Positions 1 through 64,000 of a stretch of 64,000 nt of DNA are shown here, piece by piece. Both the position numbers and the translations under genes were made by a program. Source of the stretch: Artemia franciscana (taxonomy: Eukaryota > Arthropoda > Branchiopoda > Anostraca > Artemiidae); contig NC_088867.1 in assembly GCF_032884065.1 (NCBI RefSeq), positions 28,329,507-28,393,506 on the forward strand, given 5' to 3'. The notes beneath the pieces were generated by a model. It ran no database searches. It had not been told where the DNA came from and saw only the letters and a list, made by a program, of their open reading frames with translations. Every line of letters starts with the position of its first letter. The stretch's first letter is position 1.

Positions 1-90
1 AAACATATTCTATTTTCAGTAAAGGACAAATCAGGCTCTACTTTTAGAGGGTCTAGAACGGGCGGTTTTCTTTTTTAAGGTTTCCTACAA

Positions 91-312
91 AAGTTTGCCC
101 ATTATGATTTTTAACATAAAACTTGTCTGTGAATAATACGCAATTTTTCTTGAATTTGGGCCTTTTTCCCATTGGCATCTGAATGTCACTGAGATTTATC
201 AGCCAAAATTTTTATTCCTACATAAGCTTGCCCACCATGATTTCTAATATAGAACTTACCTGTGAATATTAGGTAATTTGCTTGATTTTGGGATATTGTC
301 CCTTGTGCATCT
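91..312. repeat. Two-copy direct repeat, period about 133 bp
   Basis: Segments starting at 91 (AAGTTTGCCCATTATGATTT) and 224 (AAGCTTGCCCACCATGATTT) are similar over about 75 bases. No gene is seen in 1-540. Confidence 0.6.
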
Positions 313-629
313 GAACATATTTATAATTTAATACCAAAGATTTTCCCTAAATCCCAGTTCGTCTTTAAATTATGCTTCCTTTCTTCAAATATGTGTCTAT
401 CTCAGGTGCTTTTAATAGTTGTTTAGACTTAGGAATAAGGAGGTAGGAAAGAGTTCAGTCTCGTATCATTAATAAGTTCAGATTACCACAGCGTGAACAG
501 GTGTTGTTTTCGCGCACACGGAATTTTATGACTGTTTATGGTACAATGACTACTTGCGACTACTATTACTACTACAAGTACAATTACTGCTATTACTACT
601 ATTATTACTACTACTGCCATTAGCACTAC

Positions 630-822
630 CAGGGGTGAACCTATGGGGTTTTTTTTGGGGGGGGGAGGTGTTATGTAAAGAATTTGCCAACGAAATCCTC
701 CAGATACCGGAGAAATGTTGACACAAAAAACGTTAAGACGCTAAAGACGCCCGAAGTTCCAAGGCGTCAGCACTGCGTGCCGACGCCTTGAAACTTTGGG
801 GACACCACTAGCTGCACCCCTG
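630..822. mobile_element. Small hAT-like MITE inserted in the microsatellite
   Basis: The 193 bp insert starts CAGGGGTG and ends CACCCCTG. The flanks AGCACTAC and ACTACTAC (8 bp, 6 identical) look like a decayed target duplication, though the trinucleotide context weakens that. Its core is a long hairpin (750-800). Confidence 0.6.
750..800. repeat. Long near-perfect hairpin in the MITE
   Basis: The arms around AAGGCGTC and GACGCCTT pair over about 24 positions with two mismatches, one G-T wobble and a three-base TGC loop (774-776). I interpret it as the folded core of the MITE. Confidence 0.85.
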
Positions 823-944
823 ACTACTACTATAACTACTACTGCTACTATTTCTGCTACTAGTAGTAGTGTACTACTACCACTACTACGAATACTGCGA
901 CTACTACTGCTACTACTAAAACATCAACTAATACTTGTGAACTA

Positions 945-1860
945 AATCAAAAGATTTTAAGTGCGTCCAGGTTGTCAAAAGAGCTTATATTCTGTTTTCA
1001 GAAATGGGTAAGGTTATTTAGTTGAAAATTCCAGTTAATGTTTAGGGGATGTTGTAATAAATAAAAAAACTGTATGTGCATCCAGGTTCTAAAAAGTGTG
1101 TATCTGGAATATCCAGGAACTACTAAGGGTATTAAGTTGAAACTTTCAGTGACCTCTAAAGGGGACGTTTCACTTAATAAAAAGATATTAGGTGCATCCA
1201 GGTTGTCAATAGAGTGTTTCTGGGCGCATCTATATTTATTTCAGGAGTGATTACGAGCGTTAATTTGAAAATTTCGGGAAAATCTAACGGGGATGTTACA
1301 CTGAATCAAAAGCAACCATACATATCCAGGTTGTCAAAACGGCAAACCTACAATACCTCAAGAACAGTTAAGGGCATTAAGTTGAAACTTTCATTCAGGA
1401 CTGGCTAAAACTATTAAAATGAAACTTTCAGGAAGTCGATCCAGATGCTGAATTAAAACAAAGACATCATATGCATCCAGTCTGTCAAAGGGGCGTAACT
1501 GCAATATATTAGGAGCGACTAACAGTATTAAGTTGAAACTTCTAATGAAAATGGGATGTTGAATGAAATCATCTTGGTTGTAAAAGTTTTATGTGCAACA
1601 TATCAGGAAGGGTGAGGGTATCAACTCAAAATTCTCACAAAATATTGAGGGGGAGTTGAGATAGAACAAAAGACACTGCGGGCATCCAGTTTGTCAATAG
1701 AGTGTGTATGAAATATCACAAAAACGGCTAGGGCACTAACTTTGTAATATCAGGGAATGTCGAGAGGGATGTTGGAGTCAATTAAAAGGAATTATGTGCA
1801 TCCAGGTTGTCAGAATGAAATTTTTCCAATACCACACCAAGCAAACATTCAAGTCAAAGT
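945..1860. repeat. Degenerate tandem array, family D, about 110-150 bp units
   Basis: GCATCCAGGTTGTC or variants recur near 964, 1077, 1193, 1319, 1470, 1681 and 1797, each followed by an AATATC and a TTAAGTTGAAACTTTC block. The same family appears at 3240-3560, 40120-40300 and 47090-48250. The short open frame at 1214 is inside it and not a gene. Confidence 0.8.
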
Positions 1861-2964
1861 CACAAATAAAAGAGTATAACGACTCAGAAATGAAGATAGC
1901 TGAATGATACCTCTGCTATATATTTATTCTTTTTTTTTGTATATATGTAGTCTATGAGCCTTCTCTCCAGGAGTATTGTTTCGGACATATTATGCAGAAA
2001 TTACTACTGAGTCAAAATCCTAGTTGAAGAACCGTTCCAAACATTTATTTTAAACTGAACGAAATGTATACAATAATGTATTGAACACAGTCAAATCCAA
2101 AGCTCAGATCACATTATACAACTTAGGAACCTGAAGTAGAATCCAATACTTTAATTTTAAATCCAAAAGCCTGAAGAACTGGAGAAATATTCATAATATT
2201 AACCGATAATAACACTTTTGTAATCAAAATGAACGACAATCCATTTTGAAGAAACTCTCTTTTTTCATAGTAAAGTAAAGAGCCAAATTAAAACTTAATA
2301 CGAGCACAATTAATTTTCTACAATAATTCAATCTTCAAATGACCAGAAATTGCTGCGGGTCAATAATTAAAACTTAAGACGAGTCTAAATCATAAAACTC
2401 AAAGCCAAAAATATTTTAAACTTATTTTTTCATAATTACGAAAACGAAAAATAAAAAAATCACTGTTATAAATAAAATAAACCACAGGTATTTTTTTCGT
2501 TAATTTTCTGGAGAATTATAGAAGACTGTTAAAAATAAAAATAGTTTCCAATATAACGCAAATGATTTAGGAGAATTTAGAAGGTTTAGAGTATCCAAAC
2601 CCCTATTTGTAGTAATTTCTATTTCGTATCAAGTTTGAATTGAGTATTAATTTTAATTTTCACTCTTTTTAGGGTTTAATTATCCAACAGTATCTGTTAT
2701 CTTCATATTTGATGTGATTGCAGTTCAGGAGGGGGGTAAGGGAGTTTGACCCCAAAGAATGTTTCTTTGACTCGTAAAAAAGAATAACATAAATAAATAT
2801 AAACAAATTTTTGATCTCCCCGAAAAAAATCCTTTTATAACCCCCTTTCCCCTCAAAAAAAAAAAATCCTGGATACGATCCTGATTGTTGCTATAATTTC
2901 TGTTCGTTTTAGGTTTTATCTATTTTTTGAAAGTAACTTCTGGTCGTTTAAAGGTCGAATTAAA
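1861..2964. other. AT-rich stretch without a recognisable gene
   Basis: Contains a family B repeat fragment near 2256-2420 (AAAGTAAAGAGCCAAATTAA) and, near 2860-2885, a TCCTGGATACGATCCTG end that resembles terminal repeats of hAT-like MITEs. No coding signal is seen. Confidence 0.6.
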
Positions 2965-3120
2965 TAATAAAAAAAACGCAAGTTTTTAAAACTGAAAGTA
3001 AGGAACCACATTACAATTTACAACGAATGGAAATTAGTCCGTACATGAAGGGGACTGTTTCTTCCTCACTTCAGCTCGTTAAACTAAAGTTTTTTAGTGC
3101 TTTATAAAAGTATCATATTC
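2965..3120. repeat. Family A repeat, single arm
   Basis: AAAACTGAAAGTAAGGAACC through TAAACTAAAGTTTTTTAG matches the arms of the foldbacks at 16997 and 34534. Confidence 0.65.
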
Positions 3121-3239
3121 CAATTCAACCGCCATTGGGTTTCAGCAGTTCTCTTTAAAGAATTGGTACAAAAAGTTAAACTTTACCACAAAGAGGGAGG
3201 GGATCAGGATCTATTGACGAAGAAGTAGCGAGGTAAATC

Positions 3240-3560
3240 CGTCTAAACAAAATTTACTCTGAATGTATACACGTTGAAGCAGTTATGTAAATAAAAAGAC
3301 ATAGTGTGCTCAGTTTATCAAAATAACGCATCTGCATTATCCGGGGGATGGCACGAGGAAGTTGAGTTAAAACTTCAAAAAAGTATCAGGAGAGGGCATA
3401 AGGGGACTTAAAGTCCGTCGGGGGAGGAGGTGGAATAGACCCGAAAAATCCTGTCTCCAATCAGCATAATATTTCTTTTCGCTATGAGCCCCAGTGGAAC
3501 TTCATTATACTAGTCAAGTAGCAAGGTCAAATTGAAAGACTCTAAATAGAACCAAGTTAT
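3240..3560. repeat. Family D repeat remnant
   Basis: Shares the TTTATCAAAATA.CGCATCTG and GAGTTAAAACTTC blocks with the array at 945-1860, more diverged. Confidence 0.5.
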
Positions 3561-5300
3561 CAGAATGTTGTATTTGTGATATTGTGAAATTTATGGTTTG
3601 GGAATGAATGACAGGTACAAACAAGTTTTTTCTACCAATGATTCGATCACCAAAAAAATTGGGCTAAAGAAATAAAAAATTTGTTTCTGAATAAATTAAA
3701 ACTTACAATGGATAAGTAGTTGGGTCAGGGCACCCCAATACACAGAGAAAAGGCTTGAACAAAAAAAAATTACTCCAGCCAAAATTAACCAAAATCAACC
3801 CTCCAAACTTCTGTTTCTGATTGGCCAAGACTTTTCCCGGACCGAAAGGAGCTAGTGGTTTCGATCATACCAGATCAAAAGACTGAAATACAAAGGAAAC
3901 CAGAAAACGGTGCCATAATTTTGTGTCTTCACTCGGCTTGAAAGTTACATCCACATGCCCCAGGTTCGAATGAAATCATTGTAAAAAATGACATTGGCTG
4001 CATTGATTCGTGACGCTAACTTACAGAGCATGTAAACAGGAGTAGGTAACCCTCATTACGTTTTGGAAATAAATTGCTTTTAGTTGGACTGTCAAAAACA
4101 TAAAACTGAATTAAGCGGTTAAAGAGAACTTTCAAAATTAACCCGAGAAATTTATGCTTAAGCCTTCTTAAAAATACTAAGACTCCTATATACTTTCATC
4201 TTAATCAGATCAATATGACGTTTTAATCGTAACGTATCATAAGGACTCTCAAGAATCAAATATAGCAAGAACAGCTAACGTTTGAGAAAGAATATTATGG
4301 AATTCTTCCATGGGATCTAAAACTAACAAAATTGCACTGTAGACTGATTTCATCTTCGTTTTTTGGAGGACAGACTATCCAAACGAATACTAGTGCAGGT
4401 GAAATTCCTCCCTCCTCTTGCCGACAAGTATGAAGGCTGGTAGTAGGATTAGAAACTAGCCATAGATAACGTGACGTTGAGCGGGCATTAAAATTATTTA
4501 TAAGTGCTACCTAATTTTGCCTATCAACAATCATGTGCATTTAAACTCTTCGGGGGTTACGAGAGAGGGAGGTATAGGGTGGTGAATTTTGTGGGTCAGT
4601 ATTTGTCAGTTTGGAAAAATGAAGTGGATAGCTTCAAGGTTAAGTTTGAGCGCTAACCTTATCGAATCCACCGATTTAAGCTTTAAATTAGAGTCAAAAG
4701 TTCTATTAATCTGGGTTACATCCATTTAATGGTTACATCCGACAAAATGCGCAACTACGGGTATGTATCCCGAAAATCCAAGGGTGTAGGCAAAACTTAC
4801 GATATTTTCAAACTTATTTGCTATGTTCGAGTTCTACTTGATACCGTTTGGGCCCTATTTCTCTCAAGGCTGTTGTTTCACAGCAAAAAAAAGACAGAAA
4901 GACAGATCAATAGCTACACGTCTCGGGAAACATAGGAATTTGTTTCAACGATAACGGGCTGAAATACCCTTAGGTTTTTTTTTACATACTAAATTTGATA
5001 GTGTAGCTTTCATCAAGATTACCGCCATTTCTGTGTCTAGGAAGTGTTTTCACCCTTTTCTAAACCTTGACAAATGTCTTTATGCTAATAACTTTCGATA
5101 GCTAACCTTAAACTTGACTAGTTTACATGTTTCGGGTAGAACGACAAATATAAGCCATACAAATCATAAAAGCGAATTAGAAGCAGACCCAAAACAAACC
5201 CACATACCGTTAGTTACGAACATCTTATGCAATTTAACAGGAGAGCATAACACACAATTTATGTTAGCTGTTGCTGTGGCTCTTCGCGCCACACCAACAC
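3561..5300. other. No recognisable gene
   Basis: AT-rich sequence. The open frames at 4729 and 5114 have no family-like motifs; the second overlaps the GC-rich Helitron end. Nothing else is seen. Confidence 0.5.
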
Positions 5301-5363
5301 CTAGTTGGTGGGGGCGCTTCGCGCCCCCCAGCCCCCCGCGCTCGTCGTTACACGCCGTATTGG

Positions 5364-5532
5364 TTACGCGCCATTGTAGTGGTGTAATAGATTGTCAGGT
5401 TTACTGACTCTTGAACATACAACATATAATTGTCCATGGGAAAAACAATCCGTATTCAGATCTATACTGCATTTTTCTAATGATTGCCCTTGAGCTTTGT
5501 TGATGGTGATTGCTAATCGAATATTCCCTGTG
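5364..5532 (-). pseudogene. Helitron Pif1-like helicase, C-terminal motif
   Basis: The - strand reads [20 protein letters not shown], then [20 protein letters not shown], and ends HHYNGA with TAA (5366-5364). The TINKAQGQS and GQLYVA.SRV boxes are motifs V and VI of the rolling-circle Helitron helicase. In the element the protein unwinds the strand during rolling-circle transposition. Upstream, the frame runs into the minisatellite at 5555-5860, so only the C-terminus remains. Confidence 0.85.
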
Positions 5533-5554
5533 TTCCTGTAGTCATTTATATATC

Positions 5555-5860
5555 CTCCTGTGCCCCCCGGCGTCCCCGTTGTAGTTGTGTCCCTGTGTCC
5601 CGGTCGTCATTTATATTCCCTGTGTCCCGGTCGTCATTTGTGTCCTGGTGTCCTGGTCTATAATTTCTCTTTGAGTGTCCCGGTCCTCATTTGTATTCCC
5701 TGTGTTCCGGTCGTCATTTATATTCCCTGTGTCCTGGTCGTCATTTGTGTCCCGGTGTCCCGGTCTGTAATTTCCCTTTGAGTGTCTCGGTCGTCACTTA
5801 TATTCCCTGTGTCCTGGTCCTCATTTGTGTCCCGTTGTCCCGGTCTGTATCGTCATCTTA
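5555..5860. repeat. Minisatellite inside the Helitron helicase tail
   Basis: Nested copies of GTGTCCCGGTCGTCATTTAT and close variants, including ATTCCCTGTGTCCCGGTC. On the - strand one frame reads repeats of NINDDRDTG. The array directly adjoins the helicase motif. The open frames seen on the + strand here are repeat artefacts. Confidence 0.85.
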
Positions 5861-6268
5861 TAATGACGTCATATACAAAGTCTTACATACTTATAATAAC
5901 GTCATACGCAAACCCTCTTTTTACAAAAAAAAACATACAAAAAACAAACATGCATACAACTTATTTTTATATATATAGATTAACATCTTATGCATAACAC
6001 ATCTTTGTAATTTATTGGGAGAGTATGGTACAAGCAAGTCTTGTTATCAATAGAGGACCGTAAAAAGTCCAGTCGGAGTAAGAAATGGTAGTGCTGTGTT
6101 GGGAAGGACCATAGTTGGAACTCTGGTAAGTTCCTTTACAAACCTAGTTTGTCAAAAGACCAACATCTATTCTTAAGAATATTATTCTGCTTTTCTTTGT
6201 TTTAATAAAACCCCAGTTGTACTTGCTAAGGTAAAAACTAATTACCCATTCTTTTCTCTGTGGAAAGT

Positions 6269-8941
6269 TAGACGTCCGCGATCACCTGGATTGACCACGA
6301 ATAATATCAGTATTTTATAGTCCTTGTTGTATGCAATGGCTAAGCTCATGGTGAAGCGCTGAGAGTATAACGGGAAGGGAAATCGGGAGTGTAGTTTAAC
6401 TGCCCTCCGAGTCTGTCAAGTGATATTAGCCACTCCAGGCATATGTTACCACCCTTTATCCTGCAAAACCAGCTGCCAAACCGTATTTAAGAAATAAATA
6501 CAAAACTCAGATTTTTGATTCTCTCTTTTCATTTGTGTAAGCTACTGTGGTTTTATTGGCTGAACACAGCCGGGCATACATGCCTTTGCTATCCTAAGCA
6601 AAGCTGTCTAATCCCAGATAAACAGCTTTTATTTCTAAAACATTGATGTCAAATCCTATTTTTCTGAGGACCATTTACCTGTGGCCGTTTTCATGGGATA
6701 TTCATCCACAAATTCCCAACCAAGTTTTGATGCATCACCCACAGCCTAGTTTTGATGCATCATCACACAAAAATTTTTGTCAACTAATCTAGGCTCGATT
6801 GCTTTAGAAGAATGATTGAGAATATCCAACGACTATTGCAGTTCCGAACTTACATCAGATGTTAAGGTTAGCTTGGCCGCAAAATTGCCCTGTGTGTGTT
6901 TTAGTCCTTGAGCGATGAACGGCTCCGCTTTCCGGTTAAAGGGCCTAATTTCTGCGATAGTTTGGCCTTGGAGGCTCGTTCTGCTAGTCTCGATAACTAT
7001 AGACCCACCTACCCTTGCACGTTTTTGGTCATCCAAATGATTCTACCAAATCCACGACAGATTTGGCTTTGGATGGTGTTTTGGCAACATCCATGCCAAA
7101 AAGAAACCCCGTCACTTTGATTTCAGGGGCGCATAAAGCAGATGCTACCATGGGATCTGGGCTCTTTTCGAATATCATCGAATGAGGTCTTTTTAGACTG
7201 AGATCGGGATCGGTGAGTGTATCTGAGATCATAATGTGATCTGTGTCTGTTAGGCTTTTGACAACCTTTTCTTTGATATCACGGTTTTCAAACTAAAGAA
7301 TCGCATTTGTTGCCTCTAAAACATAAAAGGTTAAGTGAGCAATAGTCCGTTGCACTTGAAGTACCTTAGCATCCCTCTTTTTAGCGCATGATGAGAGACA
7401 AGCCCAAATTTTACTGTTAACCTTGGGAACAAAGATTTTATCGGTATTCGCAGGCCTAGAGAAGCGCTCAAATAAATTCTTCAGCTTCCCTATTTCCAGA
7501 GGTTCGGCAGTAGCTCTGTTTGTAAATTTTCAAAGTTTTTGATGTATCATGGGACCTTCCTTAGTACCAGAACGATCTTCAGAAACCTTTTTAAACAGAG
7601 CGTCATTTGACGTGCTTTATTTTCCCCTTTTGCCTTTGTGCTTTTCGGAGAAGCCTTCCGTTTTCTGTCATTTCTTTGGTCATGGATTTCTAATGGGACA
7701 CGCAGAGCCAGTCTCAGAGGTTCTAGAACCTATTTGTGGTCTCTGAGAGCTAGATTTTGCGTTCCTAGAACTAATTTTAGGGCTCCGAGAGCCATATTGA
7801 CCACAAGTTCGAAACTCAAGGTTCCGAGAGCAATTATTTGTTCTTCGATCGCTATCCACTGTTGGGAAGGTTGAAAGAAGAACACCTAGAGTTTCGGCCA
7901 ATTCTTGAATCGTAGTCAATTCTGGACTAAGAAGCTTTGGAAAGAAATTCAAAACATTTTAAATTTTTCTTTCCGGCAGGAAAATACGCATTGATTGCGA
8001 ATCTGACAGAAAACCCAGAAATTATATTTGTTGACTTGAATTTTCCAATTGAATGACAAACCTTCAAATCTGACAGTGATTCCACTGTTTCATGAATGTT
8101 GTTTTGACATTCTGAAAATAACCTTCCCAGAAAGGCTAAATCATCCTAATAAACAACAGACGAATACCATTTAGGGAGAAAACTGGTTTCATGTGCCTTG
8201 TAAGGACCCTTGTAGCCCCTGATTTGGCATTAAAAATTAGCAGCAATCTCAAATAAAACTACATTTTATTATCAAGATCAACAAGACATGAATAGTAAAA
8301 TCGACAAGGTCAACAGGGGTCACATAATAATATTTTTTTCCTTAGGACAACCACAGACTGAAAGTTTCCATTTTAAAATGGCGGTATTTAACGTTTTTGT
8401 TTAACTATTCAAAATTCAGAGTAAATTGAGAAGAATCATTTTTTCAACGGGACCGTAAAAATGGGAGAACTACAAAGCATTTCGTTTTATTTTTCTGAAC
8501 TCAGAACTTCAACAATAGCATCTTTATGCAATAAAATATCAACCTATTTTCTGATAACGTGTAATTCTTCAAAAGTAGGCTAAAATTTATTCTTTGTTTT
8601 CAAAGCTTTCAATGATGTTTTCTTAAATTATTTGCAATCCTGTATAAACTCTTTAACTGTTATTACGAATTTCTAGAAACTCTGGAGTTTGAGCCTTTCT
8701 TGAGGGTCCAGGCCCTGCCTGAATGAGCGCGGTATTGCATTCTACCCTTCTCACCATCATAATCGTCATCCATGAAATTGTCCAACAAGCCAATCACGAT
8801 CTTATTATAACATATTAGAAAAAACGTATATACTTATACTGTGCATCACAATTACTCATCAGATAGTTTAGTCTTAATCCAAGCAAAAGCGAACATCAAC
8901 TGATATTATTCATGGTCAATCCAAGTGATCGCGGATGTCTA
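6269..8941 (-). mobile_element. DIRS-like retroelement remnant between inverted repeats
   Basis: A 43 bp segment at 6269-6311 recurs as its reverse complement at 8899-8941 with three mismatches (core CCGCGATCAC.TGGATTGACC). Between them lies a - strand coding fossil that I compare to DIRS gag proteins. Inverted terminal repeats are a feature of DIRS1-type elements. No reverse transcriptase or tyrosine recombinase was recognised, so the element is at best internally deleted. Confidence 0.5.
7029..7960 (-). pseudogene. Gag-like fossil of the DIRS-type remnant
   Basis: From 7960 downwards the - strand reads ELTTIQELAETLGVLLSTFP, a serine/arginine-rich stretch, then EIGKLKNLFERFSRPANTDK, IFVPKVNSKIW, KKRDAKVLQVQ and ATNAIL, and finally DLSLKRPHSMIFEKS. 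The R-P-N...PKVN..IW...KKRD..LQ.VQ pattern is what I recall of DIRS-like gag. At least one stop (after ATNAIL) and frame changes are present. The family call comes from memory of a poorly conserved protein. Confidence 0.42.
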
Positions 8942-9552
8942 TCTCAGTTTAACTCGAAAGCGTAGCTAAGGTGCTCCACTCTGGAGTAGAATTCTATACA
9001 AATTTGCAAATACACAAAGGTTGCTAATGTTCCTAAGTCTAGATTCGTACTCTGTTCCCGAATAAATTAGGCAGCACGCAACCACATTACCTAGTTAAGG
9101 AAAGAAACAGCGCTATTTGGGAACAGCGTAGCCATATCACCAGTCTACATACTGTTACCAGCGATACTTCACGAAGTGTTACCAAACACAATCTTAAATA
9201 TATCCGTAGTAACTCCAAATGAAGTTAAGATTGTAGACCATCTCCCCCTATGTTGATCCATTAAACATCCCCGGCTCTCTAAGACATTATAATTTACGGC
9301 CTAAATGCACTTCCTTGGAAGTTTTACTCCATCTACCACAAAAGATAATCTAATTGCCCCTAAGCTTCAAGCCTTTAGGCCCTTTGTATATCACCAGACT
9401 TTACAAGGTTAGAAATGACAGTGTAAGTGCCTAAGAAATATAAGCTAACATGAACACATAATCTACGGCTTAGGCATGCCATATTTTATATTTTTCAAAA
9501 TAGCACAGTTTTAAAAACAATTTAAGTTTATTATGGACATACTTGTATTTAC
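8942..9552. other. Intron-like sequence next to the INO80C-like exon
   Basis: No coding segment was recognised on either strand. The next INO80C exon, expected to begin with a YTDP-like segment, is not visible here. Confidence 0.4.
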
Positions 9553-9707
9553 CTTCGCTTCAAGTCCAGAAATGTCACTATATCGTTTGACTGGCATATG
9601 AGAAGGCGGAGATTCAAGAGCAAGGTATTCCCTATTCCCTGGTGCCATTTTATCTGCGAGCATGTATTTTAGTGGTTTAACGGTTCGTTTCTGGTTTGAC
9701 ATTTTTC
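9553..9707 (-). CDS. INO80C: INO80 complex subunit C (Ies6)-like, one internal exon with YL1 C-terminal motif
   Basis: The - strand exon has acceptor TTGATTTTCCAG and donor GCGAAG|GTAAAT, and starts with two bases of a split codon. It encodes KRTVKPLKYMLADKM, then LALESPPSHMPVKRYSDISG and LEAK. Human INO80C has the same order: a basic KNRTWKNLKQIL-type stretch, a PPS..P.KKYSDVSGL motif and then the YTDP segment, which should begin in the next exon. Family knowledge: INO80C/Ies6 binds Arp5 and couples ATP hydrolysis to nucleosome sliding in the INO80 remodeller. The flanking exons were not found. The next one should lie below 9553 or before the window start, because the 6269-8941 transposon remnant fills much of that side. 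The related VPS72 (YL1) protein fits less well. Confidence 0.72.
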
Positions 9708-10263
9708 CTGGAAAATCAAACATTAGATGTAACGTTAGTTAATCTTTTGTTAGCAATGAATTTACAACTTTCTATTGCATGAGGATAAAGCTACCCAATT
9801 TGAAGAATGGTTAATCCTGAGAAAGGACACAGGATATTTCTTTCAGCTTTGATCTAAAGTTAAAAAACCAACAAAATATTTAAATCAGAAAAAAAAGTTC
9901 AATCTAAGAGTTGACACTTTTATTTGTCATCAACAGCTTTTTTAATGCTAGGCTCATAGGTTGTAGCGGCCATTTGAACGGAATTGTCAAAATGTTTGCC
10001 AGTCAACCGGCTCCTTTACTAGTTTCTTATGGATTTTCGTTAGAAAATGATATCTCAGGCCGATATGTTGAGCTGAATATAGCCTTCACACATAAACCAA
10101 CCTGAAATGAAATTAGATTTTTTTGCTCAGGAAAAAAGGCCAAATATTTTCACTGCTTAAAGTGAGTGCTTCAAATCAAAAGTCACTTTTAAAATCAAGC
10201 AGCTCCATCTCCACTGCAGCGCTGTCTTCTTAAAAAAAATGTAGAGAATTCTGTAGTATTACA
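9708..10263. other. Intron-like sequence upstream of the INO80C-like exon
   Basis: On the - strand an ATG in a good context near 9976 opens MAATTYEPSIKKAVDDK but stops without a usable donor, so it is not called. Otherwise no gene is seen. Confidence 0.4.
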
Positions 10264-12051
10264 GTGATAGGATGTAACTGTTTTTGAAGTCTTAAAAGAG
10301 TTGATTGAATTTATTTTTCAAGTTTGAGGAAATTGAACTATCTTCTTCTTTGTTATAAGGAGGCTGTGAAGCCAGGGTTGTCACTAAGGGGAGGAGGAAG
10401 GGGGAATCCCCCCTAGAGGTTCTCAGAAAGGACTTTTTCAAGGCGAAGCCCGCCAAAACTTGCCATGTTTTGGCGCAAAGTGGAGCTTCTGGAAGGGTTG
10501 TCGTCGGGCAAAGCTCGACAAAACTTACTATTTCCTGTGCACGAAGTCGACAGAAACCCATTGTTCCCTCAAAAAAACGACTAGTCGAGCAGTGTCCTAA
10601 AAAACTAGGTATTTTGTCCGTCTAATATATCGTCATAAAATACTTCCATTGGGGGAAAAACAACAAAATTTACTGCTTCAACTGAACAAAGTCAACAGAT
10701 AACAATTCTACCCCTAGAAAATACTTGTTGAGCCAAGCCCTACAAAACTTGGTATGTTGTCGGTCCAATCTAATGTCTTTAAAGAATTCCGTCAGGCCAA
10801 GGACTACGAAATTTACTGCTTCATCTGCGCGAAGTAGACACAATATTTGGTCGGTCCATGACTATGTCATAAAAGACTTCCGTCAGGCAAAAACGACAAA
10901 AATGACTGCTCCATCTGCGCAAAGTTGACGGAAAGCAATTGGCCGCCTAGAAAACGACTAGTCGGGAAGACTCTTGTAAAATTTCATATTTTTCAACGTG
11001 TCGGTTAGCCAGGACAATTCCATCGGCTCTGCTGAGAAAAATCCTGCTGGGACCTGTCGTTTCCTTCCAAAATATAAGAAACAGCTGATATGTTTTGCTA
11101 ATACTCGATCCCATGGAATTGCAAAGTTATACTAAGCTTATTTAGAACTAGACCTAGTGATAGAATATAACTGTTTTTAAAGTCTTAAAAGGGTTGATTG
11201 AATTTATTTTTCAAGTTTGAAGAAATTTAAATATCTTTTTTTTGTTAAAAGGAGGCTGTGAAGGCAGGGTCATCACTAAGGGGAGGAGGAAAGGGGAATC
11301 CCCCTTGAGGTTCTCAGAAAGGACTTTTGCCAGGCGAAGCCCTCCAAAAGTCGCAATGTTTTGGCGCAAAGTGGAGCTTCTGGAAGAGTTTTCGTCGGGC
11401 GAAGCTCGACGAAACTTAATATTTCATGTGTGCGAAGTCGACAGAGACCCATTGGTCCCTCAAAAAAAAAAACGACTAGTCGAGCAGAGTCCTAAAAAAC
11501 TTGGTATTTTTTCCGTCTAATGTATCGTCATAAAATACTTCCATTGGGGGAAGAACAACAAAATTTACTGCTTCATCTGAACAAAGTCAACAGGTAACAA
11601 TGCTACCCCTAGAAAATACTTGTTGAGCCAAGTCCTACAAAACTTGGTATGTTGTCGGTCCAATCTAATGTCATTAAAGACTTCCGTCAGGCAAGGGACT
11701 ACGAAATTTGCTGCTTCATCTGCGCGAAGTCGATACAGTATTTTGTCGGTCCATGACTATGTCATAAAAGACTTCCGTCGGGCAAAGACGACGAAACTGA
11801 CTGCTCCATCTGCGCAAAGTTGACAGAAAGCGATTGGCTACCTAGAAAACGACTAGTCGGGAAGAACCTTGTAAAATTTCATATTTTTCAACGTGTCGGT
11901 TAGCCGGGACAATTCCATCGGCTCTGCTGTGAAAAAAATCCTGCTGAGACCTGTCGTTTCCTTCCAAAATATAGGAAACAGCTGATATATTTTGATAATA
12001 CACGATCCCATGGAATTGCAAGATTATACTAGGCTTATTTAGAACTAGACC
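10264..12051. repeat. Two-copy tandem duplication, period 893 bp, with internal sub-repeats
   Basis: Copy 1 is 10264-11156 and copy 2 is 11157-12051, similar throughout (both start GTGATAG and end TTATTTAGAACTAGACCT). Each contains three to four internal units of about 100 bp with AAAACTTGGTATGTTGTCGG, CTTCCGTCAGGCAA and ATCTGCGCGAAGT-like blocks. Open frames in equivalent places of both copies reflect the duplication; none resembles a known protein. Confidence 0.9.
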
Positions 12052-12440
12052 TCTTTCTCTTATTCTCAAAAGCCCAAAAACAAATTGTAAAACCGAGGGT
12101 ACGAAGAATTAAAACTGCAAGGGAAAAAACACCTTTTATTTCCAAATCCGACAATTTTGCTGCGTTACGACATTGTACTTAGTTTAAGACTTTATTTAAT
12201 AAAAGAAAAAAAAAAAGGCAAGAAGCCCAACAACGAGACCGGTTTGTCAAGAGTAAGGAAAGTTTACAGGGAATCCAAGTTTCTCAGTAATCTAGGAATT
12301 GCAATTTGAATTAGTACGATCCTGCGTTTGAACCTAAAAAGACACTTGGAGCATTACTTTATTTATTTAGATCACCAGCATATGAAAATGTTTGCAAAAT
12401 AAAGGAAAAGATCCAGAACTAGAGTAAAGCTTGTGTGCGA

Positions 12441-12510
<70 letters not shown>

Positions 12511-13182
12511 AAGAAAGATGAAAGATATTATGAATTTGACTCTTATTATCGAGCTACCCACATTCAAATACATTATATTGAAGAACTAAAAACCGGTACC
12601 AAAGTGAAGATTAGGCCAAAGATTGTGCAAAAGACCACTCTACTTGATATTCCAAAATGGTTACGGCCAGGAATCTCGAAGAAAAGTGTAGAAAGCTCTG
12701 TCACAAGCGACCTTTATCTCGAGCAGCAAGACATATACAAAATATATACAAATAAATATATACAAAAAATATATAAAAATAGCGGTATTATTATGCAGTG
12801 GATATCTACAAGTTTAAGCTTGCTCGCTACTTTTGGGGTTCTTACTCTTTTTTCTTTCGGGATATGCTTTTGAATGGAACTGAACCGAACTGAATAAATC
12901 GTACCCAATTACCAGCCAGAAGCAAAGAAGAATAATTTTGAAATTCCCTTGCAAGTTTAATAGGCTATGGCCAGTTTTCCTTATAAAAGTTTTTGAAGTT
13001 GTTTCGAGCTTTTCATTTTTTGTTGAATGAATGAAATAAATACAGACAAACAACTGTGGTGAAATCGAATTATTATTTCAGACGTCTCTCGAGAAAGTTC
13101 GCCCTGGTCCATCTTTGAAAAATATCGGAGTTTGAACAGAAGAAAATTCGGCTGAAAAAATCGAAATTATTTATCATTTCAG
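12052..13182. other. AT-rich stretch with a T63 tract
   Basis: No firm gene. A short frame ending near 12869 encodes a hydrophobic stretch (SLLATFGVLTLFSF) but lacks a splice donor before its stop. Near 13081-13135 a TTATTTCAG acceptor precedes a short frame, TSLEKVRPGPSLKNIGV, that ends in TGA. It could be a terminal exon but matches nothing I know. Confidence 0.35.
12443..12505 (-). repeat. 63-base homopolymer (A on the - strand)
   Basis: Uninterrupted T63 on the + strand. It may be the poly(A) tail of a retroposed sequence on the - strand; the adjoining sequence is not recognised. The poly-lysine open frame across it is spurious. Confidence 0.95.
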
Positions 13183-13261
13183 GTCTGACACTGTGGAATC
13201 TGGTGAAAGAATAAAAACATTGGAAGAAGTTCGCTGTTCAGAAATTGATCACGAAGAAACC
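13183..13261 (+). CDS. Possible small host exon, unidentified
   Basis: The segment lies between a good acceptor (ttatcatttcag) and a good donor (ACC|gtaaga). It is open, reading SDTVESGERIKTLEEVRCSE and then IDHEET. It lies just upstream of the fossil transposase and could instead belong to that element. No family is recognised. Confidence 0.25.
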
Positions 13262-13415
13262 GTAAGAATCAGAAACATATTTGCTCTTTATTCTTTCATT
13301 ATTGACTGTACCAAGGTAGAAAAAAAACTGACACTTGAAGTTAGGTTGGATTCCGTCACTAACGAATTAGACGCTGCAGTATAAGCGCTAGACATAGGGT
13401 GATCAATAAGCGAAC

Positions 13416-14399
13416 ATGGAACTAGGCTTATTAGTGAGTCAGAGAAATTCGTTCCTCAGTAATATACAGTTATATACATTATATACATGTTGCTTGATGT
13501 TACCACCACTCTGGGTAAAAAAAGAGCTGGCATTTCGTGGGAAGAAACATGACGAAAAAATCACGTTGAGCAAGCCAATCTCCTTTCGAGACGTAACATC
13601 AAAATGGGCCATTGAATGGAAAACCAGAACAAGCCAAATATCACCAGCTATCTGTCGAGTAGTAGCCAAAATAAATTAACGGTGATTGTTGGAAGAGAGC
13701 TAGTTAAAAAAAATCGTAGCAGAAGTTAATGAGGCTGACTTCTTTGGCGAATTTGCAGACAAAACCACCGCTGTCAGCCATGGAAGAGTGTTTGGCTGTT
13801 GGTTTCCGGTACACTGATAGAGAGGGAGCCGCTAAAGAGCGTTTACTCGTCATTATAGATTCTGAGTCAAAGAAAGGAGTCGATACAGTAGAAGAAATCC
13901 TACGAGTTTTGCGGAAGGCTCCTATCAATAAAAAAAAAACTGACATTCCAGTGCCACAATTGTGCAAGTAACATGAGAGGTCGTTTCTAGGGAAGACAAG
14001 CTTACGTTTCCAAGAAATTAGGAAGAAATACTCAATACCCAAGATGCCTAGCCAACAGAGGGAACATTATCTTTTATTTTGCAAAGATTTACAAAAGCGC
14101 TGGAAGTATCACTGAGTTTGCTGAGTTGTTCTCTCTAGCGAAAAAGAACAGACGAGTGTTGCCTTTAGTTTACAGAGCAGTCACTTTTGCAAAAACTATT
14201 TGCAGTGACATTTACCACGGTTGAACCATTATTTAGCAAGATGAAAATAGTAAAGGACAGACTGAGGTCAACTATGGGAAACGATCGACTTGACCATCTC
14301 ATGATCACTATGTCAGAAAAAGAACTAATGGAAAAAATTGACCTCAACCTACTTATAGAAAAATTGAAAGTTGAAAAGTCGCACAGCTTTAAAATTTAG
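13416..14399 (+). pseudogene. ZMYM1-like hAT transposase fossil
   Basis: Pieces on the + strand, in changing frames: KKELAFRGKKHDE (usual LRGH.E), KKIVAEVNEADFFGEFADK (usual FS.LADET), GFRYTDREGAAKERLLVIID, then GVDTVEEILRVLRKAPIN, and CASNMRGRF (usual GASNM.G). After an apparent internal deletion comes the C-terminal dimerisation region with FTTVEPLFSKMKIVKDRLRS and TMGNDRLDHLM. The lineage is the same as the fossil in the GFM2 intron. It is inactive. Confidence 0.72.
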
Positions 14400-14639
14400 A
14401 GCTAAAGTTATTTAAAGTTATTTTTTTGTCTTGATTTTGCTTTTATACTCTCTGGGTTTTTCTCTACAACAGATGAGAATTTTCCACAACTATTAGACAA
14501 TATTTCAACACATAAAAAACGAAGTAAAACTTGTTGGCTGTCTTCGGCACCTAACAGAATTCGTCGGCACATTTAGGACTTCCGCCCCCCCAAGGGCAAA
14601 AGGCTAGTGAAGCCTCTTTGTGAAGGTCCTTGCTTGTCA

Positions 14640-15760
14640 AGGATCTGTGTGAAGCAATCAAAGTGTTTCGCCCTGTACAGGATTTTGTACTAACCCAATG
14701 GAAGATTTTCCCCTACAGCTCCAGTTTCTTCGTGAATGATACCGCATCGGAAACGGTTCCACCGATATCTTTATCTTTGCCTTGAATCTACACGTTAAGG
14801 GAATTTAGCTTTTGGCTATGTCTCTAAGAGAAGCAAAGTCTCGAAGCCAAACTGGATCATGTAGTTCAGGAAATGATTCAACTCGTTCTTTCAACGAGGC
14901 TACCAATCAGGAAGTAATTCTTTGAAACATTGCAAAACCCTCCCTTTGCTAAGCCAACAAACTTCTGTATGAAGTGTTAGACCATACTGGTATTGTAACT
15001 CTTCAGTCTGGAGTCCTGGTCAAACATATCTGAAGTGCACAAGCTCTTATTTTATTTACGACTTTGGTGACTGTTTTCATCACGTTGCTCACACTCAAAA
15101 ACTTACCATATCATGACTGCTATTTTACTAAGTAACGGCAAGACTTAAATTTTGGAAACCTGGTGTTTTTACGACAAAATGCAATGAATCCTTTCTCGCC
15201 ACCTACCATTGCGGGAGCTCCATCGGTTGCCAAACCTACCAAATTTTGTACAGGAATATTTCCGGAGTCGATGATCTTCCTAAAAGCACTATATATGTCC
15301 CGTCTTGAAGTAAGTCCTAGAATTGGTCAATCTTTTACTAGCTCTTCTTTTATTTGAAAATCATCGTAACCGTTCTTACAAAAATGGCCAACTGAGCTGT
15401 ATCAACAACATTCGTTGATTCATCAAGTCGCATGGATAACTGCAGCGATCAAGTCATTTGTGAAACTACATGAGAACTTATTGAGTCAACCCTTCTCATG
15501 ACTGCATTTCCAGACAGTTGTGCAGACCGAATAGCAGATATTATCTCACCTTTGTTTTCAAAATTTTCAAATACATATTTGCAGCTTCTTAAAAATACCA
15601 CTTTGATTAATTCACGATCTTCGTAAGGTATTGACTTTCAGCAGTTATATTTGGAACACAAAAATATGCCTCAGTCGCTGCTTTGTCGCTGTCTAATTTT
15701 CTGAGAAAAAGAGACTGTTGAGCATTGAATTGGAATTTTTGGGCATAGACGTTCAACGTT
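14640..15760 (-). pseudogene. ZBED5/GTF2IRD2-like hAT transposase fossil
   Basis: On the - strand: LRKLDSDKAATEAYF near 15690, LQLSMRLDESTNVVDTAQLA then IFVR near 15400 (usual LDESTDV...AQL..FVR, first catalytic aspartate), LTLHTEVCWLSKGRVLQCF near 14960 (usual HTEVRWLSRG), and a later KKLEL segment near 14730. The lineage is related to the intact transposase at 29561-31432, but this copy is old, with many stops. The open frame on the opposite strand at 15163 is its shadow. Confidence 0.72.
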
Positions 15761-16149
15761 TCCTATTTTCCCAATTGATGCACTCGCATTACAAAGTAAG
15801 CACACTCATATATCTTTTATCTGGGTAAAAGCAATCAGTTTCACATTCAACATGAAAATGATAAGCATTTTCGTTTGTTGCTGAAACCAGGGGCGTCCAT
15901 TTTATTGAGAATAATGGTAAATAAGCAGAATTTGGTCCTCTAAAAATAGATTAGAATATAAAATTAGGTAGGCCCACCATTAAAATGGAGGACCACGGTT
16001 GTCATCCTGTGGTTAATGGAATATTTGCGGCTAGTCAATCATCTACAATACAAACTTCAGTCCGATGCTGTAAGCTCTTATATAGTAATATGGTATAAAA
16101 TATAGAGTTTTGTATTTATTGCAAGAAGAAAATCCACGGATGCGCACTA
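15761..16149. other. No gene seen
   Basis: Flanks the fossil transposase. A CAGGGGCGTCC near 15890 could be a terminal repeat of that hAT element, but no clear partner was found. Confidence 0.35.
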
Positions 16150-16445
16150 TTTTTTTTTTTTTCTTTGTTCTTCCCAGGGGTGATTGTACCAGACCACTAG
16201 TCCTGTAAAATCAGGATAGAGCTCATTAGAACGGAAACTAAAAGTTCTAGAGCACTTTTTGAGTCACTAAAAACATGGGGAGGGCTACTAATTCACGAAT
16301 GCGTATTTATTTTCTTTGTTCTTCCCAGTGGTGATCGTATCAAATCACTAGTCCTATAAAATCAGGATAGGGCTCATTTGAACGGAAACTAAAAGTTCTA
16401 GAGCACTTTTTAAGTCACCAAAAACATGGGGAGGGTAACTAATTT
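16150..16445. repeat. Two-copy tandem repeat, period 151 bp
   Basis: CTTTGTTCTTCCCAG starts each copy (16171 and 16322 aligned) and GAACGGAAACTAAAAGTTCT recurs in both. The second copy has a handful of substitutions. Confidence 0.9.
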
Positions 16446-16996
16446 TGAGGAGACATTTTACACTCGGGGAATTTGTCAGAATTCCTGTACGTAATTCGTT
16501 TTATTTGTCCTACTTTATCGTTAGCGACTCCATTTTACATATGGAGATTCTCTGGTGGAAATTCCCAGGGACATTTTCAGCGGAGTTGGAATTGTTTAAA
16601 GAATCTTACTGTGTTCGGGGGGGATTTTCCATGGGAGACATTCTCCATTGGAGAAATTTCCACAGGAGAAATTACCCATGGGGAAATTTTCAGCAGGGGC
16701 AACTTTTCAATGGGGGAGGGCTATTTCCGGAGGAAATTTCACACGAAGGGGCATTTACGGCCTGATTTGAAAAAAATCGGAAATAAAAGGCTTTTTCAAA
16801 TGAAAGTGTGCTAAGAAGAATTTTTCAGGTAGAATAATCCGCAAAAAATTTTCCACGGCTAATTTTTAGCGCGAATGGAATTATCTGGGAGAAATTTTCA
16901 TGGTGGGGGAGGAAATTTTCCATGGAGAGGAGCTGTATTTCCCAGCATTATTTAAAAAACGATAAGAAATTAAATTATAAAAAAATCAAGTTTTTC
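16446..16996. repeat. G/A-rich irregular repeat with GGGGAAATTTTCC-like units
   Basis: Many short variants of GGAGAAATTTCCA and GGGGAAATTTTCA occur between about 16600 and 16930. The reverse complement type recurs near 19760-19840 and 26930-26985. The overlapping open frames at 16445 and 16473 are low-complexity and not genes. Confidence 0.65.
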
Positions 16997-17255
16997 CAAC
17001 TGAAAGTAAGCAGCAACATTAAAACTTAAAGCGAATAGAAATCATTACGTATGAGAGGGGGTTGCCCCTCCTTAATACATTGCTCTTTATGCTAAAGTTT
17101 GACTTTCTATCCCAATTCTATAAAAACGTTTTTGTAAATACTAAAAAACTTTGGCATAAAGAACAAGGTATTGAGGAGGGGGAAACCTCCATTATATAAA
17201 TAATGATTCCTGTTCGTTTCAAGTTGGAAAGTTGTTCCTCACTTTCAGTTGAAAT
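16997..17255. repeat. Foldback repeat, family A, both arms
   Basis: The left arm 16997-17104 (CAACTGAAAGTAAGC... to GCTAAAGTTTGAC) is inverted at 17149-17255 (AAACTTTGGCATAAAG... to CTTTCAGTTGAAA), with about 44 bases between. Confidence 0.8.
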
Positions 17256-17433
17256 ATATATTTGTTTTAATCTAATTTCGTAAAGGTTTGGCTTTTTTTG
17301 CCAGCTTAACCACTAACATTAAAGTGCCTATCCTCTTTCCACTTCTCTCAACTCTCGCGCCGAGTGCAAGAGACTAAATCTCGCAGTTGAACTACGCGCT
17401 ATTCAAACAGACCCGTGCATCGCGTCATTCAGT

Positions 17434-18409
17434 CAGTGGTGGATCCAGGTGAGGATGATGGATTTGGGGTTGGGACCGCTTGCTCTGGTCAGAGATAGGA
17501 TGAAAGTTATTTCTTTAAATTGATTTTTAATAGTTGAGTAATTGGTAAGTTTTTAATTGTTAAGACTGTTTCTTTTTGCAAACAAGTTTGAAACAAAGTT
17601 TCAGTTACTCTGTGGTCTCTATTAGATTTTACTGATGACGGATACTGCCTAAAAGTATATAATCAAATTTAGATTTCTCAAGGGAATCTGGCGGTATTAC
17701 CACAAAAGCCAACTGGGAGGCGAAAATATTCATTTCCTAACAACAAGGAGGGGGAATTTAAAATCAAAACTTCTTTAAGCTATCGAAATGATATTTCAGG
17801 ATTGTGCTGTCACAACGAGGTGGAAAAATTTTAATATTTAAACTACTTTTTACAGTCAAAAATTAGTTTTTGAATTTTTTTATGGCACAGAGGTGAAAAA
17901 ATTGATATCTTTACTTTTTTTTGGCTGTCATAAAATTTGGATTTGCTTTCTTTGCGAAGCGGGGTGGTTTTTAGAACATTGTTGTTTTTTAGAGGATTTT
18001 TATAACAGACATTTAATGTATGACTTTGACTTTTATTAACATAATAAACAAAAATATAAGTTATTATAGATATAAATCACTACGCTAGGGAAAAATTTAG
18101 ACTTTGCTAATGCTCAGCAATTAACTATATAAACATTCCTAAGGGCATCCTAAACTAATAATAATAATGATAAAAAACTACACAAATATTCCTAGAAGCA
18201 TCCTAGACTAATTAAAATAATAATAATAATCAAAAAAGAAATAAAAACAATCACCTTCTTTTAAACACCCCGAGGGTAACAATCACAATCAAAATACAAC
18301 TCCATCCACCCCACCCCTTCAACCCGCTCCTTCTTTCAGCCCTACAGCCAACTCACCCCCTAAAAAGCCCCCTTAGCCCCCCGCTAAGAAAATCCTGGAT
18401 CTGCCCCTG
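17434..18409. mobile_element. Non-autonomous hAT-like element
   Basis: The ends are CAGTGGTGGATCCAGG and, inverted, CAGGGGCAGATCCAGG (13 of 16 identical). The flanks are CATTCAGT (17426-17433) and CATTCAAT (18410-18417), an 8 bp target duplication with one change. The 976 bp interior has no coding signal. Confidence 0.78.
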
Positions 18410-18689
18410 CATTCAATTGTATGCGATTCGAAAACGGCAACGCAGCAAACCAAAACGCACAACCCCTTAAATCACCATAGTCGAAACCTTATACAGGAAT
18501 ATTACAGGCCCTCCTATCCTCTGGAAAAAGAAAAAAAAACACCTTTTAATATTGGCAATACTGATATATCCTCTTTTTTTCTGTTGTTTTATTTTTCTCG
18601 CTACTATCGGGACACTGGAACATCATTGAGGGCTCGTAGTTTAAGGCGCATTTAAAAACTAATTCTTATATCTTAAATTTTTTTTTAAA

Positions 18690-19070
18690 TTAATTTAAAA
18701 AACTTTTTCGACAAGACAAGTTTTTCAAAGAAAAGTAAAGAGCTCTGTTAAGCCAAGAATGAGCCAAAATAAACTCAAATAATCTTCCAAGCGTAAAACT
18801 ACCACAAATCACTATCAATAATTAAATAAAATTCAAAACGAATAGAATTACGATAAATAGCCAGTCAAAATCAAAAGGAGCAAAAATTAACATGAGTATG
18901 GCTGATAAACCCTGTGCCTTCTCAGGACCAGAACAAAATTTGCGCTTTACTGAAAAACAAAGAAAAAAAAAAACAAAACAAAAATAACAGACAAATGACC
19001 GTGGATTTTCAGTTTAATTGACATATAATGACATTAAATAAAGTATATGTAGTATATATATATATTAAAT
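18690..19070. repeat. Family B interspersed repeat
   Basis: TTTTTCAAAGAAAAGTAAAG, AAGCCAAGAATGAGCC and GACCAGAACA.AATTTGC..T occur in the same order as at 40510-40935. Shorter pieces are near 2256, 24610 and 39490-39790. Confidence 0.75.
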
Positions 19071-19079
19071 AAATGTAAT

Positions 19080-19400
19080 GACATAATTAAAAGGGTTATT
19101 GCCGAATCACCCTTTCTATATATATACCTTACATGCCCCCAGGTCATAACTCACAACCTTTGCCCTGAGGGCTGTTGGGGGGCATCTTCAAAGACACAAT
19201 TTACGAATCTTTCAACTACGTTGAACAAAATGGCTAACTCAAAATTTTGATTGAATATGTTTAGGAAAATGGTGGGCGTGGGAGGTGGGGGCTCAGTTGC
19301 TGTCCTATTACTTTCGACTATTAAAACGGCACTAACCCTTTTAATTCCCAATCGATTGAGCCCCTTTTGAAGTTTATACTACAAGTCCTTTGATACGAAG
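19080..19400. repeat. Family C interspersed repeat
   Basis: Shares TTTCTATATATATACCTTA, the GGTCATAACTCACAACC and GAACAAAATGGCTAACTC blocks with copies at 37725-38790, 39115-39530, 39860-40080 and 63530-63790. Confidence 0.7.
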
Positions 19401-20480
19401 TGCCCTGGTCTGAAAAAAAAACGAACAAACCAAATAAATAAATAACATATTGTGCCCATATCGCTCTTTACTTAGGATTGACTAAAAAACGTCATAAACT
19501 GCCATATGGCACCTTTAAAGCACAATTTGGGATAGATTTCTGGAATGAAAAGGCTGGGCCAGACACATGGAGATCATAGAGAGCTAATTTTGGGCTCATC
19601 TCTAAGATAATTTTTATATTAGATCGCTTTTTTTTATAAATTTTACTTAACAAATCGATCAGAAAGTATCATATGGCACCCAAGAAGCAAACTTTGGATT
19701 GTTTTTCCATTTTTTCAATGAAAACAACAAAAAAGGTCTTGTCTAACGACGCGGACAAATTCCCCCTGGAAGATTCTCCCCACCCTTGCGGAAATTCTCC
19801 TCCACGGTAGATCCCTCCCTGGGAATTTTCCACACATTTCAAATAGCTGTCCTATTTTTAATTCAAAGTATTCGAAAATAAAGTTAGAAAAATTATCTTA
19901 CTCATCAGCAATTGTTTGATAAAGAATATCTAGAATAACTGAACAATTCTTGGCAAAATTGCGGCACAAATTATGGATCAATTAAAACTGGCCAGGGATA
20001 CAGATCAGAAGAGGGATACTGACGTCTTGAGATCGAAATTACCTTCCCCCTGTGTCATTGGTAAAAAAAAAACTAAATCTAGATAATTTACATAAAAGTT
20101 TTTTTCTTGTATGGAGGGTATACGCTTCCGGAGAAAAGAGGGTACACTGAATATCATTTTTACGTCTAAAATTCTCTTCTCCAAGCAAAGCTTGGTTCTC
20201 AAGTCCTGCATGTCACGAGAAGTCAGCCTGGTCTTATAAAAAGAAGCAATTCTAAATTTATCGGTAAGTATATGAAACCAAAATTTTAGAATAGGAAGTT
20301 ATCAGCGCCTATTAGCGGTTCCAATTACAAATAAAGGAATTCGTTGGAATAGTGTTGGAATTTTGATTAAACACTGGAAGTAATTTTCAAAACAATTAAA
20401 TGATTCCTAGAGCAGCCCACCTCATCATCCCTACAGACTTTGGTGATCAATTTACAACCAATATGACCTATCTAGTTATA
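19401..20480. other. No gene seen
   Basis: AT-rich, with a short GGAAATTCTCC-type patch near 19760-19840. An open frame on the - strand at 20005-20211 has no recognisable motif. Confidence 0.4.
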
Positions 20481-22800
20481 GAACAAATAATATTATAACA
20501 AGAGCTAAGAGCTCATATGGCACATGTGACGAGGTCGGAAGAGCCAAGAGCTCATATGGCATGAGCTCTAGCAAAATTATAAGAATCAATAGATCGATTT
20601 AAAAAGAAAATCAGAGTCTTAATGCCGGTCTGGATTTAAAATAAGAGCTGAGACACGATGTCCTTCTAAATATCAAAATTCATTAAGATCAGATCACCCA
20701 CTCGTAAGTTAAAAATACATCATTTTTTCTAATTTTTCTTCTCCCTTCAGCCCCCCAGATGGTCAAATCGGGGAAAACGAATTTATCAAGTCAATTTGTG
20801 CAGGTCCTTGACACGCCTACCAATTTTCATCGTCCTAGCACGTCCAGAAGCACTAAACTCACCAAAGCACTGGACCCCCCCTAGAACTCCCCCAAAGAGA
20901 GCGGAACCAGTCTGGTTACGTCAATCACGTATCTACGACATTTGCTTATTCTACCCACTAAGTTTCATCCCGATCTCTCCACTCTAAGCGTTTTCCAAGA
21001 TTTACGGTTTCCCCCTCCAGCTCCCCCCAATGTCACCAGATCTGGTGGAATTTAAAATAAGAGCTCTGAGACATGAGTTCCTTCTAAATATCAAATTTAA
21101 TTAATATTCGGTCACCCATTCTTAAGTAACAAGTACCTTAATTTTTCTGAATTAGTAAGCCCCCAACTCCCACAAAGGGAGCAGATTCAGTCCGGTTATG
21201 CCAATCACGAATCTAGGACTTGTGCTTATTCTTCCGACCCGGTTTCGTCCCGATCTCTCCGCTCTAAGCGTTTTCCGAGATTTCCCGTTTCCCCACGTAA
21301 TTCCCCCAATATCAACGGATATGGTCGGGATTTAAAATAAGAGCTCTGAGACACAAGGTCCTTCTAAATATCAAATTTCATTAAGATCCGATCATCCATT
21401 CGTAAGTTAAAAGTACCTCGTTTATTTAAATTTTTCCTCTACCTCCGGCCTCCAGATGGTCAAATCGAGGAAACGACTGTTATCAAGTCAATTTTCGCAG
21501 GTCCCTGACATGCCTACCAATTTTCATCGTTCTAGCACGTCCAGAAGCACCAAACTCACCAAAGCACTGGAAATCCCCCCAACACCCCCAAAGAAAGCGG
21601 ATCCAGTCTAATTATGTCAATCACGTATCTAGAACTTATTTTAATCCTTCCCATCAAGTTCAATACCGATCTCTCCACTCTAAGCGTTTTCCAAGATTTC
21701 GGGTTTCCAAGATTTCTGTTCCCCCCCCCCTCCAGCCCCCTATGTCCCTGGATCCAATTCGAATTGAAAATGAAGCATCTGAGACATAAGATCTTTCTAT
21801 ATATCAAACTTTATTAAGATCCGATCACCCCTTCGTAAGATAAGGATTCCTCAATTTCCACGTTTTCCAAGATTTTCGGTTTTCCCCTTCAACTCCCCCC
21901 AATGTCACCAGATCTAGCCCGAATTTAAAACAAGAGCTCTGAAGCACAAGATCCTTCTAAATATCAAATTTCATTAAGATCTGATCACCCGTTCGTAAGT
22001 TACAAATGCTTCATTTTTTCAAATCTTTCCGAATTCCCCCCCCGCACAACTCCCCCAAGGAAGGTGGATCGGGTCCAGTTATGTCAATCACGTATCTTGG
22101 ACTTGTGCTTATTCTTTCCACCAAGTTTCATCCTGATCTCTCCACTCTAAGTGTTTTCCAAGATTTCCAGTTCCCCCCCACCCAACTCGCGTCAATGACA
22201 CTGGATCTGGTCGGGATTTAAAATGAGAGATCTGAGTTGCAAGGTTCTTCTATATATGAAATTTCACCAAGATCCGATCGCTCCGTCGTAAGTTAAAAAT
22301 ACCTCATTTTTTCTACTTTTCACAGCTAACCCTCTCCCCAACTCCCCCAAAGAGAGCGGGTTCATTCCGGTTATGTCAATCACGCATCTAGGACTTGTAC
22401 TTATTTTTCCAACCAAGTTTCATCCCGATCCATCCACTGTAGGCCTTTTCCAAGATTTTAGGTTTCCCCAACAACTCCCCCAATGTCACCGGATCCGGTC
22501 GGGATTTAAAATAAGAGCTCTGAGACACGATACCCTTCTTAATATCAAATTTCATTAAGATCTGATCACCCGTTCGTAAATTAAAAATATCTCATTTTTT
22601 CTAATTTCTCCAAATTAACCGTCCCCCGCTCCCTTCCAGATGGTCGAACGGGGAAACGACTATTTCTAATTTAATCTGGTTTGGTCCCTGGTACGCCTGC
22701 CAAATTTCATCCTTGTAGCTTAACTGGAAGTGCCTAAACTAGCAAAACTGGGACAGACAGACAGACGAACGGAATTTGTGATTGCTATATCTCACTTGGT
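20481..22800. repeat. Irregular tandem array, about 280-290 bp unit, ending in GACAGACAGACAGAC
   Basis: TCAATCACGTATCTAGGACT-like blocks recur near 20919, 21198, 21614, 22080 and 22372. Each is followed by ATCTCTCCACTCTAAGCG, GGTCGGGATTTAAAATAAGA and CATTAAGATC.GATCACCC. It ends near 22750 with ACAGACAGACAGACGAACG and ATTGCTATATCTCACTTGG, like the 3' end of a retroposon. Small open frames repeating MSITYLGLVLIL are by-products. Confidence 0.85.
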
Positions 22801-25800
22801 AAATGCCAAGTGCCATAAAAAGCACAAAATTTGATTTTCTTTTTCATTCAGAAAATTATTTTGACTGTATATACAAATCCTTATTTTTCAATGATTTTAC
22901 TTCTGTTCTATTTGCAAATGTAAAAGATACATTCATGTCCACTTTCGAAAGCCATAAAATAAAAAAAAAATCTTTGACCTGATCGGTTTTAGGGAGTACA
23001 CCTTCAATATCAGGAAAAATTTGGCCTCAGCAAACGTTACAAAATGGGAAGCATAGAATATTTTTGCAACTTTGCCATTAACTTAGTTCACCTATTTCCT
23101 TGATAGTTCTGGGTTCAACAGTGTGGAATCGGAAGTTCCAAAGGCGGTATATTTGCATATAGAATATAATACAAAGTGTAATGAACCCCGTTTCTCGTTT
23201 TTTTATATTAAAAACGAGCATGGATTAATTTAATTATTGGGGAGGGGGCGGCTGCCCTCAAACGGCGCCTAATAGTTAATTAATATTAACGGTAATTATT
23301 CCAAAACGTAGTCTGGATTTTACTTCAAGATTTTAAAACGCTACCTACAATAATCTGTAAAAGCAAAAGGCAAATTTCAATGGTTACTATTAATAAATTG
23401 ATTCTTACCGCTAGTGCTGGTGGTACCTGTATAGGAGGACTTTTACTATTGAAGTAAGGTTTAGACGTTTCAGTTTAGCTCATAAATTGCACAGCAGACT
23501 ATAATATAGATATTTCTTTGATTTGAAACAGTTTTGAAAAACCTTCTGTTTTTGTTAACGGCAGCAAAAGATTCAAATAGTAATTTCGTGGTTTACATTT
23601 TAAATGATTCCAGAGTTCAAATTTTGCTACTCTGTGCCTGATTTATAGAACCAAACAGATGGTCTGCCTGGCTGGTCCAAAATGTGGGAAAATTCTGGAG
23701 GAGTCTTTCTACTAACTTGAAATGCTCTTGAGTTAGAGGATTGAAACCTTGGTAAATTTTTCAAATGTTGGTTTAATTTGCTTGCTGGAAGATAAAAATA
23801 CCATTTGATATATAACTTAATGCTCTTTGCAAGTATTATAATCAGTAATGGTGGAGTGTGTCCCATCCTCCTCCCCCTCCTCTAGGTACACAAAACAACT
23901 GATTTTCTTATGTGTGTAGACTACCCTAAAAGTAGGCTAATTTTGTGCTTATAGGACAGAAAATTAGGTCTCTATATTTACCCAAACAGCTAGTCACTAG
24001 TTCAACAGTTAGATCACTGTAAAGCTTCCATCATACCACATATAAAATCAATGATTTTACCAGTGGATTTGCCTAAATTTTCTTAGATGGTGACCAAGCT
24101 ATATGATTATCTTTATTATTTAAACCATGTATAGGATAAAAGGAATGTAACCTACCATGAAAAATTTTCCAATTAGCTCACTTTTGAACATTTGCATTGG
24201 AACTGAACTTTACCCTCCTTCCCTACCCTGACTTGCAAATATATGCCCTGAATTATAGCCCATATTTGCAATGCACAGTTATTTTGACAAACTGATGAAT
24301 CAACTCAAAGAAAAGATAACCCCTTCTGGTTTCCAGAAAAGTTGTAGACAACAGACCATAATTAGCCTAACTGTTCCTTAGAAGCTGAGGCAAAAGGTTT
24401 ACATTCAACCCTCAACAAGCTGTGGTCTTTAGCTAAGGATCATTGGACAAGGAGTTCAGGTGTAGCTGCCCTATGTGCCATAAAGTGTTGGAGAACCTAA
24501 GGAAGTATGTGTGCTGACAGAGTTTTACAGTCTATGTTAGACAGAACTGTGTAAACTGGGCTCATCTGACTTTTGTCTCTACTTTTGAGTCAATTGAAAG
24601 AAAAATGTTTTTAAAAAGAGAAGTTTCATAGAGAAAAGTAAAGAGCCATTCTGAAACATAAGATAAGCAGAAATAAAGTCCTATAATAATTCAAACTTGA
24701 AAGGAACAGAAATTAATATGAACAAATATACCACAAAATTAATGGAAATGAAAATAAGTAATTATGTAAAACAAAAAGATACCTTAACAGATCTTGCTTT
24801 AAGTGAATAAATGAATGCTAAAACAAACACAAATTCAAATGAATAAGGAAGCCTCAAAACAAACAGAAAATGCCACAAACATAAGTAGGGATGTCACCCC
24901 TAAACCTTCTAAAGGTCATAACCTTGTTTGCAATTTATGAAAATAATATGTATTTTGAACAATATGGTTTTTATTTGTCAGTTCATAGAAATTTGTATTG
25001 TTCAAAGTAAGATGATATGCTTCCAATCAGTATCCAGTAGCAGCATGTAGTACAAAATGTTTTAATGGATTAGAGGCAAATATTGTAACCCTTTCTCCCT
25101 CTTCAAAATTGAAAACTTAAAGTTCCATTCCCATTCCCACTCCCCAGCAGTACCAAAAGTTTCAACTTCACAGCTGTTGTCTAGACATTGCAGATACACT
25201 ATTTTGGCAGCCTTTAGTGTTGTAACTTGTAAAATTGGGTATTTTACCATAATTTTACTGACTGATGTAAAATTGGTATTTATTTATTTTATGTGATTTA
25301 TCTATTTTACTGGTATTTTACATATTTTACCAGTATCTTACATATTTTACAATTCTTTGCAGTTATCAGAGCACAAAAGCTCAAAGAGGATAGCAGAAAA
25401 AAGATTGAATATAATTTTGGTTTGTGTATAGCTGTGTTCCCCAGTTTAAAAGGCTGTCTGTCTGACTTAAGTCTCTTGTTATCAGAACAATAAAGTGTAT
25501 TATAGTACAGGTAATTATGGTTCTAAAATGGTGAAATACAATTACATTAGTTCTGTGAACTGTTAAAGACAGAAAGAGCTACAAGCAGGATTGACACATG
25601 ACAAAAAAATAATGAAATTAAATAGCCAAGAAAAATGAGGGTAATGTTATCCAGCAGACAAAAAAGAAGTGAAAATGATAGAGGCAGATGTATCATCAGG
25701 GACTTCTGCCCAGCTGTCTTCAGTACTTGAAAAAAGAAAAGAAAAACTAACCTTTTGAATTAACTCTTAACAGAGCAGAAGAAAGACTGAATCAAACAAG

Positions 25801-25814
25801 CCAGAATAAAAGTT
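22801..25814. other. Quiet AT-rich stretch, no gene supported
   Basis: Few repeats apart from a family B fragment at about 24610-24880. A TATTTTACCAGTATCTTACA-type run at about 25220-25350 has a counterpart at 28040-28165. Open frames here are short and without motifs. Confidence 0.4.
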
Positions 25815-26500
25815 CTAAAGCCAAACTGGCAAGCCATTCCAAAGACAAAGAAATGAATATAAAGATGACAAATGGGTCTATGGCCAGCAAATGAATATGA
25901 AGAGAAAAATAATCAAATGAATAGTTTGCCTGTATACAACAAGGCATCTTTAGCATAGAAAAATAAAACTAGAAACTAAAATATATATACACATCTAAAA
26001 TAGACTAGCATAAAATATTTAGTATACAATTACTTACATATACAATTGGTAAGACACCTTGTTGTATACAGATTAAATATTTGTTTGATTTTTTGTTCTC
26101 TTCATTTTCTTTACTGGTCATAGACCTATTTATCATCTTTATATTCATTTCTTTGTTTTTGTCATGGCTGGCCAGTTCAGCTTTAGATCTTTATTTCATC
26201 AAGTGTATAGGCAAAACTTAGCTGTATTTGTGAATTTTTATCAGTTACTATTGTGGTTTCATGAAGGTAGCTGTAAATTGTATATGGAAGTAATTGTATA
26301 TTATATATTTTATCTTAGTCTATTTTAGTTTTATATAGATATTTTTTAGTTTAGTTTCTATTTTTTTTCTATACTGAAGACACCTTGTTGTATATGGGTA
26401 AAATATTTGTTTGATTTTGTTTCTCTTTGTTTTCATTTACTGGCCATAGACCTATTGGTCATCTTTATATTCATTTCTTTGTTATTGCCAAGCCAGAATA
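25815..26500. repeat. Three-copy repeat, one inverted and two direct
   Basis: The segment 25815-25953 (CTAAAGCCAAACTGGC... to TATACAACAAGGCA) is inverted at 26054-26190 (ACACCTTGTTGTATAC... to GCCAGTTCAGCTTTAG). The latter is repeated directly at 26380-26500. Confidence 0.8.
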
Positions 26501-27424
26501 AATGAAAGACTATCCACCAATTAGATTGAGAAAGAATTCTCTGCTTAGTGATTGACTTAGCTTGTCTACTTACCTAATTTTCACAAAAATTGTGGCCACA
26601 AGATATTAATTTAAACTGAAGAAAAATTTTGCTTGAATACTTTAATGTTAAGCTATTGTAAATTGGGTTTGTAGGAATATCTCAAGTATGTCTATTTAAA
26701 GAAAGGTAGAAATTTTTTGAATCTTTTTAATTTCAATTGCCATCCTAAAGCAATGTGAGAAACCATTCGCTTCAAATGTTAAAGTTGCCTTATCATAAAG
26801 AACTAAATGATCTGGATTTTCAACAATGGAGGGCCAAAGCAGAATCAATATCCTCATTTTTATTTTAAATTTTACGTCTCAAGAAATCTTGTATTCATAC
26901 CTTTTTTCCTCAGGAGCCAAAATACCCCCACGAAATATTCCCCCTTCCCCTGTTGAAAATTCCCCTATTTTCCCCTTATATAATTCCGGATTTTCATTAG
27001 AAGGGAAATTTAAATTTCTACTCTCCTGTTTAAGTAAGGGGCAATCATATTGCATTACCTATAGTAAAGACCCATAAGGTCCAATGTATTAACATTTGTT
27101 CATTTTTTTCCCAGAGACACTTCATGTGGAAGGGTGTTCAAATAAGCTTAGGAGGGGGCTCAGTCAATTGGAAATCGAAAGTTCCAGTGCCCTTCTCAAA
27201 GATTTGGCCTTCTTTTCAACCAGTTCCTACCAAATGAGTTGTTACTGACTACAGTGTCTAAAATAAATTCTTATTCTACTTGAACTGCCCTTATGTTGCA
27301 CCAGTTGTTTTGAAATAATCTTCCAATAAATACCCCAATTATCTCGAAGTGAGAGATGATGGGAGGGTAGAGGTAGAAATTGATATATAATCCTCAGGGC
27401 TATATCCAGGCCTTTCCTTTTGAG
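26501..27424. other. No gene supported
   Basis: AT-rich. It contains a CCCC/TTTTCC-rich patch at 26930-26985. No exon is recognised. Confidence 0.35.
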
Positions 27425-27541
27425 GGGGTGGGCTTTGGAACAGGCACTGCACCTAAATCAGAATCTAAGTCTGAAGGAGAGGAGCTAGATTTGCAAGCAA
27501 ATCCTGTTAAAGACAGTCTTAATGATGGTGAAAGTGACTGA
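27425..27541 (+). CDS. Possible terminal coding exon, unidentified
   Basis: After cctttccttttgag the + strand is open for 38 codons, GVGFGTGTAPKSESKSEGEE then LDLQANPVKDSLNDGESD, ending in TGA. An AATAAA follows at about 27630. The acidic, serine-rich composition looks like a protein tail rather than random AT-rich sequence. No upstream exon or family is recognised. It could be a tail of a retrocopy. Confidence 0.28.
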   Translation, partial: GVGFGTGTAPKSESKSEGEELDLQANPVKDSLNDGESD

Positions 27542-28199
27542 ATGTTCTGCTATTATGATCCAGTGTTTAGTTAATCAAAATCTTCAAAGTGTTACAAACC
27601 TGTTTTTTGCTTGTATTCAATACTTCTATAAATAAATGAAAAACAACATGTATGTGTGTGAAAAATAATAATACAGCTGTATAAATATGCAAGGCTGCTA
27701 GGGTAACATTTCTTAAGTTTACATGTAGAAAAAATGGCTGATATGATCTTACTCCCAAAAAATATTAAAATTTGATTTATTTATTTTATCCTATTTTTTT
27801 TTTGTCGTTGCAAAGTTGATGTCCAAAATTAGGCCATGTCTGATTGCTGAGGTATTACCCTTGGCACAAGATTACGAAATTGATAAACTAGACAGTTGAC
27901 TAAATTGATGAAATTCTTGATGAAGCGGTATTACCTTTTTTAAGCCCTGGAAATCAGGATCATTAAAGAATTTCATTAAAAGCAGCAGGTGATCCTGAAA
28001 AAGAAATGCTTAACTGGTCTTTTACCTACAGGGCAACTCTAAAATACCAATTTTACCCAGTATTTCCTAAGGAGTACCTTATTTTACCTAATTTTACCAA
28101 TGTTACCTTATTTTACCAATTTTACTTTCCAAGTTTTATTTTATGGTAATTTTACAACACTAGTGACCTTAATACATATAAGCCCCTGTTTTCCATTAT
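27542..28199. other. No firm gene; TTTTACC-rich patch
   Basis: A stretch near 27840-27890 reads LIAEVLPLAQDYEIDKLDS, reminiscent of a BTB-domain helix, then meets stops. It is not called. 28040-28165 is rich in ATTTTACC units. Confidence 0.3.
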
Positions 28200-29209
28200 A
28201 AAACCTATATTCCGAAAATTGGTAATCAGCAACATTTACAACCTTTCCCCAAGGGGCTGGTGGTAATGTCATGATGGTTGAGGACAATGGAGTAGTTTTT
28301 GAAAGGTTCTGGGACAATCTGAGACTTGGTTAACATAGGTAATCTGCACAATGCATGTAAGGCATCTAGTTTCAAATGCAGAGATTCTTGATTCATCATC
28401 ATATTATATCTACCAAGTTTTGCTTCAGTGTAAGGTGATGGGAATTATGAAGGAGTTAAAGAATTGCACCTTTAGAGAAGTTGACAGAATCTTGCTTTTC
28501 CAAATTGGCAAGAGGTTCTTTTAGCTGGGGCTAGCCAGGCCAAGTCTTTGCTTGATTGCTTTTGGGCAGTTGTTGTCTGAACTTAGGGGGCTCCCAAAAT
28601 AGACAAAGGAGTTAACATTTTCTACTGGCTCCCGTTTTATTGTCAGCTGGACAGTTCTTATAGCAGGGTCTCTAGACAGCTGCATAACCTTGGTTTTGGC
28701 TTTGTTAATTACCATCTCAAATGCTGAGACTATTTTGTTGATGTCAGTTTTGGGTAGATGCTTTTGGCTGTTGATTTTCTTGATGTCATCTGTTTATGCC
28801 AGCTTATTTATAAGCTTCCCTCCAATCTCTGCCCTGTCCACAGTTTTAGGAACTGGTAGCGCCACATTGAAGAATAGGTTAATGAGGTGGGGTGACAAGA
28901 GGGAACCTTGGAGAACACCCACGAATGCTGGGGAATCTTCTGTCAGTTCCTCCCTTGTGTGTCTTGACCTGGCTAACGAAATGAGTATAGATCTCTGATC
29001 AGGACTGTCATGTTTTTCTGGGACTCCATTATATAGCAGGATGCACCATAATCCATCTCACCATATCGAGTCAAAAGCCTACTTGAAGTCAATAGCAGCT
29101 GTTTTGCAGGCTCAATATGCTTCTTCGTCAATCGCCAAGTGGAGAAAATCTTGTCTATGGTAGAGTGGTCTTTTCTAAAGCCTCCTTGGTATTCCTCTAT
29201 GACATGGTG
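28200..29209 (-). pseudogene. LINE reverse transcriptase remnant, 3' part (left of the hAT insertion)
   Basis: The - strand shows a decayed reverse transcriptase: GVLQGSLLSPHLINLFFN, an altered active-site box KLAYTDDI (usual YADD), NKAKTKVM and VYFGSPLSS. Then comes a LINE-type tail with SKTW and FETRCLTCIV in several frames. This order matches the palm and thumb of non-LTR retrotransposons, RTE/Jockey type by feel. Many stops and frameshifts make it inactive. It continues on the far side of the hAT element at 31609. Confidence 0.75.
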
Positions 29210-29217
29210 TCATAGAG

Positions 29218-31600
29218 CAGTGGTTCCCAACCGGTGGTACGCGTACCCCAGGGGGTACGCGAAACCCTCGCAGGGGGTACGCGAAGGTTCCCAAAATTAA
29301 TTTAGTCTACATCTTTAAAACTTGTTTCTGACTCAGTTCCAACATTTCCCTCAAAATCAGATAACATAACCCATTGTACGTAATTTCAGACTCATTTTCA
29401 AAACTTTCGCTTTCAGTAACCCGCTAATTTTTCTCCATAGCCGTAAGGTCTTGATGCTAATTTTTCTCCATAGCCGTAAGGTCTCGATTTAAACTCAGCG
29501 AGTTCAGTATCTTGTCATCTGTTGAAACACAAAGTTCGTGAATTGTGGTTGCAAACAAAGATGGATAGATTCCTGATCAGGAATAACAAGAAGCCGAATG
29601 ATGGTACCCAAAACTCTGAACCTGCACCTAAGAAGAAGAAATATGACGAATCATCGGTCAAAGTGCGTCGATATTTGTCAGAATACCTAGGGCTCGGATT
29701 TAGTGCAACAAGGTCTGATCCAGTGAATGCACAGTGCGTTCTTTGTGGTCAAGTCTTGGCCAACAGTTCCATGAAACCTGCGCATATGAACCGGCATCTC
29801 AGTACTGTGCACCCTTCTCATGTCGGTAAGCCCATAGAGTTTTTCAAGCGTAAACAAGAAGCATTCGCTAGTAACTGTTTGGAAATTGCAAAAGTGGCAT
29901 CAGTTTCTTCAAAGGCTCTCCGGGCTTCGTATGCTGTTTCATATTTAGTTGCGAAACAGAAAAAACCGCACACCATCGCCGAATGTCTGATATTACCAGC
30001 ACTAGTGAAAGTCAGTGAAATAATGTTTGACACGAAAACTGCTACTGCCCTTCAGTCTATACCTGTGTCGAACAATACCATTTCAAGAAGGATAGAAGAC
30101 ATTGCAAGCGATATTGTCATGCAGGTTATTGAGCTAATAAAGTTGACGAAGATGTTTGTGTTACAGCTTGACGAAAGCACGGATGTGTCAGGTGAAGCCC
30201 AGGTGATCGTCTTTGTTCGATATCAAGATTGTTCTGACATAAGAGAAAATATTCTGTTTTGTCAAAACCTACAGTCAAGAACAACAGGAGAAGAACTATT
30301 CAAGGTGACTGACAAATTCTTCGCAGAAGGGGGCATCTTGTGGGACTGGTGTCTATCAGTTTGCAGTGATGGAGCTGCCGCCCTAACAGGGAAGAATAAT
30401 GGGCTCATGGCCTGGATAAGGAAGAAAAATCCAAAGGTGAAGTGGTTGCACTGCATCATTCACAGGCAAGCTCTTGCATCGAAAAGGATGAACGCACATC
30501 TGCACGAGACCCTCAACGAGGCTGTAAAAGTGATCAACTTCATCAAAGCCCGACCACTGAACTCAAGAATGTTCAAGTTGCTGTGCCAAGAGATGGGTTC
30601 AGAACATCAACATTTACTTCTGCACACAGAAGTTCGCTGGTTGTCTCGTGGGAAGATTTTAAACAGACTTTTCGAGCTTCGACAAGAAGTTCATATGTTT
30701 CTTCTGGAGCAAAAATCTGCATTCAGTTCACTTTTTGAAAACCAGGACTGGGTCTGCAGGCTGGCCTATCTTGCGGATATTTTCGACAAACTGAATGACT
30801 TGAATCTGTCAATGCAAGGTTTCCGGACGGACGAACTCTCCCTGAATTCGAAGATGTGTGCTTTCATCAAGAAATTGGAGTTCTGGCTTAAAAAGGTTCA
30901 AAGAAACAGCGTTAGTGTCTTCCCGACCCTTGACAAGTTTGCGGACGATAGTGAAATTGATAACCTCAACACAATCTGTGATTGTATTCGGGAGCATCTG
31001 ACAAAGTTGCGAGATGAACTTGTGTCATATTTCCCATCGATTATGAACCAAAATAGAACGCAGGATTGGATCCAAAATCCATTTGTTGAAGACGTGACCT
31101 CAAGCTCCGGTCTTAGTGACAAGCTTACAGAGAATCTGATCGAACTTGCCAGTGATCGCGCCTTAGAACTGAAATTCCAAAATGTAACTGTTTCCCAGTT
31201 TTGGCTGGAGGTGAAAGGAGAATACAAGGAACTAAGTGAAATCGCCATGTCTGCTTTGTTACCATTCGGATCCACTTACCTTTGTGAAGTGTCATTTTCG
31301 GCAATGTCATTGATCAAAACCAAACACAGAAACAGACTGAGTGTACAAAATGACCTTATAATTGCCGTTAGTGACATCGAGCCAAGATTTGATAATATTT
31401 TAGCAAAAAAGCAGCCTCAAGTTTCTCATTGATTTTGTACGTACATTTAAGCACCGTCATATTGGACAATAAATCTCGTGTTTTTGAAAATCTGATTTTA
31501 GTTAAGAAAAAAGTAAAACAACGATTCTCAAGAAAGGGGTACGCAAACTTTTTGGGCCTTGACTAGGGGTACGCGGACCGAAAAAGGTTGGGAACCACTG
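29218..31600 (+). mobile_element. Complete autonomous-looking hAT DNA transposon
   Basis: The element is 2383 bp. It begins CAGTGGTTCCCAACC and ends with the exact inverse (15 bp terminal inverted repeats). It is flanked by a perfect 8 bp target duplication, TCATAGAG, at 29210-29217 and 31601-31608. The motif GGGGTACGCG recurs just inside both ends, and a perfect 12 bp palindrome GGTACGCGTACC lies at 29236-29247. It carries one uninterrupted transposase frame and interrupts an older LINE, whose reading resumes on the other side. Confidence 0.95.
29561..31432 (+). CDS. hAT transposase, ZBED5/SCAND3-like, intact
   Basis: Open frame of 623 codons from ATG 29561 (MDRFLIRNNKK). The frame is open further 5' but only from a TTG, so this ATG is the best start. 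A BED-type zinc finger is seen early (CVLCG, then HMNRHLSTVH). The RNase H-like catalytic core shows LDESTDVSGEAQVIVFVRYQ with the first aspartate, CSDGAAALTG with the second, WLHCIIHRQAL and HTEVRWLSRGK. The C-terminal hAT dimerisation region shows ALLPFGSTYLCEVSFSAM and KHRNRLS. Family knowledge: these proteins cut and paste hAT elements, and the lineage also gave rise to domesticated ZBED5, SCAND3 and FAM200 genes. Here terminal repeats and a target duplication show it is a transposon, not a domesticated gene. No stop or frameshift suggests a recent insertion. Confidence 0.93.
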   Translation: MDRFLIRNNKKPNDGTQNSEPAPKKKKYDESSVKVRRYLSEYLGLGFSATRSDPVNAQCVLCGQVLANSSMKPAHMNRHLSTVHPSHVGKPIEFFKRKQEAFASNCLEIAKVASVSSKALRASYAVSYLVAKQKKPHTIAECLILPALVKVSEIMFDTKTATALQSIPVSNNTISRRIEDIASDIVMQVIELIKLTKMFVLQLDESTDVSGEAQVIVFVRYQDCSDIRENILFCQNLQSRTTGEELFKVTDKFFAEGGILWDWCLSVCSDGAAALTGKNNGLMAWIRKKNPKVKWLHCIIHRQALASKRMNAHLHETLNEAVKVINFIKARPLNSRMFKLLCQEMGSEHQHLLLHTEVRWLSRGKILNRLFELRQEVHMFLLEQKSAFSSLFENQDWVCRLAYLADIFDKLNDLNLSMQGFRTDELSLNSKMCAFIKKLEFWLKKVQRNSVSVFPTLDKFADDSEIDNLNTICDCIREHLTKLRDELVSYFPSIMNQNRTQDWIQNPFVEDVTSSSGLSDKLTENLIELASDRALELKFQNVTVSQFWLEVKGEYKELSEIAMSALLPFGSTYLCEVSFSAMSLIKTKHRNRLSVQNDLIIAVSDIEPRFDNILAKKQPQVSH

Positions 31601-31608
31601 TCATAGAG

Positions 31609-31960
31609 ATTTGAGATGGTTAAGAAGTATTTTTGTAAGAATCTTTGCCAGTTGGCTAGTCAAACTAATTGGTCTGTAGTTTTTACAGTCATCTTTTTTG
31701 CCGTTTTTAAAAAGGGGGATGATGGTAATTCTGCCAAGATCTGAGGAAGTGCCCCATTTCCCAGACACTTGTTATGACTTTGTGATATATATCAACATGT
31801 TATTCTGTGACTTTTTTTAGTAGTTCTGACTGAATATAATAAGGGCTTGTGGCTTTGTTGGTCCTAATGGATTTTATTGCTGAGAGTACTTTGTCTCTAA
31901 GTGGAGGAGGGCTTGGGACTACCTGGTACTGTAGTTGTGAGAAAGATAGTAGGATATTAG
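31609..31960 (-). pseudogene. LINE reverse transcriptase remnant, 5' part (right of the hAT insertion)
   Basis: The - strand reads DLGRITIIPLFKNGKKDD, then NYRPISLTSQLAKILTKILL. This is the finger domain motif (I.PLFK.G....NYRPISL) that precedes the part seen at 28200-29209. The frame breaks at TCATAGAG, the hAT target site, so the two parts were one element before insertion. Confidence 0.75.
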
Positions 31961-32674
31961 TGTAAGGTGCTATTTTGAGTGGATTTTTGTTTTTGCAGAA
32001 GTGATCCTGTCAGCATAATTTGAAACCATAAGGTTTTACCTTTAATTTTTTTCACTAACTGTAAAGAGTTTTAAACTTTAGATTATGCTTTTCTAATTAT
32101 TAAAATCTGAGTATTCTATTACATTGAAAACGCAAAATCTGATTATATTTTAAATCAGTGGTTCGATGTGTATAGAAGACTTTCAACCTTTTTAAACCAA
32201 AATTTTTATATATTCACTTTTTGGTACCTTAGCCCACGACCACTCAAAGAAAATAATGTAAAAAAATATACATTGAGATACATTTTTTCTAGGGGGGAGT
32301 TCTTTCGACCACTCTAAGGGGAGAGTGTGACAGAAAGACTATCACACATTTACGTAAGACAGAAACAGAGGGTCACATACAGAAGAAGTGAATTTTTATT
32401 CCTTATCTAATTCTTCTGCTTTTATAACCTAGATGAGTTAAATCTCAACATCTCAGTAATTTAATAGCTCGAAAGTTTTGCAATCTTGAATTAACTAATT
32501 GATAAACTTATAGTCGAATTTTAGAAAAAATAATGTCCTGATTGTTAGGCCTAAGAATGTACTATTCTTGAACTTGAAATCCCCTTCACTTTAGGTAGAT
32601 CTTTTTAGAGCTCTGGTCATTACAAATTACCTATTTTTGGAGCTGTTGTGCTGAGTGCAATTACTCTTTTTCAG
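31961..32674. other. Upstream flank or first intron of the RDH-like gene
   Basis: AT-rich with no open coding piece that could supply the membrane anchor. It ends with the acceptor of the first visible exon. Confidence 0.45.
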
Positions 32675-32840
32675 GGATGCACTAAGTGGAAAAATATATG
32701 AAGGCAAAGAACGCATAGATGGAAAAGTTGTTATAGTCACAGGAGCCAACAGTGGCATAGGAAAGGAAACAGTTAAAGAACTAGCCAATAGAGGAGGCAA
32801 AGTTTATATGGCATGCAGAGACCTACAAAAATGTGAAGAG
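32675..32840 (+). CDS. RDH-like gene, exon with cofactor-binding motif
   Basis: The acceptor is ttactctttttcag and the donor is GAAGAG|gttggt. The exon starts with the last base of a codon and ends in phase 0. It encodes [18 protein letters not shown] and the following [12 protein letters not shown], the nucleotide-binding beta-alpha-beta unit. The ATG at 32655 lies in the intron, in frame with the exon, and is not the likely start because a family member needs an upstream membrane anchor. Confidence 0.9.
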
Positions 32841-35800
32841 GTTGGTTCCAAATTACAGCATGAGTTTTGTCTCCTAATAGACAAACTTTCTATTTGTTCA
32901 CTTTTGAATCAAAAGTTAGTTTTGAAAATTCTTGGGAAATACCTTCTGGAAAGTCTTATTGAAAGGGCTGTTCTGGAAACAGTGGTTTTGTTTTGTATCT
33001 GTGCAGTTTATTTTCTAAAAAGTTTAGACATTAATAGCCAGCTTTGCTCTACTTCTATACCTTATTAAATTTTAAAATGATCTTCACATTAGTCTGCAAG
33101 TACGACTGTATTTACTGTATGTTATTCTGTTATCACCTGTTTTGCAGAGTTTCTTTTGTTTGTAGCTGTCATATAAATTTTAGAAGATATGTACCTTTTG
33201 ACTTATTGACTTATTGACTGACCTTATTTATTGACAAATTAAAAACAATACATATACTTATTCCGGTACTGCTAACATGTCGGAGGCTATAAATGGTCAA
33301 TACAAGAATTTGAGAAATCAATTATTTTATAAAAAAAAACATAAAATTCTTCACAAAAATATCAAACAAAAAATATTATTTTTCTAAATGTCATTAAGCA
33401 GAAAGACTAAACAAACAACAAGCAAACAAAAACTAAACATCAAAAATGTAAGCATTTTTAAGGTATTTTCAAGTATTTTCTCAGAACAAGATTAGAAAAA
33501 TCAATTCTTGCTTGTAAAAATTGTCTGACGAGAAAAATTTTAATGCACAAGTGACTTTTGAATGATAACGGGTAGGATACACTGAAGAGTTTCTTGCCTA
33601 GCATTTGAAAAACATTCATTTTGGTTTTTTACATGCTTTTTTTTTTAAAGTCCACACACTTCTACCAGCAATGCCCCCATATCTTTTATCCGTCCAAATA
33701 GTACTAGCCATCTTCCTTTGCGAAATTTTCAGTTCATAAATGTTGTTATTGTTTTTTGTTAAACCGATGTAAAACTAATTTTAGTTATTGTTATTGATCA
33801 TTTTGTAACAAATTTGTTTTCTGCTGAAAGCAACCGGAATTTGACTTTGTTTTGTTGTTTTCAAATGAATTGAATAGAGAAATTACTTTTTCTGTGCAAT
33901 GCTTAGAATGAATATACAACCATGGTAACATAAAAATGGCAGGAGCTCAAAGGCTAGCTTCAGAGTTCACTAAGTTTTGAAAGGTCGAAAAGATCCTAAG
34001 TTTAAATGAGGTGTCATTTCTTACTGATAATTATTATGTAAACTGCAAAAATATTTTATGGTGCCTGAGCAATAATTTTTTACAATCCTAAAATTTTAAA
34101 ATTGATTTTTTTTTTTACTAAATAAAATACTAAGAAATATAATAAACCGTAACTCCTAAAAATAGAGTAAGATCAAACAAAAAGTACGCTTTTAGATTTC
34201 TTAGTATGGGACGTAATCATCTATTACTAGGTTGCAAGCTAACGCTGCAACCCGGATCAGTTACTATGGGCTAGAGTTTGTTCTTTAATGTAATCATGAT
34301 TATACAGATTATTTCACATCTTCCAGTTTAAGTAAAATTCATATTTTTACTGAAAGATTTAATATTGTTTACTCATATTCACACAATATTCCAATTATCT
34401 GCCAGGTCAAAAGACATTAGCCTGACCAGAACAAAAATATGTGACTATGGGCCGTGGTTTGTTCTTTAGTATGACATTTATAAAGAACTATATCGGTCCT
34501 TTATGTAATTAAATAAAAAAAACAAGTTTTTTTCAACTGAAAGTAAGGAGTAACATTAAAACTTAGAACGAACAGAAATTACTCCGTGTATCAAAGGGGC
34601 TGTTCCCTCCTCAACACTCTGCTCTTTACGCTATAGTTTGACTCTTTCTCTCAACTCTACTTTTTAAAACAGTAAAAAACCCAAGCGTAAAGAGCAGGGT
34701 GTTGGGGAGGGAACTGGCGGTCCAATGAGTCGAACGTCTTTTTGAAGTCTATGAAGATCATGTAGAGTTTATTGCACCATTCGCAGCTCTCCTCCATGAG
34801 CATTTGCAGGAAGAATATCAAGTCTATGCAAGAGCAGTTTGGGCGAAAGCCATGCTGTTCATCCCGCTGGTATTCATCTAGGTGACGTTGTAATTGGGAC
34901 AGGATAACGTGGGACAACAATTTGCCAGGAATTGAGGGCAGGCTGATTCCTCGCCAGACTCTATTGATAGAAGAGCGTTAGCAAAGGTCTTATCCTTATA
35001 TGGTATACCAGAAAAATACTTTAAAGTGATTTGTGTAATGTACGAGAATAATACTGCTGCGGTTTAGGTAGGAAATGAGGTTAGCAACTGTTTTTTTTTT
35101 TTTTAATCAGGAGTTAAGCAGAGTTGTGTTCTATCCCCCTTTATACGGATCATTTTGATGGACTTTGTCTTAAGGAGCGCAGGAAAGGCAACTGGAGACC
35201 ACGGAATCAAATGGAGAGGAAAAACGCTCCTGGACTTAGATTGTGCTGATGATTTAGGCATATTAGATGAAAGTGTGAGCAAAATGAATGAATTTTTAGA
35301 GGTTTTCGGAGTTCAGGGTGCTAGAATAGGCTTCAAAATAAATGTGAATAAAGACTAGGTCACTAAGGCTAGGAATAAGTGAAGATGAAAAGGTGACGTT
35401 GGGTAACGAAAAGATTGATCAGGTTGGCAGCTTCACTTACCTTGGTAGTATTATTAGTAAAGACGGTGGGAGCAGTGAAGATGTTAAAAGTAGAATACCT
35501 AAGGCTCAGGGTTTTTTTTTTCACAATTAAAAAAAGTTTTGAAGAATAGAAGGATAATTCTGCAAACCAAGATTAAAATATTGGAAGCTATAGTGATGAC
35601 GGTGGTCAAATATGGCTCTGAAGCATGGGCGCTCCGAAAAGCAGATGAAAATTTACTAGATATTTTCCAGAGAACTTGCCTATGGATTGTTCTAAGGACT
35701 GAGGAAAATGTACATATTCTTCATTACTCTACTTTCTAATAACAACTTTGATAGTCTAGTTTTCACCTTCGATTCTTTGAACCAACTATACAAAATTTTA

Positions 35801-38800
35801 ATTTAGCAATATTTGAAAAATAATTGTGTGACTAATCTAGACTGCACATAGTGTTGTCAGATCCTCGATACAATACAGAAAATACCTTTGCTCAGTCAGT
35901 CGTATTGGTTGATTGATCCTCTTTAACTATTGGCACCTTCTATACAAAAATAGAACCGTTTGTCCGTAATTTCTTTCTATAATTGTTCAAAATGTGGTTG
36001 GGTCTTCCACCAATCCCACTGTAAAACTAATTTTAGATATTGTACAGAGTGGTTGTCCTCGTGTCTGGAATGCAGTCGGGTTTGGGATGTGATTATTTGT
36101 CCTAAAAACAGGCGTCTTTACAAAGGGTTGACGGTTCACTCTTTTCTTCTGCTATAGGATTTTAGAGAAGGGCCTGGATTTTAGAGAAGGGTGACCTGGC
36201 CCTTCTCTAAAATCTAAAAATTTTCACACTCATTCCTGTAATCCCTTATTCGCATATAATTTTTTTTTTAATCCGTTACTTTCTCCAATTTTCGTCTCCA
36301 ATTTTTTTCATTTGTAAGTCATAATTTGTATGCACTTCTTGCTCTGGCCATTTTTATGTTTAATCGATTTTATATTTAACAACTTCGAAATGATTGTTAT
36401 TGTTACAAAGTATAATCCCAGCATTTTACTGACAAAAATTAAAAACATAAAATTAATGGTTTACTTTTCATTAATGCATATTTTTTTTTTATTAGGAACG
36501 ACAGAAAATTGTCCTAGAAACGAAGAATAAGTCTGTCTATTGCAGAGAATGTGATCTTGCATCCCAAGAATCAGTAAAGGAGTTCGTAAAAACCTTTAAG
36601 AAAGGTTTGTCAAATATGTTCTACTTTTTTCGATTTTTTTTTTTATTTTTATTTAATTTTATATGGTTCCTTTCTTGTGTGTGTCTAGAATGACCAAGTA
36701 TCCTAGTAATGACATTCCATTTAATAGCTTTTCAAGAATGTTGAAAATACTATGCATATACTATGTATAAAGTCTTTATTTTCGAGTTTACAAGTAAGAA
36801 TTGGTTATGATGAGGATGATAGGGTTCTCTTCCCGGTGCTATGCCTCGGGAGCTGCGTTGTATTTACTCAATTCATCGCCTCATTTTTCTTCATAAGGGA
36901 TTACAAGTAAGAATCGATTAGAATACTAATCGTTACAATGCGTTATAATACTAATCGTTAGCTTTTCGAACGAACCGAATCTCTCATGGTCAAGTACGTA
37001 TCAAGGGTTTCAGAAGAGGGTATTTCTTAGGGAGGTAGGTTGCAAAAAAAAACATAAAAAGCCGCACCAAAAATTTGTTTATATGCGTTTTTGTTCCGTT
37101 ACAAAATTTCAGGTGGATTTTTATTAGTGCAAATGTCTAAGTTTATGAAATGAATCAATCGCCTTGCCTGACACTCATTGGATATGGGCCCAATTGGACT
37201 TTAGACGCTTGTTTGCCTGTCATTTCACGCAAATTAAAGGTCCCGTGTCTGTTCTAAAATCTTGGTTTATCCTGCCTAAGAGCATAGGTAGGTATGCCTA
37301 GTATACCTCTTATTCCAGGCAATCTAATGGTCCTATGTCAGTTTTAAATTTTTGGTCAACCTGTCTGAGACACTAGGTGGTTGTCACTTACTAAAAGATA
37401 ACAAACAAGTATTGGTCCATTAGGAGAGTCATACTTACTTCCGCCATTTACCTGTGCCATTTAACCAAACACTTGGAAAACTGTAGTTCCTGTGACTATC
37501 TTAGCTATATGACTATCTACCTTATTTCTTCTGCCTTAGGAATGACGCATGGACGGATACTAGATATACGTATCTATTAACAAATGAACTAACATCATTT
37601 TTATACAATCCTAAAATGGGGGGGCTAATGCCAGATTTGCCTCTCACTGAATTGGACTATCTGTCTTGGCTTTTTCTACAATTAGCCACGGCTTGATTCC
37701 CACAACTATTCAATTTTAATTCACCCCCCCTCCCACAGCCCTCAGTACAAGGGATGTAATTTACGCCCTGGGGGTATATAAGGTTTGTATAGAAAGGGTG
37801 ATCGTATAAACTTTGGGGTATTTGCTCATTGGATTCATTGAATCGAATATCCTATTCGCTCATTGGTTTGGTAATCTGAAGCTCTAGTGTCCTTTTTAAG
37901 ATTTTTGAGTGATCAAAGGGTGGGTACCCCCCCCCCCCCATATGATCGTATTTTCAAGGATTGTAAGATTTGTAAAGGTTTATGTGGAAAAAGTGATCGT
38001 ATAAACTTTGAAGGAGGCTCGTTGGATGGGTAATCAAAAGTCCTAGTGTCTTCTAGAACTTCTGGCAACGTTTGCCAGGCAACGTTTGAAGGGCAACGTT
38101 TTTTGCCCTTCAATTACTTTTGACTAATGAAAAGGGCACTAGCCCTTTCAGTTTCCAATCAAATGAGCCTTTTTCTAAGTTTCTACGACAGCAAATGGCC
38201 ATCTCAACATTTCTATCAGATGCATTGCGTGAAAATACGAAGTAAGGAGGGATGGGGGTTATCCACACTCCGATCACTCCGAATCTTAAAAAGAGCACTA
38301 TAACTTCTTATTACCAATCCAGCGAGCCCTCTTCAAAGTTTATACGATCGCCCTTTCTATATATAAAGTTCCATAAGGTCCTTGTATGCCAGAAGCATCA
38401 ATTACAGCCCGTACACCTCGGCTCTCGAGGGTTCTGTCCACCTTGTAGCCATTGCTATATGCTCTTTGGACTATTGTGAACAAAATGGCTATCTTGAAAT
38501 TTTGATTGGATGCGTTTGGCAAAATAGGTTGTCAGGGAGGGGGGAGACTAGTTCCCTATATCTATTTTGACCCTTAAAAATGAACTAGAACTGTATATTT
38601 CCAATCAGATGAGCTTCCTCCAAAGTTCAAAAAACCACACCTTCCATAAAAAGCTTATATGCCCACGGGATATAACTTGCAACCCTAGCACCAGACCTCG
38701 GGGGGTCGTGCCAATCCCCAAAGGCCTTGCTATGTGATCTTAGGACTGCTTTTGAACAAGTAGCTATCTATATCAGTAATATAGCACATCAAACAATATA

Positions 38801-41800
38801 AGTTTCTTAATATAATAGCTTAATAGCTATAATACATAATTATCAATTATTAATCTTATTTTAGAACAATCTTATCTTGTCGTATTTTTTTCAACAAAAA
38901 TATCTATTTTGTGTTCACTTTCTCGTTGAAGACTCTAAAGTCATTCTAATCCTTTCATCCTACGGCATTGAACGACAAAATACATTTAAAATGTTTTAGT
39001 TTTTTAACTTTAATAAATAAAAATCCTTGAAACTTTAAGGAATATATATCAGTATACTAAACTGACAATCCACAACCATTTTTTTCAGTAAAGTGCAAAT
39101 TATGTCTTGAGAAGGTATGGGGGTTGTCAAAGACATAATTTCCATCTTTGAACTACGGTGAACAAAATAGCTATCTCGAAATTTTGAGTTGCTGTGTCTT
39201 GAGAATTTATGGGCAGGGGAGGGTTGTTGCCCTCCAATCATGTTTGACTAATAAAAAGGGCACTAACCCTCTGAATTTTCGGTCAAATGAGCCTTTTCCA
39301 AAGTTTCTACGACAACAAATGGCCATCTCAAAATTTCTATCAGATGTATTTCGGGAAAATATGAGGTTTGGGGGGTATCCACCCTTCGTTGCCCTTCAAT
39401 TACCCCACGCCCAGCAATTCCCAAAACACATCTACTCAAAATTTTGAGATAGGCAATTTGTTCGGTGTAGTTGAAAGGTCTGGAAATTATGTCTCTGACA
39501 ATCCCCATACCTTCTCAAGACCAGAACATAATTTGCACTTTACTGAAAAAAAGTGGCTGAAGATTGTCAGTTTAATATACACATACTGATATATATTCCT
39601 TAAAGTGTTATTGATTTTTAATTTATTAAAGTTAAAACATTTTAAACGTATTTTGTTTGTTTAAATAATACAAAAAATAACCGAATGAAACTCAAAACGA
39701 GCTAAAACTAATATGAGTAGGGCTGAAAACCCCCGTGACTTTTCAAGACCAGAACTTAATTTGCACTTTACTGAAAACAAAATATATTTAAAATGTTTTC
39801 ACTTTGTTTTTACTTGTTTAAAATGTTTTTATAGATATATTAAGGGAGAAATCCTCCCCCTTGCACTCCAATTACAGCGCGAGTGTCTGGTACCCTTTTT
39901 AAGAGTAACAGCAGATTGGAGGGCAAGCAGCCATTCTCTCACGCCCATTCATTTTCCAAACGCATCCAGTCGAAATTTTGAGACAGCCATTTTGTTCAGC
40001 ATAGTAGAACGGTCTAGCACCTATGTCTTTACGGATATTAGGCATTTCAACCAACAATTATGCGATTGGCCCACTTTAAAACTAAATGCTCTAAAAATAT
40101 ATCTAAAGGTATTGTGTTAAATGGTTGTCAATAAGACACCTCAGCAATATGTCGAGAACGATTGAGGGTATTAAGTTGAAACTTTTAGGGATACTAATAC
40201 TACCCCTTCTGTTCTTACAATTTAAATAAATAAAAAGAGTGTAAGTGTATCCAGGTTGTCAAAGAGCATAGATAGAATCTTTTGGGAATGATATTAAGTA
40301 TTATTTTTCAGGTCAACTTCAGAAGCTATAAAATTACATTAAAAAATACTGTTTGTGTAAGGATTAAAAATTGTTGGAAAAGTTTCTCCAACATAAAAAA
40401 TACAACCCATACTATAGATTCTTATAGAAGAAAAACTGAAAAGATGCACAATATTTTTCCCCATGAAAAAGACTATGTCAATAAAGAACGAACAGAAATT
40501 AACTAAAAAAAAATTTCCACGAGACAGGTTTTTCAAAGAAAAGTAAAGAGCTCCATTAAGCCAAGAATGAGCCACAAATCACTATCAATAAATACTATCG
40601 CTATCAATAAAACCACAAATCACTATCAATAAATAAATGAAACTTAAAACGAACAGAAATTACAATGAATAGCCAAGTCAAACTCAACGAGCAAAAATTG
40701 ACATGAGTAGGGCTGACAACCCCCATGCCTCTTCATGACCAGAACACAATTTGCACTTTACTGAAAACAAAATACGCTTGAAATGTTTTCACCTTTCTTA
40801 CTTTCATAAATGGAAATTCATCAAAACCTTAACGAAGGAATGTCAAAATTGTTCAATTTAACTGACAATCCACAGTCATTTGTTTGTTTTTTTTTCAGTA
40901 AAGCGCAATTTGTGTTCTGGTCTTGAAAAGGCATAGGGCGATAGTCTGTCTTATTTAAAGCTTCTTTTTTCACTAAATTTAAAATTTTAATAATATTTTT
41001 CCATCACCCCCAGTTACTCTGAAACAGTTTTGTTTTATAGAATTTACAAGGATTTTACTGAAAAAAACAAATGCTAAAAAGAAATTGGATTTTTTAACGA
41101 CTAAAGATTAACATTTACTTATATTGCAGAGCAACAACACTTGCATATCTTAGTAAACAATGCTGGTGTAATGAAATGCCCACGTCTTGTTACGCAAGAA
41201 AATATAGAGCTACAGCTGGGAGTAAATCATATGGGTCATTTTCTGTTGACCAACTTGTTGTTGGATTATCTAAAGGTAATATGTCACTTGAACTGCCTTC
41301 CTTTTGATATATTTACTATACTATACCTTTTTAATAATAAAATCAGAAAAAAAAACATCATTAGGTCTCATTTTGTGACCAGAGAAGGAGAATAACGGAA
41401 GAAGTTTGAATTCATGATTTAAAGAGATGAGATGATTACATCTCGAAAAAAGTAATCAGAAAGAGAACGAATCAGAAAATAAGAAAGAAGATGTATAGCA
41501 GGAATTCTCTTTTATCGTTTTTAATAAGAGGTCCTGAGTTATCTGTCCATCAGGGGCTGCCAGTTCCTTAAGCCTCTTGAAATGACCGAATGCCGTTGAA
41601 GTATCCTTTAAATTTTATTTTTCCCTTAATTCCATTCCCATATCTAAGAATTTTACTTTCAGACCCAAGTTGGAAGGTATTGTTACTTTCACCGGGATGT
41701 GAAGATTATCTGTTTTACCATTAACCGCAGTGCTGTCCAAACTATCTTAGCGTAAAATATCTATGACCGTAGCCTTTAGAGTTTTTTTTTTAATCTGTCT

Positions 41801-44800
41801 CTATGTCTAAAGCCTCCTTCGATTTAATTCATTGATCAGCTAATAAGTAGATTTTGCTAGGTTTTTTTTTGCATTTCTTAGTTAACTTTGAACATTTTTT
41901 ACTAACGGATTTTTAGTTAACTGAAAAGTTGACCATGAAGCTACTATTAAGAGTTCTTCGTTGTTAGATACAAGAGAATTTCAAAGAATTTCTGGCAAAA
42001 GATTTGCACTCAGCGGCTCATGCTTGGCTCTGTGGTAAAAGCCTTCGCTCTTGCAAAATATCATGATACATTTAGGATTTGCAATATTGAATAATGCAGC
42101 TGTTTTTTAAAAGCGTTCACTCAGCGGCTGTATTTTTAATGCTAGTGTTTACTTTTTCGTCTTGTAAAAGGAAAGAAGAGATGTAAAATTTTAACAAAAA
42201 AGTTGATTTGTTATTAACCAAGATGATTTCTGCCTACTTTATTATTTTGACTGATTCAGTCCTCCCCTTCCTAAACTTGATGGTCTGTTCCTAACGTCTT
42301 GCACGGCTCACGTTATAGCAACTTCGAATTTTCTGCCAAACTTTCCGTTCTTTTTGCAAAAGCCTGATAAACTTTTTTAGTTCACTTTCAGGCAAATAAA
42401 ACCCTAAAAGGGAAAAAAAGTAAGTCTTGTTAGTTAACTAAGTTCTGTTAAATCGAACGCAACTTAAACATCTCTTCAAGCCAGTGTAAAGTCTATTCAA
42501 TAAATTTTCATCGTAGACAATTTTTAATAAAATCCAAAATACTTTCGTTTGGCTAAGCTTTTTTTAAGCTGTTTTCTGAGGCTGCCGAAGAAAATCTGAC
42601 TGCCTAAGTCAGACTCTAAAGAAAGAGACATCATCGTCAACTCGTGTTTTTAGTCTTATTAAGTTTAGAGACTGCCAATCATTGAAACCAGCTATATTTC
42701 TAATTTGGGATCTTTAGAATTGAAGAACAACTATATCAATTAAGTTTTTGTGATGCGATAGAAATAATGACTGCTCGTTAAATGATTGATTCTGAAAATC
42801 GCATAGATGCTGACAAACTACATTTTTTTTGTGAAATAGAGCAAAATAAGAGGAAATAAGAAGACAGGACCATACCTTTTTGCCGAAAATTAAAGAACAG
42901 ATCTCAAATTCACAGTCCTATGCAACAGTGAAAGCAAGATCTTTATATTTTTTTTTGACAGTCGGTCTAGTTTTGAGGATTGAATATTTATGTCTAAACT
43001 TTTAAAGTCGTGTGACTAAAAATGAGGCCCTCAAATGGGTACCTTCTGTACATAATAGTGTTCTCTTTTTTTTAGAAGATTGGTTAAGGTCCTCTGGGTG
43101 TAATACCCTGCCGATTCCTCAAAATAGGTTAGAACAGTTAGAGAAATCTTTTTAAATTTGGGCGAAATTTTTGATCGTGTGATAAGTAAAAAAAAACTGA
43201 GTGTGTTCTGTTTATTAATGATAAGCTTCCACGAAGTAAATATACTCAAACATTGGGCCTTGCGGAATCTTCCTGACAAGGCAAAATGATTGGGCCAGCA
43301 GGGGGGGGGGCCTGCTGGATATACCCAGGTATTCATCGAAATTCGTACATGTAGAAATAGGCGACGATGGGGTTTGATAATCTGCGCAAAGGTTGAATAC
43401 GCAAGTTGTTTAAATAACCAATTGAATCAGAATGTGGAGGTTTTTTTTAATCACTTTTCCTCAAAATTTTTCCTTCACTCACGGAGAAAGACAATCTTTT
43501 GAGGAATCTACCGCTCTCCATCAGGTTCTGTTTCTTCTTTTATGGATTTATTGCTTGAAACACTCTAGCTGCTGGAGAAATCGAATCATGATATGGTTAT
43601 TATGGACAATCCCAATATAAACCTAGCTCCTCCGTTTGTAGATTACGTCTTAAACCTTCTTACGCTCACGTCTGTATCTACCCTTTAGCCGTCAATCTTT
43701 ATTCCAACAAGAATCTTGGAGAATACTCAATCTCCAATAGACAATATTTTCTCGAGTTTATCTCAACTTTCAGCTGCAGTCATTGTCAGTGATTTGTGGG
43801 ATTATTTCCCCCTACTCACAGTTTTAGAGACATCAAAGATAGCACATTCATTTTTGAAAATGAGAGAATCATGCTAGTTATTGACCCGTGTGAAGAAATT
43901 TAAGGTCATGAAATGGTGAACTGGAGAAAATGTAATTTGAAAGTGTTTTGGAAAAAAAAGATGCGAATGAAAGTTTTGAAGTATTCCATACTACGCTTAA
44001 GAATTTACATAAAGCACATTTTTTAAAAGGAAAAGCAGTTAAAAATGAGCGAAAAAATGCTCCAATTTATCTGTGGGCTACTGATAGCTCATTTAGATAT
44101 ATTAATAAAACGAACAAACTTTGGACAGGCTACTGTAGCCTATAGAGCATAGCTAGCTTTGAAATGTGTTATTCTCATGAGATATACCTTCGCCTGATTC
44201 TTAGAAGGCTAAAAAAGGATATTTTAATAAAAACTATCGTCCATTAACCTCAAGAAAGCTTGAATACTACCTCTGCAAGAGGGTGGTCTTCAAGATCATC
44301 CATGTAACTTTTTGCTCATTTCAGTTCTCTCGGCGTTTTCCCAAGTCTGAAAAGCCTATGAAGAATCAACTTAACTTTTTTTCTTGAAGCGGAAGAATTG
44401 CTCAACGAGCGAAAATTAGGTTCCAGACCAGGACATTCAGCTGAAGATGTGCTGACATTGCTGAGCTTATTTATCAATAAAGCACTGGATCTGGAACTTG
44501 GGCCAGGTACTACTCTGCTTGATATTAAAAAAACGTTCTGCAGTAGGGATCATGTAACTCTACTATTTTACTAAATTAGAACACATCTGGATTAGACAAG
44601 AGGTACTGGAATGATTTAATAATCTATTTTAGTAATCTGTGAATTTGCATAAGAAGATCCTTTGAACGATACAGTGGTGAACTTGCGCTTCAAAAAATAA
44701 CGATAGCGACTCAGATGAGCTGCTGATATTCATAGACGCCACTGCAATGACCTTCTATGACTCAGGCATAGAAAAACTAGGCATTACCTTAGAAAATCTT

Positions 44801-47800
44801 ATTTTTGAATTGGTCCAAATGGCCTCGCAATAAGTGTTGAAAAAATTGTGTGTCCTATTCTTTTCTAGGATTGGAACTCTTAATAAAGAAATAACTGAAA
44901 TTTCAATTTCCAGATGAAAAATAAAATGGCCAGAAATGGGTTTTGCATGGTATATCTCTGGGTTCCTAGACAAAAAACCTATCTTTTCTACGCCAATCTG
45001 CGCTTTGGGACCGAAAATTTTTCTCAGTCTTGACATCATCAAGAAATTGAAGCACGCATTTCTTCAATCAGCTCTTTGTCTAATTTACAGTAGAACTCAG
45101 AAATCTCAACTACAGTATTATGCTATAATGTGGTAGGTAACTTTGGAATAGCAGCTGAAAAGACTTGAAAAAATCCATAGGCGTGCCCTGAAAAGTATTG
45201 AAAATGTGGATGACCATCTCCACTTTTGTTTTCTTTACCGTCAATGATACTCAGTTTTGTTTTTAAGTTCCTCTCTGGGTTAATCCGCTTCGTTCTGCAA
45301 TTTGTTTTGATTTATATCAGCATACAATGGTTGAAACATATGATCTGCTTTTGACCCTCAGGTGAGCCGAACTCTTAGAGTGTCTTCTGGTTTTTAGCCG
45401 AATGAAGCATGTGTTAAAGTGTGAAATATGCCTCCACAGAAGCTGAGAGTTAGGGGCTTCTTTGGGTCTTTCAAAATAATTTAAAGAGATTTAGTCAAAT
45501 AAGTTTAAATAACTCAAAAAAGTTAATGCTAATCTAAATTAGATCAAGGTTTACATCTGTTTGTTTGTTTTACTTTGAATAAATATAAATATATATTTAT
45601 TTATTTATTTATTTAAGTGAGGTCGTTTCAATGCTGGGGAATAAAGGAGGAACCGTGTGTTAAGTTTAAGGATTTTCCTTTACTGAGGGGGCATTTTGTT
45701 ATGCCGAAGAGTGAAATTAGAGATGAACTTGATGTTTGTATCTTCTATTTATTTTCTAAAATCTTTATGATTTTGGATCTCAGTGTGCCTTTTGGCACAG
45801 AGCAGTATTGAAGCTCGCTTATATCCGTTTTTATTATTATTTAAACCCGATTGAATCTTGAAATTAAACAAGTAATTGTCGAAAAGGTTTCGATTTTTCT
45901 TTCGCAACTTTCATATTTGAGAAATGGAAGTGACCAAATGGAGTATGTACAAATTCTCTACTTTATAGGAAAGTGCACCAAGCCGAATAGTCAATGTTTC
46001 ATCAGTAGCTCATGCAAGAGGACGCATGAAGTGGTCGGATTTGAATTCTGAAATACATTATGATAAAAGAGAAGCCTATAATCAAAGTAAATTAGCCAAT
46101 GTTATGTTCACTATGGAACTTTCTAAAAGGTTGCAAGGTAAGATTAGTCTTAATTTGGGTCTTCTGCCATTTAGAGATCAAAGCACTTATTCCTGGCCCC
46201 TGATTCAAGGCTTTTTTTTCAACTTAAGTTGCGTCACACACAACGAACTCGACAAAATGCTGAAATTTTATATTCTTTAGTATTAGTTAAAACTCACACA
46301 GTTAAATTGATAGCAGTTTGATTATAATTTTTTTTTCTTCCTTTTTTTTTGTCATAGCAAGATAGTTCTCAAAATAACAATTTGTTTTGAAAAAATTGAA
46401 ATCAATTTTTCACAAAATAACATCTGAAACATAACACTTTCATCAGCTTGCAATAATAAAAAAAGTCGCTCTTTTTGTGAAAACACAGTTGTGAGAACCA
46501 AAGAGTAGAGACGTTTTTCTTTAATAAGAGAAATGATTGCAGAAATTTTCGTGGTCTTTCGTTTAGATCGGGCCGTCTGATGAACCGGGTAGTTGTTGGT
46601 TAATCATATGATTAACTATGTATAGAGATGGCTCAGTCTTTTCGATTCGATATGCTGTTTTAGTTTACGTTCACTCTTGGTGGTTCGACATCATTCTCAC
46701 AGCTCCCGGAACAATGGCTATAAAATGTTTGGTCTCGGTTATCTGATCAATGAAGAACTCTTCGGAATCGTCCTCTAAACCAAGATTCCAAGGATTTTGT
46801 CAAGTTTTACTCTAGAAAGAACACTTCTATTTGAGTAAATGAAAAGACACTATGTTAACTCGAGTTTTAAATGTTTGCAATATCTTGGGAATGGTTTGGT
46901 GAATCTGTTTCAAGGAATATTGAAGGGGGAGGGGATCAAATGGATCTCAGATTTTGTCTTAGGCTAGGAGGAGAAGTAGATGGAACGGCCTTGGATGCAG
47001 CTGCATTTTTCACAGATCATGTTGTGGAAGAAAGAGAATGACGAAGGGTGAAACAAGTTTTTTAACTGATCCATTATGACGTTTTTGTGCTTTAAGTTCC
47101 AAAGGTACTTAGAATCTAAGCACAGTTAAGTAGCAAGGTAAATCAAAATACACTAAACGTTGCTTGGCCATCAAAATAGTGGATGTGCAATTTTTTTTAA
47201 ATACGACTTAGAGGAAAGGGTGAAATTGAATCAAAAGACAATCTGTGTATCCTGACTATAAAATGTTTCTCATATTTTCAGTATCTAGGAAGCACCTCGA
47301 AGGGATGGAGTTGAGACTTTCAGGTAGTGTAGGAGGAGGAAAGGGAGGGGCAGTGGGGCTTAAAAGTTCGTGTTGCAGGGGGATAGGCTAAGAATACTAT
47401 GTCTCTAATCCACTTAAGCATTTTTGTACTACAATCTCCTTTGGGAATTAGAATATATGCGGGTCTTAGTGTCGAAGTAAATCAGAGGATACTATTTGGC
47501 GTCAGATTACCCAAAAAGCATATAAGTAGCGTCCTGAGAACGGCTTGGGATTTAAACCGAAACTTTTAGGGAGGTTATGGGGTGAGGGGTTTGGATTTTG
47601 AATACTGCCTTGAGAGGGGAGGAGGAGAAGGAGTGTTTCACTAGGATCTATTCCCGATGAAATAGCTGTGTAGATTGAAAGTAACCATATGTACCCAGAT
47701 TATGAAAAAAGTGTCTGCGTTATCTCAGGAACTACCTTGGAGGCGGAATTGAAATTTCCAAAGGGTGCTGGAGCGCCAATGGGACCTCGAAATCTGAATT

Positions 47801-50360
47801 TGGGCAGGGGCGGGTCAGAGTAAATCGAAAGAAACTACTTATTTCGACTATCAAAGTGACATCTTTGCAACGTCTTGAGAATGACTTGCGAGAATTGATC
47901 TGAAACTTTCGGAGTAGTTTTCAGGGGGAGCAAAGGAGTAGGGGGACTCCATATTTTATTATTAGAGGAATGGGATATGGGGATCAGCTAGTGCGTTTCT
48001 TTAATCCCTCTATAGGTTTTTTCATTATTAGTCCAAGTGGAACTTTGAATCTATTTATGGTTTAGTAAATCAAGAGACAATATATACACACATGTTATTA
48101 AAATAGTATATTTTTAGTATCTAAGGAACGACTGGGAGATTCATTAAAACTTTTAGACAGTTTGAAAAAAGGGCAAGGGGACTTTTTATTTTCTAAATAG
48201 GGAGCTAAATGGTGTTTTGTCTGGAAATTTTCACTTGAAAGTTCGAAACTTTTATCCCTAAGCTATTGAGTTGAGACGTCCTTATGCCCATAAAAAAATT
48301 TGCAAAAAAATATTTGTTTCACCTGAAAATGGGACTGCAACTTTTTTCCTGATCTGCTAGGGCTTAGGAAGTAATAGTCTTGTTCAACCCAGTTACTTGG
48401 CATTACTTGATTTTGATCACTCCAGATCAAGTAAGATTCAGGATGCGTAGGAATAGGGAATAAAAAATTTTCTCTCTGATCTGCTTGAAAATGACAAGTA
48501 ACAAATTTCTTGGCTATGTAGACCTTTATGTGGAAAACAATTTTGAAACTAATTTTTAAGTATCGATTGCAAGGCATATGAACTGGGCAAAAAGACCTCA
48601 GTGAAAACAAAAATATTTTGAAAATTGACCGTACCGATACCCGACACCTGAAACTTGGCCAACAAATATTGTTTTCTCGGATTAGCCTAAACCTATCGGG
48701 TATGCAGACAGAAACAAAGGGACTTCAATGACGACAATTTTCTTTTTGTTTGACAAGGAAATAGAAATCTAATTTGTAAGTAAATGAAATTGATATGCAT
48801 TTATATAAACAAACGAACCCATTCAAAATGTGAAGAAAAACATCATTTTAATAATATGGTGGATTAAAACACATGCGTATTTGAGGGTGCCCACAGGATG
48901 TGGGCCTGGGTGGCTTTATTCATATGGAACGCTAAGACTTGCTGATTCCCATTTCAAATCGATAAAAATATCCCCTTGCCATCCACCCAAAAATCTATTG
49001 TAAAAATTGTATTTAAGATTTATTGCAATGGGTGTCAGGTATCATATAAAATGCAAGCATTGCTTTTCATATTTTAAAAATTTTGAATATAGACTACCCC
49101 CGGTCCCCTCCCCCCTTTCTCAAATAGATAGAAGGACAAGGAAAATGCAAGAATTCAGAACAAAAAATTCACCGATTGGGAGTCGAAATGGTTGAGCGCA
49201 AAAGTCGGCGTCTTTATATTGTGGGAGCAATTGAATTTGTCTTGGATCCTAGCATTTTTGTTATTTTTTTATCGACTGATGAGGGGAGGGGGCAAAATAT
49301 AGACAATATTTGTATATTTGTGAAGAGCTAGGCTGTCACTCATAACTGAAACCAACTGAAAACTATAGAGTAATTGATTAGAAAATTAAGAAGTATATTT
49401 ATTTACATTACATGTAAATGTATAAATTCTGGAACTTCATTAAAAAATATTAAGAACTTGAAGAGCAAAGTAAGAAAATTTATGTCTATAAACCGAAAAA
49501 GTCAGAATTTCATGGGACTGTTGGTTCCAATGTTAGGACGTTTGGTACTGTTTCTAAAAATCTTCATAGCGCACAAGCACATCGGTAAAAAGTAACAAGA
49601 CAGAACGTTACGCAAATGAGACGAGCGGAGCACATTCACCACTCTAAGGTATATTTTCGCTCGGTAGCTCAGGCGAGTATAAAGGGCATTTATTTTTGTT
49701 TTATTTTATTAATTTGACACACAAGATTATATCAATAATCCTTGAAACTCGAAAGGGATAACTTGCCAAAATGATGCAGTCCCCAGTCATTACTTGTATT
49801 CCTAGTGTTGTACACATCAGGTTACTCGGCTTCTAGAGTGACTTTTTTATTTTCTCACTTACGAATATAAATTTTCTTTTCTGGAACAACTAGATTAAAC
49901 ACAACACGGGGTTTATAGAAACTACATGTCTTCTTGTGAATTCTTTTTTTTTAGTAAGTGATAAAAATCGTATAAAGTCTCTATTTTTTTTTTGAAATTT
50001 ACATAATCAAGTCTTTTTTTTTTAGGTACAGGTGTAACTGCGAACGCCCTTCACCCAGGTTTGGTTGACACCAATATAATACGGTACATTAATGAATCAG
50101 CCATGGGGAGATACATACTAGCATTAGGAGCGTGGCCGTTTATCAGAACTCCGCAGCGCGGGGCTCAGACTGTCTTATATGCATGTTTGGATCCTCAATT
50201 TGAAAAAGTCAGCGGGAAATATTTAAATGATTGTGAAATAACATCTGCAGCTCCTCAGTCCCTAGACGAAAAAAATAATTTAAGACTCTGGTTAACAAGT
50301 GAAAAATGGACTAGATTACAAGCAGCATTAAACGAGACTGGTAATAATCCTGTATCGTAG
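32675..50360 (+). CDS. Retinol dehydrogenase-like short-chain dehydrogenase (RDH11-14 type), five exons, 5' end missing
   Basis: Exons join in frame at GT/AG sites: 32675-32840, 36496-36604, 41130-41275, 45969-46137 and 50026-50360 (introns 3655, 4525, 4693 and 3888 bp). They give 307 residues plus one split first codon, close to the roughly 315-residue family length once an N-terminal membrane anchor is added. Seen, counting from the first complete codon: the Rossmann TGANSGIG motif at 22-29, a CDLAS segment, NNAGVM, the catalytic serine in VNVSSVAH, and the YNQSK (YxxxK) active site followed by LAN. Family knowledge: these enzymes reduce or oxidise retinoids and other lipid aldehydes with NADP(H), usually at the ER or mitochondrial membrane. 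The exact substrate and the orthologue (RDH11, 12, 13 or 14) cannot be decided. The first coding exon, which must end two bases into a codon, was not found. No stop or frameshift occurs, so the gene looks functional despite transposon-filled introns. Confidence 0.9.
32841..34533. other. Intron sequence without a recognisable element
   Basis: AT-rich first part of the 3655 bp intron. The reading frame of the exon runs on to 33068 but is intronic. Confidence 0.5.
34534..34717. repeat. Foldback repeat, family A, with two inverted arms
   Basis: The left arm (34534-34644, from TTCAACTGAAAGTAAGGAG to the ctctttacgct segment) is partly repeated in reverse at 34680-34717. The same family forms the foldback at 16997-17255 and a single arm at 2965-3120. 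The right arm runs directly into the reverse transcriptase fragment on the - strand. Confidence 0.6.
34690..34956 (-). pseudogene. LINE reverse transcriptase fragment, N-terminal half, - strand
   Basis: The - strand reads [19 protein letters not shown], then [20 protein letters not shown] and [13 protein letters not shown]. These are the successive fingers and palm motifs of an RTE-like reverse transcriptase. It starts at the junction near 34956, where the + strand begins the C-terminal half, and ends after FDSLDR where it meets the foldback repeat. Confidence 0.75.
34957..35745 (+). pseudogene. LINE reverse transcriptase fragment, C-terminal half, + strand
   Basis: The + strand starts [20 protein letters not shown] and continues with [12 protein letters not shown], a degraded active site DCADDLGIL (usual YADD), [18 protein letters not shown], and [12 protein letters not shown] with [11 protein letters not shown]. 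These are palm and thumb motifs in the right order, with several frameshifts and stops and a T run near 35090-35104. It lies in the first visible intron of the RDH-like gene and is inactive. Confidence 0.78.
35746..36495. other. Intron end, with a perfect hairpin
   Basis: An open frame at 35960-36157 is cysteine-rich ([13 protein letters not shown]) but unplaced and probably LINE debris. The hairpin at 36177-36214 is listed separately. Confidence 0.4.
36177..36214. repeat. Perfect 15 bp hairpin with preceding direct copy
   Basis: GATTTTAGAGAAGGG at 36177-36191 pairs perfectly with 36200-36214, with an 8-base loop (TGACCTGG). The arm is also present once more just upstream, at about 36158-36172. 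It lies about 280 bases before an RDH exon. Confidence 0.95.
36496..36604 (+). CDS. RDH-like gene, second visible exon
   Basis: A run of T ending in attag precedes the exon; the donor is AAGAAAG|gtttgt. It reads [20 protein letters not shown] and then [16 protein letters not shown]. This bridges the cofactor motif to the NNAG exon and matches the family segment that ends with the adenine-binding aspartate. The exon is short enough to be missed by simple ORF calling. Its phases fit both neighbours (0 in, 1 out). Confidence 0.85.
36605..37724. other. Intron sequence, no element recognised
   Basis: AT-rich. No open frame of note and no clear match to the repeat families above. Confidence 0.4.
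37725..38790. repeat. Family C repeat cluster
   Basis: Several partial copies in both orientations with GGGGGTATATAAGGTTTGTA, AAAGGGTGATCGTATAAACT and AAAATGGCTATCTTGAAATT. The short open frames are repeats, not genes. Confidence 0.75.
39035..40300. repeat. Mixed family B, C and D repeat cluster
   Basis: Family C pieces at about 39115-39530 and 39860-40080 (both orientations), family B at about 39490-39790, and family D at about 40120-40300 (GTATCCAGGTTGTCAAAGAG). Confidence 0.7.
40510..40935. repeat. Family B interspersed repeat
   Basis: TTTTTCAAAGAAAAGTAAAG, GAATGAGCCACAAATCACTA, then TGACATGAGTAGGGCTGACA and GACCAGAACACAATTTGCAC, parallel to 18690-19070. A short CACAAATCACTATCAATAAA duplication lies inside. 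Confidence 0.75.
41130..41275 (+). CDS. RDH-like gene, NNAG exon
   Basis: Acceptor atattgcag, donor CTAAAG|gtaata. It encodes [15 protein letters not shown] followed by [19 protein letters not shown]. The NNAG motif stabilises the central sheet, and NHxGHFLLT is the usual helix-4 segment of this family. It enters in phase 1 and leaves in phase 0. Confidence 0.92.
41276..43289. other. Intron sequence, no element recognised
   Basis: AT-rich; no gene or clear repeat family before the LINE remnant. Confidence 0.4.
43290..45300 (+). pseudogene. Decayed CR1/Jockey-like LINE (endonuclease plus reverse transcriptase)
   Basis: The order of fragments on the + strand follows a non-LTR element. First come endonuclease-like pieces ([14 protein letters not shown] near 43330; [20 protein letters not shown] near 43740). 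Next is the linker with [10 protein letters not shown] and [10 protein letters not shown] near 44060-44130. Then comes the reverse transcriptase with [20 protein letters not shown] and [10 protein letters not shown] near 44420-44535, and a thumb-like end with [17 protein letters not shown] and [15 protein letters not shown] up to about 45210. Frameshifts and stops are frequent. It lies in the third visible intron of the RDH-like gene. Confidence 0.68.
45969..46137 (+). CDS. RDH-like gene, catalytic Ser/Tyr/Lys exon
   Basis: Acceptor ctttatag, donor TTGCAAG|gtaaga. It encodes [14 protein letters not shown] with the catalytic serine, and [14 protein letters not shown] with the catalytic tyrosine and lysine four residues apart. 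All three active-site residues are intact. Confidence 0.92.
46138..47089. other. Intron sequence, no element recognised
   Basis: AT-rich; nothing supported. Confidence 0.4.
47090..48250. repeat. Degenerate tandem array, family D
   Basis: Repeated blocks of the TATCCTGACTATAAAATGT, TATCTAGGAAGCACCTC, GAGTTGAGACTTTCAG type, at roughly 110-250 bp spacing with G-rich stretches between. They are related to 945-1860 and more diverged. Confidence 0.6.
48251..50025. other. Intron sequence, no gene supported
   Basis: A 115-codon open frame on the - strand (48263-48610) lacks any recognisable motif and lies inside the intron, so it is not called. The rest is AT-rich. Confidence 0.4.
50026..50360 (+). 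CDS. RDH-like gene, terminal coding exon
   Basis: A long T tract ending in ttttag precedes the exon, which completes the split glycine codon. It reads [17 protein letters not shown] and later [16 protein letters not shown] and [10 protein letters not shown], the standard C-terminal substrate-loop and tail of retinol dehydrogenases. It ends at TAG 50358-50360. Confidence 0.93.
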
Positions 50361-50595
50361 GTTAATATTGTGTTAGGCAAATTTTTTCAGTATACTAGAT
50401 TTGTTGTTGTTTTATTCATTACAATTTCAATGATGTGTATAGAATCACTCCTTGCAATATTTGTTAGAGAAAAAAAATGGAAACTGAGTATTGCTGCTTT
50501 GCAGTCTACAATGTATAGTGTCATGCCCAAAACATAAAGGCGGTTGTACATTTTCTCGGTTTTGTAGGAGAGCGAAAGTAAGTCTCTTAACACAG

Positions 50596-50601
50596 AATAA
50601 A
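50596..50601 (+). promoter_or_regulatory. Candidate polyadenylation signal of the RDH-like gene
   Basis: AATAAA lies about 235 bases after the stop codon at 50360, with no closer canonical signal seen. It is a reasonable 3' end for the transcript. Confidence 0.45.
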
Positions 50602-52639
50602 TATTATACAGTAAAGAAATTTCTTATCGCCTCCATTAAAGGATTTTGGGGACTCATCAACCTCACACATTTCTTCATTACTCCGTCTTCGTGCGTGCGC
50701 AATGATTAATAAATATGTAGTGTTGCGTGCTGGGATCCAAAGAGAAAGTACCCTTTGAGTGTTGTGATGTGTCCAATATCTGAAACAAATTTTCTTTACT
50801 GTATGATATTAATGCTGTGGCTGTTGAGCTCAAAATGTTTTCATCAAATTGATCCAATTTCAATTCGAATTAATCAAAGTCACAAGACTTTGCAGGGAAC
50901 TAATCTTAAAGAATTTTTTAAATCACTTAAATGTTCCCGCGTTTTCCACTTTTAGAAAAAAGTAATGCTACACTCGGAGAGGATGAATGGTTGAAGAAAG
51001 AATCCGGTATAGTTGCAAAAAGTCAAAACATTTTGATCCTTTTGAAATGATGTTATCAGCTGCTTTTGTGGCTCGGAAAGTAACATCCAATTGCATCAAT
51101 CCTCACTTTATGTCTCTTTTCAAAATCAATCCGAAGGCCTTCTCTCAAGTGCCCCCTTAGCCCTAAATGCCGTTGGATAAAAATTTCAAAATAGCCATTT
51201 TATCACGACTGGTCGAAAGGTCCAAAACATGTGCCTCAAAAGACGAAATGATAAATGAAGCCTCGGGGGCTGGAGCCCTAAACTATGCAAATTCCTGATG
51301 TAAAACAAAGGCTTCATACATATATTTTACAACTTGTTCAAATCAAACTCATTTTATAATTATAAACCTTTTTGAATGGTGGGTTCAAAGAGCTCCTGCC
51401 CCCTCCAAATGGCTAACGGTTAATTACTATGAATTCTAAATATAAAAATATTCTTTTCCTAAATCGAAACCTATTTTGCTCGTATTTCAAAAGTACACCT
51501 TGATCTATTGAAACTCAACTCCTTTTAATAACCCAATAGCACGTGGTCACCTTCGCAGCCCACGTGGAATCAGAAAAGAATTAGTCATTTTAATCGGGAC
51601 TATCGAGAGGTAAAAAAGAAGTATCTACGTGAGGGTAACATTTACACATTATAATGGAAAAAGGGACGAGTTACACATTGCTGAAGTCGAAGTTATGGAA
51701 ATATTCTTGATTTGTATTATTAAGCAGTCCAATGTTGGGGCCTTCCAGCTTTATTCGCTCTATCTCCCACCATCGCCCAAATTAGCAAATATAAAAATAT
51801 CGAACTAAAAAAATATCACGATTATTTTGGGATCATTTATGATCAAATGTTATTCATTAAAAATTTATCGACATCGAAGCATTACTGTCCAATATCTAGA
51901 CTCATAAACATATCATATTCGCACCAGAAGGGTATTTTAGTAGATCCTGAACTTATAGATTTCTAATCTTAGATTAAGACTGCAATAAAGACGTCCAAAC
52001 TTTTAACTACAGCACATATGTCACAGATGATGGACATCTTGTGCTTTGTTGAAATTAGAATCGTCAATGGTTATCGATCTCTGTAATTAGAGTGCCCTTG
52101 CTCCTATAGCACCCACCCAAACTTCATAAATATACATGATTTACCTATTTTGAGTCATGATTCTGTATCGACATAATTATATTTTATTTGAGGTGTACTT
52201 TTCTGTAATCGCTATCTTATCTCTTTACTTAATAATGTGATTGCTCCAAGACTAAACAGACATTCTGGTAAAATCAAAAGTCTCTTGTCTGTATGACTTT
52301 CTGAGAAACCTGAAATGTAGTTTACCTCCCCTTTAATATATAGCCAATATACAATGGCTAAAAAATCAAAATTCAAAACCAACTGGAATTTGCCACTTTT
52401 CTTGCAATTTCCCACTTAATAGTGAAAAAATTGCATACTAGTAGACTTGAGTTCTTTCAATGGTATCAGTAAATTTGCAAGAGTTTATTTATCTGTTTTA
52501 GTCAATTATACAATACATTTTCATTAAAGCTCATTGTGTTTAAATGATTTTTTAAAATCAAACAAAAAACGAGTTTGGCTTGATAAAACCTTCCGTTTAA
52601 GCTTTAAATTTATTTTCAGTAAAACACGAACAATATTGC
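50602..52639. other. Intergenic sequence between the two convergent genes
   Basis: Contains a diverged family C-like piece at about 51110-51300 (AAAATTTCAAAATAGCCATT, GGTCGAAAGGTCC). No gene is seen. Confidence 0.45.
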
Positions 52640-54148
52640 AGCCTCTTGGGAGGTGGTTAAACCATGCTCATTTGTGTTGAAATTTCTCGACATAAAGGAT
52701 CTGTGACAACTAATTCGGTTTTACAGTTTTATAAAGGCCCTTATTTCCATCACTCTTTTCTTCTTTTTCAATCTAGGATTTTCAAATGTATAGGAAAATC
52801 AATTGGTCAAACACAACTATTAATTAATGCAAACTATTTAGTTCACCAACCAAATTCTTTGAGTCTAATCTTTGTAGCAGTAATGATTCAGCCTAACAAT
52901 GCTTATTTATTGCCCACATACAACAGAAGTTAGATAGCGAAGAAAAATGCAAATAACTTTACGTAAACAAGGAAAAACACTAATAAAACAGACGGGTCAA
53001 ACCGTGAAGAGACGACAAACGCCCAGTCTGATATTAAAGAGGAAGGTAAAGCAAATATTTACAACACCGGAAATAGGAAGATTGATTATTGGTATTTTCT
53101 TTTTTCTCAAACGTAAGTGTAAGGCCAGAGAGGTAAAGAAGAGAATGATTGGAACAGGTAGAATAAAGCTTACCATGGGCGCTGCGATTGTAGTTACGGT
53201 TATTGGCTATAATTTTAGGATAATCGGTGTGGATTTTTATCCTAGCGTCACGAATAGCATATACCCGAAGAATTTTGCAAGTTTTGCAAGTGCGATCAAG
53301 CCACCACATTGAGTCGATATTAGGGGGTTCGGAACTTTTTAGAGCTTTACTAGAAGACGATCATTGAAGGAAAGGTATTCAACTTAGAATTATTAAGAGA
53401 AAGACCAATTCCATTAAAAGGAAAAGGAACTTTATGAACCATCCGCTACAGAGCAATTATAGATCGACTAAATAAAGTAAATCGTCAACATTGGCAATTT
53501 AGGTAATATCAATCATTCGATCTTAATCACCAACCAATCACCAATATTAGAGAAGAAATATTTTCAAGTGTATCAAATACAGAGTTAGAAAACATTACTA
53601 GATAGAACTCTGTCCCATGTTTCAAAAAGCAGAAAAATTGGAAAAGGAGCGCGGTGAGCGTGCTGGCCTCTAACAGACTGAAAACCTAACTGGTTTTTCT
53701 ACAGAGTAAGCATTATTACATAAAAAAGAAAGGAAAATACATTTCAAATTTTTCTAAGATTACGGGCAATCGTAATAGGTGTTTAAGAAGAACAATGCAA
53801 TGGAGTCACCTTGTTTAAGAACAGAATCAATGTTTCAACACAAGAAGTTGTCAGGTACTTGGGAACAACTAAGGCACATTGGGAGAAAACAGGCGGACAG
53901 TTTATTTTTCGATCAAATGCACAGAAACAGTCAATATAGTTAGAACTTCATCTCAGATGCTTAAAAAATGTAATTATAGCATCAACTGAAACAGGAACAA
54001 CGAGTGCTTGAGCCTGGGAAGACGGAAGAAGCAAAGCAAACAAGTTTCAATAGAACGTATGCACTGTGTAATTCACTTCGTACATCCTGATTACTTGTCT
54101 ATGCTTCTGTTTGATAGTGCAAATAATAAAAGGAATCGAATCACTTTA
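52640..54148 (+). pseudogene. Unclassified decayed coding region, probably a transposon
   Basis: The + strand has runs of codon-like sequence broken by frameshifts: KVNRQHWQF near 53490, VTLFKNRINVSTQEVVRYLG then TTKAHWEKTGGQFIF near 53805-53910, and NVIIASTETGTTS near 53970. Composition is less AT-homopolymeric than the flanks. I cannot assign a family. Confidence 0.3.
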
Positions 54149-54918
54149 TTCACAAAAATCACACTTGACATCTTGCCACAAATGCTTACACGCTCTCGGG
54201 TCCTACTCCAAGAGAAGGAGAGGGTCAAGAAAGGAAAAAGAGTGAGTTTTTAGGTGATCATTTTTAGTTTTCCTGGTGAATCTAGAACAAACACAGGGGG
54301 AGGGAGGTCATGAAATATCTTCATCCCACCCCCTGATTTGCTGGATATACCCACAATTGTTCCTATAATTATCTTCAGAAAATACAACAAACGTATAGCG
54401 CGGACACATTTTATTTTTGATCACCTGACTCCAACACCGGTAAAATTTAAAGCCAGCCCTGAGTTAGAATCAACGGCCCCTTTTATATGTTTGATGCTAG
54501 TGGAAATATGGATTAAATTATATAGGTTTGTGATTCACAAAAATCACACTTGACATCTTGCCACAAATGCTTACACGCTCTCGGGTCCTACTCCAAGAGA
54601 AGGAGAGGGTCAAGAAAGGAAAAAGGGTGAGTTTTTAGGTGACCATTTTTAGTTTTCCTGGTAAATCTAGAACAAACACAGGGGGAGGGAGGTCATGAAA
54701 TATCTTCATCCCACCCCCTGATTTGCTGGATATACCCAGAATTGTTCCTATAATTATCTTCAGAAAATACAACAAACGTATAGCGCGGACACATTTTATT
54801 TTTGATCACCTGACTCCAACACCGGTAAAATTTAAAGACAGCCCTGAGTTAGAATCAACGGCCCTTTTTATATGTTTGATGCTAGTGGAAATATGGATTA
54901 AATTATATAGGTTTGTGG
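54149..54918. repeat. Recent two-copy tandem duplication, period 385 bp
   Basis: Copies 54149-54533 and 54534-54918 are nearly identical, with only a few substitutions seen (for example ACAATTG/AGAATTG, GGTGATC/GGTGACC). It ends about 200 bases from the GFM2 stop. Parallel open frames in both copies have no recognisable motif. Confidence 0.95.
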
Positions 54919-54937
54919 CTAAAACTTTATAGTCTCT

Positions 54938-54943
54938 TTTATT
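54938..54943 (-). promoter_or_regulatory. Candidate polyadenylation signal of GFM2
   Basis: The - strand reads AATAAA about 180 bases after the GFM2 stop. It sits just beyond the end of the 385 bp tandem duplication (54149-54918). Confidence 0.4.
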
Positions 54944-55121
54944 GAGGCTATCGCCAGGTAGTCCATTAAAAAAAAAACTTGTATTAAGGCAATTTTCTGT
55001 TTCTTGTATATTTTGGTAACATTCCAATCTTATAAGGCACTGATCCGTAAATGAAGCTTTGCAGCTATGGCAAAATTTGTATTTCGTATTTTTAATGCAA
55101 GCTAACAAAAATAAACAAATA

Positions 55122-55292
55122 TCATTCGTAACTAATGCCTGTGATTTCTCGCATTACTTTCGGAACGCGTTCTTCAGGTACAATAAGGTAATTTGAAAGT
55201 TCCATTGAGAAGGTAGCCGTTCCAGAGGTCATGGATCGAATTGCTGTAGAATAGCCACGAAGCTCTCCTAAAGGTACTGAAGCTCTTATTAT
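55122..55292 (-). CDS. GFM2: GFM2 last coding exon
   Basis: On the - strand a T-rich acceptor ends in TTAG. The exon begins IIRASVPLGELRGYSTA, runs through MTSGTATFSMELSNY and ends in GISYE then TGA (55124-55122). The P-L-E-GYST and TSGxATF residues are the domain V signature of GFM2. Confidence 0.9.
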   Translation of the reverse strand: MIRASVPLGELRGYSTAIRSMTSGTATFSMELSNYLIVPEERVPKVMREITGISYE

Positions 55293-58200
55293 CTAAAAAA
55301 AAAAATGAAAAAATGTTATTCAACACAAACAAATATTATCAAGTAATTTCCATTCAAATAAAAACATGCCAAAATGCATTTATGGCCCAATTCAAACTAG
55401 CAAGGGAGGGGGTGTGCTTCAGACCAAATGAAAGAGCAGGATGTCCCCAATTTTTCCAATTTACGCACGCAAGTTTATAATTTTTCGTAGCCGAAATGAT
55501 TTATAAAAAGACAGCTACTTTTAGTTGGACAATGCTTCATATTTTCTAGGCATCTAATTTCCGACAACGCTGATGGTTCGTTCCTTCGATCGAAAGACTA
55601 GATTCACCGTGATTAGGAAAAAGTAGAAAGAAGGGAGTTTTTTTTATTCATTTTGAAATATTTGCTTGATTAAAATCAAATTTTAAATTCCAGTAAAGTT
55701 GAACAGACACTTGAAAAATTTGGGTCTCCTTTGTACAATGAATGTATATTAAGAACATTATATGTTAAAAACTTATATCTGATTAATTTGGATAAAAAAA
55801 AAATTATTCCAGTTGCAATAAATACTTGAGTTGTCTTACTAAGACAATAAATGGCCAAAGATTTCCATTTTTTTAGGGGGTGGGGGTGAAATGTACGTGT
55901 TATTTGGCTAAGGACCCTGTGAAGTTCTGTTTTGTATTTTTTAGGAAATGTTATAAATTATTTAAGAATTTGACTGTTAGTTGTTGGCATCTTCAATAAC
56001 AAAGTCATAAAATCCGGCTTTTCCTCTGTATTTTCTTGTACAATTTCTGAAATTCATACAACTTCCCATCGTCTTCTCCCACAAAGATAAGTTTCCGGGA
56101 TCAACTTGGATAGTCTACTTTTCCTTGAAAAAAGGGAAGTATTTGAAAAAAGTGAAGGACCTGAAAAACAGAAGAAATAGAATAGAGTTAAACGAACCTT
56201 AAGCAAAATTCTGTGTTTGGCGAAAGGGTAAGACCTGACCTGAATTTGACAGGTTTTCTACAAAGTACTCCAACAACAGCAAGGAAAAGATCCAGAAAAG
56301 TGACAGTACTATCATACCTTTCAACCCACCATTGGTCACAAAAGTGATGGAGGTTTTGCTTTTTTTTTCTTTTTTTTTTATGCGGCAGAGCAGAAGCTAA
56401 TGACTCAGTTCATTTGGGAAATAGGAAAAAAATATTTCCTTATAAATATCCATATAGCATTTGAACTAAGTCCAGTCTGGAGGCCTTCACCAGGGCAAGG
56501 TTTAAACTAGAGGTTCCCAACCAATTTTGGGGCATGCCCCACCAAGACAGTTCTAAAATCATGATGTCCCCTTCGTGGTGTTTAATTTTGTTATTAAAAA
56601 ATTTTATGCTTATTCACCCGAAGGAAGCTTAAAAGGCCTTAACCTTAAGGTCGTCCTCTAGGCTTTTATCTTGTTACTGAACCCTTGTGCACCAGGTCCC
56701 AGGTGCAACTGAACCCCCGTGTTACTGAACCTTCGTGCAAATGAACGCCCTTGCAACTGAACCCTCGAGTAACTGGACCCTCATGAAACTAAAACTATTT
56801 GCAACCGAACCACTTTTTACTCGTGCAACTAAATCCCCGTGGAACTGAACCCCTATTTAATTGGAATCTTCGTCAAACATAACCCCAGTTTAACTGAATC
56901 TTCGTGCTACTGAACCTTCATGCACTTAATCCCCGTTTAAATGAGGCTTCCTGCAACTGAATTCCGTAAAACTTAATCTTCGTGCAACTCAACCATCACG
57001 CAATTCAATATCTGTGGAACTCAAACATATTCACCTCAACCCTCATTCAACTCAACCTCCCTGCAATTCAATACTTTTGCAACTCCATCCCATTTGTTTC
57101 AGTCCCCAGTCTATCACCTTTTTTGCAAATCAACCCTCTTTTAACTCCAATTAAATCAAACTTGTCTGATTCAAGTCCCATTCAAATCAGCCAAATCCAG
57201 CACGTCCAAATCAGCCAATTCAGCCCGTTTAATTCAGACTTGAACGAAAATGGTCTTTATTTGTTGGTTTTATTGTTTTGTGTTTCTCCGATGTAGAACT
57301 ATTCCCCCTTACTACATCTAAAAAACAAAACTTTATGCATCTTTACTATTTATTTGAAAATTAGCAGAGCTTTTCATGCAAAAAATATACATCATTACGG
57401 GCTCAAACACACCTGAAGGTCATGGTTTTAGCAATGGCTGTACCCTAGTACAAAGAAAGGCCATAGTAGCCAAAATCTTCAATACACATTAAAAAAACAC
57501 CAACTCATAAGAAAAACTTGCCGTTAATACTGATTCAGGAATGGTAGCTATTATTTAAATTAGTAGTAAAAGTTTATTTCGGAAAAAATTTTTGGTAACT
57601 TGTAAAAAGAGTCAAAAACACAGATATGTCTCCCTTTTCTGTTTTGTTTTTCCAGCTGAGATAGGGCACTAGAATATCATAGAGATCGGTCCAATGTTAT
57701 TTGAAATCTAATATTCACATTTGCTCGCTTTTTGCAATTTTCTCATGACAACATTATCGCAGAATACCTTATGGCACCAAAATCATATTTAAGTGTAATT
57801 TCTGAAGTGGAAAGGCTTGAAACCATAAAAGGTCTACCATTAAAATCTTCATGATCGAAAATCCTTATTGAGGTGTTTAAAATCCCTCTCTTTAATACTT
57901 CCCTACCCATTCACCTTTGCAAGTGGAAAGCAAAAAAAAAAACAAGTGAAAAAAATTCATCCAAATACAAAGCTGATTCGTTAATGATAGAAGCTCTTTA
58001 GCTTCATTTCAACACTAAAATTAATTAAGAAACAAATTCTTTGAAATTACGGGAAAGTGCTTGATATCCAAACATGTCTTTTTCTTTCTCCTTTTCCTTA
58101 GCACTAGCCGGTCACTGGAACATCGTAGAGGCTGTGAAATGGATAACCTTCGGAGGTTTTTGGAATAAAATGCTTTGTCCCCCCCCCCCTTAATGTTGTG

Positions 58201-59316
58201 CATTAACTGGTGACTGGTTTGATGTTACATTGCATACTTCACTCAAAATTTTCAAATGAATAGATGATTGGTTGACTATTTAGACCTGCCTACGAGTATA
58301 ATAATCCCTACCGTTATAATATTCTTTTTGAAATTTGTTTTCAGCGGAAATTTTTGAGCCTATAAAGTTTTGGTTTTTTCCCAATACCTTTCAATTTTTC
58401 TTTAAATTCATTCTGACTTTTGTGTATTCCTAAATTAGAGACAAAATCCTATTAAATTTTTCTCAAACCAGAGTATAAACTATTTCTAACTGTAGAACTG
58501 AGGCCCAAATTCAAAGACACTCCATCACACATTTAAATCAATGATTATACTGTTTGAACAAATAAGGGAATAGAAATCAAAATCTGATTATTTTGATGGA
58601 AAGCGGATAAAGTCCTACATGAATTTAGTAATTATTAATCTTGCCATAAACGAAAAGATACCCGCAAGCAGCATCCCGGAAGTGAAGCGATTTCATTTGC
58701 TGTCAGTGACAGAATTTAGTTACAAATACGGCTCTGTCAGTTATTTGTCTTTGGTCCAAACTAGTTTAGCTTGCCCAAATGGCTAACATAAGTTAAAAAC
58801 GCCAAACGAAGTGAGAAGCATATTTTGAGCTTTTCATCAGTACCAGTTCAAACTTATTCTTAGGCCTTGGGTTGAGCTCAGTAAAACAAGGTTCAATTTA
58901 AATATGGGTGAGTTACATAACAGTTAAGTCAGAAGTGGGTTGATGTAAACGGGAATCCAGTGGCGAGGACTTAGTTAAATGAGGTTGAGTTCTACAGAGG
59001 CTAAGTCAAACGAATACTCATTTAAATGGGACTGAGTTGCACGGAACCCATTTAAACGGGGGTTCAATCGTACGAGGGTTTAGTCAAATAGGGTTGAGCT
59101 ACGCAAGGGTCTAGTTGCACGAGGTTTCAGTTAAATAGCGCTGAGTTGCGCGTGGGTCCAGTTAAACATGGGCAAAGTTACCCGTGGATTCAGTTAAAGG
59201 GGGTTGAGTTGCACGGAAGCTTAGTTACACCCACACCCCTTTTATACAATGGGTAACGACATCGCAACACTATAATGCTTTTTTGTGCTCTTTAAATTAA
59301 TTTGAATGTGACGCTA

Positions 59317-59371
<55 letters not shown>

Positions 59372-62300
59372 GCTCTAAAGTTAAGTCAGGCGAGATTGCA
59401 CGTCCTGCCCGGGACACACTAAAGTACTATCTTGCCCCACAGTTGGGGCATGTGCCCCACGTTGGGAATCGCGGGTTTAAACAATGCGCATAAATGGCAA
59501 TTTGATACCGCTTTCGTATCTCTGCTTGAGCGCAGTTATATAAACCTGACATGTTATTACCCCCATCAAAGCCAATTTCAACTAACTTGTTCATGTCGAA
59601 TGTAAACTCTAAGCAGAGTCTAATAATCTACCTTGCAAGACCTACGCCAGACAAGTTATTCGCAGCGTCCAAACGCAAAAAAAAAACTTTCTTCTGCTTG
59701 ATGATCGTCATAGAAACGGATGACAAGGATAAGCGGATCTTTATGAGTTACATCACTCATCTCATCAGCCAGTATTAAAAACACTGCAATCTTAGCTCTT
59801 TTTAACATTAAATCCCGAATGATATTACCTACACTATGGACGATATCAGTCTGCAATAGAAGAGATGCATATTTCACACTTTTAATGGATGATTCGAAAC
59901 GCTCCCACAATTTTGTGTTTCACAATCCATCATGAATCGCAACAACCTTCTGAATACCCCTTTATTTTCAACATTTTTGTAAGAATGTCACTTTTTTCAC
60001 GAAGACTCCGCACGGCTAGTCCATGAAAAACACAAAATAGAATAGCATGGACAGTTGGTCTTGGGATTTCTCGGTTTTTATCCTTCCCTCGTGATCTTGA
60101 AAATTCAATTGCTGATCAATTGGAATGCTTTTTCATAATTGTATTTTGGTAAACATCATAGATTTTTGTACTGCAGTAACATAATACTGCTGTTCATCAT
60201 GATGCTTGCAGTTACTGAGAGCATCTTTAAGGTTAGTATGTGCAAAACTAAGCAACTCAACTCAAGTGATTTTATTGTCAAAAACCTTACGCGGTCATGC
60301 AGACCAGTGGTAGTTCTTGTCATAATAAAAGATAAGGCACTGACCATAGATAACCTTAAAAGATAAGGCAAAAACCACAGCCATAGCCATCATCATATAA
60401 ATTAATATGTTGACTTGAAATATCACAAACAGAAAGTCAAAAGACATTGAAATATCCAACTATCTGTAAAAAATAAAATAAATAGCTCCAAGTTCAAATT
60501 AAAGGAAAAAATTCTGTGAAGACAACAAAAAATACAAAGAATATTGAACTAAAATGAATAAATATGCACAATTATTTACGAGTGAGTCCGGTATTAAAAA
60601 TCTTGACAAAAGAGGGAACAAAACTATTTGCATAACCCATATGCTATGCTGGTACCCAGTGAATTTTAGGTACCGCTTCAGGGACTTGTCGCGGGAGCCA
60701 TTGGCACGAAGGTAGATGCTCAGAGGGGAGCATTTCACGAAATCACGGATTAGCCAAAAACCGACACCGAATTTGAAACACAATTCATCAAGATGTGCCG
60801 AAAGCGTTGTAAGGGAAAATTATTTTAAATGGGAGCAATAAGAGACTCTGGGAGATTTAAAAACTACCAGAACAGCTTGGTATTGGATCCTTTCTAGGCG
60901 CTCTTTCTGGTCAAAAGTCAGGCCATAATGCCAAACAGGACAAACATATTCAACCAGCGGTCTGACAAATGTAAGGAAAATACGCAATAAGTGGGGGTTG
61001 GGAAACCACACGACCCAGGGCTTTTAAAGAAAGGATAACCAGGTTTGTCCGTTTGATCATCTCCAGTATTGGTTTTTCCCACTTCACGTCATCTATGAGA
61101 TATATTCCTAAGAGTGTGATATCCATGATGCTGCAGCCTGAAACATTCTGTAAAGCAAGGGATGAGTTGTCCCTCAGAAAAGAAAGAGTTAATAAAAGCA
61201 ATTTTTCGCGATTGACGATCATTTTGCCCTTCTAAGCAAAGCGTGTAAACCCACCATTATTCTATCTACCTCGTCTGAAGCACTCTTTTCACCAAGCTCC
61301 AGTACGAATAAATTATGAACGAACTTAAAGTAATCCGAATCATCATTTTCCAATCCAAAGGAGAGGGCCTAAAATTAATTCCTGGGGAACTCAGCAGTAG
61401 ATTGGCAGGGGATCAAAATAGGCTCATTTGTACTTAGTTTTTGAATTCTATCTGAAAGAAAATTTTCAGTACCTTGCGGATAACGGTTCTATGGTAGGTC
61501 AAATCGAATGCTTTCTTTGGGTCACTCGCGATGAGGTTGACCCAGCGTTCCGATTCATCTAGATGCTTTAAAATCTTATCAAAAAAACTAATTAATTAAT
61601 AGCTTGTCGAACTTTGGGGAAGATTACCAAATTGTAATTACCAAAGCATCTAATTATATTACCAATTGCAATTACCAAAAATTGTATTACCAAAGCATCC
61701 AAGCTTCTGACATGAGCGTTTACTGGTCCTGGATTCAGCAAAAAGGAAGCAGTGAATAGAGAATGCACCTTTTTTAATGGGCTGAACACCAACCATGAAT
61801 ACTTTTAATCCATGCACTTTGAATTCGTAGGTCTACACCTAATAGAAAAGTGAGCTGGATGATTAGCGTCAATTCAAAGCTGTTATAGGGCTAACCTGTT
61901 TCATTCTTAATGTCCAGTCTTTCCCGGGCATTTAAAAACGTGAAAAAACGAAGATGGTGCATAAAGCTGCGATAAAAAAAAAAAGGCAATTCTCTCTCTC
62001 TGATTGATCTCTTTGATTGGAATAATTTTGCATGGAATGAGATTAGCCGAGGGCCTTCTGCCCTTACCTCAAGCAGATAGTTTCGTTTTGCCCGTGAAAT
62101 ACCTGTCAATACATACTGTGCTTTCTTTTTAAATATCACTGAGACACGTTGAGTCGAATACTAGCAACGAAGCTTACGCAGCTTTAAACCTGAAGTCTGA
62201 AATAAGACTTGCAGAGGGATGAAATGACCGAGAGAATGACAATTCTTGGTTAAGGAGAGGGGGATATTTTACAAGCGTAAAATCTAGATCTGGACAGATA

Positions 62301-62908
62301 TATAAAAGATGTGTAAAGGGGGAAAATTTTATTGTTGTGTAGCACTTCCAAGTTATTGTCGAAGAATACAACAAAAAAATCAAGGGGACTGACGACTGAG
62401 AGCAAGATATTAAACTCCCCAAAAATTATTAGGAGTTTCAGGGGGGAGCCTCACCCCCTGGGCCCCTTCTGAATACGTCACTGGTTTTGTGGTAACAAAA
62501 AATATTTTCTTTTTTTCTTTCAAAACAGAGTGGAAAATTCCCCATTTCCAAACCAAGCCTCTTTCAGTGTAAAATTCCACAAGAAAGAATAAAAGGAAAC
62601 AATATGGCAAAAATGGAAACTATCTTAGCAAAACGGGTAAAATAACGCTTTTAACGAGTTTTGAAAAAAATTCTATGTACCTTGGAATCCAGTATTTGGC
62701 TTATGTCAAGATCGGTAGCGCGTCTCTTCGACAGATCTCCAAGAACTCTATGTGAGAACTCGTTATCGAGCACAAGTTCAACTGCCATGACAGGTTCCAG
62801 AAGGCCAGTTCCAACTTCTCTAAGAAGCTGTGTAATACACTGAGATGCAGCCGCTGATATTGCAATTTCCGATGTCCTTGATGGAGCTTCAAACCATTGC
62901 AAACCAAC
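55122..62908 (-). CDS. GFM2: Mitochondrial ribosome-releasing elongation factor G2, last two coding exons
   Basis: Two exons on the - strand, 62908-62681 (76 codons) and 55292-55122 (56 codons plus stop), join in phase 0 across a 7388 bp intron. Together they cover domains IV-V of an EF-G GTPase. Family knowledge: GFM2 works with the mitochondrial recycling factor to split ribosomes after termination and does not translocate. The ending GYSTAIRSMTSGTATFSMEL matches the GFM2 pattern (GYST...LTSGSATF.LEL) rather than GFM1, which has a different tail. The 5' exons lie beyond the window or were not recognised in 62909-64000. The gene converges on the RDH-like gene. Confidence 0.88.
55293..56199. 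other. GFM2 intron, no element recognised
   Basis: AT-rich; nothing supported before the fossil transposase. Confidence 0.4.
56200..56507 (-). pseudogene. ZMYM1-like hAT transposase fossil, continuation beyond the insertion
   Basis: Reading the - strand from the target duplication gives LNLALVKASRLDLVQML, which continues the HC...LN box interrupted at 59482. Further on is HHFCDQWWVERYDSTVTFLD, matching the hAT motif C.TRWVERH.A...F. Beyond about 56200 no clear remains are seen. Confidence 0.72.
56676..57235 (+). repeat. Subterminal array of an about 18 bp motif, left side
   Basis: Degenerate tandem copies of GTGCAACTGAACCCTC, about 18-20 bp apart, fade towards the interior (variants CAACTCAACC, CAAATCAGCC). 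The open frame across part of it is a by-product of the repeat and is not a gene. Confidence 0.8.
58860..59235 (-). repeat. Subterminal array of the about 18 bp motif, right side, inverted
   Basis: Copies of GGGTTCAGTTGCACGAGG and variants (GGGTTGAGTTGCACGG, GGTCTAGTTGCACGAGG) are the reverse complement of the left-side motif, again at about 18 bp spacing. Confidence 0.8.
59321..59368. repeat. (TA)24 microsatellite
   Basis: Perfect TA run of 48 bases between the right subterminal array and the right end of the hAT-type element. It probably expanded after insertion. Confidence 0.97.
59483..60150 (-). pseudogene. ZMYM1-like hAT transposase fossil, N-terminal part
   Basis: On the - strand, in several frames: HAILFCVFHGLAVRSLREKS near 60030, then FLILADEMSDVTHKDPLILV (the first catalytic aspartate region, usual LADETTD), and GFDGGNNMSGLYNCAQ followed by IAIYAHCLN (usual YDGA.NMSG..GVQ and YVHC..H.LNL). 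This is the order seen in the ZMYM1 / TTF-type hAT lineage. Stops and frameshifts show it is dead. It stops at HCLN, exactly at the target site of the 56508-59474 element. Confidence 0.8.
60490..61590 (-). pseudogene. Decayed LINE, reverse transcriptase C-terminal region
   Basis: On the - strand: ESERWVNLIASDPKKAFDLT near 61530 (palm start), MDITLLGIYLIDDVKWEKPI near 61120, TFVRPLVEYVCPVWHYGL near 60960, then DQKERLERIQYQAVLV, and a tail with ELCFKFGVGFWLIRDF near 60750. The VEYVCPVWH and ERIQ motifs are typical of the Jockey/CR1 thumb and C-terminus. It is broken by frameshifts and sits inside the large GFM2 intron. More N-terminal remains may extend towards 62170 but are not clear. Confidence 0.72.
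61591..62680. other. GFM2 intron; possible LINE remains
   Basis: ATTACCAAA-type short repeats at 61621-61695. On the - strand, GISRAKRNYLLEVRAEGPRL near 62090 may be a LINE linker. Near 62430-62485 a GGGGGAGCC... to TACGTCACTG segment resembles a MITE end, without a found partner. Confidence 0.35.
62681..62908 (-). CDS. GFM2: GFM2 penultimate coding exon (domain IV to V)
   Basis: On the - strand the acceptor is TTTATTTTTAAG and the donor is GATTCCAAG|GTACAT. It encodes TSEIAISAAASQCITQLL, then LLEPVMAVEL and VLGDLSKRRAT. The LLEP(V/I)M segment is the conserved start of domain V in all EF-G proteins. Confidence 0.9.
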
Positions 62909-63529
62909 CTTAAAAATAAAAAGAGGTAGGTACATTAAAAAAATAAAATTCTTAGCAAAAACAGTGTCTTTTAATTCCAATGTTTACAGGTCAATAGGTC
63001 TTGAAATGGAAGTAAGAGCGGAAAAATTGTCCATACCGCGAAAAAGAACCATTGCTAAAAGAGAAAGGCCTCGAGTGAACATCAGCTCCACATACATTTG
63101 TCACTCATTCGTACTAGCGGAGAATCCTCAAATACTAAATTAGCGTGAGCAAAGCTGTAGTTTTTATAGCATATCAAACTGGAAATCTTACTATGATAAC
63201 ATGGATGTGTGTGGAGTCCAAAACTTAGTATGGAGGGATAACAAAATTTCTTCACAGGAACTCTAGGTTGTCCCCAAAATCGAGTTAGAGAGTTAGAGTG
63301 CCATCAATTTATTTTGCATGTGTTGTATACATGTGTATAAAGGGGCTTTAAGAGTAGACCCGCCTGGGGCCCTCAAAATATACAGATTATAATTTTTTGC
63401 GTGGTTCTGATCAAACCATTGATGAACATGAAACGTAACTCAAGCGCAATAGCGCTGCCTAAGTAAATAACGATGTTGGCACAATTTATTATTATCATCT
63501 TTTTTTATACCATACTTTTCATTCAATTA
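62909..63529. other. GFM2 intron, no exon recognised
   Basis: No segment resembling GFM2 domains I-IV was found on the - strand. Confidence 0.4.
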
Positions 63530-63790
63530 GAAATTAAAAGGGTTAGTGACCTTTTAAATAATCGAAAGTGATTGGAGGGCAACGTAATCCCCTCCCACGC
63601 CAATCATTTCCCCAAACATATCCAACTAAATTTTGAGACAACCATTTTATTCAAAAAGTCTGGAAATTATGTCTCTGAGGATGAAACCTTCCCCCCCCCC
63701 CAAGCCCTCATGGCAAGGGTTATAAATTATGCCCTGGGGCATACGAGGTTTATATAGGAAGCATGGTCGTATAGGGATGTCGTCGGACCT
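63530..63790. repeat. Family C interspersed repeat
   Basis: CAAACATATCCAACTAAATT, GGAAATTATGTCTCTGAGGA and GGTTATAAATTATGCCCTGG match the copies at 37725 and 39115. The open frame at 63572 is part of it. Confidence 0.75.
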
Positions 63791-64000
63791 GAAGGAAGGT
63801 CACTACTATCGTTGCAACATTCAAAAATCAAAAGTTACAAAGACTTTCAGGAATTAATGCCATTATCTTTTAAACAATCAACCAGTTACAAAAATCTGAT
63901 ATGCAGTATGCTAGATTTTTATTAAGAGTCACTTCTTTTTAAACGCACTCTTTTGAAATGTATAGCAAATCAGTTTGATCCTTTATTGATTCGTCAATTC

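Follow-up and report, generated by a model that had tools for sequence, protein, structure and literature searches.

The closest described systems to the transposon analysed here lie in the Buster group of hAT elements, whose target duplication signature is nnnTAnnn (PMC3517528, PMC3499496). In the available extracts of these sources, the group (TcBuster, SPIN and Mar) shares with our element an 8-bp duplication of this form, a short terminal inverted repeat (TIR) and a hAT transposase; our element differs in having its own TIR and its own subterminal motif. Buster1 (planarian, insects), as portrayed in part of PMC4298943, is likewise a 2.2-2.5 kb element with a subterminal tandem motif. However, that motif is TGGGTCGCG in Buster1 and GGGGTACGCG here, and the Buster1 TIR, CAGGGCTTCTTAAAC, is unlike our CAGTGGTTCCCAACC. 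The same extract gives Buster1 non-autonomous forms of 366-580 bp, whereas none of the 26 copies sampled in the present genome is below 2.1 kb.

Hermes, placed in the Ac family in an extract of PMC3499496, provides a second point of reference. According to the excerpted text of PMC10368747, two of its subterminal repeats form a quasi-palindrome that is bound by the BED domain. Its repeats adjoin the TIR, as do those of our element, where binding would be by analogy; the Hermes repeats carry an AAGT motif, unlike the GGTACGC found here (PMC10368747). A further hAT element, known to us from a portion of PMC11008031, also has a 15-bp TIR, an 8-bp duplication, transposases of more than 600 aa and, in some hosts, low-divergence copies. 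Horizontal transfer was argued there from many genomes; the likeness to our element is one of description.

In this report, we examined a 64,000-nucleotide stretch of Artemia franciscana DNA (hereafter the window), in which an initial annotation had placed an intact hAT transposon at 29210-31608. That span proved to consist of a 2,383-bp element together with both of its target duplications (Table 1). We conclude, with a probability of roughly 0.93, that the element belongs, as an intact copy, to a Buster-type hAT family that is young and autonomous-looking, where the type is assigned from target sites and end structure and not from phylogeny. The copy is well preserved, and the kind of cut-and-paste transposon that it represents is already known.

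Table 1. Features of the hAT element, in window coordinates
Feature	Position	Strand	Basis
Complete hAT element, 2,383 bp	29218..31600	+	DNA search, inverted-end comparison
5' target-site duplication TCATAGAG, fits nnnTAnnn	29210..29217	.	
Left TIR CAGTGGTTCCCAACC, 15 bp	29218..29232	+	
12-bp palindrome GGTACGCGTACC, just internal to left TIR; candidate transposase binding site	29236..29247	.	
Two more subterminal repeats CAGGGGGTACGCGAA	29249..29285	+	
33-bp unit, tandem, two copies 97% alike	29423..29488	+	
Uninterrupted transposase frame of 623 aa, requiring no intron	29561..31432	+	
Zinc-finger-like stretch C59-x2-C62 ... H79-x4-H84	29735..29812	+	BED-type by eye only
hAT C-terminal dimerisation region, residues 540-598	31178..31354	+	PF05699
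Right-end subterminal repeats, two GGGGTACGC copies	31533..31577	+	
Right TIR, 15 bp	31586..31600	-	
3' target-site duplication TCATAGAG	31601..31608	.	

The TIRs of the hAT superfamily begin with CAG, and the short TIR of this element does so as well. As annotated, its two 15-nt arms are perfect (100% complementary), and the 8-bp duplication is exact. The 8-mer itself occurs six times within the window against 1.56 expected; thus, its exact position at both ends of the element is what counts. The TIR 15-mer, with up to two mismatches, was found three times in the window (0.06 expected), two of these being the element's own ends. A scan of the window for inverted ends (12 bp, at most two mismatches, spacing of 80-4000 bp, exact flanking 8-bp repeat) returned three candidates, among which only the hAT element had no mismatches, and five mononucleotide shuffles returned none. 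One of the other inverted-end structures, at 38504-39971, is a possible element of 1,468 bp with an 8-bp repeat GAAATTTT and one mismatch in 12, and may be due to chance. The exact TIR string was not found in the literature searched, which is not a claim that it is absent from print; a 10-base piece of it led to no transposon paper by title among the matches listed. In viral contigs, six stretches fit a pattern, and none was confirmed.

The open frame of 623 codons that the initial annotation had reported contains no stops. Its dimerisation region was borne out as well, if barely, with PF05699 scoring 22.5 bits against a cut-off of 21.4; this is the sole Pfam domain above its cut-off in the protein. 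The finger region (residues 57-87) has a match to zf-C2H2_12 below the cut-off (E 0.0097), while zf-BED gave no Pfam match to the transposase at E up to 1. DUF4371 matches residues 182-281, also below its cut-off. The motifs LDESTD (203-208), CSDGAA (268-273) and CEVSFS (575-580), which we take to be candidates for the hAT catalytic D, D and E, are exact in 56, 53 and 54, respectively, of 58 sequences, the window's included; CEVSFS falls in the PF05699 region and presumably holds the catalytic Glu. The 58 sequences used for motifs, selection and the palindrome are a set of 59 from which locus L063 was dropped, since its stretch is incomplete. Sequence searches with the transposase gave no matches in the PDB at E up to 1 and none in NCBIfam, and single-sequence structure prediction (mean pLDDT 34) yielded no usable fold with which to conduct a fold search.

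The initial annotation had proposed a search of the assembly for copies above 95% identity. In the 1.27-Gb genome, the best 40 of 242 DNA candidates were scored, these being the window copy and 39 others, and all 39 are 98-99% identical to it over nearly their full length. A search with the left end gave 99-100% identity in the best 40 of 201 candidates. At the protein level, 55 of the 71 scored matches, the window's among them, are free of stops (best 71 of 3,396 candidates). The exact TIR 15-mer occurs genome-wide 229 times in forward and 232 times in reverse orientation; the corresponding counts of the reversed control are 0 and 1.

For a sample chosen without regard to similarity, we turned to contigs C1 and C2 (138.8 of 1,270.5 Mb), on which a copy needed at least one perfect 15-bp end and was otherwise unselected. 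Of the first 100 15-mer places listed, 64 are on these contigs; by coordinates, 47 belong to 26 copies of the family and 17 fall outside it. Scaling from the 26 copies gives roughly 240 genome-wide, a figure in which copies with both ends imperfect are uncounted. The shortest of the 26 measures 2,126 bp. In 10 of them the frame is complete, starting at the first Met and ending in the usual last residues (622 or 623 aa). The other 16 fail this test, or 15 if L046 is let in; that copy has 623 aa with a changed last residue and was scored as not intact, as the test demands the usual ending. An exact 8-bp duplication is present in 21 of the 26, and in 48 of the 59 sequences (window included). An older relative in the same genome, L059, has the same 15-mer TIR and 86% DNA identity over 1,505 aligned bp. 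Two of its pieces match transposase residues 288-617 at 72% and 81% identity, a third piece matches more weakly, and the longest frame in L059 is 266 aa. The genome is in general rich in hAT sequences: a search with the dimerisation domain placed all 150 scored matches above the cut-off (best 150 of 3,103 candidates).

The target sites are highly uniform. The pattern nnnTAnnn fits 44 of 45 distinct duplications, with T at position 4 in all 45 and A at position 5 in 44. Comparison of flanks among the fetched loci (23 junction-spanning rows, a few of them a locus against itself, five inspected closely) showed that, for three sister copies, related sites exist that are empty and carry the 8-mer once. 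L031 has two clean ones, in L075 and in the window at 34532-34710. The empty site of L046 is in L055, and the 8-mers flanking L046 itself differ at one base; that of L061 is in the window at 26962-27156, with a gap of four bases at a distance of seven bases from the junction. L077 was not counted, given mismatches within the 8-mer, and no empty site for the window insertion was found among the fetched loci. The two window stretches named above are copies of repeats that were targets of this hAT family elsewhere. Three loci, L009, L010 and L011, have a common duplication and identical compared flanks, and therefore look like duplicates of one insertion. Among the flanks compared, identical ones join no other loci; those of L013/L029 and of L046/L077 are partly alike. 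L013 and L029, which share a duplication sequence, represent either one site in two copies of a repeat or a duplication.

The ends of the element carry a second ordered feature. GGTACGC or its complement GCGTACC occurs at six sites (element positions 19, 24, 37, 59, 2321 and 2351), all within 63 bp of an element end; shuffling the subterminal stretches 20,000 times gave two at most. The first two sites make up the palindrome GGTACGCGTACC, which is kept in 52 of the 58 aligned sequences (window included) and which we regard as a candidate binding site because of its analogy with Hermes. By the same reasoning, we infer that the GGTACGC repeats are putative internal binding sites for the transposase. 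We thus envisage that the predicted 623-aa transposase would bind these repeats and the 15-bp TIR, excise the element, and reinsert it into nnnTAnnn sites, where 8-bp duplications would result, by what is presumably cut-and-paste chemistry. On this reading, the family underwent a recent expansion to its roughly 240 copies, which are now decaying about neutrally.

The copies also show minor length variation. The 33-bp unit is present twice in 10 and once in 16 of the 26 copies on C1 and C2, defining two subgroups, and the window copy has two. In L063 and L082, 23 bp between the subterminal repeats (window 29264-29286) are missing, which leaves one repeat fewer. L046 and L047 are 22-23 bp below the usual length, perhaps through the same loss.

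How recently did the family spread? The mean pairwise divergence of the 26 copies on C1 and C2 is 1.06%, which, with the 98-99% identity of the 39 other copies, upholds the annotation of a young element. In a set of 40, made up of the window copy and the 39 copies most like it, 362 differences are singletons and 36 are minority states found in more than one copy; as those 39 were picked by DNA similarity to the window, the set understates divergence. The 59-sequence set has 824 and 104, where L063 inflates the singleton count as well as the divergence of the one-unit class, and the figures relied on are those of the set of 40 and of C1 and C2. This mainly private variation forms a star-like pattern of the sort that a brief burst leaves. 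In the set of 40, the window copy itself has six private substitutions, an extra base and two minority states shared with other copies. Among the fetched copies, the nearest reaches 99.58% identity with it; the window insertion is thus recent, which does not imply that it is brand-new.

Singletons in the frame number 296 nonsynonymous to 88 synonymous, against a neutral expectation of 283 to 101 (ratio 1.20, p 0.13), and therefore the frame shows no sign of constraint once a copy has inserted. The older changes, those common to several copies (29 to 15), differ significantly neither from neutrality (p 0.23) nor from the singletons (p 0.13); they lean, without reaching significance, toward purifying selection on the source copies. 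Per site, singletons are nominally most frequent in the terminal 60 bp (0.325), followed by non-coding (0.247) and coding sequence (0.205).

An important question is whether the family still moves. We give even odds to the explanation that the burst is over and that the family has been silenced or has decayed. Most differences occur in one copy each, the nearest copies with different flanks (L012 versus L009/L010/L011) are still 0.25-0.29% apart, and the frame test was failed by 16 of the 26 sampled copies; on the other hand, 10 of these copies keep the whole frame, and the stop-free majority among the best protein matches also speaks against an ended burst. A more active picture, which we hold to be possible but doubtful, is that of a Buster-type hAT at an early stage of invasion, perhaps after horizontal arrival. 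Here, some 240 near-full copies, with about 40% of sampled frames intact, would have been captured before deletion-derived MITEs dominate, and the family might still be moving in populations. A family rich in intact autonomous copies but with few MITEs, or none, can help in asking when non-autonomous forms take over. In other respects, the present one is an ordinary young family of DNA transposons in a hAT-rich genome.

The initial annotation went further and suggested that the element could be the source that mobilises the MITEs of this genome. This part of the annotation found no support, and we judge it very improbable that the element is their present source or mobiliser. Of the 17 places on C1 and C2 at which the 15-mer lies outside the family, 15 are members of a single family of short elements; the remaining two are L059 and L074. 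With four places on contig C4, the aligned MITE-like places number 19, and with one at window position 56508 the alignment holds 20 sequences. The transposases of hAT elements can act on related ends, and all 19 places carry the exact left 15-mer, with a central TA in the 8-mer adjoining the perfect end in 15 of them. But the exact 15-mer is there because the places were picked by it. Further, the 20 sequences have a mean pairwise divergence of 23% over the first 120 columns, against about 1% in the hAT family, and none of them has the GGGGTACGCG motif, even with one change allowed, within its first 420 bp. A partner end is listed for nine of the 19 places, and an exact matching duplication was found in three (L052, L056 and L058, of 517, 360 and 331 bp), whose right ends differ from the window TIR at 2, 5 and 5 places, respectively. 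The lack of any family copy below 2.1 kb among the 26 also argues against such a role, although derivatives with both ends imperfect would escape this count. Judged by divergence, the short family is far older than the hAT family in the window. Its member at 56508 onwards is an old MITE of a hAT-like family (TAGAGGTTCCCAACCAATTTTGGGGCATGCCCC...) and, across the initial 120 columns, diverges by 24-38% from the remaining 19 members; a possible left-side duplication, GTTTAAAC, was noted by eye.

The weakest alternative, a domesticated or fixed single-copy relic with ends surviving by chance, would accord with the intact frame, but we reject it on copy number: in place of the one genomic copy that the initial annotation had named as pointing to a relic, there are many copies of 98-99% identity, 26 of them on two contigs, and their singleton coding changes look neutral.

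Window positions 28521-28715 and both flanks of the element resemble, by eye, decayed reverse-transcriptase sequence of LINE-like type on the minus strand, into which the element has apparently inserted. Farther away, at 14716-15538 on the minus strand, lies the broken remnant of another hAT transposase, three short pieces of which match the intact transposase at 37-59% identity.
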